Below, piece after piece: positions 1-64,000 of a DNA stretch of 64,000 nt (positions within the stretch are counted from its first letter, which is position 1; each line of letters opens with the position of its first letter). Under the pieces are notes generated by a model, which saw only the letters and a program-made list of their open reading frames with translations, ran no database searches and had not been told where the DNA came from. The position numbers were made by a program, and so were the translations under genes. This DNA comes from Arthrobacter sp. PAMC 25486 (GTDB lineage Bacteria > Actinomycetota > Actinomycetes > Actinomycetales > Micrococcaceae), in NCBI RefSeq assembly GCF_000785535.1, contig NZ_CP007595.1, positions 4,238,439 to 4,302,438 of the forward strand, in the 5' to 3' direction.

Positions 1-1
1 G

Positions 2-754
2 GGCCCGGCTATGCATCGGCAAGGTCTGCGTACGAGACAACATTCTGGAGATGTCGACGTATGGGTTGGAGCCCGTCAAATCCAAAGATTAGCGGACGCA
101 CTTGACCCATGGGGATGGAGCGCTGCGCCGGAACCTTGGTCACCTGGTTTGATAAACCACTCTGTTACTCTTCGTCCCGATGTATGGGGTTGTGAAATAG
201 ATCTGCATCGCCAGTTTCCTGGTGTCGGAGTCGACGACGACCTGGCCTTCACTGTGCTTCTGGACTACTGCTCGCAACTAGATTTTGCTGGTGTTTCGGT
301 GCCGATACCGAATATCGCCGCTCAGGCTGGGATCGCCGCATTGCATTTTTGCAGACCAGAGATTGGGCACCCACTGTCAGTGTCGAAAGGCACCGAAGCC
401 AAGGCCGTTCTTCAGACCGCCGGCATCGCATCGGTTGCTTTTCTCGAGAAAATTGATGGCACCACGGTACTGGCGTCTGTCATCCAATCGACGTTTCCAG
501 GCGTTGAATTCAAAGTTGCGGACCGGATTCCACTCAACTGGCTATGGCGCCAGCAGCCCGATGCAATGCGCGCCTATTTTGTGGCGCTTCGCTCCGTGCC
601 GCTAAACCGACGAGCCGGAGCGCTATGGCGTTTGGTCTGGCCACAACCCGATGCAGCCTTAGACTCCGACCATCGAGCTGGTGGAACGACGCAGAACGCC
701 GTGGTCGCTCGTATGCGACGACTTTCGAGAGGGTTCCCCGCTTGGCGCGAATAA
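2..754 (+). CDS. Nucleotidyltransferase-like protein (NTP_transf_5 type), 5' end outside window
   Basis: The frame is open to the first base of the window and reads G-P-A just before the first methionine (base 11), followed by RQGLRTRQHSGDVDVWV. The family pattern is LKGPA...R..GDIDLLV, so the real start lies upstream and the DVD is the metal-binding acidic pair of the nucleotidyltransferase fold. The remaining roughly 250 residues have the helical, poorly conserved tail usual in this family, with PLNWLWRQQPDAM near the end. Members often sit in polysaccharide or peptide-modification loci. Here it precedes glycosyltransferases on the opposite strand, so a role in surface polysaccharide synthesis is plausible but inferred. 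The substrate is unknown. Confidence 0.6.
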   Translation, partial: GPAMHRQGLRTRQHSGDVDVWVGARQIQRLADALDPWGWSAAPEPWSPGLINHSVTLRPDVWGCEIDLHRQFPGVGVDDDLAFTVLLDYCSQLDFAGVSVPIPNIAAQAGIAALHFCRPEIGHPLSVSKGTEAKAVLQTAGIASVAFLEKIDGTTVLASVIQSTFPGVEFKVADRIPLNWLWRQQPDAMRAYFVALRSVPLNRRAGALWRLVWPQPDAALDSDHRAGGTTQNAVVARMRRLSRGFPAWRE

Positions 755-870
755 CACCTCGGATTCGCCCTCGACTTCTCCTTGCCCTGATCCATGGGGA
801 GCGGCAAGGGGCTTCCGAGATATCTTCCCAGGTACCCATTCCGCAAGTTACATTGGCGGCGGAATGCTGA

Positions 871-1905
871 TTAATTCGTTCTTAGTAATTCCACTATTAT
901 AGACGCCGATTTCTTCCAGCTAAAACGAGCAACATTGGTCAACCCTAGGCTGCGGAAGTTCTCGCGTAGGGCAGGATCTTCGTCGATCTGCATCATGGTT
1001 CTGGTCATTTCCGAAGTGTTGTGTGGATCAAACCACATAACAGAATCTTGGAGGACTTCCGGCATGGCCGCTACGCTCGCGGCTGCCACGGGTGTCCCGG
1101 CCGCTTGGGCTTCGAGGGGCGGAATCCCAAATCCCTCATAGAGGGAGGGAAACAGGAACGCGCGGGCCCTGGCATACAGGTCAATCAGTTCATCATCTGT
1201 AACACGGCCCAGGTACTCAACCTGGCTGCTAAGTGAGTTGTCTTGGGTGAAGTGGCTCGGTTGCGATCCGGCGATCACCAGACGGGTAGTACCGCCGTTT
1301 GCGCAGTATTCCTCATAAGCCTTGACCAGCCGCCCAAAATTCTTGTGCACATTGGGCGATGCAACCGCGAGAAAGTATGAATCTTCATTCTGTTCGGGTG
1401 TTTCAACGAAACGTGAATCAACGGCATTTGGGACAATCGTAAATTTTTCCAGCGGAATATTATAGATCGAAGATATTTCGTGTTTCGAAAACTCACTTAC
1501 CGTGATTATCCCTTTGCTGCGACGCAGAAATAAAGGGGCCAGTGTTCGATAGGTCCATCGAAACTTCCAGGAAAAGCTTTCCTTGTGGCGAATGTATGTG
1601 ATGTCATGATGGCTTGTAATCTGATTTCTCAGCCAAATAGGTGCAGTGCTGCAAAGGTTCAATAGGACTTGACCACGCATTCTGGTCACTCGGAGTGGTA
1701 GTTCAATCTGTTCCCAAAGATGTCCTTGCTGATGCCCTACAACAGAAATTTTTTGATTCTCAAGTCCAGAGAGATCGAGCCTTCCACATGGGACCAAGAA
1801 ATGAAGTTGTTCGCCGCCCTCAACCATTGCAATACATACCTGCCGAGCAAACCTCTGCACTCCGGTAGTTTCTTGTGTTAGGAATCTTCCGTTAACCAGA
1901 ATCAT
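871..1905 (-). CDS. Glycosyltransferase family 4 (GT1-like fold)
   Basis: This 344-residue cytosolic glycosyltransferase probably transfers a sugar from a nucleotide-sugar donor to a growing surface polysaccharide. The N-terminus MILVNGRFLTQETTGVQRFA carries the acceptor-side loop typical of mannosyl/rhamnosyl GT4 enzymes. The C-terminal half contains the GT4 nucleotide-sugar signature EGFGIPPLEAQAAGTPVAAA (about residues 260-280) with the two conserved glutamates (E-x7-E). It reads in the same direction as the next glycosyltransferase and the sugar transferase, with 110 bp to the former, so all three probably belong to one polysaccharide locus. Donor and acceptor cannot be read from sequence. 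Confidence 0.85.
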   Translation of the reverse strand: MILVNGRFLTQETTGVQRFARQVCIAMVEGGEQLHFLVPCGRLDLSGLENQKISVVGHQQGHLWEQIELPLRVTRMRGQVLLNLCSTAPIWLRNQITSHHDITYIRHKESFSWKFRWTYRTLAPLFLRRSKGIITVSEFSKHEISSIYNIPLEKFTIVPNAVDSRFVETPEQNEDSYFLAVASPNVHKNFGRLVKAYEEYCANGGTTRLVIAGSQPSHFTQDNSLSSQVEYLGRVTDDELIDLYARARAFLFPSLYEGFGIPPLEAQAAGTPVAAASVAAMPEVLQDSVMWFDPHNTSEMTRTMMQIDEDPALRENFRSLGLTNVARFSWKKSASIIVELLRTN

Positions 1906-2015
1906 TGTTACTCTTTTTCTCGTTTAGATGAAAATAACACCTGAACTATACTTTTTCAGCGAAGATTTCTACCGAATTATTTTGCGGGTGCCATGCAAGT
2001 GGAGTCATGCCGAGG

Positions 2016-3071
2016 CTACACTCTCAACTCCGCAGGCTCCGGGGCAATGGTCTCGAATCGCGCTTCGTGGTAAACCGATCTGAGCACGTCGGTGTGTGTC
2101 TCTTCGTTCATGGTTAGCAGCAATTGTTGACCGCCTGACTTCGTTGATTCAAGGAAGTCGGCATCGAAGTATGCCATGGCGAGAGCGGAAATTGCTTCTG
2201 ACGGACCATCGATCTTGGCCAGCCGAGTCTCATTGAAACATGGCAGATCCCGGACGATAATCGGGACCCCGGCCGCTGCCGCATCGAGCACGCTGAGTGG
2301 GAAGCCCTCATACAGTGCCGAATGGAAGTACATCCAGGTCGTGGCTAGACGTGCTGATATTTCTGAAGGCGAGAGCCAACCAGTGACTTCAACACCGGCA
2401 TCCAGCAAAGAGTTGGTTGCTTCTTCTGAGCCTGCCCCAATCCATACAAATTTGAAGGGCAGCCCTTGATCGCGGCTGAGCCGGGCCACGTCGCGGAAGA
2501 ATGCGGGGTCCTTTTGCGGTGCAATTCGCCCGATCATCGTGATCTCGGGGAATTCCTGCACGATTGGCTGGCGGTCCAGAACAGTGGGGATGGTGGGAAT
2601 GTTGGGGAGAATGCGAACCTTCGCGTTCTCATCGATGCTGTTCGCCAACTCCCGCTCATGCTCGGTGAGTGCAACAGTAATCGATGTCCGCTTGCTCAGA
2701 AAGCTCTCGATTCTCCTGTAGGCCGTTCTCAGGAGGGGATGCCGTTCGGGGTCGTCAAATACGAAGCAATGCGGTTCGTAGACCACGGGTACCGGCAGCC
2801 GCAACAGACGAGTATAGAGCCCGGCCCAGCTGGAATGGGCGTGGATGACTTCCGCACCCAGCTCCTTCGCAAAGACTCGAACTTCCCGTATACGCTTGAA
2901 GGGATTACTGCTGAATTTCTTGATTCCGGAGTAGCCTCCGGATTCGGTGGGATCTTCTGACCCGGAGTAGATCACATAATGATTGATGTCCGGCAGTAGC
3001 TTGGAGATGTTGTCCATTGCCCTGCTTACGCCGCCGTCATAGCATTGCGTGACGTGAAGTATTTTCAACAA
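2016..3071 (-). CDS. Glycosyltransferase family 4
   Basis: A 351-residue GT4-type glycosyltransferase. The N-terminal Rossmann strand MLKILHVTQCYDGGVSRA contains the glycine-rich loop found at the acceptor side. The middle HAHSSWAGLYTRLL and the C-terminal EGFPLSVLDAAAAGVPIIV are standard GT4 landmarks, the latter binding the nucleotide-sugar. IGRIAPQKDPAFF (about residue 180) is the linker motif at the start of the second Rossmann domain. It lies between the other glycosyltransferase and the glycosylphosphotransferase on the same strand, consistent with sequential assembly of an exopolysaccharide repeat unit. Sugar specificity is unknown. Confidence 0.87.
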   Translation of the reverse strand: MLKILHVTQCYDGGVSRAMDNISKLLPDINHYVIYSGSEDPTESGGYSGIKKFSSNPFKRIREVRVFAKELGAEVIHAHSSWAGLYTRLLRLPVPVVYEPHCFVFDDPERHPLLRTAYRRIESFLSKRTSITVALTEHERELANSIDENAKVRILPNIPTIPTVLDRQPIVQEFPEITMIGRIAPQKDPAFFRDVARLSRDQGLPFKFVWIGAGSEEATNSLLDAGVEVTGWLSPSEISARLATTWMYFHSALYEGFPLSVLDAAAAGVPIIVRDLPCFNETRLAKIDGPSEAISALAMAYFDADFLESTKSGGQQLLLTMNEETHTDVLRSVYHEARFETIAPEPAELRV

Positions 3072-3193
3072 ATATCCATTCTCAATGAGTAAAGTGCAGC
3101 AGGTCGTCCTGCACTTGCGTATCTAAAACTTGGGGCTTAATAATCGAGATGTGTCAGATATGTCAGATGTCTCGGTAGGTTAGATTGAGCAAC

Positions 3194-4534
3194 CTAGTAG
3201 GCCCCGTCGACTTTAATGACTGCCTTGAGCGTTTTGAGGAGGATGACGATGTCGCCGGCGAAGGACCAGTTTTCCACGTAGTAGAGGTCTAGCCGGACGG
3301 TGTCCTTCCAAGAGAGATTGGAGCGTCCGCTGACCTGCCACAGTCCAGTGATGCCGGGCTTGACCAGGAACCGGCGGTGGACATGGCGTTCATATTCGGC
3401 AGCCTCGCTCTCCAACGGGGGCCGGGGGCCCACAAGGCTCATATCGCCGAGGAGAACGTTGAATAATTGGGGAAGCTCATCGAGGCTGTAACGACGCATC
3501 CATCGTCCGGCAGGTGTGACGCGCGGATCGTTCTTCATCTTGAACATGACGCCATTACCATCGGTCTGTTCTGCCAATTCCGGGATCAGATCTTCTGCAT
3601 TGACGACCATGGAACGGAATTTGAACATGTGGAACTTCTCGCCCGTGAGTCCAACTCTTTGTTGTTTGAAAATGACCGGACCGCCATCACCTCTGACGAT
3701 GGCGGCGAGGAGGAGAAACAACGGGGAAAGAACTGCGATCAACAGCCCCGAGGTGACGATGTCGAACACCCGCTTGGCGAAGTGTGCGCCGGAACTGAAT
3801 TGAGGCGTCGAGACATGGACCAGCGGCAGACCTGACACGGGTTGCACATGCAAACGAGGACCTGCGATGTCGGTCAGTGCAGGTGCCATGATGAGTCTGA
3901 TTCGACGATCTGCCAGCGCCCAGCCGAGGTCGCGGATTTCATTTGGGGAGAGCGTGTTTCCAGATGACATGGCGACGGTGTCCGCGCCATGCCTCGTGAT
4001 GGAAGCCATGACTGACGCAACTGTAAGTTCTGTTCCGGCAATTGGCACGCCAACTGCGTGCATCAGGGGGTCTTCCATGGTGCCACCGGGAACATGAACT
4101 GCAACCGGTTCGAATCCGGCAGAGGGCTGGCGGGAAAGAGATCTCACCAAGTGGGCGGCGGCAGCGGAGCCCGCGACAACCAGAACTTTGGCGGTGGATT
4201 CGCCCCGCGCGCGCTGACGGTGGAGCACCTTACGCTGCACCCAGCGGGAGAGCACGATACCGCAAATCCCGAGGGGCAGGGCCAGCAGCACGTAGCCACG
4301 TGCGGTGTCCAAACTGAATGCGTAGGACACGATTGCCAGCGTGCCAAAAAGCCAGGAGGTGGCTGTGAGTATGAGTTTGTACTCGTCAGTGCCGGCGCCT
4401 ACAACCCTGATCTTTCGGCTGTCCCAAGCACCGAGCATCACGTACCAGATGGCACCGAGAATCAGTCCGCACACCCAATAGGAGACGGTAATTGGCCCGA
4501 TCATCAGGTCCGTCTTATCGAAGCCAAAACGCAC
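3194..4534 (-). CDS. Polyprenyl glycosylphosphotransferase (initiating sugar transferase)
   Basis: Transfers a sugar-1-phosphate to undecaprenyl phosphate at the membrane, the first committed step of exopolysaccharide assembly. The C-terminal bacterial sugar transferase domain is complete: KRVFDIVTSGLLIAVLSPLF membrane hairpin, QQRVGLTGEKFHMFKFRSM, DELPQLFNVLLGDMSLVGPR, and GITGLWQVSGRS. The N-terminal half has membrane segments and a CoA-binding-like Rossmann domain (VLVVAGSAAAAHLV). The first usable start in this frame is GTG at 4534. However, the same frame stays open upstream to a stop at 4711-4713 and encodes family-like sequence including WRGRYIRNLRWVDAG and the first membrane helix, with no ATG, GTG or TTG. 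An ATG at 4709 is out of frame by one base of a five-C run (4703-4707). The true N-terminus is therefore probably about 58 residues longer, with a frameshift or sequencing error. Confidence 0.88.
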   Translation of the reverse strand: MRFGFDKTDLMIGPITVSYWVCGLILGAIWYVMLGAWDSRKIRVVGAGTDEYKLILTATSWLFGTLAIVSYAFSLDTARGYVLLALPLGICGIVLSRWVQRKVLHRQRARGESTAKVLVVAGSAAAAHLVRSLSRQPSAGFEPVAVHVPGGTMEDPLMHAVGVPIAGTELTVASVMASITRHGADTVAMSSGNTLSPNEIRDLGWALADRRIRLIMAPALTDIAGPRLHVQPVSGLPLVHVSTPQFSSGAHFAKRVFDIVTSGLLIAVLSPLFLLLAAIVRGDGGPVIFKQQRVGLTGEKFHMFKFRSMVVNAEDLIPELAEQTDGNGVMFKMKNDPRVTPAGRWMRRYSLDELPQLFNVLLGDMSLVGPRPPLESEAAEYERHVHRRFLVKPGITGLWQVSGRSNLSWKDTVRLDLYYVENWSFAGDIVILLKTLKAVIKVDGAY

Positions 4535-4900
4535 AACCTGGGCGGCGATGAGGGCTGCGGCAATGATGCCCGCATCAACCCATCTCAGATTTCTAATGTA
4601 ACGACCACGCCAGTCTGAAGGTGCCTGAGAGGACTCCGCAGCGCGGCGCTGAGTCTTGACTGTATGTGAGCCGGCAAGCTCAACCTGGACCTCTATGTCT
4701 TTCCCCCATGTTTAGACGGTCTATCTCAACACTGGTCACGCGCGCAGAAACTAAAGAACTTGGGCGATGACAAGTGCTGGGTGAGCCATATCTTGTTTGA
4801 GCGGTGCCATACGGCTCATCAGAAGAGTAGCGGAGATATGACCCTGCATCTGGGGGAGGAAAAACAGGAAAGCTGAACGGCTAACCGATAAGCCTGACGG

Positions 4901-5395
4901 CTATTTGGCTACTTTTGAGGTCGAGTGGACTGCGCGACTTGGCAGTGGGGAGTCAGGGGCGGCGCTCAAAAACACTGGCAGCATTCGGGCCGAGCGTCGC
5001 ACCATCAGGACGTAGATCAAGGCCCCGAGGGCGGCACCCATGGTGTTGGCAAGAACGTCCAGGCCTGAGGCGAACCGTTCCGGCAGCAGCAGTGCCTGGG
5101 CCAGTTCAATCAGGCAGGAACCCAATGTGCCAACAAAGATTCCCACCCTGGCCTTCTTGAAGTAGGCAGACGCGAACAGACCCATGGGAACGAACATGAC
5201 GACGTTGGCTGAGAACTCGACGAAGTTGTAGTTGATGAACTTGGGCATGCCGTGCAGATATAGCCACGAAAGCAACCCGTTGAGTGTCCCAGCAGCCGGG
5301 CGGTCGACTGGGGAAGGCCAGAAAACGATCACAGCTACTGCAAAAAGGTACGCCACAGCTACGGAAAGGAGTAATCTGCGCAGTGGCTTGGCCAT
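4901..5395 (-). CDS. VanZ-like membrane protein
   Basis: A 164-residue protein with four predicted membrane segments: LLLSVAVAYLFAVAVIVFW at the N-terminus, a middle segment around NVVMFVPMGLFASAYF, one around VGIFVGTLGSCLIELAQ, and ANTMGAALGALIYVLMV. The N-F-...-N-V-(x)-F-x-P-x-G arrangement and the S-x-x-I-E-L-x-Q motif are the hallmarks of the VanZ family, named for teicoplanin resistance but mostly of unknown function. It is placed 6 bp from the nhaA stop on the same strand, so the two may be co-transcribed. Its position beside polysaccharide genes is typical. No direct evidence for antibiotic resistance. Confidence 0.8.
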   Translation of the reverse strand: MAKPLRRLLLSVAVAYLFAVAVIVFWPSPVDRPAAGTLNGLLSWLYLHGMPKFINYNFVEFSANVVMFVPMGLFASAYFKKARVGIFVGTLGSCLIELAQALLLPERFASGLDVLANTMGAALGALIYVLMVRRSARMLPVFLSAAPDSPLPSRAVHSTSKVAK

Positions 5396-5401
5396 ATGAG
5401 G

Positions 5402-6703
5402 TTAGCCCTGTTGGTACACGTCGGGGATGCCATCGCCGTCGTCGTCGCGGCTTTCGAGTTCGGCCAGATTTCGGTAGTGCTTGTTTCGAATCCTCAGCAC
5501 TACCGTGGCCAGCAGTGCAGCGGCCAGTGACCCTGCAAGGATGGCGACCTTTGCGTGGCTGTAATGGGGGCTGTCGTCGCCGAAGCTGAGCTCACTGATC
5601 AGCAGGGAGACGGTGAAGCCGACCCCTGCCAGAAGCGCAAGGCCGACAACATCGATCCAGGCCAGGCCGTCGTCGAGTGTGGCCTTGGTGGTCTTGGTGA
5701 CGAGCCAGGTGGCGCCAAAGACGCCCAAGAACTTGCCCACAATCAGTGCCCCGATAATACCGATGGCGACGGAGTCGGTAAACGCAGACTTCAGCCCGGC
5801 CACCCCGCCCAGCGCCACGCCCGCAGAGAAGAAGGCAAAGAGAGGCACTGCCAGGCCAGCAGAAATGGGGCGCATGAGATGTTCAAGGTGCTCGGCCATT
5901 CCCGGACCGGCCTCGGGGCCACCGTTCTTGGCGGATCGGATCACTGGGACCGCGAAACCAAGCAGCACGCCGGCAACTGTGGCGTGAACGCCGGACGCGT
6001 GGACGAGTGCCCACGTGGCGGCCGCGAGCGGGATCAGGAGGTACCAGGAGCTGATCCGCTTTTGCACCAACCAGGTGAATACGAGCAACGGCAGGATGGC
6101 CAGCGCCAGGAATCCGAAGTTCATCTCACCCGGGTAGAAGACGGCAATGATGGCGATGGCAATGAGATCGTCCACTACGGCGAGCGTCAGCAGGAACGTA
6201 CGCAGTGCGCTGGGCAGGTGCGTGCTGATGACTGCCAGCACGGCCAAGGCAAAGGCGATGTCCGTGGCGGTGGGGATGGCCCAGCCCTTCAGTACTTCCG
6301 GGCCTGCGGTCCAGTTCACGGCCACGAAGAACAGCGCGGGGACGATTACTCCGCCCACGGCTGCCGCAATCGGGACGATGGCACGTGCCGGGTTGCGGAG
6401 ATCGCCGGCAACGAATTCGCGTTTGAGCTCCAGCCCGGCAACGAAGAAGAAGATGGCCAGCAGGCCGTCGGACGCCCAGCCGCCCAGGCTCAGGTTCAGA
6501 TGGAGTGACTCGGGGCCGATCCGGAAATCGCGGAGGTTGAAGTAGCTGTCGGCGATGGGGGAGTTGGCCCAGACCAAGGCAATCACCGTGGCCGCCAGCA
6601 ACAGTGCACCCCCTACGGTTTCGGAGCGCAGGATGTTGCTGATGCGAAGATGTTCGGCGTAGCTGCCGCGGCTAAAAATGCGGGGCCTTGAAGTGGAACT
6701 CAT
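5402..6703 (-). CDS. nhaA: Na+/H+ antiporter NhaA
   Basis: Exchanges external protons for cytosolic sodium across the cytoplasmic membrane, controlling pH and sodium. About 433 residues with around twelve hydrophobic segments, the normal size for actinobacterial NhaA. The core [20 protein letters not shown] is followed by [17 protein letters not shown], containing the adjacent aspartates equivalent to the ion-binding pair of the Escherichia coli protein. The N-terminal [19 protein letters not shown] and C-terminal [15 protein letters not shown] are also standard. The start at 6703 ([10 protein letters not shown]) is preferred because family proteins begin close to this point; an in-frame ATG at 6742 would add 13 residues. 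A VanZ-like gene follows 6 bp downstream. Confidence 0.93.
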
Positions 6704-7007
6704 GGGCAGGTACGCCCTTTCGGTGGTGTGAAGCCCCGACATGTTGCGTACGGGCTTTTGGGTTCAGCAATGACATTGCCGACCAGACTTCCCGGCGCAC
6801 CTGCACTCCAGTTTACACGGCACGGCGGTGACGAAGGCCCACGAAAATTTTAGTCGCCTGGGTGCATAACTATAGACCTTAGGGCGAAATGTATGGCCGA
6901 GTGAGCGCAGAATTAGCCGGTTGGCAGCCGAATGGTTTGCTATAGGTGGGCTTAACTTGAAGGGCTGCCTATTTGGGGGCATGAAACGTAGAGCTAAGGA
7001 CAATTTC

Positions 7008-7523
7008 ATGAAGAAGGTAACGAAGGCTGCCGTAGCAGCCGGTGCAGCAGCCGCTTTGATGCTCGGAGGCGCTGGCTCGTTGGCGCTGTGGAACGATTCC
7101 AAAACGGTTGATGCAGGAACCATCACCACCGGTCATCTGAAGATGACATCGGACACTGGCAAGTGGACCGATGCGGCAAACGCCGTATTCGACCCGATTA
7201 CTGACCACATCGTTCCGGGCGACACCTTGACATTCAACCAGACAGTGACCATCGAAGCCGACGGTAAGAACCTTAAAGGCAAACTCACTGTGCCGGAGCT
7301 GAGTGAGGATCTCGCCAACCTGCCAGAAGACACGACGGTCAACTTGACCGTAGTGCCTCCGGCGGGCGTGACGTTGACTGAGGGTGCTTATTCTTTTGAC
7401 GGCCCGGGCACATATGCGGTTCCTGTCAGCATCACGATCGTCTTCCCGGAGGCTGCGGAAGCAACAATGAATCACGCCATCAACGTCGGTTCCTTGGCCC
7501 TGACCCTCGAACAGGTCCGCTAA
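7008..7523 (+). CDS. SipW-type signal peptide surface protein 1
   Basis: Exported protein of about 171 residues. The N-terminus MKKVTKAAVAAGAAAALMLG leads into GSLALWNDSKTVDAGTITTG. This is the alternate signal-peptide form processed by SipW-like signal peptidases, where the cleavage zone is followed by (A/L)xW-x-D...aG(S/T)ItaG, as in TasA and camelysin. The rest is beta-strand rich, with alternating hydrophobic residues (VPVSITIVFP) and VPGDTLTFNQTVTI, the pattern of TasA-like fibre subunits. Start chosen at 7008 because AAGGA lies seven bases upstream. An earlier ATG at 6981 would disturb the signal. First gene of a six-gene run that includes two signal peptidases. The fibre role is inferred from family, not shown. 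Confidence 0.8.
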   Translation: MKKVTKAAVAAGAAAALMLGGAGSLALWNDSKTVDAGTITTGHLKMTSDTGKWTDAANAVFDPITDHIVPGDTLTFNQTVTIEADGKNLKGKLTVPELSEDLANLPEDTTVNLTVVPPAGVTLTEGAYSFDGPGTYAVPVSITIVFPEAAEATMNHAINVGSLALTLEQVR

Positions 7524-7543
7524 CACCGGTCCTCAAAGCTCAG

Positions 7544-8119
7544 ATGCGCAAAATCCTCTTGGCGGCCATGGCTGCGGCCGTGCTCGCGGTGCTTTTTGCA
7601 AGCGCCCAAGGCACAGCCGCACTTTGGCGCGCCGAGGGGACGCTGAAACCGGGCAGTATCACCACCGGATCGCTTTCGCTGGCAGTGGGTGACGGGACAT
7701 CCACGTCCGAGGATTTTGCCTTCGAGGATCTGAACACCTCGACTTTAGCGCCGGGAGGATTCGTCCAGGCGCCTCTGACCATCAGCAACACCGGCACCAC
7801 CGCCCTGGGCTACTCCTTGGCCGGGGCCACCTCCGCAACCACGGCGCCAGGTGTCGCCGATACGGAGCTTATTGACGCCGTCGAACTTTCAGTGCACGTC
7901 ACCCATGATTCGGCCGCGTGCGGGGAAAACCTGCCCAGTACCGGTGAGATTTTGTACGTGGGACCACTGAACGGCACCGTCGCAAGCGCCGGCAGGAGTC
8001 TCGAACCTGCCGCCAGCGAAACGCTGTGCATCCAGGTGGCTCTGCCGACCGAGGCGCCGCAGGAGGCCGCCGGAGGAAAGCTGCAACTGGTGCTTTCCTG
8101 GAGCGGTGATCAGCTGTGA
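7544..8119 (+). CDS. SipW-type signal peptide surface protein 2
   Basis: A 191-residue secreted protein. MRKILLAAMAAAVLAVLFAS is the membrane-spanning signal, then GTAALWRAEGTLKPGSITTG matches the SipW-dependent cleavage zone of its neighbour. The mature part is beta-rich with ISNTGTTALGYSL, a typical intramolecular packing motif of the TasA/camelysin-type fold, and ends LQLVLSWSGDQL. Two cysteines flank the domain (AACGEN and ETLCIQ), possibly forming one disulfide outside the cell. Begins 20 bp after gene 1, and its stop overlaps the signal peptidase start by four bases (GTGA), so translation is probably coupled to that of its likely processing enzyme. Confidence 0.78.
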   Translation: MRKILLAAMAAAVLAVLFASAQGTAALWRAEGTLKPGSITTGSLSLAVGDGTSTSEDFAFEDLNTSTLAPGGFVQAPLTISNTGTTALGYSLAGATSATTAPGVADTELIDAVELSVHVTHDSAACGENLPSTGEILYVGPLNGTVASAGRSLEPAASETLCIQVALPTEAPQEAAGGKLQLVLSWSGDQL

Positions 8120-8712
8120 ACGGCGCAACGGCCGCGGCGGCACCTGCCCGGGGCCGCCGTCGAACTTCCAAAAATGAAGAGAAAACCGGCATGCTGTGGT
8201 GGGCCGGTCAAATCTTCTCATGGTTGCTGCTGCTAACCGTCCTGGCGATCGCGGCCGTCATGATCGTGATTCCGAGAGTCGGCGGAGCCACCGCGTACAC
8301 GGTCCTGACCGGTTCCATGGCGCCCGGCATGCCACCCGGCAGCCTTGCCGTGGTGCGCCCTGTAGACCCCGCAACCCTGCGCACGGGCGACGTCATCACC
8401 TACCAACTGAAATCCGGTGCGCCGGCTGTTGTCACGCACAGAGTGGTGGGCGTGGGTTCGACCCTCGACGGCGAACTGCGCTTCACCGCCCGTGGAGACG
8501 CCAACACCGCCAACGATCTGCCCGTGCGGTCCGAACAAATCCGCGGCAGCCTCTGGTATCAGCTGCCCTGGCTCGGCCATGTCAACTCCGTCCTCACAGG
8601 GCCGCAACGGCAGTGGCTCACCTTCGCCGCCGTGACCGGACTGCTCGGCTACTCCGCGTTCATGGCCATAAGTGCCCTGCGCGACAGACTTGAAAGGACC
8701 AAGAAACCGTGA
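8116..8712 (+). CDS. SipW-like type I signal peptidase
   Basis: Membrane-bound signal peptidase of the archaeal/endoplasmic type (S26B), expected to cleave the SipW-type leaders of the neighbouring proteins. From the GTG start at 8116 the catalytic serine is S67 in LTGSMAPGMPPGS. The general base is H108 in VVTHRVVG, in place of the lysine of LepB, and acidic residues occur in RGDANTANDLP (D128, D134). One N-terminal membrane segment (about 30-53) and a C-terminal one (about 165-185, LTFAAVTGLLGYSAFMAIS) anchor it. At 198 residues it fits the SipW group. It overlaps the genes on both sides by four bases, so it is in the middle of a translationally coupled operon. Confidence 0.88.
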   Translation: MNGATAAAAPARGRRRTSKNEEKTGMLWWAGQIFSWLLLLTVLAIAAVMIVIPRVGGATAYTVLTGSMAPGMPPGSLAVVRPVDPATLRTGDVITYQLKSGAPAVVTHRVVGVGSTLDGELRFTARGDANTANDLPVRSEQIRGSLWYQLPWLGHVNSVLTGPQRQWLTFAAVTGLLGYSAFMAISALRDRLERTKKP

Positions 8713-9326
8713 CGCGTTCTCCTTCGCCCGCCCTTGGGCTTCCGGGACGCCGGACCGGATTTGCTGCTGTGGCCGTTGTTGCCGCTGCCTTAAGTACGAC
8801 GGCGGCCCCGGTCATGGCACAATCCGCGCCTTCCGTAGTGGTCGCCGAGGGCTACCCCGATGCGTCGTTTGCGTACAGTGCCGACGGGGTTGCGTACTCT
8901 GACTCCGTTCCCGAGCTGTTTGCCACGTCTGCGAAGCTGGTGCCGGGCGAAGATGTTGAGGAAAAGCTGTGGGTGCGCAATGACAACGCCATGGCGGTCA
9001 ATGTCTCCGTCGCTGCCATGGCACCGCCTGGTGCGGGGGAGGCAGCACATGCGGGGTTGACGCCGTCGCCCGTTGTCACCCTTGAACCGGGGGCTGCAGC
9101 CCCGCTGAAGGTGCGGATGTGGTTGCCGGAGTCGGCCGACAACTCGAGTCAGGCCAGTTCTTTGCCTATTCGATTGCAAGTAAACGCCAGAGAGGCAGCG
9201 CCTGCTGTCTCTGGTGAGCTGGGCGATACTGGGGCGACCGGCGGTATCTGGCCGTTATCTGTGGCAGCGCTGCTGGGCGGGGCCGGAGCGTACCTTGGAT
9301 CGCGGAAGCGGAGCAGGAAGCTGTGA
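8709..9326 (+). CDS. Exported surface protein with LPXTG-like C-terminal sorting signal
   Basis: A 205-residue exported protein of unknown function. It has a conventional signal peptide (RRTGFAAVAVVAAALSTTAA PVMAQSA), a beta-rich middle (KLWVRNDNAMAVNVSV; LEPGAAAPLKVRMWLPES) and a C-terminal tail. The tail reads GELGDTGATGG, then about 18 hydrophobic residues, then SRKRSRKL. This is the layout of a sortase signal: an LxxTG motif (LGDTG rather than LPxTG), hydrophobic stretch and positive tail. No sortase gene is visible in the window. It starts with GTG overlapping the signal-peptidase stop and ends overlapping the next gene, so it belongs to the same operon. Wall anchoring is inferred. Confidence 0.72.
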   Translation: MTRSPSPALGLPGRRTGFAAVAVVAAALSTTAAPVMAQSAPSVVVAEGYPDASFAYSADGVAYSDSVPELFATSAKLVPGEDVEEKLWVRNDNAMAVNVSVAAMAPPGAGEAAHAGLTPSPVVTLEPGAAAPLKVRMWLPESADNSSQASSLPIRLQVNAREAAPAVSGELGDTGATGGIWPLSVAALLGGAGAYLGSRKRSRKL

Positions 9327-9928
9327 TGGATACTCGAAAACGCGCTTTTGCCCGTCGCCCCGTGTCTGGTGCGCGCCGTGGAATGCAGCTCAAGGCGCTG
9401 CTCTCGCTTGGCCTCCTGGCCGGAATTGGTGCCGTGTCCACGCTGGCGGCCTGGACCGGGGGAGCGAGGGCAACGTCGGAGATTGGTGCCGGTACTGTTG
9501 CGATTGGTGTTGTTGATTCGGATGGTTCGGTGCAAGCCAGCTACCCCATGCCCATCGACGGAGCGAACTGGTACCCAGGCCTGAACCGGGCGGTCGCGGT
9601 GACCATCAAGAACACGGGAACGCTGGACGCTGCTTACTCAGTGTCCGGTTCTGTCACTGAGGCGGGTGTTGGAAAGCTGGGTGCGGGCCTGAATGTTAAG
9701 GTGACGGGCGGTCCCACTGCAGCCGACGGCACGTGTAATGGCGAGGTCGTGTTGACGAAGGCTGCCGGCAGTGGTTTCCCTGCCCCGTCGTTGCCACATC
9801 AGCTGAAAGCCGGTGCAGCGCAGCCATTGTGCGTGCAGTATTCGTTGCCGACCACCGCGCCCAGCTCGCTGCAGGGCAGCTCGACCACCATTACGTTGAC
9901 GTTCACGGCAACGGTGGGGGTGTCCTGA
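9323..9928 (+). CDS. SipW-type signal peptide surface protein 3
   Basis: About 201 residues. A basic start (RKRAFARRPVSGARRG) is followed by a hydrophobic stretch and STLAAWTGGARATSEIGAGT, again the SipW-type cleavage zone with AAW and aGT. The mature region is beta-rich: AVAVTIKNTGTLDAAYSVSG resembles the NTG...YS pattern of gene 2. It has two cysteines (DGTCNGE, QPLCVQ) in similar places to those of gene 2, suggesting a shared fold and disulfide. The start is GTG at 9323 overlapping the previous stop, with ATG immediately after as the alternative (9326). The next gene, the second signal peptidase, begins one base after its stop. Confidence 0.77.
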   Translation: MMDTRKRAFARRPVSGARRGMQLKALLSLGLLAGIGAVSTLAAWTGGARATSEIGAGTVAIGVVDSDGSVQASYPMPIDGANWYPGLNRAVAVTIKNTGTLDAAYSVSGSVTEAGVGKLGAGLNVKVTGGPTAADGTCNGEVVLTKAAGSGFPAPSLPHQLKAGAAQPLCVQYSLPTTAPSSLQGSSTTITLTFTATVGVS

Positions 9929-9929
9929 C

Positions 9930-11066
9930 ATGGCTCTGATGGATCGCCGTTCGCGGTCTGCTGCAGGCAGGGCTGCCGTGGAGCGATGGCTTTTCAACTT
10001 TGGCGCCGTACTGGGATCGCTGTGTCTGCTGCTTGCTGCTATGGCACTTGTATTCGGGCTGAAGCCCTTGATCTTTGCTTCCGGATCCATGGCGCCTGCA
10101 CTCCCCACTGGCTCTCTGGCACTTGCTGTTCCCGTCGCCGCTGCTGAAGTTTCGCCGGGGGAAGTGGTGTCCGTTGTTGCATCGGACGGAACCCGGATCA
10201 CGCATAGGGTGGTGTCCACCGATCCAGCGGCGGGGTTGGTGCTCAAGGGCGACGCGAATGCCGTCGCCGATCTGCTGCCCTACACCGGTGTCACCGTCGA
10301 CAGGGTTTTGTTCAGTCTCCCGGGCTTGGGTTACGTGGTCAGCTGGCTGGCCGCACCGTGGATTGTCGTGCTGGGCGCTTTGCTCTGCGCGTACCTTATA
10401 TATGCAGCGTTCTTTCGACCAGGGCCGGGTGCTACCCGGAAGCCCCGTGCTGGGTCCGGTGACGGGGCTGGGAAGTCGGGGCCCCGGCGTAGGACCTGGC
10501 TGGGAATCGGTGCGATGGCTGCGGTTATTGCCGTTGCCGTTCCGCTTGGGGCAGCGGCGAAGGTTGAGCCCACGCAGGCTGCGTGGGCCGCGAATGCCGC
10601 GGCGGGGTCCAACATGGCTGCAATGCAGACGAAAAAGCCCAGTGGGCTGAAGTGCGCCAGCCCGACATCTGGGATGGGCAGGGCCACTAAAGTTGATGTT
10701 ACATGGGCTGAGCCCGCAAGAGGCCCGCTCCAACTGACTGGCTATGTCGTGCGCGCATATGTGCAGGCTCCTGATGGGGGCCCCCCGACGGCATCGGAAA
10801 TCAGTTCCGACATCGTCCCGTCCTCTGTACGGCAGCTGACACTCGATCAGATGGCTGACAACGGCTTGTTGGGCAACCTCTTGGCGGGACTTTTGGGTGC
10901 ATTGCTGGGCATTAATTACAACCTCAAGATCACCTTCGAGGTATCGGCGCTGTATGAGCATGGGTGGGTTTCAGAACCGATTGCTTTCACCACTATCAAC
11001 GCAACGAGCAAGGGCATTCTAGGAATTTTGCTGCCCACTAAGAAACTCAGCTGCCAACTGCAGTGA
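9930..11066 (+). CDS. Signal peptidase I fused to a SipW-substrate-like C-terminal domain
   Basis: A 378-residue protein with two parts. Residues 1-165 form a second S26B-type signal peptidase: membrane segment about 22-45, catalytic S53 in ASGSMAPALPTGS, general base H92 in RITHRVVS, LKGDANAVAD (D108, D113) and a C-terminal membrane segment about 143-162. Residues 166-187 are a charged linker. Residues 188-235 then look like another export signal: RRRTWLGIGAMAAVIAVAVP, then TQAAWAANAAAGSNMAA, which mirrors the AAW...aGs cleavage zone of the neighbouring substrates. The remaining 140 residues (KVDVTWAEPARGPLQLTGYV) look fibronectin-III-like and extracellular. Single-polypeptide fusion of a peptidase and its own type of substrate is unusual. 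Last gene of the operon. Confidence 0.8.
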   Translation: MALMDRRSRSAAGRAAVERWLFNFGAVLGSLCLLLAAMALVFGLKPLIFASGSMAPALPTGSLALAVPVAAAEVSPGEVVSVVASDGTRITHRVVSTDPAAGLVLKGDANAVADLLPYTGVTVDRVLFSLPGLGYVVSWLAAPWIVVLGALLCAYLIYAAFFRPGPGATRKPRAGSGDGAGKSGPRRRTWLGIGAMAAVIAVAVPLGAAAKVEPTQAAWAANAAAGSNMAAMQTKKPSGLKCASPTSGMGRATKVDVTWAEPARGPLQLTGYVVRAYVQAPDGGPPTASEISSDIVPSSVRQLTLDQMADNGLLGNLLAGLLGALLGINYNLKITFEVSALYEHGWVSEPIAFTTINATSKGILGILLPTKKLSCQLQ

Positions 11067-11130
11067 CTTATGAGGGCCGGGGGTCTATGCGACCCGCCGC
11101 CACACATTGAATGCACATGTTATGGGCAGA

Positions 11131-11679
11131 TTAGGGGGAAAAATCTGCGGTTGCCACAGCGGACTCTTGTGCCCACGTTGTGGCGCCGCCATCGATAAGT
11201 GACATTGAGGAAAGGGCCGTGACTTGGCCGGCAGTCAAGGGGACGAACTTGGCACTCAAGTTGTGGCCGCCTGAAGATGGCGAGGCATGAAACATGAATG
11301 TGTTGGCTGGACCCATTCCGGATGAGGGTGCCATGAGAGTCCAGGATCTGGGAATCGACTGCAGGGTGACCGGCGCGTCGAACGTGATCCTGAGCTGAAA
11401 ATGTCCCCTCAGCGGTGGGGCGGGCCAAGCGCCGAAGTCGGTATAAGAAATCTGGGTGCTGTACTCCACTTGCTTATCCCCGGAGTGGGCTGCGAGGGTG
11501 CTGAAGTCGGCCCCTGCTGAGGGAACCCAGTAGAAGTTCGCCTGGTCATTCGGTATTGCTACGTCGACGCTTCCGCTGGCGGATGCTGCCGGGGCGCCGA
11601 TGGCTGCGGCAATAACCGGTGTGCTCCAGGCAGCTCCCTTGAGGATTGCTCGACGTTTTGGTGCAGGCGCGACAGTCAT
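11131..11679 (-). CDS. Tat-signal exported protein, function unknown
   Basis: From ATG at 11679 (alternative ATG at 11700) the protein is about 182 residues. KRRAILKGAAWSTPVIAAAI followed by GAPAASASG is a twin-arginine signal with a signal peptidase I cleavage site after ASA. The mature domain is beta-rich and small (about 145 residues, FQLRITFDAPVTLQSI), with no catalytic motif that I recognise. The same signal-peptide wording recurs in two other proteins of this window (12624-13562 and 18080-19387), which differ in their mature parts. It converges on the signal-peptidase operon, with 64 bp between the stops. A surface or secreted role is likely. Function is not inferred. Confidence 0.75.
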   Translation of the reverse strand: MTVAPAPKRRAILKGAAWSTPVIAAAIGAPAASASGSVDVAIPNDQANFYWVPSAGADFSTLAAHSGDKQVEYSTQISYTDFGAWPAPPLRGHFQLRITFDAPVTLQSIPRSWTLMAPSSGMGPANTFMFHASPSSGGHNLSAKFVPLTAGQVTALSSMSLIDGGATTWAQESAVATADFSP

Positions 11680-11800
11680 GTCTCTCACTCTCCGTTGCAT
11701 CTTGGGAGGCTACCCAACCGGTTAGCCGATCGGCTTATTAATCATACCGACCGGTAATATGTGCGGGGAATCGTCGAGGGAATGTTACGGCCCGGATATG

Positions 11801-11847
11801 CCAATGGCCGCGCAACCAGAGGCGAATTCCGGTCATGCGGCCATTGG
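11801..11847. terminator. Hairpin downstream of the DUF2505 fragment
   Basis: Perfect 11-bp inverted repeat (11801-11811 with 11837-11847, arm CCAATGGCCGC) lying just beyond the stop of the DUF2505 3' copy. It would be the natural terminator of the ancestral DUF2505 gene before the region was duplicated. No T-run follows, so function is uncertain. Confidence 0.4.
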
Positions 11848-11893
11848 CGGCAGGGCACCTAAGGTTGGCCGGGCGCCGTCGTGCCTGGAAAAA

Positions 11894-12317
11894 CTAGCTG
11901 TGCGTGGTCAGCCATTCCTGCGCCAGCGTGGCCTGCAGGTTCAGGGCGCGGCCAATGACCGGCTCTGCCGCCGAGGCGATCTTGGCGCCCAGGAACGGCA
12001 CACTCGACTTGACCTCGCCACTCAGCTCCACCACGGTGGAATCACCGGAGACAACCAGCTTCTGCACGGCCGCGACATCCACGGGCGCCTTGGCCACCGT
12101 GAGCTTGATGGTGTTGGTGCGTGAACCGTCGGCGGCAGGAGCGCTCCAGGACTCATCCTGCGTCACCGTCAGGGTTGCGCCGAGCACCTTCTTGGCGATG
12201 TCGGGCATGCGCGTGGTGGGCAGGGTGCGCACCGTTTGGGTGGTGAACGCCGCCGTGGTGGGCCCGCTGATCGTAAAGGATTTCAGCTCGCCCCCCACAG
12301 TTTCGCTGACATGCTTG
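11894..12317 (-). pseudogene. DUF2505 gene fragment (3' copy only)
   Basis: Encodes the last 140 or so residues of a DUF2505 protein, with the same residues as the complete gene at 13654-14154, including VGGELKSFTISGPTTAAF and the C-terminal AQEWLTTHS. Upstream of base 12317 the homology stops abruptly, and in that frame there are TGA and TAA stops 30-40 bases further on. The 25 or so N-terminal residues and the original start are therefore missing. A GTG at 12298 could in theory start a 134-residue product, but no ribosome binding site supports it. The stop differs (TAG here, TAA in the full gene). Best read as a remnant left by the duplication that produced the 423-bp direct repeat. Confidence 0.85.
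11895..12317. repeat. 423-bp direct repeat, copy 1
   Basis: I could find no difference by eye between this stretch and 13655-14077, which lies 1760 bp further on in the same orientation. Both contain the 3' four-fifths of a DUF2505 gene. Identity starts at the penultimate base of the stop codon and ends at base 12317. Confidence 0.92.
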
Positions 12318-12623
12318 CTTCCGCCGCGGACACCCAGATGTTTGCTTCCTTATCAAGGGAAACAGACACGAACGTAGGGCAACCCCAGAATCTTCTGGGC
12401 GGATCAGTGCCAAGCTTCTTGGTGCGTTCAAGTAATGTCCCCACCTTGCAGATAGTGGTCAAATAATTGCCTGGCTGGGCCTCGGTTCGGGTAGCCGCTA
12501 TTTGGCGTTAGAGCAAGGGGTAAGCCATAGAGCGGAGGGCTGTGGACACAATGCACCAAGGTGGTGATTGCTGAGTCGCTAAGTGTTAGGTTGGGGAATT
12601 AATCCAACCTAAGGAACTCACCA
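12318..12623. other. Gene-free spacer inside the duplicated region
   Basis: 306 bases between the truncated DUF2505 copy and the next Tat-signal gene. I see no convincing open frame. It holds the likely promoter region of the 12624 gene and a hairpin directly before its ribosome binding site. Base composition looks lower in GC than the flanking genes. Confidence 0.5.
12586..12612 (+). promoter_or_regulatory. Hairpin abutting the Shine-Dalgarno of the 12624 gene
   Basis: A perfect 9-bp stem (TTAGGTTGG at 12586-12594 with CCAACCTAA at 12604-12612, loop GGAATTAAT). The 3' arm ends in the first two A's of the AAGGA ribosome binding site (12611-12615) that serves the ATG at 12624. In RNA the stem could limit ribosome access, or protect the 5' end. 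Effect inferred. Confidence 0.5.
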
Positions 12624-13562
12624 ATGCCCCTTTCCGTGACCAATGCGCCTGTCAATACAGGCCGACGAAAGGTTCTTCTTGCCGGTGCTTGGACGGTCCC
12701 CGTCATCGCCGCCGCCATTGCCGCACCGAGCGCTGCAGCCTCCGGAGAACCTGACCTTCAGTCCGCCCTCTCCTACTCGATTTCTGAGGTCAACACGGCG
12801 TGGGAGGGGACCAACGCCGTCACAATCACCAATATGGGGACCGGTGCATTCAGCGGCACTTTGTGGTTTCTCGGTGAAATCTGGGACGCACCGCTCACAG
12901 CGGCCGGATTCTCCCTCAACGGGACTGTCGGTGAACTGGTAACCGTTGATGGTGTGCAGCGCGTTCTGTATGGTCCTGTGGCCGCAACCGTACCGCCAAC
13001 CGGGGCGGCCGTGGAGGTTGTGCTTGACTGGCATGGTTACCCCTTCCTCAGCGTGGGTACCAGCAATGACGCGAGGAATCTGGAGGTCTTCACCACGGAT
13101 CCGCGAATCTCAGCCAACGCCGTACCGGCCACTGGAGGGACGGCGGTTCGTCCGCCGTTGCTGACCTTCACGGTCACCCCGGTCGCCGACACCAGCACGG
13201 GCACCGAGCAGGTGGTGCTCTATAACGGAAACAACCAGGACTACGTAGGCAATGTCCTCCTGGAGGTGGACCTTTACAAGTTCCCGATGTCCTCGTATGG
13301 CTTCGAAGTTGTTTATGACAGTGTGACGTATCAAGGAGCAAAGGTGTTGTCGGTTGCCGAGAAAAGGTTCCTCAGCCGCACAATCATTCCCGTGGCGATC
13401 CCTGCCGGTGGGACGTTTCCCCTCGAGGTTGTGTGGGCACAATTATCTTCAAGCGCCAACGGCGACCTTGCCCGGCCGTTGCGGGTTCGACTGGATGCCA
13501 CGGCACACACCATCCTGACCGGATCCGGTGATGTGAACGTGCGCGCGCCGATTTCCGTCTGA
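12624..13562 (+). CDS. Tat-signal exported protein, function unknown
   Basis: A 312-residue exported protein. GRRKVLLAGAWTVPVIAAAI then AAPSAAASG gives a twin-arginine signal with cleavage after A-A-S. The mature part appears to contain two repeated beta domains: both have an interior N-(M/N)G...G.(L/V)...(V/L)...F pattern followed by a G(F/Y)-x-x-x-(V/L) turn and a V-P...G-x-x-F/V-x-x-V strand, and the first starts near residue 55 and the second near 185. Start chosen at 12624 because of AAGGA eight bases upstream. It is enclosed by two copies of a 423-bp direct repeat and faces a strong hairpin (13596-13635). No catalytic signature recognised. Likely a surface-layer or adhesin-type protein. 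Confidence 0.75.
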   Translation: MPLSVTNAPVNTGRRKVLLAGAWTVPVIAAAIAAPSAAASGEPDLQSALSYSISEVNTAWEGTNAVTITNMGTGAFSGTLWFLGEIWDAPLTAAGFSLNGTVGELVTVDGVQRVLYGPVAATVPPTGAAVEVVLDWHGYPFLSVGTSNDARNLEVFTTDPRISANAVPATGGTAVRPPLLTFTVTPVADTSTGTEQVVLYNGNNQDYVGNVLLEVDLYKFPMSSYGFEVVYDSVTYQGAKVLSVAEKRFLSRTIIPVAIPAGGTFPLEVVWAQLSSSANGDLARPLRVRLDATAHTILTGSGDVNVRAPISV

Positions 13563-13595
13563 GCTGCCCTCCGTCCTGACGGTTCCGGCCAACGA

Positions 13596-13635
13596 ATAAG
13601 GTGGCGGAGGGTCTAACAACCCGCCGCCACCTTAT
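13596..13635. terminator. Bidirectional rho-independent-like terminator
   Basis: Perfect 12-bp stem (ATAAGGTGGCGG at 13596-13607 with its complement at 13624-13635), 16-base loop, set between convergent genes (the Tat-signal gene and the complete DUF2505 gene). Confidence 0.75.
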
Positions 13636-13653
13636 CCATATGGGAATCACTCG

Positions 13654-14154
13654 TTAGCTGTGCGTGGTCAGCCATTCCTGCGCCAGCGTGGCCTGCAGGT
13701 TCAGGGCGCGGCCAATGACCGGCTCTGCCGCCGAGGCGATCTTGGCGCCCAGGAACGGCACACTCGACTTGACCTCGCCACTCAGCTCCACCACGGTGGA
13801 ATCACCGGAGACAACCAGCTTCTGCACGGCCGCGACATCCACGGGCGCCTTGGCCACCGTGAGCTTGATGGTGTTGGTGCGTGAACCGTCGGCGGCAGGA
13901 GCGCTCCAGGACTCATCCTGCGTCACCGTCAGGGTTGCGCCGAGCACCTTCTTGGCGATGTCGGGCATGCGCGTGGTGGGCAGGGTGCGCACCGTTTGGG
14001 TGGTGAACGCCGCCGTGGTGGGCCCGCTGATCGTAAAGGATTTCAGCTCGCCCCCCACAGTTTCGCTGACATGCTTGATGAAGGCTTCGTTGGTAAAGAC
14101 GTCTGTCACGTTCTGAGCCGTTGCGGCCAGCGTGGTTGAGGCGGCAAGCGCCAT
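13654..14154 (-). CDS. DUF2505 (SRPBCC-fold) protein
   Basis: A 166-residue cytosolic protein of the DUF2505 family, common in actinobacteria and built on the SRPBCC/START-like lipid or ligand-binding fold. Its function is not established. The sequence begins MALAASTTLAATAQNVTDVF, has an ITKxW-like beta core (LTVTQDESWSAP, TIKLTVAKAPVDV) and ends with the long amphipathic C-terminal helix (PVIGRALNLQATLAQEWL) that closes the cavity in this fold. It is divergent from mfd, with 173 bp between the starts, where the promoters of both must lie. The last 423 bp of the gene are the second copy of the direct repeat. Confidence 0.8.
   Translation of the reverse strand: MALAASTTLAATAQNVTDVFTNEAFIKHVSETVGGELKSFTISGPTTAAFTTQTVRTLPTTRMPDIAKKVLGATLTVTQDESWSAPAADGSRTNTIKLTVAKAPVDVAAVQKLVVSGDSTVVELSGEVKSSVPFLGAKIASAAEPVIGRALNLQATLAQEWLTTHS
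13655..14077. repeat. 423-bp direct repeat, copy 2
   Basis: Matches 11895-12317 base for base as far as I can see. This copy is part of the intact DUF2505 gene. With the copy 1760 bp away it encloses one secreted-protein gene and a spacer. Confidence 0.92.
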
Positions 14155-14327
14155 GGTTCCTCCAGGATGTGGGTTTTTGGGCAGCTCCTAGGATAGCAAG
14201 GCCCGCGGCGAGTAAGCTGGAGACGTCCCGGAGCCCACCAGAAATTCCGGGCCTTCGTGCTGTCCCGGCACGAAAAAACGCGTATGTCAGTGGCGGTCCT
14301 CGTCCTGCACCAAGGAGAAAACCACCC

Positions 14328-17300
14328 ATGAGTCTTGCAGGGTTGCGGAGCGCACTTGCCGAAGATCCACTGTTCGCCCGGGTCCGCGGCTTCGCGGCCG
14401 CCGACCCCGCCACCCGCAGCACCGACGTCGCCTTCAGTGCCCCCGCCGGCATGCGCGCCGTGCTGCTGGCGGAAGTGGCCGACGGCCTGAGCGACAGATC
14501 TGCCGCCGCCCCCGGCGTGGTCCTCGCCGTCACTGCCACCGGCCGCGAGGCCGAGGACACTGTGGCCGCCTTGCGCTCCTACCTTCCCGACGCCGCAATC
14601 GCCGAGTTTCCCAGCTGGGAAACCCTCCCGCACGAACGGCTTTCCCCCCGCTCCGACACCGTGGGCCGCCGTCTCTCCGTGCTGCGCCGCCTGGCCCATC
14701 CCGAGCACGACGCCGGAGCCCGGCTTCGTGTTGTTGTGGCACCTATTCGTGCGGTCGTCCAGCCGCTGGTGGCCGGCTTGGGTGAGCTGGTTCCGGTGCG
14801 GGTGCGCGTCGGCGAGGACATTCCGTTCGGTGAATTGATCAAGCGCCTCTCCGATGCCGCCTACGCCCGTGTTGACATGGTCACGCACCGAGGCGAGTTT
14901 GCCGTCCGCGGAGGCATCCTCGACGTCTTCCCGCCCACTGACAACCACCCCGTCCGCGTCGAGTTCTTTGGCGACGAGGTGGAATCGATGCGCTGGTTCA
15001 GCATCGCCGACCAACGCACACTCACCAGCGTCAAGGGCAACATCTCCCACCCGGTTGAGTTGTATGCGCCCCCGTGCCGGGAAATCCTGATCACCCCCAC
15101 CGTCATGAGCCGGGCCGCGAAGCTCAAGGACCTGATGCCCGGCGCCGCAGGAATGCTTGAAAAGATCGCCGGCGGCATCGCCGTTGAGGGCATGGAATCC
15201 CTCGCGCCGGCACTGGTGGACGGCATGGTACCGCTGTCCTCGCTGCTGCCCGCCGGTTCCATCGCCGTGGTGCTGGATCCGGAAAAGGTCAGCGCCCGCG
15301 CCCACGACCTGGAATCCACCAACGAAGAATTTCTTGAGGCGGCCTGGTCCACGGCGTCCGACGGCGGCAGTGCCCCGCTGGACCTGTCGCAGGCCAGCGG
15401 GGGAGGGGCCGGAGTCGACCTTGCCTCGGCAGGATTCAAATCCCTGGCCGAAACCCGTGAGGGTGCGCTGGAGCACGGGCTGAGCTGGTGGACCATGAGC
15501 GCGCTGGCCCAGGACGAGGAACTTGAACCGGCCACCGACGTGGTGAACCTGCACGCCCGCGAACCGCGCGGCTACCGCGGCGATGTGGCGGAGATGATGG
15601 AATTCATCGGCGCCCGCGTCAAGGACCAGTGGCGCGTGGTGGTTGCCACCCAGGGGCCCGGCCCGGCCCAGCGCCTGGCCGAGCTGTTCCACGAAGCCAA
15701 CATCCCGGCGTCGCGCGTGGAATCCCTGGATGCCCCCCCACAGCCGGGCATCATCGAGGTGACCACGGCCGACACCGGGCGCGGCTTTGTGCTCGATTCG
15801 CTGAAGCTGGGGCTGCTGACCGAAGCAGATCTGCTGGGCCGCGCGTCCGCCGTCTCAACCCGGGACATGCGCAAGATGCCCTCCAAGCGCAGGAACGCCG
15901 TCGACCCCCTCCAGCTGGAGGCAGGGGACTATGTGGTCCACGAGCAGCACGGTGTGGGCAAGTTTGTGGAGCTGATTCAGCGCAAGGTGCCCGGGGCGGG
16001 TGTGGGCGGTGCGGCCGGGCTGCGCGAATACCTGGTGCTGGAATATGCGCCGTCCAAGCGCGGGGCGCCGGGGGACAGGCTGTTTGTGCCCACCGACCAG
16101 CTGGACCAGGTGACGGCGTATGTGGGCGGGGATGCGCCGGCGCTGTCGAAGATGGGCGGCTCGGATTGGGCTGCCACGAAGGGCAAGGCGCGCAAGGCGG
16201 TCAAGGAGATTGCCGGGGAGCTGATCCGGCTGTACTCGGCGCGCATGGCCAGCCGCGGGCACGCGTTTGGGCCGGATACGCCCTGGCAGGCCGAGCTGGA
16301 GGAGGCGTTCCCGTATGTGGAGACGCCCGACCAGCTGGTGGCCATCAACGAGGTCAAGGCCGACATGGAGAAGGAAGTCCCCATGGACCGGCTGATCTCC
16401 GGCGACGTGGGCTACGGCAAGACCGAAATTGCTGTCCGGGCCGCGTTCAAGGCGGTCCAGGACGGCAAACAGGTGGCCATTCTGGTGCCCACTACGTTGC
16501 TGGCACAGCAGCATTACGAGACGTTCAACGAGCGCTTTTCCGGCTTCCCTGTGCGGGTGGCGCCGCTGTCCAGGTTCCAGACGACGAAGGAGTCCAAGGA
16601 GATCATCGAGGGTGTCCGAACGGGGTCCGTCGACGTTGTCATCGGCACGCACCGGCTGCTGTCCAAGGACTTTGCGTTCAAGGACCTGGGCTTGGTGATT
16701 GTTGACGAGGAGCAGCGCTTCGGTGTGGAGCACAAGGAGGCGCTGAAGAAGATGCGCACCAACGTGGACGTGCTGGCCATGAGTGCCACACCCATTCCGC
16801 GCACCCTGGAGATGTCCATGACGGGCATCCGCGAAACCTCAACCCTGGCCACCCCGCCGGAGGAACGCCACCCGGTGCTGACCTATGTTGGTGCGCACAG
16901 CGACAAGCAGGTGGGGGCCGCGATCCGCCGCGAGCTGATGCGCGAGGGGCAGGTGTTTTATGTGCACAACCGGGTTAAATCGATTGAACGGACGGCGGCG
17001 CACATCCAGCAGCTGGTGCCGGACGCGCGGGTGGCGGTGGCGCACGGGCAGATGTCCGAGTCCCGGCTGGAGCAGATCATTGTTGACTTCTGGGAAAAGC
17101 GCTTTGACGTGCTGGTGTGCACCACCATCATTGAGACCGGACTGGACATCTCCAACGCCAACACGCTGATTGTGGAGCAGGCCAACAACTACGGGCTGTC
17201 GCAGCTCCACCAGTTGCGCGGGCGTGTGGGCCGTGGGCGTGAACGCGCCTACGCGTACTTCCTGTACCCGGCCGACAAGCCGCTGGGCGAAGTTGCCCTG

Positions 17301-17981
17301 GAGCGGCTGAAGGCCGTTGCCGCGCACAACGAGCTGGGTGCGGGCATGGCCCTGGCCATGAAGGACCTTGAGATCCGTGGTGCCGGCAACCTGCTGGGCG
17401 GGGAACAATCGGGCCACATCCAGGGTGTTGGCTTTGACCTGTATATCCGTTTGGTGGGCGAGGCTGTGGCCGAGTTCCGTGGTGAGGGCGAGGAACGGGT
17501 GGCGGAGATGAAGATCGAGCTGCCCGTCAACGCCCACCTGCCGCACGATTATGTGCCGGGGGAGCGGCTGCGCCTGGAGGCCTACCGCAAGCTGGCCGCC
17601 GCTGTCACGGTTGAGGCCATCGCCGAAGTTGAGGACGAGCTCATCGACCGGTACGGTGAGCTGCCGCCGGCCGCCGTGAACCTGCTGGCTGTGGCGCACT
17701 TCAAGGTGCTGGCCCGTGCTGCCGGGCTCCATGATGTTGCACTGCAGGGGAACTTCATCAAGTTCGCTCCGGCTGAGCTGCCCGAATCAAAGGTCATGCG
17801 CCTGACGCGCATGTACCCGGGAGCTATGGTGAAGCCGGCGCTGAATGCGGTGCTGATTCCCAAGCCGAAGACTGCGCGTATTGGCGGCCGGGACCTGGCC
17901 GACGCCGAGGTGCTCAAGTGGGCGCAGGGCGTGCTTGAGGCGATCTTCGAGGTGACCCCGGAGACGATGGCGGCACCGTAG
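14328..17981 (+). CDS. mfd: Transcription-repair coupling factor Mfd
   Basis: 1217-residue cytosolic ATPase that removes RNA polymerase stalled at DNA lesions and recruits UvrA. All parts are present in order: UvrB-like damage-protein-binding module (about 1-330), RNA polymerase-interacting domain (about 560-640, DYVVHEQHGVGKFVEL), the RecG-like helicase with Walker A GDVGYGKTEIAV (about residue 692), motif II DEEQRFGVEH (about 793), motif III MSATPIPRTLEMS and motif VI QLRGRVGRGRERAYAYF, then the TRCF C-terminal domain. The start at 14328 (MSLAGLR) has AAGGAG at 14312-14317. An upstream in-frame ATG at 14121 would add 69 residues of low-similarity sequence overlapping the DUF2505 promoter. 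A strong terminator follows. Confidence 0.97.
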   Translation: MSLAGLRSALAEDPLFARVRGFAAADPATRSTDVAFSAPAGMRAVLLAEVADGLSDRSAAAPGVVLAVTATGREAEDTVAALRSYLPDAAIAEFPSWETLPHERLSPRSDTVGRRLSVLRRLAHPEHDAGARLRVVVAPIRAVVQPLVAGLGELVPVRVRVGEDIPFGELIKRLSDAAYARVDMVTHRGEFAVRGGILDVFPPTDNHPVRVEFFGDEVESMRWFSIADQRTLTSVKGNISHPVELYAPPCREILITPTVMSRAAKLKDLMPGAAGMLEKIAGGIAVEGMESLAPALVDGMVPLSSLLPAGSIAVVLDPEKVSARAHDLESTNEEFLEAAWSTASDGGSAPLDLSQASGGGAGVDLASAGFKSLAETREGALEHGLSWWTMSALAQDEELEPATDVVNLHAREPRGYRGDVAEMMEFIGARVKDQWRVVVATQGPGPAQRLAELFHEANIPASRVESLDAPPQPGIIEVTTADTGRGFVLDSLKLGLLTEADLLGRASAVSTRDMRKMPSKRRNAVDPLQLEAGDYVVHEQHGVGKFVELIQRKVPGAGVGGAAGLREYLVLEYAPSKRGAPGDRLFVPTDQLDQVTAYVGGDAPALSKMGGSDWAATKGKARKAVKEIAGELIRLYSARMASRGHAFGPDTPWQAELEEAFPYVETPDQLVAINEVKADMEKEVPMDRLISGDVGYGKTEIAVRAAFKAVQDGKQVAILVPTTLLAQQHYETFNERFSGFPVRVAPLSRFQTTKESKEIIEGVRTGSVDVVIGTHRLLSKDFAFKDLGLVIVDEEQRFGVEHKEALKKMRTNVDVLAMSATPIPRTLEMSMTGIRETSTLATPPEERHPVLTYVGAHSDKQVGAAIRRELMREGQVFYVHNRVKSIERTAAHIQQLVPDARVAVAHGQMSESRLEQIIVDFWEKRFDVLVCTTIIETGLDISNANTLIVEQANNYGLSQLHQLRGRVGRGRERAYAYFLYPADKPLGEVALERLKAVAAHNELGAGMALAMKDLEIRGAGNLLGGEQSGHIQGVGFDLYIRLVGEAVAEFRGEGEERVAEMKIELPVNAHLPHDYVPGERLRLEAYRKLAAAVTVEAIAEVEDELIDRYGELPPAAVNLLAVAHFKVLARAAGLHDVALQGNFIKFAPAELPESKVMRLTRMYPGAMVKPALNAVLIPKPKTARIGGRDLADAEVLKWAQGVLEAIFEVTPETMAAP

Positions 17982-18002
17982 TAGGGACCGTCGGACCAAA
18001 TG

Positions 18003-18043
18003 CTGCTGGGCGGGCACCTGCACTGCAGTGCTCCGCCCAGCAG
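18003..18043. terminator. Terminator after mfd
   Basis: Perfect 11-bp stem CTGCTGGGCGG (18003-18013) with CCGCCCAGCAG (18033-18043), followed by AAAATA. It lies between the convergent mfd and the large Tat-signal gene. Confidence 0.75.
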
Positions 18044-18079
18044 AAAATACATGAAGTATCGGCCGGGACCGACGGGTTT

Positions 18080-19387
18080 CTAGAAGGTGCAGACGTTTCC
18101 GTTGCGGATGTACGTGGTGCTCAGCTTGTCTTGGCTGTCACGCACGGCGTAGGAGCTGGTCACGTTGGTGGCGATCAGTCCGTCCATGTTGTACAAGTCC
18201 CCATTGGCCTCCAAGCAGACGCCGGGGCCGACAACCTTGCTTGTTGCCGTGCGCGGGAAGCCGCTGGTCCTGATGATGGTTCCGCCATCGTTTGCGGCTC
18301 CCGTGCGGAATGCGAGATTGCCGGCGGCATCAATCCAAGTAATGACTACCTGGCCGTTGATGTTGAATTCCGAGCGAACGTCGCGCGCTCCGGACTCAAT
18401 CTGTGTGATCGTCCCGTTGGCAGCAACAAGCGAAATGGTGCCATTGGCCGGATCGAAGAAGGTGCGGGGGCCAACGACCTGGATGCGGGGCGGGTGGTTG
18501 GCCAGTTTGACCGCCGCGTTCTGGCCGATCTTCATCCACGCACCGTCATCGGAGGTCATCCACGTCTTGACGTTGTGGTCTGTTTCATTGCGGGCGGCAT
18601 GAGCGCTGGTCACGTTCGTGTCCAGCACGTTGTCTCCCTCGAAGAGCGCATTGCCCGGGCCCAGGAACAAATGCACGCCTACCGCCGTGGCGGTAGCCGG
18701 GGGAGCTGTCAGGTTCTGGGTTGCGCCGGATTCATAGGTGTGGGCCCCCGCAGCGTCCACCCATGAGACGGAGAAATGATCGAAACTCTTGTGGTCGCCC
18801 ACTGCGCTCGTGACGCCGGATGCCATGAGGGTTCCGCGGATGTACAGTTCACCTGCAGGAGTGATAAATGATCCGGGACCCACCGTGGTGGAGCCGGCCG
18901 GAATCATCGGGTATTCCTCGTAGAGTGTGCCGTTCTTGGTAAGGGCATCCGACAATGTCATGACCGTGACCGCAGTGATGTCGGTGGCGCTGCTGCTGTG
19001 GGTGGCCACAATGTTGGCATTTCCTGCTGCGCCGCCAACCTTGATGGCATCGAGCGTGATCTGCCCGGCACTGTCGGTGATGAAAGAGCGGACATCCTTG
19101 GACCCGTCGCTCCACGCGAAATTCGGCGGCAAGGTAATGGCCACCGATTCGCCGGCGGCTGGCTGGCCGTTGTTCTGCAAGGTGGCGGTCAAGCCACTCA
19201 AAACATCGCAGGAGGCACCTGTCACTGCGTCTTCGGAGAGCGTCAGCGTAAATGCGGTGGTAGATGCCGAGGCGGCCGGGGCTGCTACAGCCGCTGCGAT
19301 AACCGGTATTGACCATGCCGCGCCTTTTACTATTGCGCGGCGGCTGCGCGGTGTTGCCACTTGATCATGGTGCATAAATTCAGTCAT
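18080..19387 (-). CDS. Tat-signal exported protein with Ig-like domain and four repeat modules
   Basis: From ATG at 19387 (MTEFMHHDQ, GGGGGGA upstream) the protein is 435 residues. SRRAIVKGAAWSIPVIAAAV plus AAPAASAS is the same twin-arginine signal as in the two other Tat proteins here. Next comes an invasin/Big-1-like beta domain (about 40-130: LTATLQNNGQPAAGESVAI and TDSAGQITLDAIKVGG). The rest is about four copies of a 75-80-residue module built on VGPG...G.LY..G...A..VTS...D and, in the better-kept copies, W.DAAG....SGA; the second module is the most divergent. It ends ...STTYIRNGNVCTF. Two cysteines near the N-terminus and one at the end. A secreted binding or adhesin-like function is a guess. 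No enzyme motif seen. Confidence 0.78.
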   Translation of the reverse strand: MTEFMHHDQVATPRSRRAIVKGAAWSIPVIAAAVAAPAASASTTAFTLTLSEDAVTGASCDVLSGLTATLQNNGQPAAGESVAITLPPNFAWSDGSKDVRSFITDSAGQITLDAIKVGGAAGNANIVATHSSSATDITAVTVMTLSDALTKNGTLYEEYPMIPAGSTTVGPGSFITPAGELYIRGTLMASGVTSAVGDHKSFDHFSVSWVDAAGAHTYESGATQNLTAPPATATAVGVHLFLGPGNALFEGDNVLDTNVTSAHAARNETDHNVKTWMTSDDGAWMKIGQNAAVKLANHPPRIQVVGPRTFFDPANGTISLVAANGTITQIESGARDVRSEFNINGQVVITWIDAAGNLAFRTGAANDGGTIIRTSGFPRTATSKVVGPGVCLEANGDLYNMDGLIATNVTSSYAVRDSQDKLSTTYIRNGNVCTF

Positions 19388-19607
19388 GTAGTCCCCCCAG
19401 TGGGATTGAGATTTTCGGTTTCCGATGGGAAGCCGAAGGGAATCTAGCATGGCCCATGCAACTTATGCGTCGCAGTGGCTTCTTCCGGTCGCAAATAGTG
19501 TCGAAAGTTGACGCAAATTGTGGCGGCGCATGCGGCTTGATTGGTGTAATATCCGGGCCGACAACGAAGGCCGGCGTCCCGCCGTCGTTCATCCGCGCAT
19601 TAAAAAA

Positions 19608-19673
19608 CTGACCCGCAGACAACGGCGAAAATCACGTCCAAAACGTATATTTTCGCCGTTTTCTGCGGGTCAG
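19608..19673. terminator. Long bidirectional terminator hairpin
   Basis: 25-bp stem with one mismatch (19608-19632 with 19649-19673), preceded by TTAAAAAA. One of the longest hairpins in the window. It lies downstream of the small membrane protein gene at 19684. Confidence 0.8.
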
Positions 19674-19683
19674 CTGGAAAAGA

Positions 19684-19908
19684 CTACTCGCCTGCGGAGT
19701 CCGAGCGGCCCATGATCGTCACGGGGACGAAGATGGCCAGTGAGCACAGGCCGATGCCGAGGCTGGCCGGCACGAAGGCGTGCGCGAAGCTCTCGAGGCT
19801 CCAGTATGAGAAGGCAAAGATTCCGCCAAGGAACAAGGCGAAGAAAATGACGAACAGGACGACGGACTGCACCAGGCTGTTTTCGCCGCGGTAAGCGTTG
19901 TTGGACAC
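19684..19908 (-). CDS. Small two-helix membrane protein
   Basis: A 74-residue hypothetical protein with two strong membrane helices (VQSVVLFVIFFALFLGGIFAFSY split by SLESFAHAF, then PASLGIGLCSLAIFVPVTI) and short charged ends (RGEN; RSDSAGE). The preceding GGAGA (GGAAAGGAGAACCCGTG on the reverse strand) is a good ribosome binding site for ATG at 19908. No family is recognised. The gene lies 84 bp downstream of deoC's stop side in reverse order and has its own terminator. Likely a real small inner-membrane protein. Confidence 0.65.
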   Translation of the reverse strand: MSNNAYRGENSLVQSVVLFVIFFALFLGGIFAFSYWSLESFAHAFVPASLGIGLCSLAIFVPVTIMGRSDSAGE

Positions 19909-19992
19909 GGGTTCTCCTTTCCCCTTAGTGGGGAGCTGAGTGGATACACCGGAAGGGCCGGCGCGTTGATCTACCCACGATCTTAGTACGGA

Positions 19993-20697
19993 TTAGTAGG
20001 AAGTCGTGCCCGCGCCGCCGGTGACGATGGCAATACCTGAGCTGGTCCCGATCCGGGTGGCGCCGGCGGCAATCATTTCCAGCGCCTTTTCCCGGGTCCG
20101 CACCCCGCCCGAGGCCTTGACTCCGATGTCCGGGCCCACGGTTTCCCGCATCAAGGACACGTCCGAGGTGGTGGCCCCGCCCCCGTTGAACCCGGTGGAG
20201 GTCTTCACGAAATCGGCCCCGGCCTCAACGGCGCCCTGGCAGGCCAGGATCTTCTCATCATCACTGAGCAGTGCGGTCTCGATGATGACCTTCAACAGCG
20301 AATCCGCCTCGTGGACGACCTCGGCCACGGCAGAAATGTCTGACACGAGCGCCTCACGGTCCAATGCCCGGGCCGACGCGATATTGATGACCATGTCGAC
20401 CTCGTCGGCGCCGTCCATGGTGGCGCCGCGTGCCTCAAAAACCTTCACATCCGTGTTGTGTGTGCCCAGCGGGAAGCCGACGACGGTGCAGGTCAGCACG
20501 CCCGTGCCGAGCAGCGCCTTCTTGGCGGTTTCCACCCAGACGGGATTGACGCAGACGGACTTGAAGTGGTGTTCGGCGGCTTCCTTGCACAGGCGCAGGA
20601 TGTCCGCGCGGCTCGCTTCGGGGGCTAGTAGGGTGTGGTCAATGTAGCGTGCCAGGTCATCGCCCTGGGGTGCCGTGAAGGGGTTGTTAGTCGTCAT
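19993..20697 (-). CDS. deoC: Deoxyribose-phosphate aldolase
   Basis: Splits 2-deoxyribose-5-phosphate into glyceraldehyde-3-phosphate and acetaldehyde in cytosolic nucleoside catabolism. 234 residues. Class I aldolase TIM barrel with the Schiff-base lysine K165 in FVKTSTGF, the activating lysine K194 in VKASGGVRT, DHTLL near the start and GFPLGTH in the middle. A purine nucleoside phosphorylase and a phosphohexomutase able to act on deoxyribose or ribose phosphate lie 4-6 kb away on the same strand, together a deoxynucleoside salvage set. The acetaldehyde produced could be used by the aldehyde dehydrogenase at 38952. Confidence 0.96.
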   Translation of the reverse strand: MTTNNPFTAPQGDDLARYIDHTLLAPEASRADILRLCKEAAEHHFKSVCVNPVWVETAKKALLGTGVLTCTVVGFPLGTHNTDVKVFEARGATMDGADEVDMVINIASARALDREALVSDISAVAEVVHEADSLLKVIIETALLSDDEKILACQGAVEAGADFVKTSTGFNGGGATTSDVSLMRETVGPDIGVKASGGVRTREKALEMIAAGATRIGTSSGIAIVTGGAGTTSY

Positions 20698-20739
20698 GAT
20701 GCGTACCTTCCCACGTCTGGATATGTTCCTCCTATCGTG

Positions 20740-21879
20740 TCACAGGAATCGTCCCCGCAGCCGGTAGCCGCGCTTGACAACAGTTTCCACCACCGCCGGA
20801 TCCGGCAGGGCAGCCCGCAGCCGGCTGATGGCCATGTGCAGGGCGTGGTCTGCGTCCGGCGCACCCGTGCCGGCCGCCAATTCGCTGGGCGAAAGCACGC
20901 CGCCGCCCGCGCCCATCAGCAGCTTCAGTAACTGCAGCGGTGCCGGCGCCAGCTGGACGGGGAGCCCGTCGACGCTCAGCGACTGCCCGCGCACCTCCAG
21001 CACCGCACCTCCGCTCTCAAACCGCAGCACGCCCGTGTCCTCCAGATGCTCGCAGACAAGCCTGATCAGGGCGCCCATGCGGAACCTTTCCGGCACCAGC
21101 GGGAGAATGCCGGCCTGGATGAGCGGTGCCGCCGTGACAGGTCCGACGGCGGCACTCACCACGGTGCCCGGGCCCTCCCCGCGCAGGGCCGCCAGAAACT
21201 CATCCCCCCGGCCCAGTTGCGCGGCCGTGCTGAGCACGGCGTCCACGGCGGGGGCGCTGGTGAACGTGAGGACGTCGAGTTTGCAGTTGATGACGTCGTC
21301 GATCAGTTGCGGCAGCCTGTCGCCTTCCTCAGCATTGACCCAGCGGTAGGGGGTCACCGTCAGCACCTTGGCGCCGGCATCGCGCAGCCGCTGCAACGCG
21401 GCACCATCCGTATACCCGTGGACCTGGACTGCCACGGTCTTGCCGCGGACGCCGTCGGCAATCACCAGATCAGTCAGCGTTGCGGTGGTCTCGTCGGCGC
21501 TGATGCCCACATCGTTCAGGCCGGCGGCCCGGACGGCGCCGCGGGCCTTGGGGCCGCGCACGTAGATGGAGGCGTTCGCCAGTGCTGCGTGCAGTGACTC
21601 GCCCTGCCCGGCCGCATCGGCGCCCTCGCACCAGCGGCGCATCCCGTAGGCGGTGGTGACCATGACAATGTCTGGGGCGGCGGCAATGACGGCCGCCGTT
21701 TCGGCATGCAGGGCGTGCTCGTCCTCCATGGGCGCGATTTTCAGCGCCGGCGCGTGCAGCACCTTGGCGCCGCGGCGTTCCAACGCCTCAATGAGGTCGC
21801 CGGCGCGGCGGTGGGCTGTTACTCCGATCCGGAATCCGCGCAGGGGCTGGGCGGGGAGGGTTTCTGCTGTGTCGCTCAT
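20740..21879 (-). CDS. Uroporphyrinogen-III synthase with C-terminal winged-helix domain
   Basis: 379 residues from ATG at 21879. Residues 1-260 resemble uroporphyrinogen-III synthase (HemD): GFRIGVTAHRRAGDLIEALE, VMVTTAYGMRRW, and LDVLTFTSAPAVDAVLS, folding into two alpha/beta lobes that close hydroxymethylbilane. The last 90 residues form an OmpR-like winged-helix DNA-binding domain (LQLLKLLMGAGGGVLSPSEL...HMAISRLRAALPDPAVVETVVKRGYRLRG). This fusion is known in actinobacteria next to nitrite-assimilation genes, where it may regulate them. Here its neighbours nirB and the SUMT gene are destroyed, so whether it makes siroheme precursor, acts as a regulator, or is simply a survivor is open. 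Confidence 0.85.
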   Translation of the reverse strand: MSDTAETLPAQPLRGFRIGVTAHRRAGDLIEALERRGAKVLHAPALKIAPMEDEHALHAETAAVIAAAPDIVMVTTAYGMRRWCEGADAAGQGESLHAALANASIYVRGPKARGAVRAAGLNDVGISADETTATLTDLVIADGVRGKTVAVQVHGYTDGAALQRLRDAGAKVLTVTPYRWVNAEEGDRLPQLIDDVINCKLDVLTFTSAPAVDAVLSTAAQLGRGDEFLAALRGEGPGTVVSAAVGPVTAAPLIQAGILPLVPERFRMGALIRLVCEHLEDTGVLRFESGGAVLEVRGQSLSVDGLPVQLAPAPLQLLKLLMGAGGGVLSPSELAAGTGAPDADHALHMAISRLRAALPDPAVVETVVKRGYRLRGRFL

Positions 21880-21887
21880 GGGCTCCT

Positions 21888-22899
21888 TCAAGCTGATTGC
21901 AAACTGGTATCCGGGAGGAAATCCGGACCTGCCGTGGCCGGGACTGCTGTGCCCATGCCCACCGTGTCGAGGCTGGCGGCGAGGTTGGGGGCCAGATCCA
22001 CTACGCCCCCGATCACGATGACGGCGGGGTTCCGGCACGTGGCGGATGCGTTCACAATGGTACCGAGGGAAGCGGAAACAGTGCGCTGTGCATGACTAAA
22101 ACCGCGTTCGACGACGGCCACGGCGTAACATTCGACAGCCCGGCCCGGAGCAGCCCCGCCACCAGCGACGGCAGGGTGCCCACACCCATGAGTACCACGA
22201 TGGTGCCGCCCAGACCCACCAGGTGCCGGGGTGCGTGACCGAGATGCCCGCGGCCCCGAGCACCGCCGTCGCACTGGAAACCCCGGGAACAACTGTGACG
22301 GGGATGCCGGCGGCCACAGCGGCCGCCATTTCCTCCCCGCCGCGGCCAAACACAAACGGGTCCCCGCCCTTGAGCCGCACCACGTGCAGGCCGCCGCCGA
22401 TGACGGCCGTGGTGACGGTGCGGCCCAGCCTGTTGCCCAGCAGCGCCACCTGGGCGTTCAGGGCGCGCACGTCCTCGAGGGTGCGGTAGACGTGGAGGTG
22501 CTCGGCGCCCGGAAGACCCAGCCGGACGGCGTTGGACCCGGTGGCCAGCACCAGTTCGTCAAAGGGGTAGTGGGCCGATTCGCCGTCGGCCATGGTCTGG
22601 ACGGTGCGGCTGGCCGGGTCGATGACGGCCACCTCCGCGTCGCGGACCAGCTCGACGGCGGCGTGCGCCCACAGGACCGGATCGCCCAAGGTGAGGTCGG
22701 CGTCCACCTCGGTAAGTGCCCGGCTCAACGCCACCCTGTCGTAGGGTGCGTGGGCCTCGTCGGTGAGGACGGTGATGTGCCAGCCTGCCAGCCCGCGGGC
22801 GTGCATGGCTTCCGTGAAGCGGTGGGCGGCGGGGCCGCCCAGCACCACGACCCTGCGGATCCCTGTGCTGTTTTCCCTGATGGCGCCCTGCTGTTTCAT
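21888..22899 (-). pseudogene. nirB::SUMT (cobA-type) chimeric pseudogene
   Basis: From ATG at 22899 the frame first encodes the NirB-like FAD-binding part ([20 protein letters not shown], then [19 protein letters not shown], and at the second dinucleotide fold AVIGGGL). It then jumps directly into the middle of a uroporphyrinogen-III C-methyltransferase ([18 protein letters not shown], then [20 protein letters not shown]). Just after that the frame is lost. SUMT residues [20 protein letters not shown] are in a second frame, and [15 protein letters not shown] onward in a third, ending at 21888. A large deletion (rest of nirB, possibly more) thus fused the two genes, and at least two more lesions follow. 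Nitrite reduction and siroheme methylation from this locus are lost. Confidence 0.85.
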
Positions 22900-23153
22900 G
22901 GCTGTGGCTTTTCCCTGGGTTGGCCGGGTGCCCGCACCAGCGCGTCCTCTCTTCCTAGGAAAGCGGCATTGCGCAGGCGTGTCGCCCGCGTAACGGACAG
23001 TTAAGGTCCGCCTATCCGGGAACGGCACGGTGGCGGTGATACGGCATTTACCTGCCTGTCATATGCCTGTCATATGCCGGGCGGCTGCGGGAAACGTGGG
23101 TTGCGTAGTGTCTGAACCACGTTGCCGGTCCACTGCAAACAAAGGAACTCGTC

Positions 23154-23360
23154 ATGGAAACCGTTATGGAAATGCCCGTTGCCACCCTTGTCGCCGGACC
23201 AGCCGTTGCCCGCTTTGCCGGCGCACCCGCTGTTGCGGCCGCTTCGACCTTGGGTCCTGTCCGGTCAGCGGCCCGGTGGTTCCCGGTCTGCCGGCTCTCG
23301 GACTTGGAGGATTCCTGGGGCGAGGCGGCGCACGCCAGCGCTATGCCAGTGCATGAGTGA
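23154..23360 (+). pseudogene. nirD (nitrite reductase small subunit) 5' remnant
   Basis: A 68-residue frame with a good AAGGA ribosome binding site. Its start and RWFPVCRLSDLEDSWGEAA match the N-terminal end of NirD-type Rieske proteins, which usually read W.PVC.L.DL...G..AL, but it stops after about 20 more residues. The Rieske-like core and C-terminus are missing. It lies 255 bp upstream of the nirB remnant in the divergent direction, with a tandem 11-bp CCTGTCATATG pair (near 23053-23078) between them. Best read as the stub left by the deletion that also removed most of nirB. Confidence 0.6.
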
Positions 23361-23410
23361 TGGTTGGGGCCGGAACTGCGGAAAAAATACGCTTTGCCGG
23401 CCCTGATGCA

Positions 23411-24085
23411 TCAGTGGCGTCGGAGCAGCCTGGCCAGGAAACCGCGGCGCCGGGTGGCGCCGCCGGAGATTGCCGACCGCGGGACGGCCGCCTGTGGAAC
23501 AGCTTCCTGTCGGGCCGCGACCTGGCGGGCCGCGGCCCGGCCGCGCCACTTCGCCACTTCGGCGTCGATGTCCCGCAACTGCGTGATGACCGGCGGGCCG
23601 CCCAATAGCTGCCGACGGGCCTCGATGATGCGGGCGTTGAAGTCGGTGAGGAGTTCCCGCACCCTTGCTTGGGATGCTGTCGCATCCATGGTGGCCTCAA
23701 GCTCCGCGTCTTCCTTGCGCAGCATCAGCGCCGGAGGGCCGAGCCCGCTGACCTGTTCGCGCTCAAGCAGGCCCTTGATCCACCAGTCGGGATCATCGGT
23801 GCCGCCCAAGCCCGGAATGGGCTTGCCGGCGTACGCCAGGTTGTCGAAATCCCCGCGGGCCACGGCGGCATCGATGGCGCTGTTGGCCACCTCCCAGACC
23901 TCATCGGATTCATGGAGCCGCCGCGGTTCCGTCTCCTGCCCGGAGCCCTCGGAGCTAAATGACCGGCCAGCGGCCAGAGCATAGTCATCGGTCGGGACGG
24001 GCGTTTCCGCCGCATCCTTGGCATCACGGTACCGGGCAGCCTCCAGGGCATGGTCATGGAACTGCTGCTGCTTCCCGTGATTCAC
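23411..24085 (-). CDS. DUF1992 (DnaJ-homolog C28-like) protein
   Basis: Cytosolic protein of about 225 residues from the GTG at 24085, which has GGAGGG eight bases upstream; further in-frame starts exist to 24121. The DUF1992 domain is clear: VANSAIDAAVARGDFDNLAY AGKPIPGLGG then DPDWWIKGLLEREQVSGLGP and PALMLRKEDAELEA. Function unknown in bacteria; the domain also occurs in DnaJ-like proteins of eukaryotes. The C-terminus is a basic helix-rich tail (VAARQEAVPQAAVPRSA, RRRGFLARLLRRH). It sits alone, in the same direction as the pgm-type mutase with 113 bp between. Confidence 0.82.
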   Translation of the reverse strand: MNHGKQQQFHDHALEAARYRDAKDAAETPVPTDDYALAAGRSFSSEGSGQETEPRRLHESDEVWEVANSAIDAAVARGDFDNLAYAGKPIPGLGGTDDPDWWIKGLLEREQVSGLGPPALMLRKEDAELEATMDATASQARVRELLTDFNARIIEARRQLLGGPPVITQLRDIDAEVAKWRGRAAARQVAARQEAVPQAAVPRSAISGGATRRRGFLARLLRRH

Positions 24086-24198
24086 GGCGCCCACCCTCCA
24101 AACGATCGGCCTACCTGGCACTTAAAACTTATGCTCCGATACCCGCCGGGTCAACGCCTGCCTGCCCCTGTGGGCAGAACAACCCTCAGACCTGCCCG

Positions 24199-26073
24199 TC
24201 AGTGGTCGTCCAGCCCCAGTGCCTTCTTGACATCTTGTACGACGGCGGCCAGCGTACCTTGCGCTTCATCCCGGGCCGGCTGGAGGTGGTCGGGTCCGGC
24301 GACGGGGACGATCACCTCGAGATAGCACTTCAGTTTGGGCTCCGTGCCGCTGGGTCGCACGATGACGCGCGTGCCGTCCTCCGTCAGGTAGGCCAGGCCG
24401 TCCGTGGCAGGCAGCTCGTCCGATCCTTCCGAGAGGTCCGTCAGTTCGGTGACCTTGGATCCGTTGAGGGCGGCCGGCGGCTGTTCCCGCAGCCTGGCCA
24501 TCATGTCCTTGATGCCTGCCGGGTCCTCCACCCGGATGCTGATCTGGGTGCTGGCGTGCAGCCCATGGGCTAGGGCGAGGTCGTCCAGTACATCCAGCAG
24601 CGTCAGGCCCGCGGCCTTGAGCCCGGCAGCCATTTCGGCCATCAGCAGCGCCGCCGAGATGCCGTCCTTGTCCCTGACAAGCTCCGGGGCAACACAGTAG
24701 CCCAGTGCCTCTTCATAGCCGTAGCTCAGTCCCGGCACACGTGAAATCCACTTGAAACCCGTCAACGTCCGCACATGCCCGTAGCCTGCGGCGGCGGCGA
24801 TCTTTGCCAGCAGCCGGGAGGAAACAATGGAATTGGCGAAGACGGGCGTGGCATGCGGTGCATCGCCGCCGATGCCTGCGCTAGTGGTCGCGCCTGCCAT
24901 GGAGCCTGCGCGTCCGCCGCGGGCCACCAGGTGTGCACCCAAAAGTGCCCCCACCTGGTCGCCATGGAGCTGGTGCCATTGCCCGGCCGATGGGTCAAAG
25001 ATGCCGACGGCTGCCCTGTCGGCGTCGGGGTCGTTGGCCAGGACAATGTCGGCACCCACCTCCTGGGCCAGGGCGAAGGCCATGTCCATGGCCCCCAGCT
25101 CCTCGGGGTTGGGGAACGGCACGGTGGGGAATTCCGGATCGGGGGTGGCTTGCTCGGGGACACCATGGATGTCGGTGAAGCCTGCGGAGTGGAAGACAGC
25201 CAGCGCCGTTTCGTGCCCCACGCCGTGCATGGAGGTGTGCACAATGCGCAGCCCGCGGGCCGGAAACGCTGTTGAGTCGGCAAGCGACGCCACTGCCTGC
25301 CGGTAGTCGCCCACAAGATCGTCGCCGAGCACGCTCCAGCCGTCCTCCGCCATGGCAATGCCGGAGGTGTCACCGAACTCGGCGGTGTTGGCGACCGTGT
25401 CGATCTGGGCCGCAATAAGGGAATCGTGCGGTGCCACGATCTGCACGCCCCGGGCTTCCGGGGCAACGGCACGCCCGCCAAGATAAACCTTGTAGCCGTT
25501 GTCCTGTGCAGGGTTGTGGCTGGCCGTCACCATGATGCCAGCCTCGCAGGAGAGGGCGCGCACGGCATAGGCCAGGACGGGGGTCGGTAGCGGGGCCGGC
25601 AGCAGGAACGTCTCGATGCCTGCCGCGGCAAAGATCGCCGCAGTGTCCCGGGCGAAGTCCGCTGAATTGTGGCGGGCGTCGAATCCCACCACCGCCCGGG
25701 GCCGGTATGTCTCTCGCTGCTGGGAGGCCGGGGTGCCCGCGGAGGAGGGGCCGGCGTCGTCCGTCCCGGGAGAATCGGCGAGGGCGAGCAGGTGCGCGGC
25801 AACACCGGCGGCGGCGCGGCGCACCACCACCTTGTTCATCCGGTTGGGGCCCGGGCCCATGGCCGCACGCAGCCCGGCCGTGCCGAACTGGAGGTTGCCG
25901 TCAAAGCTGTCGGAGAGCTCGGCGGCGCGGTCGGGATCGGCGACCAGGGCCCGCAGGCGCGCGGCCGTGGCGGTGTCGGGATCGTGCGCGGCCCATTGCC
26001 GGGCGGCGGACTGCAGCGCTGCCAGTTCGAGGGCTGCAGATGATTCGGTGCGGTTCTCGTGTGCGTGTCTCAC
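24199..26073 (-). CDS. Phosphohexomutase (phosphoglucomutase/phosphomannomutase type)
   Basis: Interconverts hexose- or pentose-1- and -6(5)-phosphates via a phosphoserine intermediate. 624 residues, matching the long form that acts with nucleoside catabolism. Catalytic serine S185 in MVTASHNPAQDNGYK; metal loop ANDPDADRAAVG; sugar-binding loop GFKWISR and EEALGYCV; phosphate-binding RPSGTEPKLKCY near the C-terminus. FGTAGLRAAMGPGPNRMN at the start is also family-typical. The gene is just downstream of the purine nucleoside phosphorylase gene on the same strand (32 bp gap), so ribose-1-phosphate is a likely substrate: the enzyme would convert it to the 5-phosphate. Confidence 0.93.
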   Translation of the reverse strand: MRHAHENRTESSAALELAALQSAARQWAAHDPDTATAARLRALVADPDRAAELSDSFDGNLQFGTAGLRAAMGPGPNRMNKVVVRRAAAGVAAHLLALADSPGTDDAGPSSAGTPASQQRETYRPRAVVGFDARHNSADFARDTAAIFAAAGIETFLLPAPLPTPVLAYAVRALSCEAGIMVTASHNPAQDNGYKVYLGGRAVAPEARGVQIVAPHDSLIAAQIDTVANTAEFGDTSGIAMAEDGWSVLGDDLVGDYRQAVASLADSTAFPARGLRIVHTSMHGVGHETALAVFHSAGFTDIHGVPEQATPDPEFPTVPFPNPEELGAMDMAFALAQEVGADIVLANDPDADRAAVGIFDPSAGQWHQLHGDQVGALLGAHLVARGGRAGSMAGATTSAGIGGDAPHATPVFANSIVSSRLLAKIAAAAGYGHVRTLTGFKWISRVPGLSYGYEEALGYCVAPELVRDKDGISAALLMAEMAAGLKAAGLTLLDVLDDLALAHGLHASTQISIRVEDPAGIKDMMARLREQPPAALNGSKVTELTDLSEGSDELPATDGLAYLTEDGTRVIVRPSGTEPKLKCYLEVIVPVAGPDHLQPARDEAQGTLAAVVQDVKKALGLDDH

Positions 26074-26105
26074 AACCCCAATGTAACCGTACCCGCGCGA
26101 TTGCC

Positions 26106-26927
26106 CTAGAGTTTGGCGATGATCTCTGCCAGCAGCGCCGAAATTCGGGGTCCGGCGGCGGTCCCTGCGGCGAGGACTTCCTCGTGTGAGAGCGGTTCGG
26201 GGCTGATGCCGGCGGCCAGGTTGGTCACCAGCGATATGCCGAACACCTCCATGCCGGCGGCCCTTGCCGCGATCGCCTCAAGGGCCGTGGACATGCCCAC
26301 CAGGTCGGCACCGATGCGCTTGGCGTACTGCACCTCGGCCGGCGTCTCGTAGTGGGGGCCGGTGAATTGCGCGTACACGCCCTCCGCCAGGGACGGGTCC
26401 ACCTCGCGGGCCAGCGCTCGCAGCCTCCCCGAATAGAGATCCGTCAGGTCAACGAACGTGGCGCCCTCCAGCGGGGAGGCGGCCGTGAGGTTGATGTGGT
26501 CGCTGATGAGCACAGGCGTGCCCGGTGTCCACTCTTCCCGGAGGCCCCCGCAGCCGTTGGTCAGCACCACGGTCTTGGCGCCGGCGGCTGCGGCCGTGCG
26601 GATGCCGTGGACCACTGCTCGCACACCCTTGCCCTCATAAAAGTGTGTGCGGGCGCCGAGCACCAGCACGTTTTTGCCGTCGGGGGTGCGGATGGAGCTC
26701 AGCGTCGCCACATGCCCCGGGACTGACGGCGCGCTGAAGCCGGGAACCTCCGCTGCAGGCACGACGGCGGTCACCTCACCGATGAGGCCTGCCGCGCCGC
26801 CCCAGCCGGAGCCGAGGACCACGGCTACGTCGTGGCGGGGGACGCCCGTCGCCTGGGCGATGTGTGCGGCCGCCTCGGCAGCCAGGAGTGCGGGAGTGCC
26901 GCCGTCGGACGTCTGTGATGGGTTCAT
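26106..26927 (-). CDS. Purine nucleoside phosphorylase
   Basis: Phosphorolyses purine (deoxy)nucleosides to base and (deoxy)ribose-1-phosphate in the cytosol. 273 residues, the size of the trimeric class. [11 protein letters not shown] is the phosphate-binding loop, [11 protein letters not shown] the catalytic His loop, VLTNGCGGL the following strand, [14 protein letters not shown] and [13 protein letters not shown] the purine and ribose site, and [20 protein letters not shown] the conserved Thr-Asn. It begins the mutase operon. With deoC nearby, the cell can run nucleoside sugar into glycolysis. Confidence 0.95.
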
Positions 26928-27137
26928 GGATCAAACATAGCGGCACGGCGGGGTGTGCGGCGTGCAAAACCGCCGGGTGTTAGCTTGGCAGGCCGGGTTC
27001 TGCCGGGTTCCGGGTGGTGACGGACGGGTTCCGGCGGAGCCCAGCCGGACCGGAACCCGGTGCCGGGCACTGTGCCCTGCACCACGCTGGCGGGGCAAAG
27101 TTGGTGCCTTGGCATGGATGCGCGAGAATGAACAACT

Positions 27138-28565
27138 GTGAGCAGCGATCAGGATGTCTTCAAGCCCTTTGCCCTTCCCAGCCTTGCCATCCTCGGTGGC
27201 GGCCCCGGTGGTTATGAAGCCGCCATGGTGGCAGCGTCGATGGGGTCCAAGGTGACCATCGTGGAACGGGCCGGCATGGGTGGTGCCGCCGTCCTGACCG
27301 ATGTGGTCCCCTCCAAGTCGCTCATTGCTGTGGCCGAGGCCATGAACCGCAGCGTCGACTCCACTGAGCTGGGCGTCAGCTTCAACGCCGCCGAAGGCAA
27401 CCCCAAGACGGTCATGCAGGCCGACCTGAAGCTCATCAACGAGCGCGTGCTGCGACTGGCCCGCGAGCAGTCCACCGACATCCGGCGCGGGCTTGAAGCC
27501 TTGGGCGTGAAGATCATCATCGGCACCGGCCGCCTGCTGGACAACCGCACCATCGAAGTTGACCGCGGCGAGTCCAAGGAAATCGTGAAGGCAGACGCCA
27601 TCCTGGTCGCCGTCGGTGCACACCCCCGGGAGCTGGCCACGGCGCAGCCCGATGGTGAACGCATCCTGAATTGGACCCAGATCTACGACCTCGAGGAGCT
27701 CCCAGAGGAGCTCATCGTGGTGGGCTCCGGCGTCACCGGTGCAGAATTTGCCTCGGCTTTCAACGGCCTCGGCTCCAAGGTCACCCTGATTTCCAGCCGC
27801 GACCAGGTGCTGCCCGGCGAGGACTCCGACGCCGCCGCCGTGCTCGAGGACGTCTTCGCCCGCCGCGGCCTGCGCGTGCTGTCCCAGTCGCGCGCCGAGG
27901 CCGTGGAGCGTACGGCCGACGGCGTCATCGTCACCCTGGGCGACGGGTCCAAGGTCACCGGCACGCATTGCCTGGTCTGTGTGGGGTCCATCCCGAACAC
28001 CACCGACATTGGTCTGGAAGCGGCCGGCGTTGAGGTCACCCCCAGTGGCCATATCAAGGTCGACGGCGTCTCCCGCACCAGTGCGCCCAACGTTTACGCC
28101 GCGGGTGACTGCACCGGCGTGTTTGCCCTGGCCTCGGTGTCCGCGATGCAGGGTCGCATCGCCGTGGCTCACCTGGGCGGCGACGGCGTGCGCCCGCTGA
28201 AGCTGAACCATGTCTCTTCCAACATCTTCACCTCCCCGGAAATTGCCTCCGTGGGCGTTTCCGAGGCGGACCTGGCGTCCGGCAAGTACCAGGGCGACGT
28301 CATCAAGCTCTCGCTGCAGACCAACGCCCGCGCCAAGATGCGAAACGTCAACGACGGCTTCATCAAGATCATCGCGCGCAAGGGCTCCGGAACCGTCATT
28401 GGCGGAGTGGTTGTGGGTGCCGGTGCCTGCGAGCTGATCTTCCCGATCGCGCTGGCCGTGACGCAGAAGCTGCACGTGGACGACGTCGCCAACACGTTCA
28501 CCGTGTACCCCTCGCTCTCCGGCTCCATCTCCGAGGCCGCGCGCCGCCTGCACGTCCATATGTGA
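27138..28565 (+). CDS. lpdA: NAD(P)H-quinone dehydrogenase, LpdA type
   Basis: Flavoprotein of the pyridine-nucleotide disulfide oxidoreductase family, 475 residues from GTG 27138. LAILGGGPGGYEAAMVAAS binds FAD, VVGSGVTGAEFASAFNGLG binds NAD(P), and NVYAAGDCTGVFALAS binds FAD's second part. The C-terminal dimer interface is complete (VHPSL-like VYPSLSGSISEAA). Where dihydrolipoamide dehydrogenases carry a redox-active CxxxxC, this protein has GGAAVLTDVVPSKSLI. The disulfide is therefore absent, as in mycobacterial LpdA, which reduces quinones instead. Likely an oxidative-stress flavoenzyme. A single gene with a 32-bp-period repeat cluster downstream. Confidence 0.9.
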   Translation: MSSDQDVFKPFALPSLAILGGGPGGYEAAMVAASMGSKVTIVERAGMGGAAVLTDVVPSKSLIAVAEAMNRSVDSTELGVSFNAAEGNPKTVMQADLKLINERVLRLAREQSTDIRRGLEALGVKIIIGTGRLLDNRTIEVDRGESKEIVKADAILVAVGAHPRELATAQPDGERILNWTQIYDLEELPEELIVVGSGVTGAEFASAFNGLGSKVTLISSRDQVLPGEDSDAAAVLEDVFARRGLRVLSQSRAEAVERTADGVIVTLGDGSKVTGTHCLVCVGSIPNTTDIGLEAAGVEVTPSGHIKVDGVSRTSAPNVYAAGDCTGVFALASVSAMQGRIAVAHLGGDGVRPLKLNHVSSNIFTSPEIASVGVSEADLASGKYQGDVIKLSLQTNARAKMRNVNDGFIKIIARKGSGTVIGGVVVGAGACELIFPIALAVTQKLHVDDVANTFTVYPSLSGSISEAARRLHVHM

Positions 28566-28573
28566 CCCCCAGC

Positions 28574-28665
28574 CGCTCCTGCCTCAGACGCTCCTGCAGT
28601 TCCGGGGCAATTTCCACCGACGCTCGCTCACCTCCGGGGGTGTTTTTGCCGACGCTCCTGCAGTG
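28574..28665. repeat. 32-bp-period intergenic repeat, locus A
   Basis: Units begin at 28589, 28621 and 28653, exactly 32 bp apart, with cores CGCTCCTGCAG, CGCTCGCTCAC and CGCTCCTGCAG; a partial unit starts at 28574. Each core is followed by a CCGGGG and a T-rich stretch. The same family occurs at 32768 and 42650. Located just downstream of lpdA. Confidence 0.75.
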
Positions 28666-29152
28666 CTGATCTTTGTGATCGCCCATATGTGGGCGGATAC
28701 AAACATTGACGGCGTCAGTTCTTTTCGGATGCCAGGCTACAGGGTGGGGCGTGCGCACCAACATGCCCCCTGGGCACTGCCGCTCGAGATTTTGTGATCC
28801 TGAACCCGGGAATCAAGGATCCTTGGTGCGGTTCACAGATTGTTCGTTCCGGCGTTGGTCAACCTGTGCACAACTCACCCGGGGGTGCGCCGCATATCAG
28901 AACCATGCTGTCGGGGGCCGGTCACGCCTTGCACGGCCAAGGAAACGCTCCGGCGCTGGCCCCGCAACTCTCGACGGTGGCACGGTCCGACGCAGGGGCG
29001 GGAGAATGGTGCGGTGTGGGGTGGGACAGGGCGTGATCTCAAATCTCGGCAGGATCAACCAGCGGTGCCGTTCAGCGCACGGTGGGGTCCCGCCGTCGTA
29101 CTTGGACATCAAATGAAGAGATGCGTATCACAAGTAGGTTAGCGTTGGCTGT
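28666..29152. other. Gene-free region upstream of the amino-acid importer
   Basis: About 490 bases with frames in all phases but no ribosome binding site or family likeness. It contains a CGCCCA/TGGGCG palindrome around 28680-28695, and an AAGTACGACGGCG 13-mer in reverse orientation at 29091-29103. The importer promoter must lie near its right end. Confidence 0.45.
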
Positions 29153-30757
29153 ATGACCACATCACCCGCAGGCCCTGGCGGAACAGCTGCCCCGGCCCGT
29201 CGAGAGACATTCTCCTCGCGAAGACTCTTCATCCTCTCAGCCATTGGTTCCGCCGTTGGATTGGGCAATATTTGGCGATTCCCGTATGTCGCCTACGAAA
29301 ACGGCGGCGGCGCCTTCCTGATTCCATATCTCGTGGCACTGCTGTGCGCCGGTATCCCGTTATTGTTCCTTGACTACTCGATCGGCCACCGCTTCCGCGG
29401 CTCGGCCCCGTTGTCCTACCGCCGCCTGCACCGCGCGGCCGAGCCGATTGGCTGGTGGCAGGTGCTGATCTGTTTCATCATCGCCGTCTACTACGCCGCG
29501 ATCATCGCCTGGGCGGCCATGTATGCGTGGTTCTCGATTACGAAGGCCTGGGGCGATGACGCCGAAGGCTTCTTCTTCAACAACTACCTACACAGCGCCG
29601 ACCAAGCCGGACTGTCGTTCGACTTCGTCTCCAGTGTCTTCTTCCCGATGCTCGCGGTGTGGATCGTTACCATTGTGATCATGGTGGCCGGCGTGAACAA
29701 GGGCATCTCGCGTGCCAACGCCGTGATCCTGCCGCTGCTAGTGGTCATGTTTGTGATCCTCGTGGTGCAGTCGCTGTTCCTGGAAGGTGCCATGGAGGGC
29801 CTGAACGCCTTCTTCACCCCGAACTGGGACTCCCTGCAGAACCCCGGAGTGTGGGCCGCAGCCTTCGGCCACATCTTCTTCTCACTCTCCGTGGCCTTCG
29901 GCATCATGGTCACCTACTCCTCCTACCTCAAGCGCAAGACCGACCTGACCGGTTCCGGCATGGTCGTCGCCTTCGCCAACTCAGGCTTCGAAATCCTCGC
30001 TGGCATCGGCGTCTTCGCAGCCCTCGGCTTCATGTCCGTGGCGTCCGGACAAGCCGTGGACGAGGTCGCCTCCGGCGGGATCGGGCTGGCCTTCGTGGCC
30101 TTCCCGACCATCGTCTCCGAGGCGCCGTTTGGTGCGGTGCTCGGCGTCCTGTTCTTTGGTTCGCTGGTCTTTGCCGGCCTGACCTCGTTGATCTCCATCT
30201 TGGAAGTCATCGTGGCGGCCTTCCAAGACAAGCTGGGATGGAGCCGCAAGGCCGCCACCCTGGTCGTCACCATCCCGATTGCCCTCATCTCGCTGATCCT
30301 GTTCCCGACCACCACGGGCATCCACCTGCTGGACACCTCGGACGCGTTCGTGAACCAGTTCGGCATCCTGGCCTGTGCACTCGTCACGGTCATTGTGGTC
30401 TCGGCCGGGCTCGGCAGCCTGCCGCGCCTGCAGAAGCACCTGAACCGGACCTCCACGGTCAAGATGGGTGCAGGTTGGCGCATCCTGGTCGGCGGTATCG
30501 TGCCGGTGGCCTTGGGCTACATGCTCATCAACGAAATCCAGACGAAGAGCACCGAACAATATTCGGGCTATCCAGCCTGGTTCAACGGGGTCTTTGGCTG
30601 GGGGATGGCCGGTGCGCTGATTGTCGGTGCCGTGCTGCTCTCCCTGATTCCCTGGAGTGACAAATCCAGGCTCAAGGACGCCGAATACGACGAGTACAAC
30701 GCCGCCGAGGAACTCGACGGCGACGTAGACAACAACCGTGAGGATGTGAAGGCATGA
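29153..30757 (+). CDS. metP: Sodium-dependent methionine/alanine importer, NSS family (MetP type)
   Basis: Sodium-coupled amino acid uptake transporter in the cytoplasmic membrane; 534 residues with eleven to twelve hydrophobic segments. FSSRRLFILSAIGSAVGLGN IWRFPY at the N-terminus is the signature of neurotransmitter:sodium symporters (unwound helix 1), followed by the GGGAFLIPY of helix 2. The middle has FSLSVAFGIMVTYSSYL (sodium site). It has a long acidic C-terminal tail. The following 47-residue gene overlaps its stop by four bases and matches the small subunit MetS, which makes this a MetP/MetS-type methionine and alanine importer as known in Corynebacterium. Substrate by analogy, not shown. 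Confidence 0.88.
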   Translation: MTTSPAGPGGTAAPARRETFSSRRLFILSAIGSAVGLGNIWRFPYVAYENGGGAFLIPYLVALLCAGIPLLFLDYSIGHRFRGSAPLSYRRLHRAAEPIGWWQVLICFIIAVYYAAIIAWAAMYAWFSITKAWGDDAEGFFFNNYLHSADQAGLSFDFVSSVFFPMLAVWIVTIVIMVAGVNKGISRANAVILPLLVVMFVILVVQSLFLEGAMEGLNAFFTPNWDSLQNPGVWAAAFGHIFFSLSVAFGIMVTYSSYLKRKTDLTGSGMVVAFANSGFEILAGIGVFAALGFMSVASGQAVDEVASGGIGLAFVAFPTIVSEAPFGAVLGVLFFGSLVFAGLTSLISILEVIVAAFQDKLGWSRKAATLVVTIPIALISLILFPTTTGIHLLDTSDAFVNQFGILACALVTVIVVSAGLGSLPRLQKHLNRTSTVKMGAGWRILVGGIVPVALGYMLINEIQTKSTEQYSGYPAWFNGVFGWGMAGALIVGAVLLSLIPWSDKSRLKDAEYDEYNAAEELDGDVDNNREDVKA

Positions 30758-30897
30758 CACCGGTAGCCATCACCATGATGATCATTGCCATGGTAACCAT
30801 TTGGGGCGGGCTGGGCCTGGCCATGTGGAACCTGGCCCGCCACCCGGAAGATGAGGACGAGCTTCCCACACCTGAAGAAATGCCGCACGAGCTGTAG
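30754..30897 (+). CDS. metS: Methionine/alanine importer small subunit (MetS type)
   Basis: 47-residue protein, one membrane helix followed by a short acidic tail: it begins MTPVAITMMIIAMVTIWGG and ends with PTPEEMPHEL. This is the layout of MetS, the small partner required by the NSS transporter MetP. Its ATG overlaps the transporter stop (ATGA), so the two are translationally coupled. Too short to be found by size cut-offs. Just behind it (30916-30969) is a long hairpin. Confidence 0.85.
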   Translation: MTPVAITMMIIAMVTIWGGLGLAMWNLARHPEDEDELPTPEEMPHEL

Positions 30898-30915
30898 TCC
30901 CCGGGCAGCCTTCAC

Positions 30916-30969
30916 GAACTCGCAGTTGATGTCGTCCCAGTGCTTTGGGAGGACATCAACTGCGAGTTC
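30916..30969. terminator. Long hairpin after metS
   Basis: Perfect 18-bp arms (GAACTCGCAGTTGATGTC at 30916-30933 with its complement at 30952-30969), and an inner TCCCA/TGGGA stem continues it after one mismatch. Reads as a bidirectional terminator 18 bp after the metS stop. Confidence 0.7.
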
Positions 30970-30988
30970 ATGCTCCATAACGCAGTTC

Positions 30989-31195
30989 TTAACCGGGGGC
31001 CACGGCGAAATGCGCCTCGATCAGTTCCTGCAACTCCTCGGCGCAGCTGTCGCAGTCGGTTCCCGCGCGTGTTGCGGCGGAAATGTTGGCCACCGTTGAG
31101 CAGCCCCGGCCACGACTGCCCCTGTCGGATGGTCCGCACCGTCCAGGCGCTGCTTCGCGAACTTCAATGTCCACATGACGGTTCCGGTTGTCCAC
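30989..31195 (-). pseudogene. Possible BFD-like [2Fe-2S] domain remnant
   Basis: A 68-residue frame whose second half reads TVANISAATRAGTDCDSCAE ELQELIEA. The A-(A/T)-x-A-G-T-x-C-x-x-C-x-x-E-(L/I) pattern is the second half of the BFD-like [2Fe-2S]-binding domain, found at the middle of NirB-type nitrite reductases and in small ferredoxins. The first half of such a domain, which should carry C-x-C, is not in frame, and the N-terminal 30 residues do not look like it. There is no good ribosome binding site. Probably a gene fragment, conceivably from the same lost nitrite reductase, but it could be chance. Confidence 0.3.
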
Positions 31196-31293
31196 TAGGT
31201 GGACAAGGCGTTATCGTGAAGACCACTGAATTGCCAGATTTCGCCGCGTTCTCCGCCGTGTGGGGGACGCGGCTTCCAAGTGAAAGCCGAACC

Positions 31294-32703
31294 ATGAGCT
31301 CATCTCAAAAAACGAACCAGGTGGAAAGCCCACAGGTGAACAGCAGGGGCCGCGTCATCGTCGCAAGCCTCATTGGCACCACCATCGAGTTCTATGATTT
31401 TTACGTTTACGCCACCGCAGCTGTGCTGGTGTTTCCGGCCCTGTTCTTCCCGAATGCCGACGCGGCAACGGCGTTGCTGAGCTCCTTCGCCATCTTCGGT
31501 GTTGCCTTCGTGGCCCGCCCGCTCGGATCCATCGTCTTCGGCCACTTCGGTGACAAGGTGGGCCGCAAGGGAACCCTGGTGGCCTCGCTGCTCACCATGG
31601 GTGTTGCCACGTTCCTGATCGGCTGCCTGCCGACGGCGCTCGTGCCCGGTTGGGTGTTCTGGGCCCCGGCCCTCCTGGTCGTCATGCGCTTCCTGCAGGG
31701 CCTGGCCCTGGGCGGGGAGTGGAGCGGTGCAGCCCTTCTGGCCACCGAGAACGCACCTGCCGGCAAGCGCGCCATCTGGGGAACCTTCCCGCAGTTGGGT
31801 GCACCCATTGGCTTTATCCTCGCCAACGGCATCTTCCTGTGGCTCAGCTTTGGGCTCTCCACCGAGCAGTTCCAGGCCTGGGGCTGGCGCATCCCGTTCC
31901 TGCTCAGCGCCGTCATGGTCATCGTCGGCCTGTACGTCCGCCTGAAGCTGGTGGAAACCCCCGCCTTCCAGAAGGTCATCGACCAGGGCGAGGTGTCCAA
32001 GCTGCCTGTGGGCCGTGTCTTCAAGACGAGCTGGCGCCCGCTGATCCTGGGCACCTTCGTCATGCTCGCCACCTACGTGCTGTTCTACCTCATGACGACG
32101 TTCACGCTGTCCTACGGCACAACTCCGGCCACGATCGAGGCAGCCAAGGCCAAGGCGGAAGCCGGCGGCAAGCCGATGACCGCCGACGCCATTGCCTCCT
32201 GGGTCCCCGGCCTGGGCTACACGCGCAACGAATTCCTGATCATGCTCATCATCGGCGTGGTGTTCTTCGGCATCTTCACACTTGTCTCCGGACCTCTGGC
32301 CGAGAAGTTCGGCCGCCGCAAGACTCTCCTCTGGGTCACCAGCGGAATCCTGGTCTTCGGCCTGACCTTCGTGCCGCTATTCGGTGCCGGGCTAGCCGGG
32401 GTCATGACCCTGCTGATCCTCGGCTTCACGCTGATGGGCTTGACGTTCGGGCCCATGGGCGCGCTACTGCCGGAGCTGTTCCCCACCAACGTGCGTTACA
32501 CGGGCTCGGCCATCAGTTACAACATGTCCAGCATCCTTGGCGCAGCCGTTGCCCCGTTCATCGCCGTTGCACTGTGGCAGACGGCCGACGGCAGCCCTGT
32601 GCTGGTCGGTGTGTATCTTTCCGCCATGGCGGTCCTGACGCTGATCGCCCTGGTCATCATGAAGGAAACCCGCGACCTGGAGTACACCTCCAACGTCAGC
32701 TAG
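31294..32703 (+). CDS. MFS transporter, metabolite:H+ symporter (MHS) family
   Basis: Proton-coupled uptake carrier in the cytoplasmic membrane. 469 residues from ATG 31294, twelve hydrophobic segments. MHS marks: IGTTIEFYDFYVYATAAVLV in helix 1, GHFGDKVGRKGTL (MFS loop 2-3) and RFLQGLALGGEWSGAALLA in helix 4, PAGKRAIWGTFPQLGAPIGF, and GPLAEKFGRRKTLLW in the loop of the second half. Relatives move dicarboxylates, proline/betaine, shikimate or alpha-ketoglutarate, and the specificity here is unknown. The open frame upstream (to 30940) has no family likeness. It converges on the carboxylase gene, with terminator and repeats between. Confidence 0.9.
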   Translation: MSSSQKTNQVESPQVNSRGRVIVASLIGTTIEFYDFYVYATAAVLVFPALFFPNADAATALLSSFAIFGVAFVARPLGSIVFGHFGDKVGRKGTLVASLLTMGVATFLIGCLPTALVPGWVFWAPALLVVMRFLQGLALGGEWSGAALLATENAPAGKRAIWGTFPQLGAPIGFILANGIFLWLSFGLSTEQFQAWGWRIPFLLSAVMVIVGLYVRLKLVETPAFQKVIDQGEVSKLPVGRVFKTSWRPLILGTFVMLATYVLFYLMTTFTLSYGTTPATIEAAKAKAEAGGKPMTADAIASWVPGLGYTRNEFLIMLIIGVVFFGIFTLVSGPLAEKFGRRKTLLWVTSGILVFGLTFVPLFGAGLAGVMTLLILGFTLMGLTFGPMGALLPELFPTNVRYTGSAISYNMSSILGAAVAPFIAVALWQTADGSPVLVGVYLSAMAVLTLIALVIMKETRDLEYTSNVS

Positions 32704-32735
32704 TTCCAGCCCTGCCAACGCTCCTTTCGGGGGTT

Positions 32736-32787
32736 AACGCCAAACGCTCGCTCACCAACGGATGTTGGTGAGCGAGCGTTTGGCGTT
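32736..32787. terminator. Perfect 24-bp stem terminator between convergent genes
   Basis: 32736-32759 pairs perfectly with 32764-32787 across a 4-base GGAT loop. Its right arm is the first unit of a 32-bp-period repeat (locus B). Placed between the MHS transporter and the carboxylase alpha gene, which converge. Confidence 0.8.
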
Positions 32788-32842
32788 TGTGCCCCGTATG
32801 TGAGCGAGCGTTGGGGAAAAATGCCCCGTATGTGAGCGAGCG
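32768..32842. repeat. 32-bp-period intergenic repeat, locus B
   Basis: Three GTGAGCGAGCG cores at 32768, 32800 and 32832, exactly 32 bp apart, separated by GTT(T/G)GG... and (T/A)(T/A)TGCCCCGTAT. Opposite orientation to locus A (28574). Immediately after the hairpin and up to the carboxylase stop region. Confidence 0.8.
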
Positions 32843-32878
32843 TTTAGTCAACGACCGCGGCTCAGCGTTCGGGGTGGG

Positions 32879-34681
32879 TTAGTCCTCGATCGTGGCCAGC
32901 ACTGCGCCTGCGGAGACGGTGTCGCCGGCTGCGGCGCTCAGGCCCGTGACGGTTCCTGCCCGGTGCGCGGTCAGCGGCTGTTCCATCTTCATGGCCTCCA
33001 GGACCACGATGAGGTCGCCCTCGGCCACGACATCGCCGTCGGCCACGGCAACCTTCACGATGGTGCCCTGCATGGGGGAGGTCAGTGCGTTGCCGTTGGC
33101 GGCGGCGGGGCCTGCATTGCGGTTGCGGCCGGCCTTCTTGGCCTTCTTCGCCGTGCCGTTGCCGGCGCCGTTGCCAACCGAGAACGACGACGGCAGCGTC
33201 ACCTCAAGCCGTTTGCCGCCCACCTCGACGGTGACGCTTTGGCGGGATCCGGCGTCGTCCGCGGCGCTCCCTGCGGAGGCGAGGTCGAAGGCGGGGATGG
33301 TGTTGTTGAACTCGGTTTCGATCCAGCGGGTGTGCGTGGTGAACGCGGCACCGTTGGCCGGTGCGAAGGCGGGATCCACGACCACTGCGCGGTGGAACGG
33401 CAGCACGGTGGGTAGACCGTCGATCTGCATTTCCTCCAGTGCACGGCTGGAGCGCTGGAGCGCCTGCTCGCGGGTGGCGCCGGTGACGATGAGCTTGGCC
33501 AGCATGGAGTCGAAGTTGCCGCCGATGACCTCGCCCGCGGTGATGCCGGAATCGACGCGGACGCCGGGGCCGGAGGGCAGGGTCATGGTGGTGACGGTGC
33601 CCGGGGCGGGCATGAAGCCGCGGCCCGGGTCCTCGCCGTTGATGCGGAATTCGAAGGAGTGGCCGCGGACCTCGGGGTCGCCGTAGCCGAGTTCCTCGCC
33701 GCGGGCGATGCGGAACTGCTCGCGGACCAGGTCGATCCCGGTGACTTCTTCGGAGATGGTGTGCTCCACCTGCAGGCGGGTGTTGACCTCGAGGAAGGAG
33801 ATGGTGCCGTCGGTGCCCACGAGGAATTCGCAGGTGCCGGCGCCGACGTAGTTGGCTTCCTTCATGATGGCCTTGGAGGCCTCGTAAAGGCGCTTGTTCT
33901 GGTCATCGGTCAGGAACGGGGCGGGGGCTTCCTCGACCAGCTTTTGGTTGCGGCGTTGGAGGGAGCAGTCGCGCGTGGAGACGACGACGACGTTGCCCGC
34001 CGCATCTGCCAGGCATTGGGTTTCCACGTGGCGGGGTGCGTCGAGGAAGCGTTCCACGAAGCATTCGCCGCGGCCGAAGGCTGCGACGGCTTCGCGCACT
34101 GCGGACTCGTACAGTTCGGGGATTTCCTCGCGGGTGCGGACCACCTTGATGCCGCGGCCGCCGCCGCCGTAAGCTGCCTTGATGGCCAGGGGCAGGCCGA
34201 ACTCGTCGGCGAAGTCGATGACCTCCTGGGTGGATTCCACCGGGTTCTTGGTGCCGGGGACCAGGGGTGCGCCCACCTTTTCGGCGATGTGGCGGGCCTG
34301 GACCTTGTCGCCCAATGCGGCGATGGCTGCGGGGGAGGGGCCGATCCAGATCAGGCCGGCGTCGATGACCTGCTGGGCAAACTCCGCGTTTTCGGCCAGG
34401 AAGCCGTAGCCGGGGTGCACGGCGTCGGCGCCCGACTGGCGGGCGGCGTCGATGATTTTCTCCATGACCAGGTAGGAGTCCGCTGCCGTGGTGCCGCCCA
34501 GGGCAAAGGCCTCGTCGGCCATGCGCACATGGAGGGCCTCGCGGTCCGGCTCGGCGTAGACGGCGACAGATCGGATGCCTTCGTCGCGTGCGGCCCGGAT
34601 GATGCGGACGGCAATTTCGCCGCGGTTGGCGATCAGTACTTTGCTCAGCTTTTGTGCCGGGGCAGATGGTGAAATGCTCAC
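32879..34681 (-). CDS. accA3: Acyl-CoA carboxylase alpha subunit (biotin carboxylase + BCCP)
   Basis: Carboxylates its own biotin with ATP and bicarbonate, and gives the CO2 to the beta subunit that makes malonyl- or methylmalonyl-CoA for lipid synthesis. 600 residues from GTG at 34681 (AAGGAG seven bases upstream). [18 protein letters not shown] at the start, ATP-grasp loop [31 protein letters not shown], and RINGEDP and related biotin-carboxylase motifs are present. The C-terminal BCCP holds EAMKMEQPL with biotin on K565. An upstream ATG (34738) would add 19 unrelated residues. The beta subunit is at 50180, 15 kb away, not adjacent as is usual. Confidence 0.95.
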
Positions 34682-34814
34682 TGACGGACTCCTTCTATTC
34701 TCAAGAGAGCCTAGCGTGAATATGTGGATTTTCCTCACACATGATGCTGTTTATGCGTGTACGCGACGATTCTTTTGTGGGGTTCCTACAACATTCCCGT
34801 GTCTTACTGGCCCG

Positions 34815-35195
34815 CTACTGTCCAGCGATGAGGCGCAAGGTTGCCATGTGGTGTTCCCAGGCCTGATGTCCGACGGCGGTCAACCTCACCGAGGTGCGCG
34901 GAAACTTGCCCACGAAGGCCTTTTTCACCTCTATGAATCCGGCCTTTTCGAGCGTTGAGAGCTGCTTGCTGAGTACCGAGTCGCTGACCTGGATGGTGTT
35001 GCGCAGGTCCTTGAAGTCCATGGTCTCGGTCTTGGCCAGGGCTGCGGCAATGGAGAACCTGACGGGCTGGTGCAGCACCTCGCTGAGTTCGTGGCGCGGG
35101 TGCTGGTGCACTTTTGCTTCTGGTTCCTGCTGGATTTCACTGTCTGCTTGGTGCTTCGGGGCTGGGTGCTCTTCTTGGGCTGGCTGCTTGCTCAT
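34815..35195 (-). CDS. Winged-helix transcriptional regulator (HTH_27 type)
   Basis: 126-residue DNA-binding protein. After a hydrophilic leader (HPAPKHQADSEIQQEPEAKV) come the helices of an ArsR/MarR-like winged helix: EVLHQPVRFSIAAALAKTE, MDFKDLRNTIQVSDSVLSKQ and LSTLEKAGFIEVKKAF. The last is the recognition helix plus wing, then RTSVRLTAVGHQAWEHHMA. Effector unknown. ATG 35195 overlaps the stop of the membrane protein upstream (ATGA), a coupling seen for regulator/membrane pairs of this type. A longer frame upstream (to 35540) is read-through of the antisense phase. Confidence 0.85.
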   Translation of the reverse strand: MSKQPAQEEHPAPKHQADSEIQQEPEAKVHQHPRHELSEVLHQPVRFSIAAALAKTETMDFKDLRNTIQVSDSVLSKQLSTLEKAGFIEVKKAFVGKFPRTSVRLTAVGHQAWEHHMATLRLIAGQ

Positions 35196-35635
35196 GCGCG
35201 CAGCTCCCTGAATGCGGCGATGAGGCCGGCTGCGGCGATGACGACTGCGGCACTGATGTAGTAGGGGAGGCTTCCGTTGGGGAACCCCAGTACTCCCGTG
35301 GCGATGGCCGCACCGTAAAGCACGAAGTAGGCGATGAGGGACGTGGTGAATCTCTTGGAGAAGCCGGCCTTGGTGGTGTGGTGCATGAACGTCCAGGTAA
35401 AGGCCGTGATCATGGCCCAGGCACCAATCGACATGGCCATCAGCGGTGCACCGTAACCAGTGTGCGCCACAATGTGGAAGCCGATCATCATCATCGAGCC
35501 GATGATGGCCAGCGAGTTGAACACCATGGCGGTTGGCCATCCGGCGGCGCTGGTGGCTGAGGTGCCGATGCCTTCGGCCCGGGCGAGGAGCTCGCGGGCT
35601 TCTTCTGCAGATGGGGAGCTGTTGTGCTGGCTCAT
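35192..35635 (-). CDS. Four-helix membrane protein coupled to the winged-helix gene
   Basis: 147-residue integral membrane protein; predicted helices near MVFNSLAIIGSMMMIGFHIV, LMAMSIGAWAMITAFTWTF, FTTSLIAYFVLYGAAIATG and YYISAAVVIAAAGLIAAF. The N-terminal 30 residues (EEARELLARAEGIG) are a cytosolic amphipathic helix. Function unknown. Precedes the winged-helix regulator in one operon, overlapping by four bases. Together this looks like a membrane protein with its own regulator, a common actinobacterial arrangement. Confidence 0.7.
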   Translation of the reverse strand: MSQHNSSPSAEEARELLARAEGIGTSATSAAGWPTAMVFNSLAIIGSMMMIGFHIVAHTGYGAPLMAMSIGAWAMITAFTWTFMHHTTKAGFSKRFTTSLIAYFVLYGAAIATGVLGFPNGSLPYYISAAVVIAAAGLIAAFRELRA

Positions 35636-35848
35636 GGAGGGCCTTTCGGTTGTGTCATGCTTCCTAATGACTCAACTATACGAAAGTACTTTCCGTTCCG
35701 TCAAGTACTTTCATTTATTCTCAGTCTCACGCCGGCACTGCTCCTGCGCGTGGTTCACGTCAGGCGGTGCGCAACTGTTGGAGTTGCCCAGCATTTGGGC
35801 GGAACCGTGTGCAGCTGCAGGTGGAGGTGCGGGAGCATGGGCCGGGCG

Positions 35849-36472
35849 TCAGGCCCACAAGTCGGTGATTGCGACCCCATGCTCGGCCAAGAGCCGGCGC
35901 AGTGTGGAGATGGACAGTCCCACCACCGTGTGCGGGTCGCCCTCGACGCCGGTGATGAAGGCTCCTGCGAGCCCGTCGATCGTGAACGCTCCGGCCACCT
36001 GCAGGGGCTCGCCCGTGGCAACGTAGGCGTCAATTTCCGCATCCGAGACGTCCTCAAAGGTGACCCGCGCACTGGTGACCTCTCCGTGCCCAAGGGGGGA
36101 TCCGCCGTCGAGCGTGGAAATGGCTGTGGAAATGAGCCAATGGCCGGTATGCAGCACACCGGATCGGCCGCGCATCAGCTGCCAGCGCTCCCGCGCAACC
36201 GCAGGTTCCCAGGGTTTGCCGTAGGGGACGCCGTCGAGCTCGAAGACCGAATCACAGCCGATTACCAGGGTGCCGGATTCACCGGCGGCGACGGATTCGG
36301 CCTTGGCGCGGGCCAGCAGCAGGGCCGTCTCGGCGGGGGAGATGGGGCCGGCGGCGGCGGTGAGCGCGTCCTCGTCGGCGTCAGACACCTTGACGGTATG
36401 GGTGATGCCGGCGTCCGTGAGCAGCTTGGCGCGGGAGGGGGAGGCGGAGGCGAGGATGAGGTGCTGGGTCAT
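35849..36472 (-). CDS. maf: Maf-like nucleotide pyrophosphatase
   Basis: Hydrolyses non-canonical nucleoside triphosphates (or dTTP/UTP) to monophosphate and pyrophosphate, a cytosolic housekeeping enzyme; family also named as a septum-formation inhibitor. 207 residues. LILASASPSRAKLLTDAGI at the start is the Maf motif S-x-S-x-x-R; VIGCDSVFELDG and GKPWEPAVARERWQLMRG follow; VTFEDVSDAEIDAYVATGEP and GLAGAFITGVEGDPHTVVGL complete the fold. In related genomes maf lies with the acyl-CoA carboxylase genes. Here the alpha subunit is 1 kb downstream on the same strand. Confidence 0.93.
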   Translation of the reverse strand: MTQHLILASASPSRAKLLTDAGITHTVKVSDADEDALTAAAGPISPAETALLLARAKAESVAAGESGTLVIGCDSVFELDGVPYGKPWEPAVARERWQLMRGRSGVLHTGHWLISTAISTLDGGSPLGHGEVTSARVTFEDVSDAEIDAYVATGEPLQVAGAFTIDGLAGAFITGVEGDPHTVVGLSISTLRRLLAEHGVAITDLWA

Positions 36473-36569
36473 GAATCAAGCCTAGACGCCCTGGCGCCAA
36501 GCGCGACGCCGGACCGTCTCGCCTATGCTGGGGGCTGGCCCAAAGTTGGATTCAAAGAAAGTGGGAGAC

Positions 36570-36659
36570 ATGGAGATTGCCATGGCAGGAGCGATCGTTG
36601 TCGCAGTAGTTGCGGTCATTGTGCAGAAGCGGCAGCAGGCGCGGAACCGACGAAAGTAG
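36570..36659 (+). CDS. Tiny membrane peptide, hypothetical
   Basis: 29 codons, MEIAMAGAIVVAVVAVIV then QKRQQARNRRK: one short membrane helix and a basic tail. GTGGGAG lies 4-10 bases before the ATG. The pattern (helix plus basic tail) recurs in many small bacterial membrane proteins, and the gene lies between maf and the toxin-antitoxin pair. No family can be assigned. The call could be wrong since so short a frame may arise by chance. Confidence 0.35.
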   Translation: MEIAMAGAIVVAVVAVIVQKRQQARNRRK

Positions 36660-36696
36660 AGTCGGGGCTGCGTTGATGACGGGCCAAATCCTGTAA

Positions 36697-36722
36697 ACCG
36701 CTAAAATGTACGTTTTAGCGGT
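36697..36722. promoter_or_regulatory. Operator palindrome of the toxin-antitoxin operon
   Basis: Inverted repeat: ACCGCTAAAA (36697-36706) and TTTTAGCGGT (36713-36722) around TGTACG, ending 11 bases before the antitoxin start codon. It contains AT-rich sequence suitable as a -10 element. Such sites bind Phd/YefM antitoxins for autorepression. Confidence 0.75.
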
Positions 36723-36733
36723 GCGACGAATTT

Positions 36734-37000
36734 GTGAACAAGGTCTCTGCAACCATTGCCCGTCAGCGCTGGGCCGAAACGCTCGACGCCGCACGCCGCG
36801 AGCCGGTGAGCATTACGAGCCATGGTCGCACTATCGCGGTGGTTATGGATCCGGACCTTGCCCAACGTGCCCTCGATGCCCTCGAGGAGCTGGAGGACCT
36901 GGCCGACGCAGCTGCAGCCCTGGCAGATGTGGCCAATGGCGGCCCAACATATACGCTGGCTGAAGTCGCTGCAGAGCTCGGCATTGCACTACATGTCTGA
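36734..37000 (+). CDS. Phd/YefM-type antitoxin
   Basis: 88 residues from GTG 36734. The N-terminal half is a Phd/YefM fold: KVSATIARQRWAETLDAARR EPVSITSHGRTIAVVMDPDL, where the strand-helix unit dimerises and binds DNA. The C-terminal half (ALDALEELEDLADAAAALAD) is the acidic helix that would wrap the toxin. It neutralises the RelE-like protein whose gene overlaps its 3' end, and with that complex represses the palindrome upstream. Typical size and gene order (antitoxin first). Confidence 0.88.
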   Translation: MNKVSATIARQRWAETLDAARREPVSITSHGRTIAVVMDPDLAQRALDALEELEDLADAAAALADVANGGPTYTLAEVAAELGIALHV

Positions 37001-37256
37001 GAAGTATGAGGTCGAGTTGACGTCTGCTGCGCGAAAGCAACTGCAGAAGTTGGACGGGCGAACACGGGAGCTCATTCTCGGTTCCCTTGGAATGCTGGCG
37101 GAAATGCCACGACCTCCGGCAGCAAGCAACCTCTCAGGCAGACCGGGACAGTTCAGGATCCGGGTCAGGGACTTTCATATCATTTATTCTGTTGATGACG
37201 GCAGACTCCTGATGCTCGTCATCAAGATCGGGCAACGACGGGACGTCCATAAATAG
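36993..37256 (+). CDS. RelE/ParE-family toxin
   Basis: 87 residues. Begins MSEKYEVELTSAARKQLQKL; then NLSGRPGQFRIRVRDFHIIY SVDDGRLLMLVIKIGQRRDV HK carries the basic beta sheet of RelE toxins with the R...R and the Y..D (VKIGHRREVY-like) end. RelE toxins cut mRNA on the ribosome, while ParE members poison gyrase. Sequence favours RelE by the C-terminal IGQRRDV. The start overlaps the antitoxin by 8 bases, giving coupled translation. No truncation seen. Confidence 0.87.
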   Translation: MSEKYEVELTSAARKQLQKLDGRTRELILGSLGMLAEMPRPPAASNLSGRPGQFRIRVRDFHIIYSVDDGRLLMLVIKIGQRRDVHK

Positions 37257-37302
37257 TCCGGCTCACGGCCATACACTTTTTCGATGCTGGCTGTACCCAA
37301 CC

Positions 37303-37719
37303 TCACGCAGAGCCGCGGGCAAAGCCTTCGACCAGCCGGGAGCGGATCAGGAAGCGTTTGCCCTCGGGCGCCTCGACCGAAAATCCACTGCCCCGCCCCT
37401 CCACCACGTCGACTGTGAGGTGGGTGTGCGACCAATAGTTGAACTGTTCCCTGGACATCCAAAACTCCAGTGGGCCGCAGCCGGGTAATTCAAAGAGCCC
37501 CAACAAGATGTCGGCCTCCGCCGTAATGAACTCGCCGGCCGGGTAACACATGGGCGAGGAGCCGTCGCAGCAGCCGCCTGACTGGTGGAACATCAACGCC
37601 CCGTGCACTTTCCACAATTTCTGCAGCAGTTCCACGGCCGTGCCGGATAGCGCCACGCGTGACGCGGTCTCGCCCGGAATGGTGATGGCGGCATCCAGGG
37701 TTTCGGCAATGGCGTCCAT
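37303..37719 (-). CDS. DUF779 protein
   Basis: 138-residue cytosolic protein with the DUF779 marks HQSGGCCDGSSPMCYPAG and FWMSREQFNYWSHTHLTVDVV. The two adjacent cysteines and the third suggest metal or thiol chemistry. Function unknown, but its gene is regularly next to acetaldehyde dehydrogenase genes in actinobacteria, as here (after ald and adhP, same strand). A hairpin (37747-37786) lies between adhP and this gene, so it may be transcribed at a lower level. It probably aids aldehyde oxidation. Confidence 0.85.
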   Translation of the reverse strand: MDAIAETLDAAITIPGETASRVALSGTAVELLQKLWKVHGALMFHQSGGCCDGSSPMCYPAGEFITAEADILLGLFELPGCGPLEFWMSREQFNYWSHTHLTVDVVEGRGSGFSVEAPEGKRFLIRSRLVEGFARGSA

Positions 37720-37746
37720 GGAACTGCTCCTTATATAGGGGTGGAT

Positions 37747-37786
37747 CCCGGATCCGGGCCGAAAGGGAGGACGGCCCGGATCCGGG
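37747..37786. promoter_or_regulatory. Perfect 15-bp hairpin between adhP and DUF779
   Basis: 37747-37761 pairs with 37772-37786 (CCCGGATCCGGGCCG arm), loop of ten bases, located between co-directional genes adhP and DUF779. Could be a partial terminator or an mRNA processing/stability element. Confidence 0.6.
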
Positions 37787-37792
37787 GAGTGT

Positions 37793-38812
37793 TTAGTACT
37801 TGATGACGACGCGGCCGTCGATCTTGCCTGCGCGCATCTCGTCGAGCACTTCGTTGATTTCGCCCAGGCCGCGGGTGGCGACCGTGGGGTGGATCAGGCC
37901 ACGGGCATAAAAGTCGATTGCCTCCTCCATGTCCTGGCGGGTGCCCACAATGGATCCGCGGATGGTCAGGCCCTTGAGTACCACCTCGAAGATCGGGGCC
38001 GGGAAGTCGCCCGGGGGCAGGCCGTTGAACACGATGGTGCCGCCGCGGCGGGTCATGCCGATGGCCTGGCCGAATGCTGTCGGGTGCACGGCGGTGACGA
38101 GTACGCCGTGAACGCCGCCGGTTTCGCGCTGAATGGCCTCCACTGGATCCTCGTTCATGGCGTTGACGGTGATTTCCGCGCCATGCTTGCGGGCCAAGGC
38201 CAGCTTGTCGTCCGCGATGTCGACGGCGGCCACGCGCAGTCCCATGGCCACGGCGTACTGGACCGCGATGTGGCCCAGCCCGCCGATGCCGGAAATGACG
38301 ACCCACTGGCCGGGGCGCGCCTCGGTCATCTTCAAGCCCTTGTAGACGGTGACGCCGGCGCAAAGGACGGGTGCGATCTCCACCGGATCCAGGCCGTCGG
38401 GGATGCGTGGTGCAAACTCGGCATCCACGAGCATGTACTCGCCAAAGGAGCCGTCCACACTGTAGCCGCCGTTTTCCTGGGACTCGCACAACGTCTCCCA
38501 GCCCGTGCGGCAATATTCGCAATCTCCGCATGCCGTCCACAGCCAGGCGTTGCCCACCCGGTCGCCCACGGCGAGGGAGGTGACGCCTTCGCCGAGGGCA
38601 ACAACGTCGCCGACGCCCTCGTGGCCTGGCACGAACGGCGGGGAAGGCTGGACGGGCCAGTCACCCTCGGCTGCGTGGAGGTCGGTGTGGCAGACGCCGC
38701 TGGAGATCAGCTTGACCAGGGCCTGGCCCGGTCCGGGGGTGGGGAGGGGGTATTCCTCGACAGTGAGGGCGGTGCCGAATTCCTTTACTACTGCTGCTTG
38801 CATCGTTGACAT
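37793..38812 (-). CDS. adhP: Zinc-dependent alcohol dehydrogenase
   Basis: Oxidises primary alcohols to aldehydes with NAD; 339 residues from ATG 38812 (AAAGGAG eight bases upstream). Zinc ligands: C41-H42 with D44 in VCHTDLHAAEGDW, H64-E65 in VPGHEGVGD, and the structural cysteines C95, C98, C101 and C109. Rossmann motif VISGIGGLGHIAVQYA; GEINEVLDEMRAGKIDGR near the end. AdhP-like class, which acts on ethanol. It sits between ald and DUF779 on the same strand; product acetaldehyde would be oxidised by Ald. A longer upstream start (38893) has no family sequence. Confidence 0.94.
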   Translation of the reverse strand: MSTMQAAVVKEFGTALTVEEYPLPTPGPGQALVKLISSGVCHTDLHAAEGDWPVQPSPPFVPGHEGVGDVVALGEGVTSLAVGDRVGNAWLWTACGDCEYCRTGWETLCESQENGGYSVDGSFGEYMLVDAEFAPRIPDGLDPVEIAPVLCAGVTVYKGLKMTEARPGQWVVISGIGGLGHIAVQYAVAMGLRVAAVDIADDKLALARKHGAEITVNAMNEDPVEAIQRETGGVHGVLVTAVHPTAFGQAIGMTRRGGTIVFNGLPPGDFPAPIFEVVLKGLTIRGSIVGTRQDMEEAIDFYARGLIHPTVATRGLGEINEVLDEMRAGKIDGRVVIKY

Positions 38813-38848
38813 GAAGATCTCCTTTGAACGGATTGACTGTGTATGGTG

Positions 38849-38877
38849 CGCCGGGCACCCAAGGTGAGTGCCCGGCG
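38849..38877. promoter_or_regulatory. Hairpin between ald and adhP
   Basis: Perfect 10-bp arms CGCCGGGCAC (38849-38858) and its complement (38868-38877), between the co-directional ald and adhP genes, 36 bp before the adhP start. Confidence 0.5.
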
Positions 38878-38951
38878 TCGAACTTGGACCCACTCGCCCG
38901 AGGGCCCCAAATGAATCCGCGCCAGCGGCTTTATTTGGGAGGGCGTGGGGA

Positions 38952-40475
<1,524 letters not shown>

Positions 40476-40605
40476 TGTTCAAACTCCTTCGCAGTGGGGG
40501 ACATCAGCGTCCTTGCCCAGAAGCGTACGGGGAACAACGTTGCAACCACGTTGCATGAGCCGGATCACACTGTGGGGGCGGCGGCACGTCCGTTAGGCTT
40601 TCCAC

Positions 40606-40968
40606 ATGGATGTACTCATTGACGTTGCTGTTTTGCTGCTCGCGGTTGCCTTGGTGGCCCTCATAATGGCGAAACGGGGGCGGGCGCGGCAGGCCGCACG
40701 CACCGCGCAGTTGTACGGCCATGCCACCACCTTTCAATCGACCTCTGGGAAATCGGCTGCACTCCCAGGCCGGGGCGCGACATTCCCGGGCCCTATGCCG
40801 GATGCCGCCCCGGTGCCTGGCTCACCCGAAGCGGAAGGCAGTGAGGCTGCGGCGCGGATGGCCCGCGGTCTTGTCGAACTCTTGAAGGTCAAGGACGCAG
40901 GCAATGCCACGCATGAAACCGCAGCTGGCACACACGAGCACCCGCAGCGCCGCGCCGACGGGACCTGA
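40606..40968 (+). CDS. Single-helix membrane protein, hypothetical
   Basis: 120 residues: an N-terminal membrane helix (MDVLIDVAVLLLAVALVALI), a basic stretch (KRGRARQAART) and a proline/alanine-rich cytosolic tail with a short helix (AAARMARGLVELLKVKDA). No family recognised. Divergent from ald (130 bp between starts). No strong ribosome binding site, though the membrane helix and charge pattern suggest a real protein. Function not inferred. Confidence 0.5.
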   Translation: MDVLIDVAVLLLAVALVALIMAKRGRARQAARTAQLYGHATTFQSTSGKSAALPGRGATFPGPMPDAAPVPGSPEAEGSEAAARMARGLVELLKVKDAGNATHETAAGTHEHPQRRADGT

Positions 40969-41051
40969 GGCAGCTGTGCCCGGGTCCGACGCGACCGGGG
41001 ACGGCTGTGCGCGAATCCGCCACGTGAAGCACGCGCCCATAGACTAGGGGC

Positions 41052-41213
41052 ATGTACTTCTTATGGCTCCTCCTGGTTCCGCTGGCAATCGTGATCGTGC
41101 TCATTGTGGTCCGTGTCCGCCAAGTGCGCCGCGTCCGTGAGTTGAGGGCGCGGAGCCGGGCAGCCGAGGAACGCGCTGCCGGCCAACGCGGCTTCAGGGA
41201 CGAGAAATCCTGA
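41052..41213 (+). CDS. Small membrane protein, hypothetical
   Basis: 53 residues: MYFLWLLLVPLAIVIVLIVV, then a strongly basic cytosolic helix (RVRQVRRVRELRARSRAAEE). Begins 84 bp after the preceding hypothetical. GGGGC is the only upstream purine run. Of the same kind as the protein at 40606, one helix plus basic tail. Two such proteins together may be an operon. No function inferred. Confidence 0.5.
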   Translation: MYFLWLLLVPLAIVIVLIVVRVRQVRRVRELRARSRAAEERAAGQRGFRDEKS

Positions 41214-41237
41214 TCTCGCCGGGGTGAATGCCCCGGA

Positions 41238-42503
41238 TCAGCTTTCCAGCGCCTCCACATGGGCCACGACTGCGGATCGCCTGGGTGAGCGCGGCGGCAG
41301 GAGGTGCAGGGCCGTGCGCCAGGCTTCGACGTCGTCCGCGGCCTCGGGAAGCCGTAGGTAGGCAAGTAGCACGTCCGGGCTGGCGTCGTTGAGGATGGCC
41401 TCGCGCAGCTGAATGGCCACACGGTTGCGGATGGTTACGATGGCGGAGGCGAGCGAGCGGGGCATGACCTCGCCGCGGTAAATGTTCAGGGCCAGCCGGT
41501 GGGCGCCGCGGTCCAAATAGTTCCGGACCTGCTCGGCGTCAACCACCAGGGCACGAGGGAGCCGGTAGGGCCTCGACTCCGGCAGGAGCGTGGGTGCGGC
41601 GGCTTGCAAAAGCTTGCGCAGGCGCACCATCTCCGCCCTGATGCTGGTCAGCGACGTGCCCTCGGGGTAAACCTTGTCCGTCAGCTCCTCGGCGGTGAGG
41701 CCGTCGGGGTGCAAGGCGAGCATGGCCATTATTTCGGTGTGCCGTTCGCTCAGTGTCACGGCTTCGCCGGCCACGTGCAGCAGCCCCTGGTCCCGGCCCA
41801 GAATCTGCAGGCTGTCCCGGTACAGCGGCTTGTTCGGTGCAGCGGTGCGGGCGGAGTGCGAGGTGCGCCGGCGGCTCTCCTCCGCCCGGAGTTCCAGGCG
41901 CTGGATGCGCAGCTGGGCCTCGGCCGCGGCCACCGACGCCTGCACCAAGGAGAGCGTGTTGGCGCCCACGGCTTCGGGGCCGCCCGTGATGTCCACAATG
42001 CCCAGGATGGAGCCGGAGTCGGGGTCATGCAGCGGCACCGCGGTGCAACTCCATGAATGGACGGCCGGGTTGAAGTGTTCCTCGCCCATGATTTGCACGC
42101 TCTTGCCCAGGACCAGTGCGGTGCCCGGGGCGCTGGTTCCGACAACGGTCTCCGACCAGTCGGCCCCTGTGGCAAAGTTGATTTGTTCCCCATTGCGCCG
42201 GGCGGCGGAATCGCCCTCAACCCACAGCAGCCTCCCGTGTTCATCGCCCACGGCAACGAGCAGTCCGGTGTCGTGGCTGGGCTCCACTAGAAGTTTGGTG
42301 ATGACGGGCATGATCGCGGCCAGCGGATGGTCGCGGCGGAATTCTGCAAGCTCCCGGCTCTCCCACACCACCGGCGGAGCCAGTCGCTCCGCGGTGGCCA
42401 GTCCGTCCGGCGTGGCCAGTGCCTGCAGGGAGCGCTGCCAGGATTCGCGCACCAGTGGCCGCAGGGCGGGGAACCCGGCCAGGAGGGGATGCGTCGGGGA
42501 CAT
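41238..42503 (-). CDS. GAF-domain transcriptional regulator
   Basis: 421-residue cytosolic regulator. Residues about 20-60 are a helical leader, and about 75-190 form a GAF domain (DTGLLVAVGDEHGRLLWVEG; GADWSETVVGTSAPGTALVL; HSWSCTAVPLHDPDSGSILG IVDITGG) that would bind a small ligand. Residues about 250-330 carry a winged-helix output domain (TLSERHTEIMAMLALHPDGL TAEELTDKVYPEGTSLTSIR AEMVRLRKLL). This is the known actinobacterial GAF regulator type encoded near acetaldehyde/alcohol dehydrogenases, and it likely controls ald-adhP-DUF779. It reads toward ald, separated from it by two small membrane proteins on the other strand. Confidence 0.83.
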   Translation of the reverse strand: MSPTHPLLAGFPALRPLVRESWQRSLQALATPDGLATAERLAPPVVWESRELAEFRRDHPLAAIMPVITKLLVEPSHDTGLLVAVGDEHGRLLWVEGDSAARRNGEQINFATGADWSETVVGTSAPGTALVLGKSVQIMGEEHFNPAVHSWSCTAVPLHDPDSGSILGIVDITGGPEAVGANTLSLVQASVAAAEAQLRIQRLELRAEESRRRTSHSARTAAPNKPLYRDSLQILGRDQGLLHVAGEAVTLSERHTEIMAMLALHPDGLTAEELTDKVYPEGTSLTSIRAEMVRLRKLLQAAAPTLLPESRPYRLPRALVVDAEQVRNYLDRGAHRLALNIYRGEVMPRSLASAIVTIRNRVAIQLREAILNDASPDVLLAYLRLPEAADDVEAWRTALHLLPPRSPRRSAVVAHVEALES

Positions 42504-42577
42504 GAACTCTCCAGGACTGTGTGGGTGGAAGGCATTGTCGGCTTGTGCCGTGGCTCACCATCTTAGTCCACGCAAAA

Positions 42578-42645
42578 GGCGCCGCGGCCGGTGCGTCATG
42601 GCCCACCATGGGGATGGTGGACCATGAAACGACGGCCGCGGCGCC
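42578..42645. promoter_or_regulatory. Nested inverted repeats upstream of the GAF regulator
   Basis: Outer arms: GGCGCCGCGGCC (42578-42589) and its complement (42634-42645), plus one more pair. Inner stem: CATGG-CCACCAT (42598-42609) and ATGGTGG-CCATG (42614-42626) around GGGG. It may form a large cruciform or terminator for the MMPL gene, or a regulator site before the GAF gene at 42503. Confidence 0.6.
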
Positions 42646-42649
42646 CAGT

Positions 42650-42733
42650 GTGCAGGAGCGGTGGTGAAAACACCCCCTTATGTGCAGGAGCGTTGGTACC
42701 TTAGGAGCGTTGGTGCCTTAGCGGTGTTGGTGC
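42650..42733. repeat. 32-bp-period intergenic repeat, locus C
   Basis: GTGCAGGAGCG cores at 42650 and 42682 (32 bp apart) with a decayed third near 42713 (GTGCCTTAGCG). Between are GAAAACACCCCCTTAT blocks. The same family as 28574 and 32768, with GTGCAGGAGCG replacing GTGAGCGAGCG. Located between the GAF regulator and the MMPL stop. Confidence 0.7.
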
Positions 42734-42734
42734 C

Positions 42735-45413
42735 TTAGCGCGGGGAATCCGCTGTGTCGGCCAGCGACGAGGCGTCGGCCGGCACATCGGCCGCAACCAA
42801 CTTGGCACCCTCAACATCCACATCCGGCAGGATCTTATCCAGCCACTTCGGGATCCACCAGGCCGAGGAGCCCATCAGGTGCATGGCCGCCGGGACGATG
42901 GTCATGCGCACCACGAATGCGTCGATCAGCACGCCGAATGCCAGCGCGAAACCAAGCGGGCGCACCATGGTGAGGTGGCTGAAGATGAAGCCGGAGAACA
43001 CGCTGATCATGATGATCGCCGCGGCCGTGACAACGGGTGCGGCATGCTTGAAACCGGTGCGCACGGCCTGCTTGGCGTCCTGCCCGTGAGCGTAGGCCTC
43101 GCGCATGCCAGAAGCAATGAACACCTGGTAGTCCATGGCCAGCCCAAACAGTACGCCGATCAGGATGATGGGCAGGAAGCTGAGCACGGCGGCCGGATTG
43201 GCCACATCGAAAATGCCACCCAGCCAGCCCCACTGGTACACGGCCACCACGCCGCCAAACGCCGCAACGAGCGACAGCAGGAAGCCCGCGGTCGCCAGCA
43301 GCGGCACCAGGATGGAGCGGAAAACGAGGATCAGCAGCAGCAATGAAAGTCCGACGACGATGGCCAGGTATGGGGGCAGCGCCGCTCCCAGCTTTTCCGA
43401 GACATCGACGTTGGCGGCCGTTTGTCCGGTCAGGCCGATGGAGACGTCCAGGGTCGACTTGATGGTGGCACCCTCCGCGCGCAGGTCGTGGACCACCTGG
43501 ACGGTGCTTTCGCTGGCAGGGCCCTCGGTCGGGATGACCTGGTAAATGGCCGTGCGCAGGTCCCCGCTCAGCGTGACCGGAACGGCCGCCTTGACGTTCT
43601 TGACGTGGCGGAGCTGGTCGGCAACGTCGAGGTTCAGGGTCGTTGCGGCTGCCTCGTCCAGGCCAGCGGGCAGTGAGCCAACCACAATGATGGGCCCGTT
43701 CATGCCTTCGCCGAAGTTCTGCCCGGTGATGGAGTAAGCCTGGTAAGCGCTCGAATCGACAGGTTCGGACCCGCCGTCGGGCAGGGCAAGGCGCAGCCCG
43801 GTGGCCGGGATGGCGATGACGCATAGCGCCAGCACGGCAGTGATCAGGGAGATGACCGGGTGCTTGGTGACCAGTCCGCCCCAGCCCTTGGCGCTGGCAG
43901 CCACTTCCTTTGACTCATCCGCAGCGGCACGTTCCGCAGTGGACAAGCCTGTTGTCTCGGCGTCGTGCTTCTCCGTCGCGACCGCATTCTTTGCCCAGCC
44001 CCGCTTGGAAATGACGCGGCGGCCCAGCAGTGACAGGATCGCCGGGGTCAAGGTCAGTGCAATGATGACCGAGACGGCAACCGTGGCTGCTGCGGCCAGG
44101 CCCAGGATGGCCAGGAACGGCAAGCCGGTCACGGACAGGGCGGCCAGTGCAATGACCACAGTCAGGCCGGCGAAGGTCACGGCATTGCCGGACGTCCCTG
44201 TGGCCTTTGCAATGGATTCGCGCATATCCATGCCGGTGCGGATCTGCTGGCGGTGCCGGTTGACGATGAACAGCGAGTAGTCGATGCCCACGGCCAGGCC
44301 CAGCATGAGCGCCAGCATCGGGGAGATGGAGGACATTTCAATCACGGTGGTCAACGCCATGGTGCCGCCCACGCCGACGCCGACTCCCACGAGCGCCATG
44401 ACCAGCGGCAGTCCGGCGGCCCAAAAGGTGCCCAGCATGATCAGCAGAACCACGACGGCCACTGCCACGCCAACGATCTCGGACGCGCCGAACAGGGCGG
44501 AGACGTCCTCAACAATTTCCTTGCTGTAGGAAACCGTGACGCCGTCCACGTTCAGGGTGTTCAGTTTGTCCTGGACCAGCTGCCGGTTTGCCGGGGTCAC
44601 GCCGTTCATTGACTCGGTGAACTGGATTTGCCCAATGGCGGCCTTGTTGTTTTCGGACACAAACAGCACACCGGCTGCGGCATCAGCGGTGCGCTGACCC
44701 GCAGTGAGCTCGGCCTTCTTCTCCGCCAGGGTGGCCTGGGCGGCGTCGAACTGGGCCTTGCCGGCAGTGTACTGATCCTGCCCTGCCTGCCACTGCGCCC
44801 GCCCGGCATCCAGTTGGGTCTGTGCGGCTGCGAGCTGCGCGGCGCCTGCTTCGGCCTCCGGAGAGCCTGCCGGCAGTGCTGCCAGCTGGGCCTTTTGGGC
44901 GTCAAGCTGCGCCTGTCCGGCGTCTAGCTGGGCCTTCGTGGCAGCTAGCTCCTGGGCGGCAGCATCCAGCTTCGGCTGTTCCGCCTGCACCTGCGCCTCA
45001 CCGGCAGCCAGCGCCTTGGCGCCCTCCGCCAGCTGGGCCTGGCCCGCAGTCTTCTGCGCCGTGGTCAGGAAAGGATCAATGACGCCCTTGACGGTGGGGA
45101 CGGTGGTGACGGTTTCCAGGGCGGCCGTGATGGCCTTTTCCTGGCCCGGGGTAAACGCCTTGCCGTCGGTGCTCGTGAACACCACGGTGCCGGAACCGCC
45201 CGATGCCTCCGGCAGCTCAGCCGCCAGCTTGTCGGCCATCTGCTGGGTCTCGGTGCCGGGAATCTCGAAGTTGTTGGACATGGGGCCCATGAACAGTGCG
45301 GCGGCACCGCCAACCATGCCCATGATGACGGCCCAGGCGGCAATAACCAGCCATGCGCGGTGGGCGGAGAACCGCCCCAGTCGATAGAGCCAAAGGGCCA
45401 TGATCGTGTCCAT
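42735..45413 (-). CDS. MMPL/RND-family exporter with long extracytoplasmic coiled coil
   Basis: 892-residue RND-superfamily membrane transporter, probably exporting a lipid or hydrophobic compound using the proton gradient. N-terminal helix (WLVIAAWAVIMGMVGGAAAL), extracytoplasmic domain with a long heptad-rich stretch at about 121-245 (LDAGQAQLDAQKAQLAA), then two sets of membrane segments with the MMPL marks AVGIDYSLFIVNRHRQQI, and GLAMDYQVFIASGMREAYAHG (GXXXDY for the proton relay). The coiled coil may link it to partner proteins, as in YhgE/MmpL relatives. It is the second gene of a pair with the TetR regulator (71 bp upstream), whose operator is visible, so expression is likely repressed by that protein. 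Confidence 0.9.
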   Translation of the reverse strand: MDTIMALWLYRLGRFSAHRAWLVIAAWAVIMGMVGGAAALFMGPMSNNFEIPGTETQQMADKLAAELPEASGGSGTVVFTSTDGKAFTPGQEKAITAALETVTTVPTVKGVIDPFLTTAQKTAGQAQLAEGAKALAAGEAQVQAEQPKLDAAAQELAATKAQLDAGQAQLDAQKAQLAALPAGSPEAEAGAAQLAAAQTQLDAGRAQWQAGQDQYTAGKAQFDAAQATLAEKKAELTAGQRTADAAAGVLFVSENNKAAIGQIQFTESMNGVTPANRQLVQDKLNTLNVDGVTVSYSKEIVEDVSALFGASEIVGVAVAVVVLLIMLGTFWAAGLPLVMALVGVGVGVGGTMALTTVIEMSSISPMLALMLGLAVGIDYSLFIVNRHRQQIRTGMDMRESIAKATGTSGNAVTFAGLTVVIALAALSVTGLPFLAILGLAAAATVAVSVIIALTLTPAILSLLGRRVISKRGWAKNAVATEKHDAETTGLSTAERAAADESKEVAASAKGWGGLVTKHPVISLITAVLALCVIAIPATGLRLALPDGGSEPVDSSAYQAYSITGQNFGEGMNGPIIVVGSLPAGLDEAAATTLNLDVADQLRHVKNVKAAVPVTLSGDLRTAIYQVIPTEGPASESTVQVVHDLRAEGATIKSTLDVSIGLTGQTAANVDVSEKLGAALPPYLAIVVGLSLLLLILVFRSILVPLLATAGFLLSLVAAFGGVVAVYQWGWLGGIFDVANPAAVLSFLPIILIGVLFGLAMDYQVFIASGMREAYAHGQDAKQAVRTGFKHAAPVVTAAAIIMISVFSGFIFSHLTMVRPLGFALAFGVLIDAFVVRMTIVPAAMHLMGSSAWWIPKWLDKILPDVDVEGAKLVAADVPADASSLADTADSPR

Positions 45414-45484
45414 TCTGTGTTGTGCAGCGTAGGTGTCGAACGTTTATGTCGATGGCGGCGCGGGCGGGCGCCGCCGGGGAAAGA

Positions 45485-46207
45485 CTAGTTTTTGAAGCCG
45501 TGGCGAAGCTGCGCGATGGTTTCATCCAAAAGGCCGCGCAAATCGGCCAACGTATCGGCGGTGATGTTGGTTCCGTGGCGCTGGAACCAGACCATGAAGG
45601 CGGCCCGGCAACTGCCAACGATGGCGCCGACAAGGATGCAGACGTACAGCTCATCCGTCCCTGCGGGGAGGCGGTGCCTGGCCACTTCGGTAATTTTTTG
45701 GCTGCAGTCCTCCCACGCCTGCAGCTGGAAGCGTCCCAGTTGGGGGTCCTGGGTCAATCCCACCGTTTCGGCCAGGATGGCCAGGGCGTCGGCATGGTCG
45801 CCGTTGGACAGGGCGGCCCGGGCTGACTGGAGCAGCGGTTCATCCAATGGCCGCGCCTCGAGCTCAGCAATGACCTGATCCAGGAAGTCCTCGGTATAGC
45901 TGGCCACGGCCGCCTCCACCGAGGAAAAGTAGTTGAAAAAGGTGCGGCGGGACACCCCGGCGGCGGCAGCAACGTCGTCGACCGTGAAGGCCGTCAAGTC
46001 GCGGTTGCGCAGGAAATTCAGGGCTGCAGCGGCGATGGCCTCGCGGGTGGCGGCCTTGTTCAACTCACGGCGGGAGGGCTGAGGGGCACCGGCACCCGCA
46101 CGGTCATCGACACCGTCATCGACGCTGGACGCTGCACTGGAAGGGGTAGCGGTCACTGCGTTGGTTGCTGCGCCGGTCGCTGCCGGGGGAAGGGGAGGAG
46201 TACTCAC
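45485..46207 (-). CDS. TetR-family regulator of the MMPL exporter
   Basis: 240-residue repressor from GTG 46207. After a 50-residue low-complexity leader (rich in A, S, D) comes the TetR HTH: ATREAIAAAALNFLRNRDLT AFTVDDVAAAAGVSRRTFFN YFSSVEA; the rest is the helical ligand domain (DFLDQVIAELEARPLDEPLL) ending in LADLRGLLDETIAQLRHGF. It probably represses itself and the downstream exporter. A near-palindromic operator lies 13-29 bases upstream of its start. Ligand unknown. Confidence 0.9.
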   Translation of the reverse strand: MSTPPLPPAATGAATNAVTATPSSAASSVDDGVDDRAGAGAPQPSRRELNKAATREAIAAAALNFLRNRDLTAFTVDDVAAAAGVSRRTFFNYFSSVEAAVASYTEDFLDQVIAELEARPLDEPLLQSARAALSNGDHADALAILAETVGLTQDPQLGRFQLQAWEDCSQKITEVARHRLPAGTDELYVCILVGAIVGSCRAAFMVWFQRHGTNITADTLADLRGLLDETIAQLRHGFKN

Positions 46208-46219
46208 CCTTCTACACTA

Positions 46220-46243
46220 AGTGCAAGTTTGCACTCCGTGCAA
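46220..46243. promoter_or_regulatory. Likely TetR operator
   Basis: AGTGCAA-GT-TTGCACT (46220-46235) is a perfect 7+7 inverted repeat; a third GTGCAA (46238-46243) then an imperfect TTGCA follow. It lies 13 bases upstream of the TetR start codon, where autorepression would act. Confidence 0.75.
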
Positions 46244-46530
46244 ATTGCAAGACGGGTATGCTAAGGGCGATGCGAGTGCGGTTGTGGTGCCTGCCGGGTG
46301 GTCGCCATGTGCCTGTTGGGCGCATGGCGGGTGGCTTCCAGTGCGCCATCTGGTGTGAGAGCCGGCCGTTGCCGGTGGCTGCCGGTTTCCCCGGGTTCAC
46401 TGACCCGCCCACATGCACAAAATCCCGCCCCAGGGCCGGCCTGTGCGGCCGTCCCGGGACGGGACTTGTCATGAGCTTTCACAGTCGGGCGACTGCCCTG
46501 TGCTTGGCGGTGATGCGTTAGCGTCCGCGC
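46244..46530. other. Gene-free region between the TetR and symporter genes
   Basis: About 290 bases. An 86-codon frame on the reverse strand (46212-46472) has no family likeness, contains many R/P/H residues, and covers the TetR operator, so I treat it as chance. Nothing else seen. Confidence 0.5.
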
Positions 46531-47958
46531 TTAGGCGTTGGCGGTTTCGCGCTTCGGGGCGTTGTCCTCAACGCCGCTTGCGCTGTTCAGGTCTGCCAAC
46601 AGATCATCGGCGTCGTCCGCGAAGGGGTTGCCGTTGCGGGGAGCGTTGTACAGTTCCTCATCCAGGATGCCTTGGCGCTTGGAGACGATGGTGGGAACCA
46701 GCGCCTGGCCTGCCACGTTGACCGCGGTCCGGCCCATGTCCAGGATCGGGTCAACTGCCAGCAGAAGTCCGACGCCGGCCAGCGGAAGTCCCAGCGTTGA
46801 CAGCGTCAGCGTGAGCATCACGACGGCGCCGGTTGTCCCTGCCGTGGCGGCAGAACCCAAGACGGAGACGAGCACGATGAGCAGGTACTGGCCCAGATCA
46901 AGCTGGATGCCGAAGAACTGTGCCACGAAAATGGCTGCAATCGCCGGGTAGATCGCGGCGCAACCGTCCATCTTGGTGGTGGCACCCAACGGCACGGCGA
47001 AGGATGCGTAGGCGCGGGGCACGCCCAGGTTGCGTTCGGTCACACGCTGGGTCAGCGGCAGGGTACCGATCGAGGAACGGGACACGAAGCCCAGCTGAAC
47101 GGCAGGCCAAACACCTGAGAAGTACTGCTTGACGGACAGGCCATGGGTCTTGATCAGGACCGGGTAAACCACGAACAGGACCAGTGCCAGACCAACATAG
47201 ATGGCCACAGTGAACTTGCCCAGTGAGCCGATGGTGGTCCAGCCGTAGCTGGCCACGGCGTTGCCGATGAGGCCGACGGTGCCGATCGGGGCCAGACGGA
47301 TGATCCACCACAACACCTTCTGGATGACGGCAAGTGCGGAGCCGTTGAGCTTCAGGAACGGATCGGCAGCCTTGCCGACCTTCAGTGCGGCAATGCCGAT
47401 GACAATGGCAATGACCAGGATCTGCAGGACATTGAAATTAACACTAGTGACCAGGTCGCCGGAGTCGGTGGCCTTGGTGGAAGCGCCCAAGCCCAAGAAG
47501 TTGGACGGGAACAGGCCGATAAGGAAGGCCCACCAGTCGCCCGTCTTGCCCGAATAGTCCTTGGGTGTTGCGGTGCCAGTACCGGCGCCGGGCTGGAAGA
47601 TAGTGCCCAGTGCAATGCCAATGATCACGGCGATGAGGGCGGTGATGGCGAACCAGAGCAGGGTGTTCCACGCCAAGCGGGCCGCGTTGGTGACTTGGCG
47701 CAGGTTGGCGATGGAGGAAACTACTGCCGTGAAGATCAGCGGCACAACGGCCGCCTTCAAGATTGAGACGTAGCTGGAACCGATGAGGCCCAGCGTGGTG
47801 ATGAGGCCATTGCTTTCGGTCTCGGGATCGACGGCGATCTGGCGGGCGACCAGACCCAGGACGAGGCCGAGAACCAGGCCGGCAATGATTTGTACGCCGA
47901 AGGAGCTTGCCCATTTGGGCAGCTTCGACACTTTGGGAGCGCTTGCTGTGGAAGTCAT
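46531..47958 (-). CDS. Dicarboxylate/amino acid:cation symporter (DAACS family)
   Basis: 475-residue membrane transporter bringing in glutamate, aspartate or C4-dicarboxylates with Na+ or H+. Marks: LKAAVVPLIFTAVVSSIANL in helix 3, GFVSRSSIGTLPLTQRVTER for HP1 (serine-rich), FAVPLGATTKMDGCAAIYPA (helix 7), GAVVMLTLTLSTLGLPLAG (HP2), DPILDMGRTAVNVAGQALVP (helix 8 with D...N). The cytosolic C-terminus (KRQGILDEELYNAPR) is acidic. Substrate not readable. Single gene with its own upstream and downstream hairpins. Confidence 0.93.
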   Translation of the reverse strand: MTSTASAPKVSKLPKWASSFGVQIIAGLVLGLVLGLVARQIAVDPETESNGLITTLGLIGSSYVSILKAAVVPLIFTAVVSSIANLRQVTNAARLAWNTLLWFAITALIAVIIGIALGTIFQPGAGTGTATPKDYSGKTGDWWAFLIGLFPSNFLGLGASTKATDSGDLVTSVNFNVLQILVIAIVIGIAALKVGKAADPFLKLNGSALAVIQKVLWWIIRLAPIGTVGLIGNAVASYGWTTIGSLGKFTVAIYVGLALVLFVVYPVLIKTHGLSVKQYFSGVWPAVQLGFVSRSSIGTLPLTQRVTERNLGVPRAYASFAVPLGATTKMDGCAAIYPAIAAIFVAQFFGIQLDLGQYLLIVLVSVLGSAATAGTTGAVVMLTLTLSTLGLPLAGVGLLLAVDPILDMGRTAVNVAGQALVPTIVSKRQGILDEELYNAPRNGNPFADDADDLLADLNSASGVEDNAPKRETANA

Positions 47959-48071
47959 GAATCAACGGTAAGCGGCGGAACATAGCACGCTGAAATTAGT
48001 GTTTCCCCTTGTTACGGATCGCAAATGCAATTGTTACGCGACTATTTGGCGACTGCAGTGACTCCACAGTG

Positions 48072-48142
48072 AAAAAGGACGGTGCCTGCGTCAAAGCGGG
48101 TCGTGTGAAAACCCACTAATTGCGCAAACACCGTCTCTTTTT
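48072..48142. terminator. Hairpin with A and T tracts
   Basis: AAAAAGGACGGTG (48072-48084) pairs with CACCGTCTCTTTTT (48129-48142) with one bulge, T-tract at the right end. Between the DUF885 stop and the symporter start, so most likely the DUF885 terminator (reverse strand). Confidence 0.55.
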
Positions 48143-48145
48143 GCC

Positions 48146-48196
48146 TGACGTGCCAAAAGCAATGACGTGTCAAAAGCCATGACGTGCCAAAAGCTC
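48146..48196. repeat. 17-bp tandem repeat, three units
   Basis: TGACGTGCCAAAAGC(A/T)(A/C), TGACGTGTCAAAAGCCA and TGACGTGCCAAAAGCTC at 48146, 48163 and 48180; the third runs into the stop codon of the DUF885 gene. Positioned directly after its 3' end. Confidence 0.75.
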
Positions 48197-49904
48197 AGTC
48201 CAGCAACGCCATCTTGAGGGTGTCCAGACCCACCGAGCCAAGGTTCAGTGCCTGGGTGTGGAAGTCCCGCAGCGAAAAAGCATCGCCGTCACGGGCAGCA
48301 CGGGCGTCCCGGGTGTCCTCCCACAGCCGTTGCCCCAGCTTGTAGGACGGGGCCTGGCCCGGCCAGCCCAGATACCGGTTGAATTCAAAGTCCAGCTGGC
48401 CCGCGGAGATGTCTATATTGGCCTTGAGGAAGTCAAATCCCGTTTTAGCGGTCCATGTCCCGGTACCCCAGCGGGCGGGGATGGCCAGTTTCAGGTGCAC
48501 ACCGATGTCAAAAACCACCCGGGCCGCGCGCATCCGCTGGCCGTCGAGCATGCCCATCTTGTCGCCAGGGTCGGCGAGGTAGCCAAGGTCGTCCATGAGT
48601 CGTTCTGCGTACAGCGCCCAGCCTTCGCCATGGCCGGAAACCCAGCAGACGTTGCGCCGCCACTCGTTCAACAAGGCCGATTGGTACGTCGCCGTGGCCA
48701 CCTGCAAATGGTGGCCGGGAACGCCCTCGTGGTACACCGTGGTGGTTTCCGCCCACGTGGTGAAGGAGTCCTCGCCCTCAGGAACCGACCACCACATGCG
48801 CCCCGGCCGGGAAAAGTCTTCCGACGGGCCCGTGTAGTAGATGCCGCCGTCCTGAGTGGGTGCGATACGGCATTCCAGGGTGCGCATGATCTCAGGGATG
48901 TCGAACTGGGTGCCGGCCAGTTCGGCCAGGGCCGTGTCCGAGAGCTGTTGCATCCACTCCGTCAACGCCTTCGTGCCGTGCAATTGTCGTTCCGGATCCG
49001 CATTGAGCAGGACCTTCGCCTCGTCAATCGAGGCGCCCGGCTTGATGGCCTCAGCCACAATTTCCTGCTCGGCGATGATTCGGTCGAGCTCGGCCACGCC
49101 CCAGGCGTAGCTTTCCTCCAGATCGATGGTTGCGCCTAGGAACGAGCGGGAGGCGAGCTGGTAGCGTTCCCGGCCCACTGCATCCTCCTGCGGCGCCACC
49201 AGCAGGAGTTCCTCGCGCAGGAAGGTGACCAAGGCGCCATAGCCGCCCCGAGCCAATTCCGCATTGGCGAGCAGCGCGGCGGTGAGGTCGGCAGGGAGGC
49301 CCGTGCCGCCGTCGTCCGTTTCAGGGGAGGGAGCCAGCGCCGCGGACTGTGCCAGCGTGACGAAGAAACCGTTGGCTCCGGCATGCCGTTCGCACTGCTC
49401 GACGACGATTTTCACCTGCCGCGCCGCAGCCACCAAACCGCGCTCGGCCCCGGCCCGCAGGGAGGCGATGTAACCGTCCACCGCAGCAGGGACATTGGCC
49501 AGCCGGTCCGCGATGTGCTGCCAGTCCGTGACGGTTGCGGTGGGCATGAGATCGAAAATGGCCCGAATTTCCTGGGCCGGTGAGGCAATGTTGTTCAGTT
49601 CGGCGAGCGGCCAGCCACTGTCGTGGAGCTCGACGTCAAGGCCCAGCCGCTCCGTCATGGCATGCGCGGTGACGGCATCGACGTCGTCAATTGGCTGGGC
49701 CTGGGCCAAGGCGGCGAGGGTTTCCCGCGCGGCGTCCGCCAATGCGGCCAGGCCGGCGGGGGAGTGGTCCCGGTACTCACTTTCGTGCCCGGGCCGCCCC
49801 AACTGCGTGGCAAATCCGGGATCCAGCGCAAGCAGCGTCTGGGCGTAGTCGTTGGCAATCCGGTCGATGGCGGTGGCGGCACGGGCCGGCGCTGGCGAAG
49901 TCAT
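48195..49904 (-). CDS. DUF885 metalloprotease-like protein
   Basis: 569-residue cytosolic protein of the DUF885 family, related in fold to M3/M32 zinc peptidases. Zinc motif VYHEGVPGHHLQVA (HExxxxH with another H), then GEGWALYAERLMDDLGYL, the downstream E and Y that close the site, and QRMRAARVVFDIGVHL. Its full length is typical of the family. Substrate unknown. It precedes the epsilon subunit of the carboxylase on the same strand (18 bp between), but has no known link. Confidence 0.88.
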   Translation of the reverse strand: MTSPAPARAATAIDRIANDYAQTLLALDPGFATQLGRPGHESEYRDHSPAGLAALADAARETLAALAQAQPIDDVDAVTAHAMTERLGLDVELHDSGWPLAELNNIASPAQEIRAIFDLMPTATVTDWQHIADRLANVPAAVDGYIASLRAGAERGLVAAARQVKIVVEQCERHAGANGFFVTLAQSAALAPSPETDDGGTGLPADLTAALLANAELARGGYGALVTFLREELLLVAPQEDAVGRERYQLASRSFLGATIDLEESYAWGVAELDRIIAEQEIVAEAIKPGASIDEAKVLLNADPERQLHGTKALTEWMQQLSDTALAELAGTQFDIPEIMRTLECRIAPTQDGGIYYTGPSEDFSRPGRMWWSVPEGEDSFTTWAETTTVYHEGVPGHHLQVATATYQSALLNEWRRNVCWVSGHGEGWALYAERLMDDLGYLADPGDKMGMLDGQRMRAARVVFDIGVHLKLAIPARWGTGTWTAKTGFDFLKANIDISAGQLDFEFNRYLGWPGQAPSYKLGQRLWEDTRDARAARDGDAFSLRDFHTQALNLGSVGLDTLKMALLD

Positions 49905-49922
49905 GCCAACGAGCCTACTCGC

Positions 49923-50179
49923 CTACCGCGCCGAACGCCGCCAGGAACCTGCCCCGGGCTTCGGCGGCAAATTCAACCGGGCACGCCGGGCCCAGTGCTG
50001 GGTGGGGGCCCTGGTGGTGCCGCCATCATCTCCCGACTGCAGGGCAAGTACGACGGCGGTCACGGCGGCAAGTTCCTCGGCGCTGGGATTTCCGCGGGTC
50101 ACGTTGAGCAACGGCTCCGCGGCAGTCTCAGCGGCAGGGGTCGCGCCAGGGGCCTGCGAGATTAGGGGGTCATGGGGGA

Positions 50180-50183
<4 letters not shown>
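49923..50183 (-). CDS. Acyl-CoA carboxylase epsilon subunit
   Basis: 86-residue helper protein of actinobacterial acyl-CoA carboxylases: variable leader, then [27 protein letters not shown], the family's core (R/K-G-x-P-(T/S)-x-E-E-(L/V)-A-A-(V/L)), and a proline/arginine-rich C-terminus ([20 protein letters not shown]) ending W-x-x-S. Starts with GTG overlapping the beta-subunit stop (GTGA). It activates the complex in Streptomyces and mycobacteria. Contains one copy of the AAGTACGACGGCG 13-mer on the + strand (50046). Confidence 0.85.
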
Positions 50184-51763
<1,580 letters not shown>

Positions 51764-51931
51764 TGATACTCCGGCTCGATAGTGTGGAAATTTTCAACCC
51801 TTCATAGGAAACGCACAAAAGGGCAATCACTACTGACAGTCTAATGACGATATCTGCCCCTGCATGTGTAGGAACCCTACAAAGTCGCCTGAAAAGAATC
51901 TCGCGTTTTAGCCCAGTGGCCGGGTTTTGTG

Positions 51932-54565
51932 TCAGCGGTTGTTTTTACTGAGGCCGTGGTGGTAATTGTTGCGGCGTGGTTTTTGGCTGCGGTCCATGAC
52001 ATAGGGCGGGGTGTACCAGGGAGTGCCGTCGATGAGTTTGACGCTCCAGTCGCTTTGGTGGAGCAGGGTGTGGTGGCGGCTGCAGAGCAACACTGCGTTG
52101 TTCAGATCTGTTTTCCCACCGAGTTGCCAGGGCTGTATGTGGTGGCCCTCGCACCGGGTGGCCGGGTCCCGGCAGTCGGGGAAGGAACAACCCAGGTCGC
52201 GGGCGTAGAGGAGTTTGCGTTGGGCCAGGGTGAAGAGGCGTTGGGTGCGGCCTGCATTGATGATGTTCTGCCCGTCGCCGTAGACGAAGCGGGTGGTTTC
52301 GGCATCACACAAGGAGTCGGCGAACAGGCCCAGCGGCATAGGCCCGCTGTGGGTGGTGTACGCGGTCCCGCACCCGTCGGTGCGATGCAGGTCTTCCTCG
52401 CTGCAGCTGATGATCAGCTGGGTGCGTAGGCCACCGTTCATCGGCAGGGTCCCGGTGCGAGCGGCGAGTTTCACGCAGGCAATCAACCCGTCAAGAACCT
52501 TCTGCCCGTGCGTGCGCGTGTCCCTGGTGGCCGGGTCGGTGCTGTCGGGGTCGGTGGAATCCAGCCCGGGCATGTCCTGCTCACTGCCCGGGGCCGGCAC
52601 CCAGGCCCCGTCGATCAGCCGCGGCCACGGCATTGATGCCTCTTCCGCAGCGTCGTCGTGCCGGGGCTCGCCGAGCCGGCCACCGTCCCATCCCGGCCCA
52701 AACCCCTCATCCCGTGCCGGCCCATCATCCGGTGCCGGCCCGTGATCCGCTGATGCCCCGTTGTTCGGAGGCGCTGTGCCGTTTGCCCCGCCAGCTGCTG
52801 TTGGCACTGCTGCTGGTGCATTGGTAGTGGCGGTTCTGGATGGTCCCCGCATCCAGGGTGATGGCGGCGGTGGTGGTGGTGGCGGGGTTTCTTCCCAAAT
52901 GTTGAAGTCGCCGGTGGTGGAGGGTGTCCACAGGCCTGTGGTGGTGGGTTGAGGTCCGAACCAGAACCAGTCATCACCCTCATAGACCGGCGGCACAGCG
53001 TTCTCGGGTGCTTCCGGTGGGCGTGGCGGGATCTCCCAATCCTCTAACCGGCGACCCCACCCAGCGTCGGCCCCGGCGTACCAGGTCTCACTCCACCCCG
53101 GGATCCCTCGCGAGGATTCCAGCGCATCATCCGGCCCCGACTCAGGCCGCACCGGTGGATCCGGTGGATGCGGTGGTTCCGGTGGTTCCGGCCACGCAGC
53201 GGGTTGCGGTGGCTGCAGCCGGTCAGGTAGTTGTGGCTGACCGAGTGGTTGCGGACCTGGCTGCGCCGCGCCCCAGGCCCCGGGACTGCGGGAACCGTGG
53301 GGGCTTGCCACCGGATCCGCGAAACGCCCACCCTCATCACTGCCCGGAATGTGGTCATCGTCATCACCCTCAGGGATCACATCACCATCACCATCACCAT
53401 TGCCATTGCCAATGCCGTTGCCTGACTGTTGGTAGCGGCCATCATCGGCACCGTCGCCACGCCCGTTGCCACGCTCGTCACCACGCTCGTCGCCACTGTC
53501 CTCATTGCCGCTGTCGTCACGCCCGTTGCCGTTGTCGTCACCATCAGTGTTGTTCTCCGGGGCGGTGGTGTTGAAGAAGGTGGCCAGGTCTTCGAGGTGA
53601 TCCAGCAACGATTCCTGCCCGTCCTCACCGGCATCATCACCTGCGCGATCATCGGCACCAGCGGAGCTGTCGCCACCCTCGCAGCCGTCGTTATTAATGC
53701 TGTTGATGTCTTTGTGTTTGTTGGGGTTGGTGTCACTGGCGATCGCGGCCATGATCTGCTCGTATTGCTCGATCGTGCACGCACCATAGATGGTGACCAG
53801 CCCGCGCCGGGCCCGACGGAAGAACAAGCCCTGCTTGGCCCGCAGATCCGAGGCGGAGGGCTTGTTCCCGTCCGGATCAATCACGCTCATGATCCGGTTC
53901 CCGAGCTGCCGCACGAAGTCCGGGTCGTGGTCCCTGGCCGCGTCGAGGAGGTCCTGCTCGACCGCGGCGCACACCTCCTGGGTGATCCGCCCGTCATGGG
54001 CCAACCGGTCCGCGTCCGCGACGAAACCCAACACCATGCCGGCTTGTTCCTGGGAGATCGCACCCTCAAAGAACGTCTGCCCCACCCCCGGGTGCGCGGC
54101 AGGGGCGGCCTGGCCGGTCATCCCATCGACCACCGGCAGCACCTGGGCGGCAACATGGATCCGCTTGCTCGCCTCCCGGGCACTTAGTCGCAGGGACTGC
54201 ACCAGCAACGACACCGCACCCTTGGCACCCGTCTCAGCGAAACGCCCCGCAGCCACCCGCTGGGCCAAATCACCAGCGACTTGCACCGAGATTCCTTGGG
54301 CAACCCGTAACAGGGCCTCCACATCCTGCGCCACAACTACACACCGGGCATCAGAGTAGTCAGCCACAGGCAACGGCAACCCCACACCAGACGCCGGGCC
54401 AGACCGTGCTTCAGAATGGTTGATGGAATCAGAGGGCAGAGAAGTTTCAGGGGTGTCGGGGTTCAGGGCCGCGGCAAGATTCAGGAGCTGGTGAACAAGA
54501 TCACCAACCCGCACATCCCCTGAATCGGAGCCAGAAATATCCGGCTCCTGCACCGTTTCTCTCAT
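51932..54565 (-). CDS. DUF222 / HNH endonuclease-like protein with a giant low-complexity insert
   Basis: 877-residue protein. Residues about 60-290 form DUF222 (LLRVAQGISVQVAGDLAQRV; RLSAREASKRIHVAAQVLP; FFEGAISQEQAGMVLGFV; RRGLVTIYGACTIEQYEQIM AAI). The C-terminal part resumes at about 682 (GQKVLDGLIACVKLAARTG) and ends in an HNH nuclease core (LGCSFPDCRDPATRCEGHHI, then NAVLLCSRHH) at about 793-836. Between, about 390 residues are low complexity: acidic G/N/D repeats (DGDDNGNGRDDSGNED), then proline-rich. The usual linker is about 100 residues. These proteins are multi-copy in actinobacteria (13E12 group); role unknown. Confidence 0.83.
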   Translation of the reverse strand: MRETVQEPDISGSDSGDVRVGDLVHQLLNLAAALNPDTPETSLPSDSINHSEARSGPASGVGLPLPVADYSDARCVVVAQDVEALLRVAQGISVQVAGDLAQRVAAGRFAETGAKGAVSLLVQSLRLSAREASKRIHVAAQVLPVVDGMTGQAAPAAHPGVGQTFFEGAISQEQAGMVLGFVADADRLAHDGRITQEVCAAVEQDLLDAARDHDPDFVRQLGNRIMSVIDPDGNKPSASDLRAKQGLFFRRARRGLVTIYGACTIEQYEQIMAAIASDTNPNKHKDINSINNDGCEGGDSSAGADDRAGDDAGEDGQESLLDHLEDLATFFNTTAPENNTDGDDNGNGRDDSGNEDSGDERGDERGNGRGDGADDGRYQQSGNGIGNGNGDGDGDVIPEGDDDDHIPGSDEGGRFADPVASPHGSRSPGAWGAAQPGPQPLGQPQLPDRLQPPQPAAWPEPPEPPHPPDPPVRPESGPDDALESSRGIPGWSETWYAGADAGWGRRLEDWEIPPRPPEAPENAVPPVYEGDDWFWFGPQPTTTGLWTPSTTGDFNIWEETPPPPPPPPSPWMRGPSRTATTNAPAAVPTAAGGANGTAPPNNGASADHGPAPDDGPARDEGFGPGWDGGRLGEPRHDDAAEEASMPWPRLIDGAWVPAPGSEQDMPGLDSTDPDSTDPATRDTRTHGQKVLDGLIACVKLAARTGTLPMNGGLRTQLIISCSEEDLHRTDGCGTAYTTHSGPMPLGLFADSLCDAETTRFVYGDGQNIINAGRTQRLFTLAQRKLLYARDLGCSFPDCRDPATRCEGHHIQPWQLGGKTDLNNAVLLCSRHHTLLHQSDWSVKLIDGTPWYTPPYVMDRSQKPRRNNYHHGLSKNNR

Positions 54566-54722
54566 ACATACATTCTAAAGCAAGGGTCTGACATTCCTCC
54601 AGACACCCCTGACCAGTTGGGAACAACCACACCCCCAACCACCCCTGGGGAGGAACCAAGCGGCAACAGATCTCAGCCCTGAGGCGGATCCAGTGTCCCC
54701 TGCGCCGGATAGGATTGGAGGC

Positions 54723-55826
54723 ATGACCGGCTCTACAACTTCATCCGACCAGCACGGTCAGACCGAACCCCAAAATATCCAGGCTCAACCCCTGAAAGTC
54801 GCGCCCCAGCCAACTATGGCCCTGCCAACAGAGCGTCTGCCAACAGCGCCCCTCGATCCTGCCCGCCTCAAGGCTGCGTTGATGCATCCACAAGGTGACT
54901 TTGGCCGTGTCGAGGTGGTTGCCTCGGCAGGCTCCACAAATACGGACTTGGCTGCCGGTGCCGCAGACCCTGAGCAATTCTGGCCGGACCTGAGCGTCTT
55001 GATCGCGGATGCACAGCCAGCAGGCAAAGGCCGGCTTGGGAGGGCCTGGGAAGTTCCGGCCGGAGCCGCCATGATTTCAAGCGTGCTCGTTTGGCCGGGC
55101 GAGCAGCAGGCAACAGGCACCGCGGCAACACCAGACTTTGCATCCTCAGGCTACGGTTGGCTGTCCATCCTCGCCGGCGTGGCCCTGTGTGAAGCCTTGC
55201 TTTCCCTCACAGGCGTGCCCACGGAACTGAAGTGGCCCAACGACGTGGTGTCCGGCGGGCGAAAACTCGCGGGAATCCTCGCCCAAGTCGTGCCAGTAAA
55301 AGCGCAAACAGCAGCGGAACTCCAAGCAACAGCGAGAACTACAGCAAGATCAACACCAACTTCACCCACAGCAGTGGCAACGCCGGGCACTCAGGCGGGG
55401 TTCGGCGTCGTAATCGGGGCAGGCGTGAATGTCAGCCTGTCAGCGGAAGAGCTACCCACGGAACGGGCCACCTCGTTGCTGCTGGAGGGTGCAACCACAC
55501 TGGACCGCAACGAACTTCTTGCCGCGTATCTGAACAAATTCGCCGCCCGCTATCGCGACTTTGTCAGCGTCGGCGGAGATGCCCAAAAAGCCATGGCCGG
55601 CGGGCAAAGCATGGTGGAACTCGCGGAGGCGCACCTCAGCACTTTGGGCCAGGAAGTGCGTGCGGAGCTGCCGGGCGGAACCATGCTGCGCGGGACCGCC
55701 GTGGGACTCGGCACCGACGGGGGGCTGGACATCCGCGACGCTGCCGGGCAAATGCACCACGTCAGTGCCGGGGATGTGATCCACCTGCGTCGCACCACAG
55801 CCGATGGCACGGTGAAATATGCATAA
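54723..55826 (+). CDS. birA: Biotin-[acyl-CoA carboxylase] ligase BirA
   Basis: Attaches biotin to the BCCP of the acyl-CoA carboxylase. 367 residues from ATG 54723; a GTG at 54693 with GAGG eight bases upstream is an alternative, adding ten residues. Catalytic domain: EVVASAGSTNTDLA (biotin loop), GKGRLGRAWEVPAGAAMI, GYGWLSILAGVALCEALLSL, LKWPNDVVSGGRKLAGILAQ (catalytic lysine), GVNVSL, and C-terminal SH3-like end (LPGGTMLRGTAVGLGTDGGLD). No N-terminal HTH, so it is a monofunctional ligase. The 3' end overlaps the next gene. Confidence 0.93.
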   Translation: MTGSTTSSDQHGQTEPQNIQAQPLKVAPQPTMALPTERLPTAPLDPARLKAALMHPQGDFGRVEVVASAGSTNTDLAAGAADPEQFWPDLSVLIADAQPAGKGRLGRAWEVPAGAAMISSVLVWPGEQQATGTAATPDFASSGYGWLSILAGVALCEALLSLTGVPTELKWPNDVVSGGRKLAGILAQVVPVKAQTAAELQATARTTARSTPTSPTAVATPGTQAGFGVVIGAGVNVSLSAEELPTERATSLLLEGATTLDRNELLAAYLNKFAARYRDFVSVGGDAQKAMAGGQSMVELAEAHLSTLGQEVRAELPGGTMLRGTAVGLGTDGGLDIRDAAGQMHHVSAGDVIHLRRTTADGTVKYA

Positions 55827-56427
55827 ATGGTTGTTGGAGGGCGAGCAGGTGGAAATTTGCTGCCGGCCCCATTCGCGCATCCTGGTTTGGCCCATTACGG
55901 TAGGGCTGCTGGTCATCCTGTTGGGATCGGCTGCTCTGGCAAAATTGCAGCCGGGACCATTTTCACACTGGGCGCCCGGCATGGAACCATGGCGTGAACC
56001 GGCGTTGGTGCTGCTGGTGGTTGCCGGCGGCCTCACACTGCTGCTTTATCCGGTGCGGAGGGTCTGGCGGTGGGCCTGGACACGCTACTTTTTGACCAGC
56101 CAACGCCTGCTGGTGCGGCGCGGACCCTTTGGCCGTTTCATCGCCATTCATTCCATGGAACAGATCCAGGAGGTCCGGCCCGTGCAGAAGTGGCGGCAAA
56201 AGATGGCTGGATCCGGTGACCTGCAGCTGCACATGTACAGGGGGCCCATACGGACCTTGGCTGAAGTTCCGGCTCTGACACGCTTTAATAAGGAGACCCA
56301 ACAAGCCTGGATAAAGGTTTTCCGGACTTCCGTGGCGTCGATTCAGCAAACGCCCCAGCCGGGGGACTACGCTAGTGAAGTTGGTATGAGAGAGAAGGGG
56401 CTGCGCAAGCTTGGAAGAGACCACTGA
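55819..56427 (+). CDS. Membrane protein with bacterial PH-like domain
   Basis: 202 residues, two N-terminal membrane helices (IRILVWPITVGLLVILLGSA; PALVLLVVAGGLTLLLYPV) followed by a PH-domain-like segment: YFLTSQRLLVRRGPFGRFIA IHSMEQIQEVRPVQKW is the bPH2/YdbS signature (T-x-x-R-L-L/I-x-R-x-G). The end is hydrophilic. In actinobacteria it sits with birA. Overlaps birA by 8 bases and the cyclase by 17, so all three are coupled. Localisation is the cytoplasmic membrane. Function unknown. Confidence 0.85.
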   Translation: MHKWLLEGEQVEICCRPHSRILVWPITVGLLVILLGSAALAKLQPGPFSHWAPGMEPWREPALVLLVVAGGLTLLLYPVRRVWRWAWTRYFLTSQRLLVRRGPFGRFIAIHSMEQIQEVRPVQKWRQKMAGSGDLQLHMYRGPIRTLAEVPALTRFNKETQQAWIKVFRTSVASIQQTPQPGDYASEVGMREKGLRKLGRDH

Positions 56428-57490
56428 TCCAACCGAGCCTCTGTTGCCTCCCGCGTCACGACACCAGACGCGTGATCTGGAAACACAGCTACTCGGCGGC
56501 GAACGGACGCTCAGGCGCCGCGAAGTCGCCGCCGGTGCCGGCGTTTCATTGCTGTCGGCACGCAAAATTTGGCGTGCCATGGGATTCCCCAACTTGGGGG
56601 ACGACGACGTCGCATTCACCGAGCGTGACAAGGACGCCCTAAAAACGGTGGTCACCATGGTCCGCGAAGGCCTCCTGACGGAGGAGACCGCCATTTCCGT
56701 CACCCGCTCGATCGGGCAGATGACTGACCGCATGGCGGTATGGCAGATCGAGGCGCTCGTTGAAGACCTGGTGGTGGAACACGGTGTCAGTGACGCCGAA
56801 GCCCGCCGCGCAGTCGTCTCTGAGCTGCCCAACTTGATCGCCCCGCTGGAAGAACTGCTGGTGTACTCGTATCGGCGCCAACTCAATGCAGGCATCCAAC
56901 GCCTGGCAGTGCGTGCCGAAGAAGGCCTGGCCTCCAGTGAGCTGGGACGTGCCGGTGACGAAGACGACGCGCCGCTGCCTCTGGCCCGTGCCGTGGGCTT
57001 CGCCGACCTTGTCAGCTACACCTCCCTGTCCCGGCGGATGAACGAAAAAACGCTGGCTCGCCTCGTGCAGCGCTTTGAAAACATTTGCGCCGAAATCATC
57101 AGCGTCGGTGGCGGCCGGCTGGTCAAAACCATTGGCGATGAAGTCCTCTTCAACTGTGAAACCCCGGTTGCGGGCGCCCAAATCTCCCTGGCACTGGCCG
57201 AGGCCATGGCTGCCGATGACTTCCTGCCCGAGGCCCGCGTCGCCATGGTGTGGGGCCGGGTGCTCTCCCGCCTGGGCGACATTTACGGACCCACCGTCAA
57301 CCTTGCAGCACGCCTGACATCGTTGGCGCAACCGGGAACCGTGCTGATTGACTCCGTGACGGCTTCCGCCCTGACCAACGACGACAGGTTCATCCTGACC
57401 CAGCTCCCCGTGGAAAACGTCCGCGGTTTCGGCGAAATTGCCCCCGTGCTGCTGGGACGCGGCAAGGGCCAGGGGATTGTCGTCGACTGA
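56411..57490 (+). CDS. Class III adenylyl cyclase
   Basis: Makes cAMP from ATP. 359 residues from TTG 56411. N-terminal half (about 1-185) is helical, with an HTH-like start (RREVAAGAGVSLLSARKIWR AMGF), typical of the pH- or regulator-linked actinobacterial cyclases. The catalytic domain is complete: metal aspartates D199 (VGFADLVSYTSLS) and D243 (KTIGDEVLF), adenine-selecting K239 and D290, transition-state N297 and R301 (GPTVNLAARLTS). So an active adenylyl, not guanylyl, cyclase. Soluble. It overlaps the PH-domain gene by 17 bases. Signals are unknown. Confidence 0.9.
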   Translation: MEETTDPTEPLLPPASRHQTRDLETQLLGGERTLRRREVAAGAGVSLLSARKIWRAMGFPNLGDDDVAFTERDKDALKTVVTMVREGLLTEETAISVTRSIGQMTDRMAVWQIEALVEDLVVEHGVSDAEARRAVVSELPNLIAPLEELLVYSYRRQLNAGIQRLAVRAEEGLASSELGRAGDEDDAPLPLARAVGFADLVSYTSLSRRMNEKTLARLVQRFENICAEIISVGGGRLVKTIGDEVLFNCETPVAGAQISLALAEAMAADDFLPEARVAMVWGRVLSRLGDIYGPTVNLAARLTSLAQPGTVLIDSVTASALTNDDRFILTQLPVENVRGFGEIAPVLLGRGKGQGIVVD

Positions 57491-57614
57491 CCTTCGCATC
57501 GCCGGCGGCATGTTCCTTAAGTACGACGGCGCGTCCCGGCTGCCGCTGGCTGCTTCCCGGCTGCCGCAGGGTTGGGTAGTGAGCCGGGGCCGCTGTTGGG
57601 CATGAATCAGCGCG

Positions 57615-57920
57615 TCAGCGCGTCCTGCCGGCGACAAGGCGGGCCAGATAAGCGATGATGACAGGGTCACCCTGGCTGATCCCCAACAGGGAGAAGCATT
57701 CGACGCCGGACGCCTCAACCACCGCTTCCAGGTCGCCCACCCATTCCCGAAACCCCAGGCTCGGATAGTTTCGGTCCGAGAGTCCGAGAGTCCGAGAGTC
57801 CGAAGCCGCGTTCGTCGTATGTCGCCGTGGTGTGTTCGGAGCTGAGAAATTCCAGCCAGTGTCGCCACACCGGAGACGCCCAGTCCCGCACCAGATTCGC
57901 CAGCAAATCCGCGGCCTGTT
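57615..57920 (-). pseudogene. Alpha/beta-hydrolase fragment, frame broken by an 8-bp repeat
   Basis: Two frames join to give WRHWLEFLSS-EH-TTATYDERGFGLSD then, after a frame jump, NYPSLGFREWVGDLEAVV... and LLGISQGDPVIIAYLARL. The known layout is YDERG.GLSD ... W..DLEAVVDA.G......LG.SQGG, the LuxR-neighbour hydrolases of actinobacteria. The join is exactly at four copies of an 8-bp unit (57774-57805). Two extra copies add 16 bases and shift frame. The start of the gene and the catalytic-triad D and H are also missing, the frame ending 25 codons after the nucleophile region. Not functional as it stands. The last SQG-D-P differs from the family SQGGP. Confidence 0.75.
57774..57805. repeat. 8-bp tandem repeat (GTCCGAGA), four units
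   Basis: Units at 57774, 57782, 57790 and 57798 (last is GTCCGAAG). In coding sense the repeats are C-T-C-T-C-G-G-A style and encode LSD residues of a hydrolase motif. Copy changes of 8 shift the frame. Confidence 0.9.
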
Positions 57921-58106
57921 TCTGGCGGCACCGGCCTTGCCGCCGCCGCATGGAAAGGGCTGGGTGCCATGATCGCCCTGGTCCTGGTCCTGGTCCTGGC
58001 CCGTGGCCCTGGCCGCGGCACTGCGGCCGGAGTACCGTAAGAATCCAGCGGCGAAGTAGCAGGGCAGCATCTTTGAGCCGTTCGGCATATTGGAGGCCAT
58101 CACGCC

Positions 58107-59537
58107 ATGAGGACCCACAGTCAGGCAGGGGATTACCAGGCAGCGCTGGACCGTGCACATGCGCACGCAAGCGGCTGGCTCGAGTCCTTGCCAACACGTC
58201 CCGCCGGGCCCCGGATCGACGCCGACGCGCTCCTGGCCCAGTTCTCCGAACCCCTGCAGGAGCAACCCATGGACCCGGCCGCCGTCGTCGATGAGCTGGC
58301 ACGCCTGGCCGAACCCGGGCTGATGGCGATGCCCTCGGGCCGGTTCTTCGGCTGGGTCATTGGCGGCACGCTCCCGGCTGCCATGGCCGCCGACTGGCTG
58401 GTTAGCGCCTGGGACCAGAATGCGGCCATGCGCTATGCCACCCCGGCCACCGCAGCAGCGGAAGAGGCTGCCGGTGTCTGGCTGCTGGAACTGCTGGGGC
58501 TGCCCGCCGGAGCCGACGTCGGCTTCACCACCGGGGCAACCGGGGCCAACTTCGCCGGCCTGGCCGCTGCACGGGCGCATGTCCTTGACCTGGTCGGCTG
58601 GGACCTTGCCACGGATGGGTTGTCAGGTGCCCCCAGGGTGCGGGTCCTGGTGGGCGCCGAGCGACATGCCTCCATTGACATGGCGCTGAAATATCTGGGT
58701 CTGGGCAAACCGGCCGAGGTCGCTGTCGACACGCAGGGCCGCATGCTGCCCGCCGCCCTCGCCGAAGCGATGGACGCCGGAACCGGCCCGGCAATTGTCT
58801 GCCTGCAGGCGGGAAACCTGCATTCCGGCGCGTCGGATCCCATGGCCGAGACCGCTGCGATTGCCCACAGGCACGGGGCATGGGTGCACGTTGACGGCGC
58901 GTTTGGGCTGTGGGCTGCGGCTAGCCCGACGCACCGCCACCAGCTGGCCGGCCTTGCGGACTGTGACTCGTGGGCCACCGATGCACACAAGACCCTCAAC
59001 GTTCCTTACGACTGCGGCGTGGTCATCGTCTCGGCGCCTGAACCTCTTCGGTCAGTTTTCGGCGTGCACACCAGTTATCTCGTCTCAGACGACCACGGTC
59101 CCGGCGACCCCTTCGAAAAGGTGCCGGAGTTTTCGCGCCGGGCCCGCGGCGTGCCGGTTTGGGCGGCCCTGCGTTCCCTGGGCACGTCCGGCGTCGTGGC
59201 GCTGGTTGACAGATTGGTGGCCCATGCCCAGGCCTTTGGGGCTGCCCTGTCCCGCCTGGACGGTGTTGAAGTGCTTAACGACGTAGTCTTCACCCAGGTA
59301 TGCGTGAGTTTTGGATCCGATGCGCGCACCCGCCGCATCATCGCCAGGATCATCGCCGACGGCACCACCTGGATGTCCGGCTCGCGCTGGGCCGGGCGGG
59401 ACATCCTGCGTATCTCGGTGAGCAACTGGGCTACGGACGACGACGATGTGGCGGCGTCCCTGGCCGCCGTCGCGCGGGCGGTCGCCGCCGAGGACGCGGG
59501 CGCAGGCATGAAACCCGTCCGATTGTCCCCGCAATGA
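58107..59537 (+). CDS. PLP-dependent amino acid decarboxylase-like enzyme
   Basis: 476-residue group II PLP decarboxylase (aromatic-amino-acid, glutamate or diaminobutyrate type). PLP lysine in DSWATDAHKTLNVPYDCGVV; the substrate-side GFTTGATGANFAGLAAARAH; VLVGAERHASIDMALKYLGL; AHRHGAWVHVDGAFGLWAA holds the conserved D/H pair that binds the pyridine nitrogen. Ends GTTWMSGSRWAGRDILRISV SNWATDD. Could make amines or act as an aspartate-class lyase; substrate not readable. It is downstream of a broken hydrolase fragment on the other strand and upstream of the LAL regulator (convergent). Confidence 0.85.
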   Translation: MRTHSQAGDYQAALDRAHAHASGWLESLPTRPAGPRIDADALLAQFSEPLQEQPMDPAAVVDELARLAEPGLMAMPSGRFFGWVIGGTLPAAMAADWLVSAWDQNAAMRYATPATAAAEEAAGVWLLELLGLPAGADVGFTTGATGANFAGLAAARAHVLDLVGWDLATDGLSGAPRVRVLVGAERHASIDMALKYLGLGKPAEVAVDTQGRMLPAALAEAMDAGTGPAIVCLQAGNLHSGASDPMAETAAIAHRHGAWVHVDGAFGLWAAASPTHRHQLAGLADCDSWATDAHKTLNVPYDCGVVIVSAPEPLRSVFGVHTSYLVSDDHGPGDPFEKVPEFSRRARGVPVWAALRSLGTSGVVALVDRLVAHAQAFGAALSRLDGVEVLNDVVFTQVCVSFGSDARTRRIIARIIADGTTWMSGSRWAGRDILRISVSNWATDDDDVAASLAAVARAVAAEDAGAGMKPVRLSPQ

Positions 59538-59612
59538 GTTTGCGGGCGGCGGGGAGAGATGGTTGTCTCCAGCCTCACCGTTCGTCTGAAGCACGACGGC
59601 GGGAGGCCCCCT

Positions 59613-62573
59613 TCACGGGGGAGGGCGAGTTCTAGCGGTCGTACTTTGGGCAGGTGCAACGGGCCCAGCAGCGGCCGGCCGGGTCGCGAGCCGGGACAGG
59701 TCAAGACGGTTGGCGGCACCCGTCTTGCGCAGCAGGTTGGAAATGTGCGAGCTCACGGTTTTCTCGCTGATCACCAGGGATGCGGCAATCTCCGCATAGG
59801 TGCGTCCGGCGACGACGTATTCGAGAATCTCACGCTCTCGAGGGGTGAGCCCGGGCAGTGTGGCATGGGCCGCCGCCGAATCGCGGACGATTGGGCGGTC
59901 GACTGTGATCCGGGCGCGCGTGGCAAGTTCACGCAGCTGTTCCTGGATCGGCCCTGCCCGGAGTTCTTCGGCCAGATCGAGCCCACGGCGGAGGACGGCG
60001 GCAGCCAGCCCACGCTGTGCGTGTCCGTGCAACAGCAGCGATTCCACGGCCCGCCAACAGGAGTAGGCCTCCTCCCAGCGCAGGGTTGCCGCGTGGCAGG
60101 CGTCGGCTGTCCGGATCCAGTCCGTAGCGTTGTCCGCACACTCGCGGGCCCGGCCAACTTCGGCGACGTACAGCAGGTCGAGTGCCGCCAGCTGCAGGGT
60201 GTACAACACGGTTGTTTCACCAACATCCCGCAGCGTGATGGGGAACCGCTGCACCAGCTCGTCGGTCAGCGCAGCCAGGGCGGCGGTGGGGGCCCCTTCA
60301 TCCTTGGCCAGCCGGATGCTATCCGCGAGGGAACGGGCGGCAAGGGGGATCAGCCATTCGCACATGGTGGGGGCCAGCCCGTCCGCGGTCGCCCCGATCA
60401 TCGCCGCGGCGTACGCCGCCTCAGGCTGTCCGGCAGCCAGGCAAATTTCGGCGCGGATGGCATCGAAGTCAAGGTTGGTGAACGCGGATTTCTGTGAGTA
60501 CAGTTCCTCGGCGCGGGCAAGGTGTGACTGGGCCTCATCCGTCCGGCCCTGCCAGGCCGCGAGCCTGGCAGCCGTCAGGCGGGCGGCTACGTCGCCCATC
60601 GTGCCGGGATCCGAGCCAAGCGCTATGCGCAGGGCCTGCTCGCATTCCCGCCACTGCCCGATGGCCAGGTAGCTGCCCGCCTCGTCGGCGGCCATTTTGG
60701 CGATGTACACGTGCGGTGCACCGAGCCTGGCCAGTTCCTGCCTCCCTGCACGCATGAGATCGGCAAATACCTGGCTGGTCCACGTCTCAGTGGCATTGGC
60801 AAGCCACATCGTAGCGTGGACAAAGGCCCAGAACTCGCGGGCCTGCACGGCGGCAGCCATGCCCTCGGTGGCAAAGGCCCGAGCCCGCCGTGCAGACCCT
60901 TTGGTCAACGCCGTCATGGAGTTCGCCGTCAGTGCGTAGGACAGTGCGCGGGGATTGCCGGCGGCCCGGGCAATGGTGAGGGCCCGCACGGCGTGGCTTT
61001 CCGCCTCGGCCTCGTCCTTCCACACTCCAACATGGGCCAGCTCGGCCAGTGCAAGCGCATGCTGCCAGCTTTCCGGCTCGACGGCGGTGAGCCGCACCGC
61101 CTCGCGCATCTCGCCGAGGGTCATGAAGGAACGTCCCATGGAAAAGCGCAGGTGCGCGCGCCGCACCAGCAGTTCGCCCGCTTCCAGGGGCCTGGTGCCG
61201 ATGTCGGGACCGGACAACAGTGCCTCCACCGCCTCCAGCTCTTCGTCCATGGAGCCTGTCTCCGCTGCGGCAGCCCGCAGCCTGGACCACAATTCCTGCT
61301 GGCTCTCCACTGCGTCCGGCAGGCCGCTGCGCAGCCCCACTGCGCGTCGCAGCAGGCGCAGCATCTCGGCCGTCCCGCCTGCGTGCCCCGCGGCTGCGGA
61401 TGCACGCAGGGCCCACCGGTAGGCGTCGCCGGTGTGGCCCGATGTGTAATGGTGGTCTGCCAGTGCCGCGAGCGAGGCAAAATCCGGCGCTTCATGGTCT
61501 GCCAGCCGGTTCTCCTCATGGGCGGCGAATGCGCCATGCCAACGGATCCGCTCGTCCGCGTCCAGGCGCTGCTCAAGCACCTCGGCGATCAGGGGATGGT
61601 GAAACCACCAGTGCGTTCCGTCCAGGCTGCATTCGACGATGCCCGCGTCGGCCGCTTCGTGCAGCAGCGCCAGGACGCCGTCGGGCAAGCCCTTCGGCCG
61701 TGCGACGGCGCCGAGGTCCTCCGCTCGCACCGGCCGGCCGCCGACAGCCATGAGCTGTGTGAGCCGCCGCGACCCGGCAGACAGGCCACGCCAGGAGCGC
61801 AGGACCGCTGCCTTGAGGTCGGAGGGCAACTCGGCCGGCAAATGGCGTGCATCGGGTTTCAAGCCCGCGACCACCAAGCGGTTGAGGTAGGCGTTTCCGG
61901 CAGTGTGCGTGAAGATTTCCTGCAGCAGCGACTGGTGCGGGGGCGCGCCCAGCAAATGCGCCAACTGGGCCTCGGTGTCCAAGCGGTCGAAGGGGTGCAA
62001 TCCCAGCCAGTCGATGCGGGGCAGGCGCCGGATGTCGGCGAGCCAGCGGTGCAGCGGGTGGGCTTCGTCAACCTCGCCGGTGCGCAGGGTGGCGATGATG
62101 GCCAGGCGCCGGTTGGTCGGGCCGGCGATCAGGTACATCAGCACATCCAGGGTGCTTTGGTCTGCCCACTGCAGGTCGTCAATGACCATCACCACCGGCC
62201 GGCGCAGGCAGAGCTCATCAAGCCAGACATCAATCGCGACGGGTACATCGTGTGGCACTTCGCCGGCTTTTGGCAGCGTCGGTCGCGCATCGCCGTCGAA
62301 CCGGGGAGCGGCGCGGAAGGCCGATCGCAGCGCAAGGAACGGGACCGTCATTGACGCCAACGGCAGGCAGGCCCCGGCGAAGACCCATGCCGCGAGGCCA
62401 GGGGCATTGCACGCGTGCTGCACCAGGGCGGTTTTTCCGACGCCGGCATCACCGGAGACCACGAGCGTGCCGGCCGTGCCTGCCGCAGCGCCAGCCAAAA
62501 AGCCGCCAAGGAGGCCCAGCTCCGTTGCCCGCCCAACAATGTCCGCGCCGTCAGCGCCCGCGTATTCGCCCAC
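59613..62573 (-). CDS. LAL-family LuxR transcriptional regulator
   Basis: 986-residue ATP-binding regulator. N-terminal AAA-type ATPase: FVGR-like GRATELGLLGGFLAG, Walker A GDAGVGKTAL (41-50), Walker B VVMVIDDLQWAD. A long helical, TPR-like middle (about 350-900). C-terminal LuxR HTH at about 915-965 (LTPREREILEYVVAGRTYAE IAASLVISEKTVSSHISNLLRK). LAL proteins activate catabolic or secondary-metabolism genes after sensing a ligand in the middle domain. Target unknown; it converges with the decarboxylase gene. Length and all domains intact. Confidence 0.93.
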   Translation of the reverse strand: MGEYAGADGADIVGRATELGLLGGFLAGAAAGTAGTLVVSGDAGVGKTALVQHACNAPGLAAWVFAGACLPLASMTVPFLALRSAFRAAPRFDGDARPTLPKAGEVPHDVPVAIDVWLDELCLRRPVVMVIDDLQWADQSTLDVLMYLIAGPTNRRLAIIATLRTGEVDEAHPLHRWLADIRRLPRIDWLGLHPFDRLDTEAQLAHLLGAPPHQSLLQEIFTHTAGNAYLNRLVVAGLKPDARHLPAELPSDLKAAVLRSWRGLSAGSRRLTQLMAVGGRPVRAEDLGAVARPKGLPDGVLALLHEAADAGIVECSLDGTHWWFHHPLIAEVLEQRLDADERIRWHGAFAAHEENRLADHEAPDFASLAALADHHYTSGHTGDAYRWALRASAAAGHAGGTAEMLRLLRRAVGLRSGLPDAVESQQELWSRLRAAAAETGSMDEELEAVEALLSGPDIGTRPLEAGELLVRRAHLRFSMGRSFMTLGEMREAVRLTAVEPESWQHALALAELAHVGVWKDEAEAESHAVRALTIARAAGNPRALSYALTANSMTALTKGSARRARAFATEGMAAAVQAREFWAFVHATMWLANATETWTSQVFADLMRAGRQELARLGAPHVYIAKMAADEAGSYLAIGQWRECEQALRIALGSDPGTMGDVAARLTAARLAAWQGRTDEAQSHLARAEELYSQKSAFTNLDFDAIRAEICLAAGQPEAAYAAAMIGATADGLAPTMCEWLIPLAARSLADSIRLAKDEGAPTAALAALTDELVQRFPITLRDVGETTVLYTLQLAALDLLYVAEVGRARECADNATDWIRTADACHAATLRWEEAYSCWRAVESLLLHGHAQRGLAAAVLRRGLDLAEELRAGPIQEQLRELATRARITVDRPIVRDSAAAHATLPGLTPREREILEYVVAGRTYAEIAASLVISEKTVSSHISNLLRKTGAANRLDLSRLATRPAAAGPVAPAQSTTARTRPPP

Positions 62574-62717
62574 CCTATAAGTTTCGCACCGCTACGCCCG
62601 GCGGGCGTGGAATATCAGGGTTTTTCCTAATTTCCTGAGGGGCAGTTCCGGATGCTGTGCAGCCGATCCGGGAGGAGGGTTGAGACATCAGATCCACATC
62701 CAATGAAAGGCAAGAAC

Positions 62718-62954
62718 ATGCATGTTACACATCCTGCACCGCGGTGGGCGGGACTTGCCGCCGCCGCGCTGCTCCTGGCCTTCGTGGCACCTGGGCCTGC
62801 TGTTGCTCGACAGGATCCGGGAACGACCGGGGCAATCGTGCCGGTGTTGACGGGCCAGCAGTGCCCGTTGACGCGGATCGGCACTCAATTGCTCCGCTGT
62901 GACGCCCTCACGGGGGCCGGGGTCCCTGCCCCGTCCTGGGTGCCCGAGAGCTGA
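62718..62954 (+). CDS. Small secreted protein, hypothetical
   Basis: 78 residues from ATG 62718 (AAAGG upstream). Signal peptide: MHVTHPAPRWAGLAAAALLLA FVAPGPAVARQ; mature part is about 50 residues with two cysteines, GQQCPLTRI and LLRCDALTG, probably one disulfide. An earlier ATG at 62703 is in frame. Unknown function. Divergent from the LAL regulator with 145 bp between starts, and a strong hairpin follows. Confidence 0.6.
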   Translation: MHVTHPAPRWAGLAAAALLLAFVAPGPAVARQDPGTTGAIVPVLTGQQCPLTRIGTQLLRCDALTGAGVPAPSWVPES

Positions 62955-62956
62955 AA

Positions 62957-62999
62957 GGGACCGCGCACGCCGCCCGGCACGGGCCGCGTGCGCGGTCCC
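62957..62999. terminator. Terminator after the small secreted protein
   Basis: Perfect 14-bp stem GGGACCGCGCACGC (62957-62970) with its complement (62986-62999), 15-base loop, directly behind the stop. Confidence 0.75.
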
Positions 63000-63276
63000 G
63001 GCAGCACCGTGGGCTCGGTCTGGACCACGTCGAAGCCCGTTCCTGCAACGGCCTCCTCCACCACCCCTGGAACCCGCGCAATCCCTTGGGATTCCGGGGA
63101 AGTTGGTGCCGCACCAACACCCCGGCCCAAGGTGAGTCAATGTCGCATTACCGCCCGACAATTAGGCCATCATATGGAGCAACCCGTTATGATGCTTAGG
63201 GTGGCCTGCGGTTGTGGGCCGTTTCTGGGGTGGGTTTCAGGCTTTACCGTGGTTCAGACGATAAATAAGGTTTCAC
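63000..63276. other. Gene-free region before the last gene
   Basis: About 280 bases after the terminator. Nothing coding is convincing. The promoter of the next gene should lie near 63180-63270 (TATGATGCTTAGGG near 63187 is a candidate -10 region). Confidence 0.4.
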
Positions 63277-64000
63277 ATGGCATTGAACGATCTGTTCACC
63301 AAGTCCACAAGCAAAAAGCAGGTTTTGACGGCGTCGGCTGCCATCATGCTGTCGGCGGCAGTGGTGACAGGCGCCATCGTGTATCCGGGCTTTGCCACCG
63401 CGGATGTGGACCTCAATGACGGCAGCGTGTGGGTCACGAACCGCGCCGACGGCCTGGTGGGCCACCTCAACGGCCAGTCAAAAGTACTCGACGGCGGGTT
63501 CACGGCGACAACCACCAATTTCGATGTCATCCAGAACGCCAACAATGTCTTCATGAGCTCCGATTCGGGCTCCCTTCTTAACACTGTCAGCGCACCCCTC
63601 ATGGCCATGGAATCCGAGACCAACCTTGGCGGCGGCAAATACGCCTCACAGGGCACCAACATGGTCTCGTTGACGGATCCCAACCAGGGCAAGGTCTGGG
63701 CGCTGGAGAACGCCGCCGTCCAGGGATTCACCGACCAGGGCACCGTCCCCATTCTCACCGGGCTGGGCAGTGCGGTTTCCGTCACGGCCCCCAATGACAC
63801 GATCTACACCGCCGACCCAGTGAAGGGTGAGCTCATCACCACGGTGGTGACCGGCAATGGTGCCGTCAGTTCGCAGGAGCGGACCACGGTGGCTGGCATG
63901 GCCGGCCTGGAGGACCTGCAGATCACGGTTGCCGGCGGCAAGCCGGTCACCTTCTCCGCCGAGGCCGGGAAAATGTTCCTCCCGGGGGACAAAATGGTTG
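63277..64000 (+). CDS. Exported protein, N-terminal part (runs off the window)
   Basis: 241 codons of an open frame to the last base of the window. AAGG lies six bases before ATG 63277. MALNDLFTKSTSKKQVLTAS AAIMLSAAVVTGAIVYPGFA is an export signal or membrane anchor, then DVDLNDGSVWVTNRADGLVG HLNGQSKVLDGGF and repeated short beta blades (SGSLLNTVSAPLMAMES; NQGKVWALENAAVQGFTDQG; NDTIYTADPVKGELITTVV), a beta-propeller-like pattern. Related large proteins with fibronectin-III domains sit in actinobacterial gene sets with kinases and MoxR-type ATPases. That context is outside the window. Partial gene. Confidence 0.7.
   Translation, partial: MALNDLFTKSTSKKQVLTASAAIMLSAAVVTGAIVYPGFATADVDLNDGSVWVTNRADGLVGHLNGQSKVLDGGFTATTTNFDVIQNANNVFMSSDSGSLLNTVSAPLMAMESETNLGGGKYASQGTNMVSLTDPNQGKVWALENAAVQGFTDQGTVPILTGLGSAVSVTAPNDTIYTADPVKGELITTVVTGNGAVSSQERTTVAGMAGLEDLQITVAGGKPVTFSAEAGKMFLPGDKMV

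Follow-up and report, generated by a model that had tools for sequence, protein, structure and literature searches.

Signal peptidases are normally separate chains from the substrates that they process. A gene at 9930-11066 of the window analyzed here (64,000 nucleotides of Arthrobacter sp. PAMC 25486, contig NZ_CP007595.1, positions 4,238,439 to 4,302,438) was described in a sequence-only reading as an S26B signal peptidase fused to what looks like its own substrate, and perhaps able to cleave itself in cis as a built-in maturation switch. The locus raises the questions of whether the fusion and its second signal are genuine, where and by which enzyme that signal would be cut, and what the exported tail might do. 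The observation of a peptidase-substrate fusion is confirmed, and its earlier interpretation is partly supported, the cis cut and the switch being the parts that so far lack support. We consider it likely that the gene joins a peptidase to its client, the client's signal being most likely cut at A217|A218 and the tail most likely serving as an accessory of a fiber.

Architecture of the fused gene and its operon

The fused reading frame opens with ATG, closes with TGA, and starts one base past the stop of the upstream gene, which ends at 9928 (Table 1). In an AF2 model, helices at residues 12-42, 143-162, and 187-209 are accompanied by beta structure at 238-377. The peptidase part shows the signal peptidase fold, carries the Ser, His, and Asp of S26B enzymes in conserved boxes, and matches TIGR02228 (sigpep_I_arch) over residues 27-138 (E value of 2.3e-13), with 50.3 bits in the protein scan and 52.6 bits in the genome scan, on either side of the cutoff of 51.85. 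Its membership in S26B, as the earlier reading had it, is well supported, with a borderline profile score; against NF046067 (SipW of Bacillus), the protein reaches 32.8 bits (E value of 4.9e-8), short of the equivalog cutoff of 190. Residues S53, H92, D108, and D114 are invariant across 22 relatives, so that S53 and H92 stand as the catalytic residues originally named, whereas the third, originally given as D108, is probably either D108 or D114, the two being equally invariant.

The tail has the fold of a fibronectin type III domain, bearing out the fibronectin-like part described in the earlier reading, and its Cys242 and Cys375 are invariant in alignment A1; Pfam PF00041 (fibronectin type III) finds no match in the fused protein and detects 3 of the 22 relatives at an E value of ≤0.1 (best, 6e-5). 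A separate internal start that would yield a stand-alone tail is unlikely, because the sole in-frame ATG, GTG, or TTG codon in residues 160-221, an ATG at residue 196, sits within the hydrophobic segment. Annotation profiles pick up only the peptidase part of this protein and miss both the internal signal and the tail.

Table 1. Features of the fused gene and of the operon in which it lies (window coordinates).
Feature	Coordinates	Strand	Size or basis
Fused gene: S26B signal peptidase, internal SipW-type signal, fibronectin type III tail	9930..11066	+	378 aa
S26B peptidase part, residues 1-163	9930..10418	+	predicted transmembrane helices 12-42, 143-162
Ser53, catalytic by family	10086..10088	+	invariant in alignments A1 and A3
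His92, catalytic by family	10203..10205	+	invariant in alignments A1 and A3
D108-to-D114 stretch	10251..10271	+	both Asp invariant, alignments A1 and A3
Loop 164-186, predicted cytoplasmic, basic at its end	10419..10487	+	sequence
Internal signal: third hydrophobic helix 187-209 and c-region to T215-Q216-A217	10488..10580	+	AF2 helix, alignment columns
Predicted mature tail 218-378, begins A-W	10581..11063	+	fibronectin type III fold about 231-371
Separate SipW-type exported protein, leader S-L-A|L-W	7008..7523	+	TIGR04089 143.8 bits, TIGR04088 31.8 bits
Separate exported protein, leader T-A-A|L-W	7544..8119	+	TIGR04089 40.4 bits, cutoff 60 not reached
Second S26B peptidase, stand-alone, clade B	8116..8712	+	TIGR02228 83 bits; tree
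LPXTG-like surface protein	8709..9326	+	TIGR01167 15.3 bits, slightly below cutoff 15.9
Separate exported protein, leader T-L-A|A-W, no family	9323..9928	+	profile scans, phmmer relatives

The fused gene is the last of six head-to-tail genes (7008-11066) spaced by 20, -4, -4, -4, and +1 bases; a scan of 6700-11400 found no promoter, and the five terminator-like sites in that region compare with a chance level of 4.7. Cut positions in the leaders of the three separate substrates (7008-7523, 7544-8119, and 9323-9928) were placed by analogy. The first of them belongs to the SipW-dependent proteins of TIGR04088 and TIGR04089 and the second is close to these proteins; the leader type is shared by the fused protein, which differs from them in having an internal signal and a fibronectin type III tail. 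A fold search with the 7008-7523 product gave weak matches (none with an E value of <0.001), among which a TasA fiber (8aur_A) ranked fourth (E value of 0.022) and the top rows include a PapG pilin domain, a chain of the type 1 pilus tip complex, and CfaB.

Downstream of the operon, the products of 11131-11700 (-) and 12624-13562 (+) look exported and have leaders that are alike by eye (a basic start, then PVIAAAI and APAA/APSAA); neither has an NCBIfam or Pfam family at an E value of ≤1. An exact direct repeat of 300 nt (11895-12194 and 13655-13954, 1760 bases apart) sits in two copies of a minus-strand open reading frame (11894-12298 and 13654-14154).

The internal signal and its predicted cleavage site

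The internal site reads T215-Q-A217|A218-W219, which is of the SipW type, with T215, A217, and W219 at the would-be P3, P1, and P2' positions, and it matches the leaders of the operon substrates, just as a second signal of the neighbors' type had been anticipated. The leader earlier drawn at residues 188-235 is present, although it extends over about 187-217, with the start of the mature tail behind it and the predicted cut between 217 and 218. The combination of small-x-Ala and an aromatic P2' residue is found in TasA and in the operon substrates alike. TasA also carries Thr at P3 and Ala at P1. In this SipW-cleaved protein, Trp occupies P2 and Phe occupies P2' (PMC10269814), and a TasA construct without its signal begins A-F according to a primer given in PMC10516879.

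Within residues 164-235, only T215, A217, residue 219, A223, and A225 reach agreement of at least 70% in both alignments of 22 relatives (T215, 95%; A217, 100%; residue 219, Phe in 77% and 73%), with A218 at 86% in one alignment and A231 at 73% in the second; all columns of the hydrophobic core stay below 70%. A conserved site beside an unconserved membrane core is the pattern of a cleavable signal, and judged by these columns, the internal leader is a genuine family feature of the fused proteins. The possibility that homologs lack the tail signal, which would have refuted the earlier interpretation, is contradicted by the aligned relatives, which keep the site, and the conservation of site over core speaks against a plain membrane helix, which is therefore unlikely.

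The motif T.A.[FWY] occurs in 48 of 74 fused tails of the SipW-leader type in clade A of the peptidase tree (see below) versus 5.1% of shuffles, in 248 of 302 independent substrates versus 4.0%, and in 6 of 22 stand-alone tails versus 2.8%; the rarity of the aromatic residue in the stand-alone tails argues mildly against reading it as essential. Two LPXTG-type rows (L075 and L082) were moved to another class to give the 74, and ten downstream proteins with LPXTG-type or other substrates were set aside to leave 22 of 32 stand-alone cases. A slightly wider motif is present in 1 of 97 TM1 regions, 11 of 97 TM2 regions, and 50 of 80 tails that lack an LPXTG-like end, and the 15 amino acids ahead of TM3 carry a net positive charge in 64 of 74 fused relatives. 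T.A without the aromatic residue was rejected as evidence for a leader, being present in 67% of shuffles.

Profile methods were less informative. An HMM built from the leaders of the 302 independent substrates scored at least 10 bits in only 7 of 99 fused open reading frames (0 of 990 shuffles) and, being too insensitive, was replaced by the alignment columns and the shuffled-motif test. TIGR04088 (SipW-dependent signal) has no match in the fused protein and reaches an E value of ≤1 in 4 of 22 relatives (best, 2.8e-4) and in 2 of 22 of the other set. One might take this miss to mean that the hydrophobic segment arose by chance or that the gene is an artifact of gene calling, a notion to which we attach practically no weight, as it is untenable given conservation over many genomes and the existence of split forms.

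Alternatively, the third segment could be a permanent anchor, from which a tethered tail would recruit substrates or dock fibers beside the active site. The predicted helix at 187-209 would serve this purpose, and streptococcal SipA, a signal-peptidase-like membrane protein, is needed for pilus polymerization (PMC4049620); yet the conservation of P3, P1, and P2' rather than of the membrane core, the N-terminal leader on homologous tails in split relatives, and the finding that an uncleaved TasA leader blocks Sec in Escherichia coli (PMC10269814) make permanent anchoring improbable. Cleavage by an ordinary P-type signal peptidase, which would leave nothing S26B-specific about the site, is very unlikely. 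P-type enzymes would also accept small P3 and P1 residues (T, A), and the LPXTG-type fused tails mostly have A-x-A without an aromatic P2' residue. The fused protein, however, has Trp at P2', and LepB cuts sites with an aromatic P2' residue inefficiently, cleaving TasA poorly (PMC10269814).

Recurrence, split forms, and gene history

The fused protein is matched in 118 of 245 family genomes at an E value of ≤1e-6, stand-alone peptidases counted in, and in 39 of 396 genomes drawn from across the phylum at ≤1e-8; its nearest named relatives are in Arthrobacter and Glutamicibacter. Among the matches listed, 5 of 16 same-genus genomes, its own included, match at an E value of <1e-30, which makes its distribution patchy even among close relatives. 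Matches occur in 4 of 72,556 plasmid records, none over 80% of the query length, and the sole plasmid region examined in detail holds a stand-alone peptidase.

The same domain order was sought in other actinobacteria, as the sequence-only reading had suggested, across 141 loci: 60 family loci with the highest-ranking matches, 80 named places chosen as the best of 154 (Rhodococcus, Glutamicibacter, Gordonia, Dietzia, Aeromicrobium, Frigoribacterium, and others), and the window, with some contigs shared by the family and named sets (e.g., L033 and L092). These loci contain 249 S26B open reading frames. Long tails (120 residues or more) are present on 99 distinct frames, a few of these tails being low-complexity extensions. 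After removal of rows with a domain score of <120 or an identical domain, a tree of the remaining 226 rows (a quick method under plain LG+G4, with long branches and many weak forks flagged) separates clade A (133 rows) from clade B (93 rows) with support of 100, and fusions account for 94 of the clade A rows versus 2 of the clade B rows. Of the 60 family loci, 40 have a fused clade A gene, 13 have only stand-alone ones, and 7 have no clade A gene; of the 80 named loci, 59 have a fused one and 21 have only stand-alone ones. These shares are not frequencies, because the loci were taken from the best-matching rows.

Fused tails are of several kinds. The commonest has a SipW-type leader and no cell-wall anchor; the second, seen in 20 clade A rows, ends in an LPXTG-like sequence and usually carries A-x-A in its leader, with T.A.[FWY] in 0 of the 20. 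A rare third kind, in a same-genus gene that the score filter kept out of the tree (L087:5654-7153), is laminin-G-like (Laminin_G_3, E value of 1.8e-21) with the leader A-H-A|A-F, and a motif search of the same strand of its locus found no SipW-type neighbor.

Several individual genes stand out. Of the long-tailed clade B rows, L137 looks like a proline-rich extension, and L053:6961-8268 is the one clear clade B fusion, in which the peptidase is joined to a protein resembling, by eye, the window's separately encoded LPXTG-like protein (whose gene overlaps the peptidase gene by 4 bases). The fused-gene copy of Glutamicibacter ardleyensis (L033:5256-6449, L092:5923-6354) is interrupted by an in-frame TAG close to where the peptidase part ends. 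Two Aeromicrobium loci, L144 and L166, hold four and five S26B open reading frames, respectively, including one clade A copy each with altered motifs (RSDSM or RSSSM, KAD) in which Ser and Asp are kept.

Where clade A peptidases stand alone, the tail is usually encoded next door. Of 32 such genes followed by a leader-bearing gene, 25 have a next protein that matches fused tails at an E value of <1e-5 (26 at <1e-3, versus 0 of 32 when shuffled; best, 7.6e-71), and LPXTG-type proteins make up 6 of the 25. With downstream starts chosen mechanically as those nearest to the stop, the tail gene begins 4 or 8 bases before the peptidase gene ends in 17 of the 25, Prescottella agglutinans among them (L162; tail match of 1.1e-47), and the best-matching pair (L123), in which the tail gene starts 11 bases past the stop, is nested among fused Rhodococcus genes. 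It is not the case that every next gene is a split tail: 6 of the 32 lack a match to fused tails and one, in Gordonia spumicola (L122), reaches just 4.3e-5. Dietzia aurantiaca (L133) has the layout of the overlapping split forms and no match to fused tails, and in L138, L142, L164, and L074, the peptidase gene is followed by another substrate.

On the clade A tree, the fused/alone character needs 16 changes, and therefore, enzyme and tail were fused, or a fused gene was split, several times; the starred branches require the F1 label to change at least 7 times, and the tree gives no direction (fusion first versus fission first). Because the next proteins match the fused tails, the tail is a separate exported protein in other lineages, and this gene history supports calling it the peptidase's "own substrate."

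Which enzyme may cut, and what the tail may do

In the explanation that we favor, the gene would, as a natural fusion, join an ER-type (S26B, SipW-like) signal peptidase to a client that relatives encode just downstream. The peptidase would cross the membrane twice, which would leave its C terminus in the cytoplasm, and the client's signal peptide, now internal, would take the fibronectin type III tail outside, to be freed by the predicted cut at A217|A218, most likely through the S26B activity of the locus. That activity could come from the fused enzyme acting on its own chain, from a further copy of that enzyme, or from the stand-alone neighbor. In ER-type signal peptidases, Ser-His replaces Ser-Lys (PMC10269814), and all 94 fused clade A rows retain their motifs for Ser, His, and Asp; the catalytic pattern is kept in 36 of 39 stand-alone clade A rows and also misses 26 of 93 clade B rows, mostly over a differing residue ahead of S-M.

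In 7 of the 40 genomes with a fusion, TIGR02228 at an E value of ≤1e-6 matches nothing but the fused enzyme. SipW-type leader genes lie beside it in all 7 loci, and in 5 of them, the gene immediately downstream is a separate one with a T-x-A-x-W leader. Leaders of this kind are therefore most likely cut by clade A fused enzymes. These seven genomes are not direct evidence for self-cleavage of the window's type, because their tails are of the LPXTG type. Within the window, the stand-alone S26B peptidase at 8116-8712 could cut the tail in trans, and a special case of the favored explanation makes it the only cutter and the fusion a mere device for coexpression. A clade B peptidase does accompany 55 of the 59 named loci and 20 of the 40 family loci with a fused gene, but the universal retention of catalytic motifs in fused clade A enzymes and the genomes in which the fused enzyme is the sole S26B peptidase found, most with that downstream leader, render trans-only cleavage rather unlikely.

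The closest known parallel to the favored fusion model is tapA-sipW-tasA of Bacillus subtilis, in which an ER-type signal peptidase likewise has dedicated exported substrates (PMC10151520, PMC9674648, PMC10516879), the TasA site has an aromatic P2' residue (PMC10269814), and an Ig-fold accessory gene overlaps the peptidase gene (PMC10151520). TapA has a complete Ig fold and, like SipW, is of low abundance, and the tapA and sipW genes overlap at stop and start (PMC10151520). The Arthrobacter locus differs in that peptidase and Ig-like client form one chain, peptidase first, and in that the operon carries two S26B enzymes. By this analogy, the freed Ig-like tail would most likely be a low-copy accessory that starts or anchors fibers of the neighboring SipW-type proteins, and the fusion would hold enzyme and accessory at one to one; a TapA-like role in a TasA-type fiber is thus likely. 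TapA gives TasA fibers their start by contributing its N-terminal strand, and it accelerates their growth. A phmmer search of solved chains with the tail returned 6nyr_A and 4wtx_A only, neither named TapA, from a chain set that may not include TapA. SipW also adjoins a fiber protein in the sipW-bsaA operon of Clostridium perfringens, for which the available text of PMC7395162, unlike our locus, describes no peptidase-substrate fusion.

Our survey of the open-access literature, a scope that leaves out most subscription journals, found no description of a natural signal peptidase-substrate fusion. E. coli LepB and Bacillus SipS are signal peptidases that cut their own chains, with the cuts falling within the enzyme itself; the fused protein, unlike them, would release a whole exported domain. 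More tentatively, and with somewhat less than even confidence, we suggest that the enzyme matures itself by cutting its own client in cis, which would provide one fiber starter per enzyme at the place where other substrates are processed and would make the S26B enzyme a carrier of cargo (fibronectin type III, LPXTG-anchored, and, in one gene, laminin-G-like) exchanged between lineages.

A recurrent fusion of enzyme and client in which the site is kept offers a natural test of whether substrates are encountered in cis or in trans, and, for structural studies of ER-type signal peptidases, the fused protein supplies an enzyme and a signal that are already linked in nature. More broadly, the fused loci point to TasA-like fiber systems in actinobacteria, among which enzyme and client have switched several times between one chain and two.
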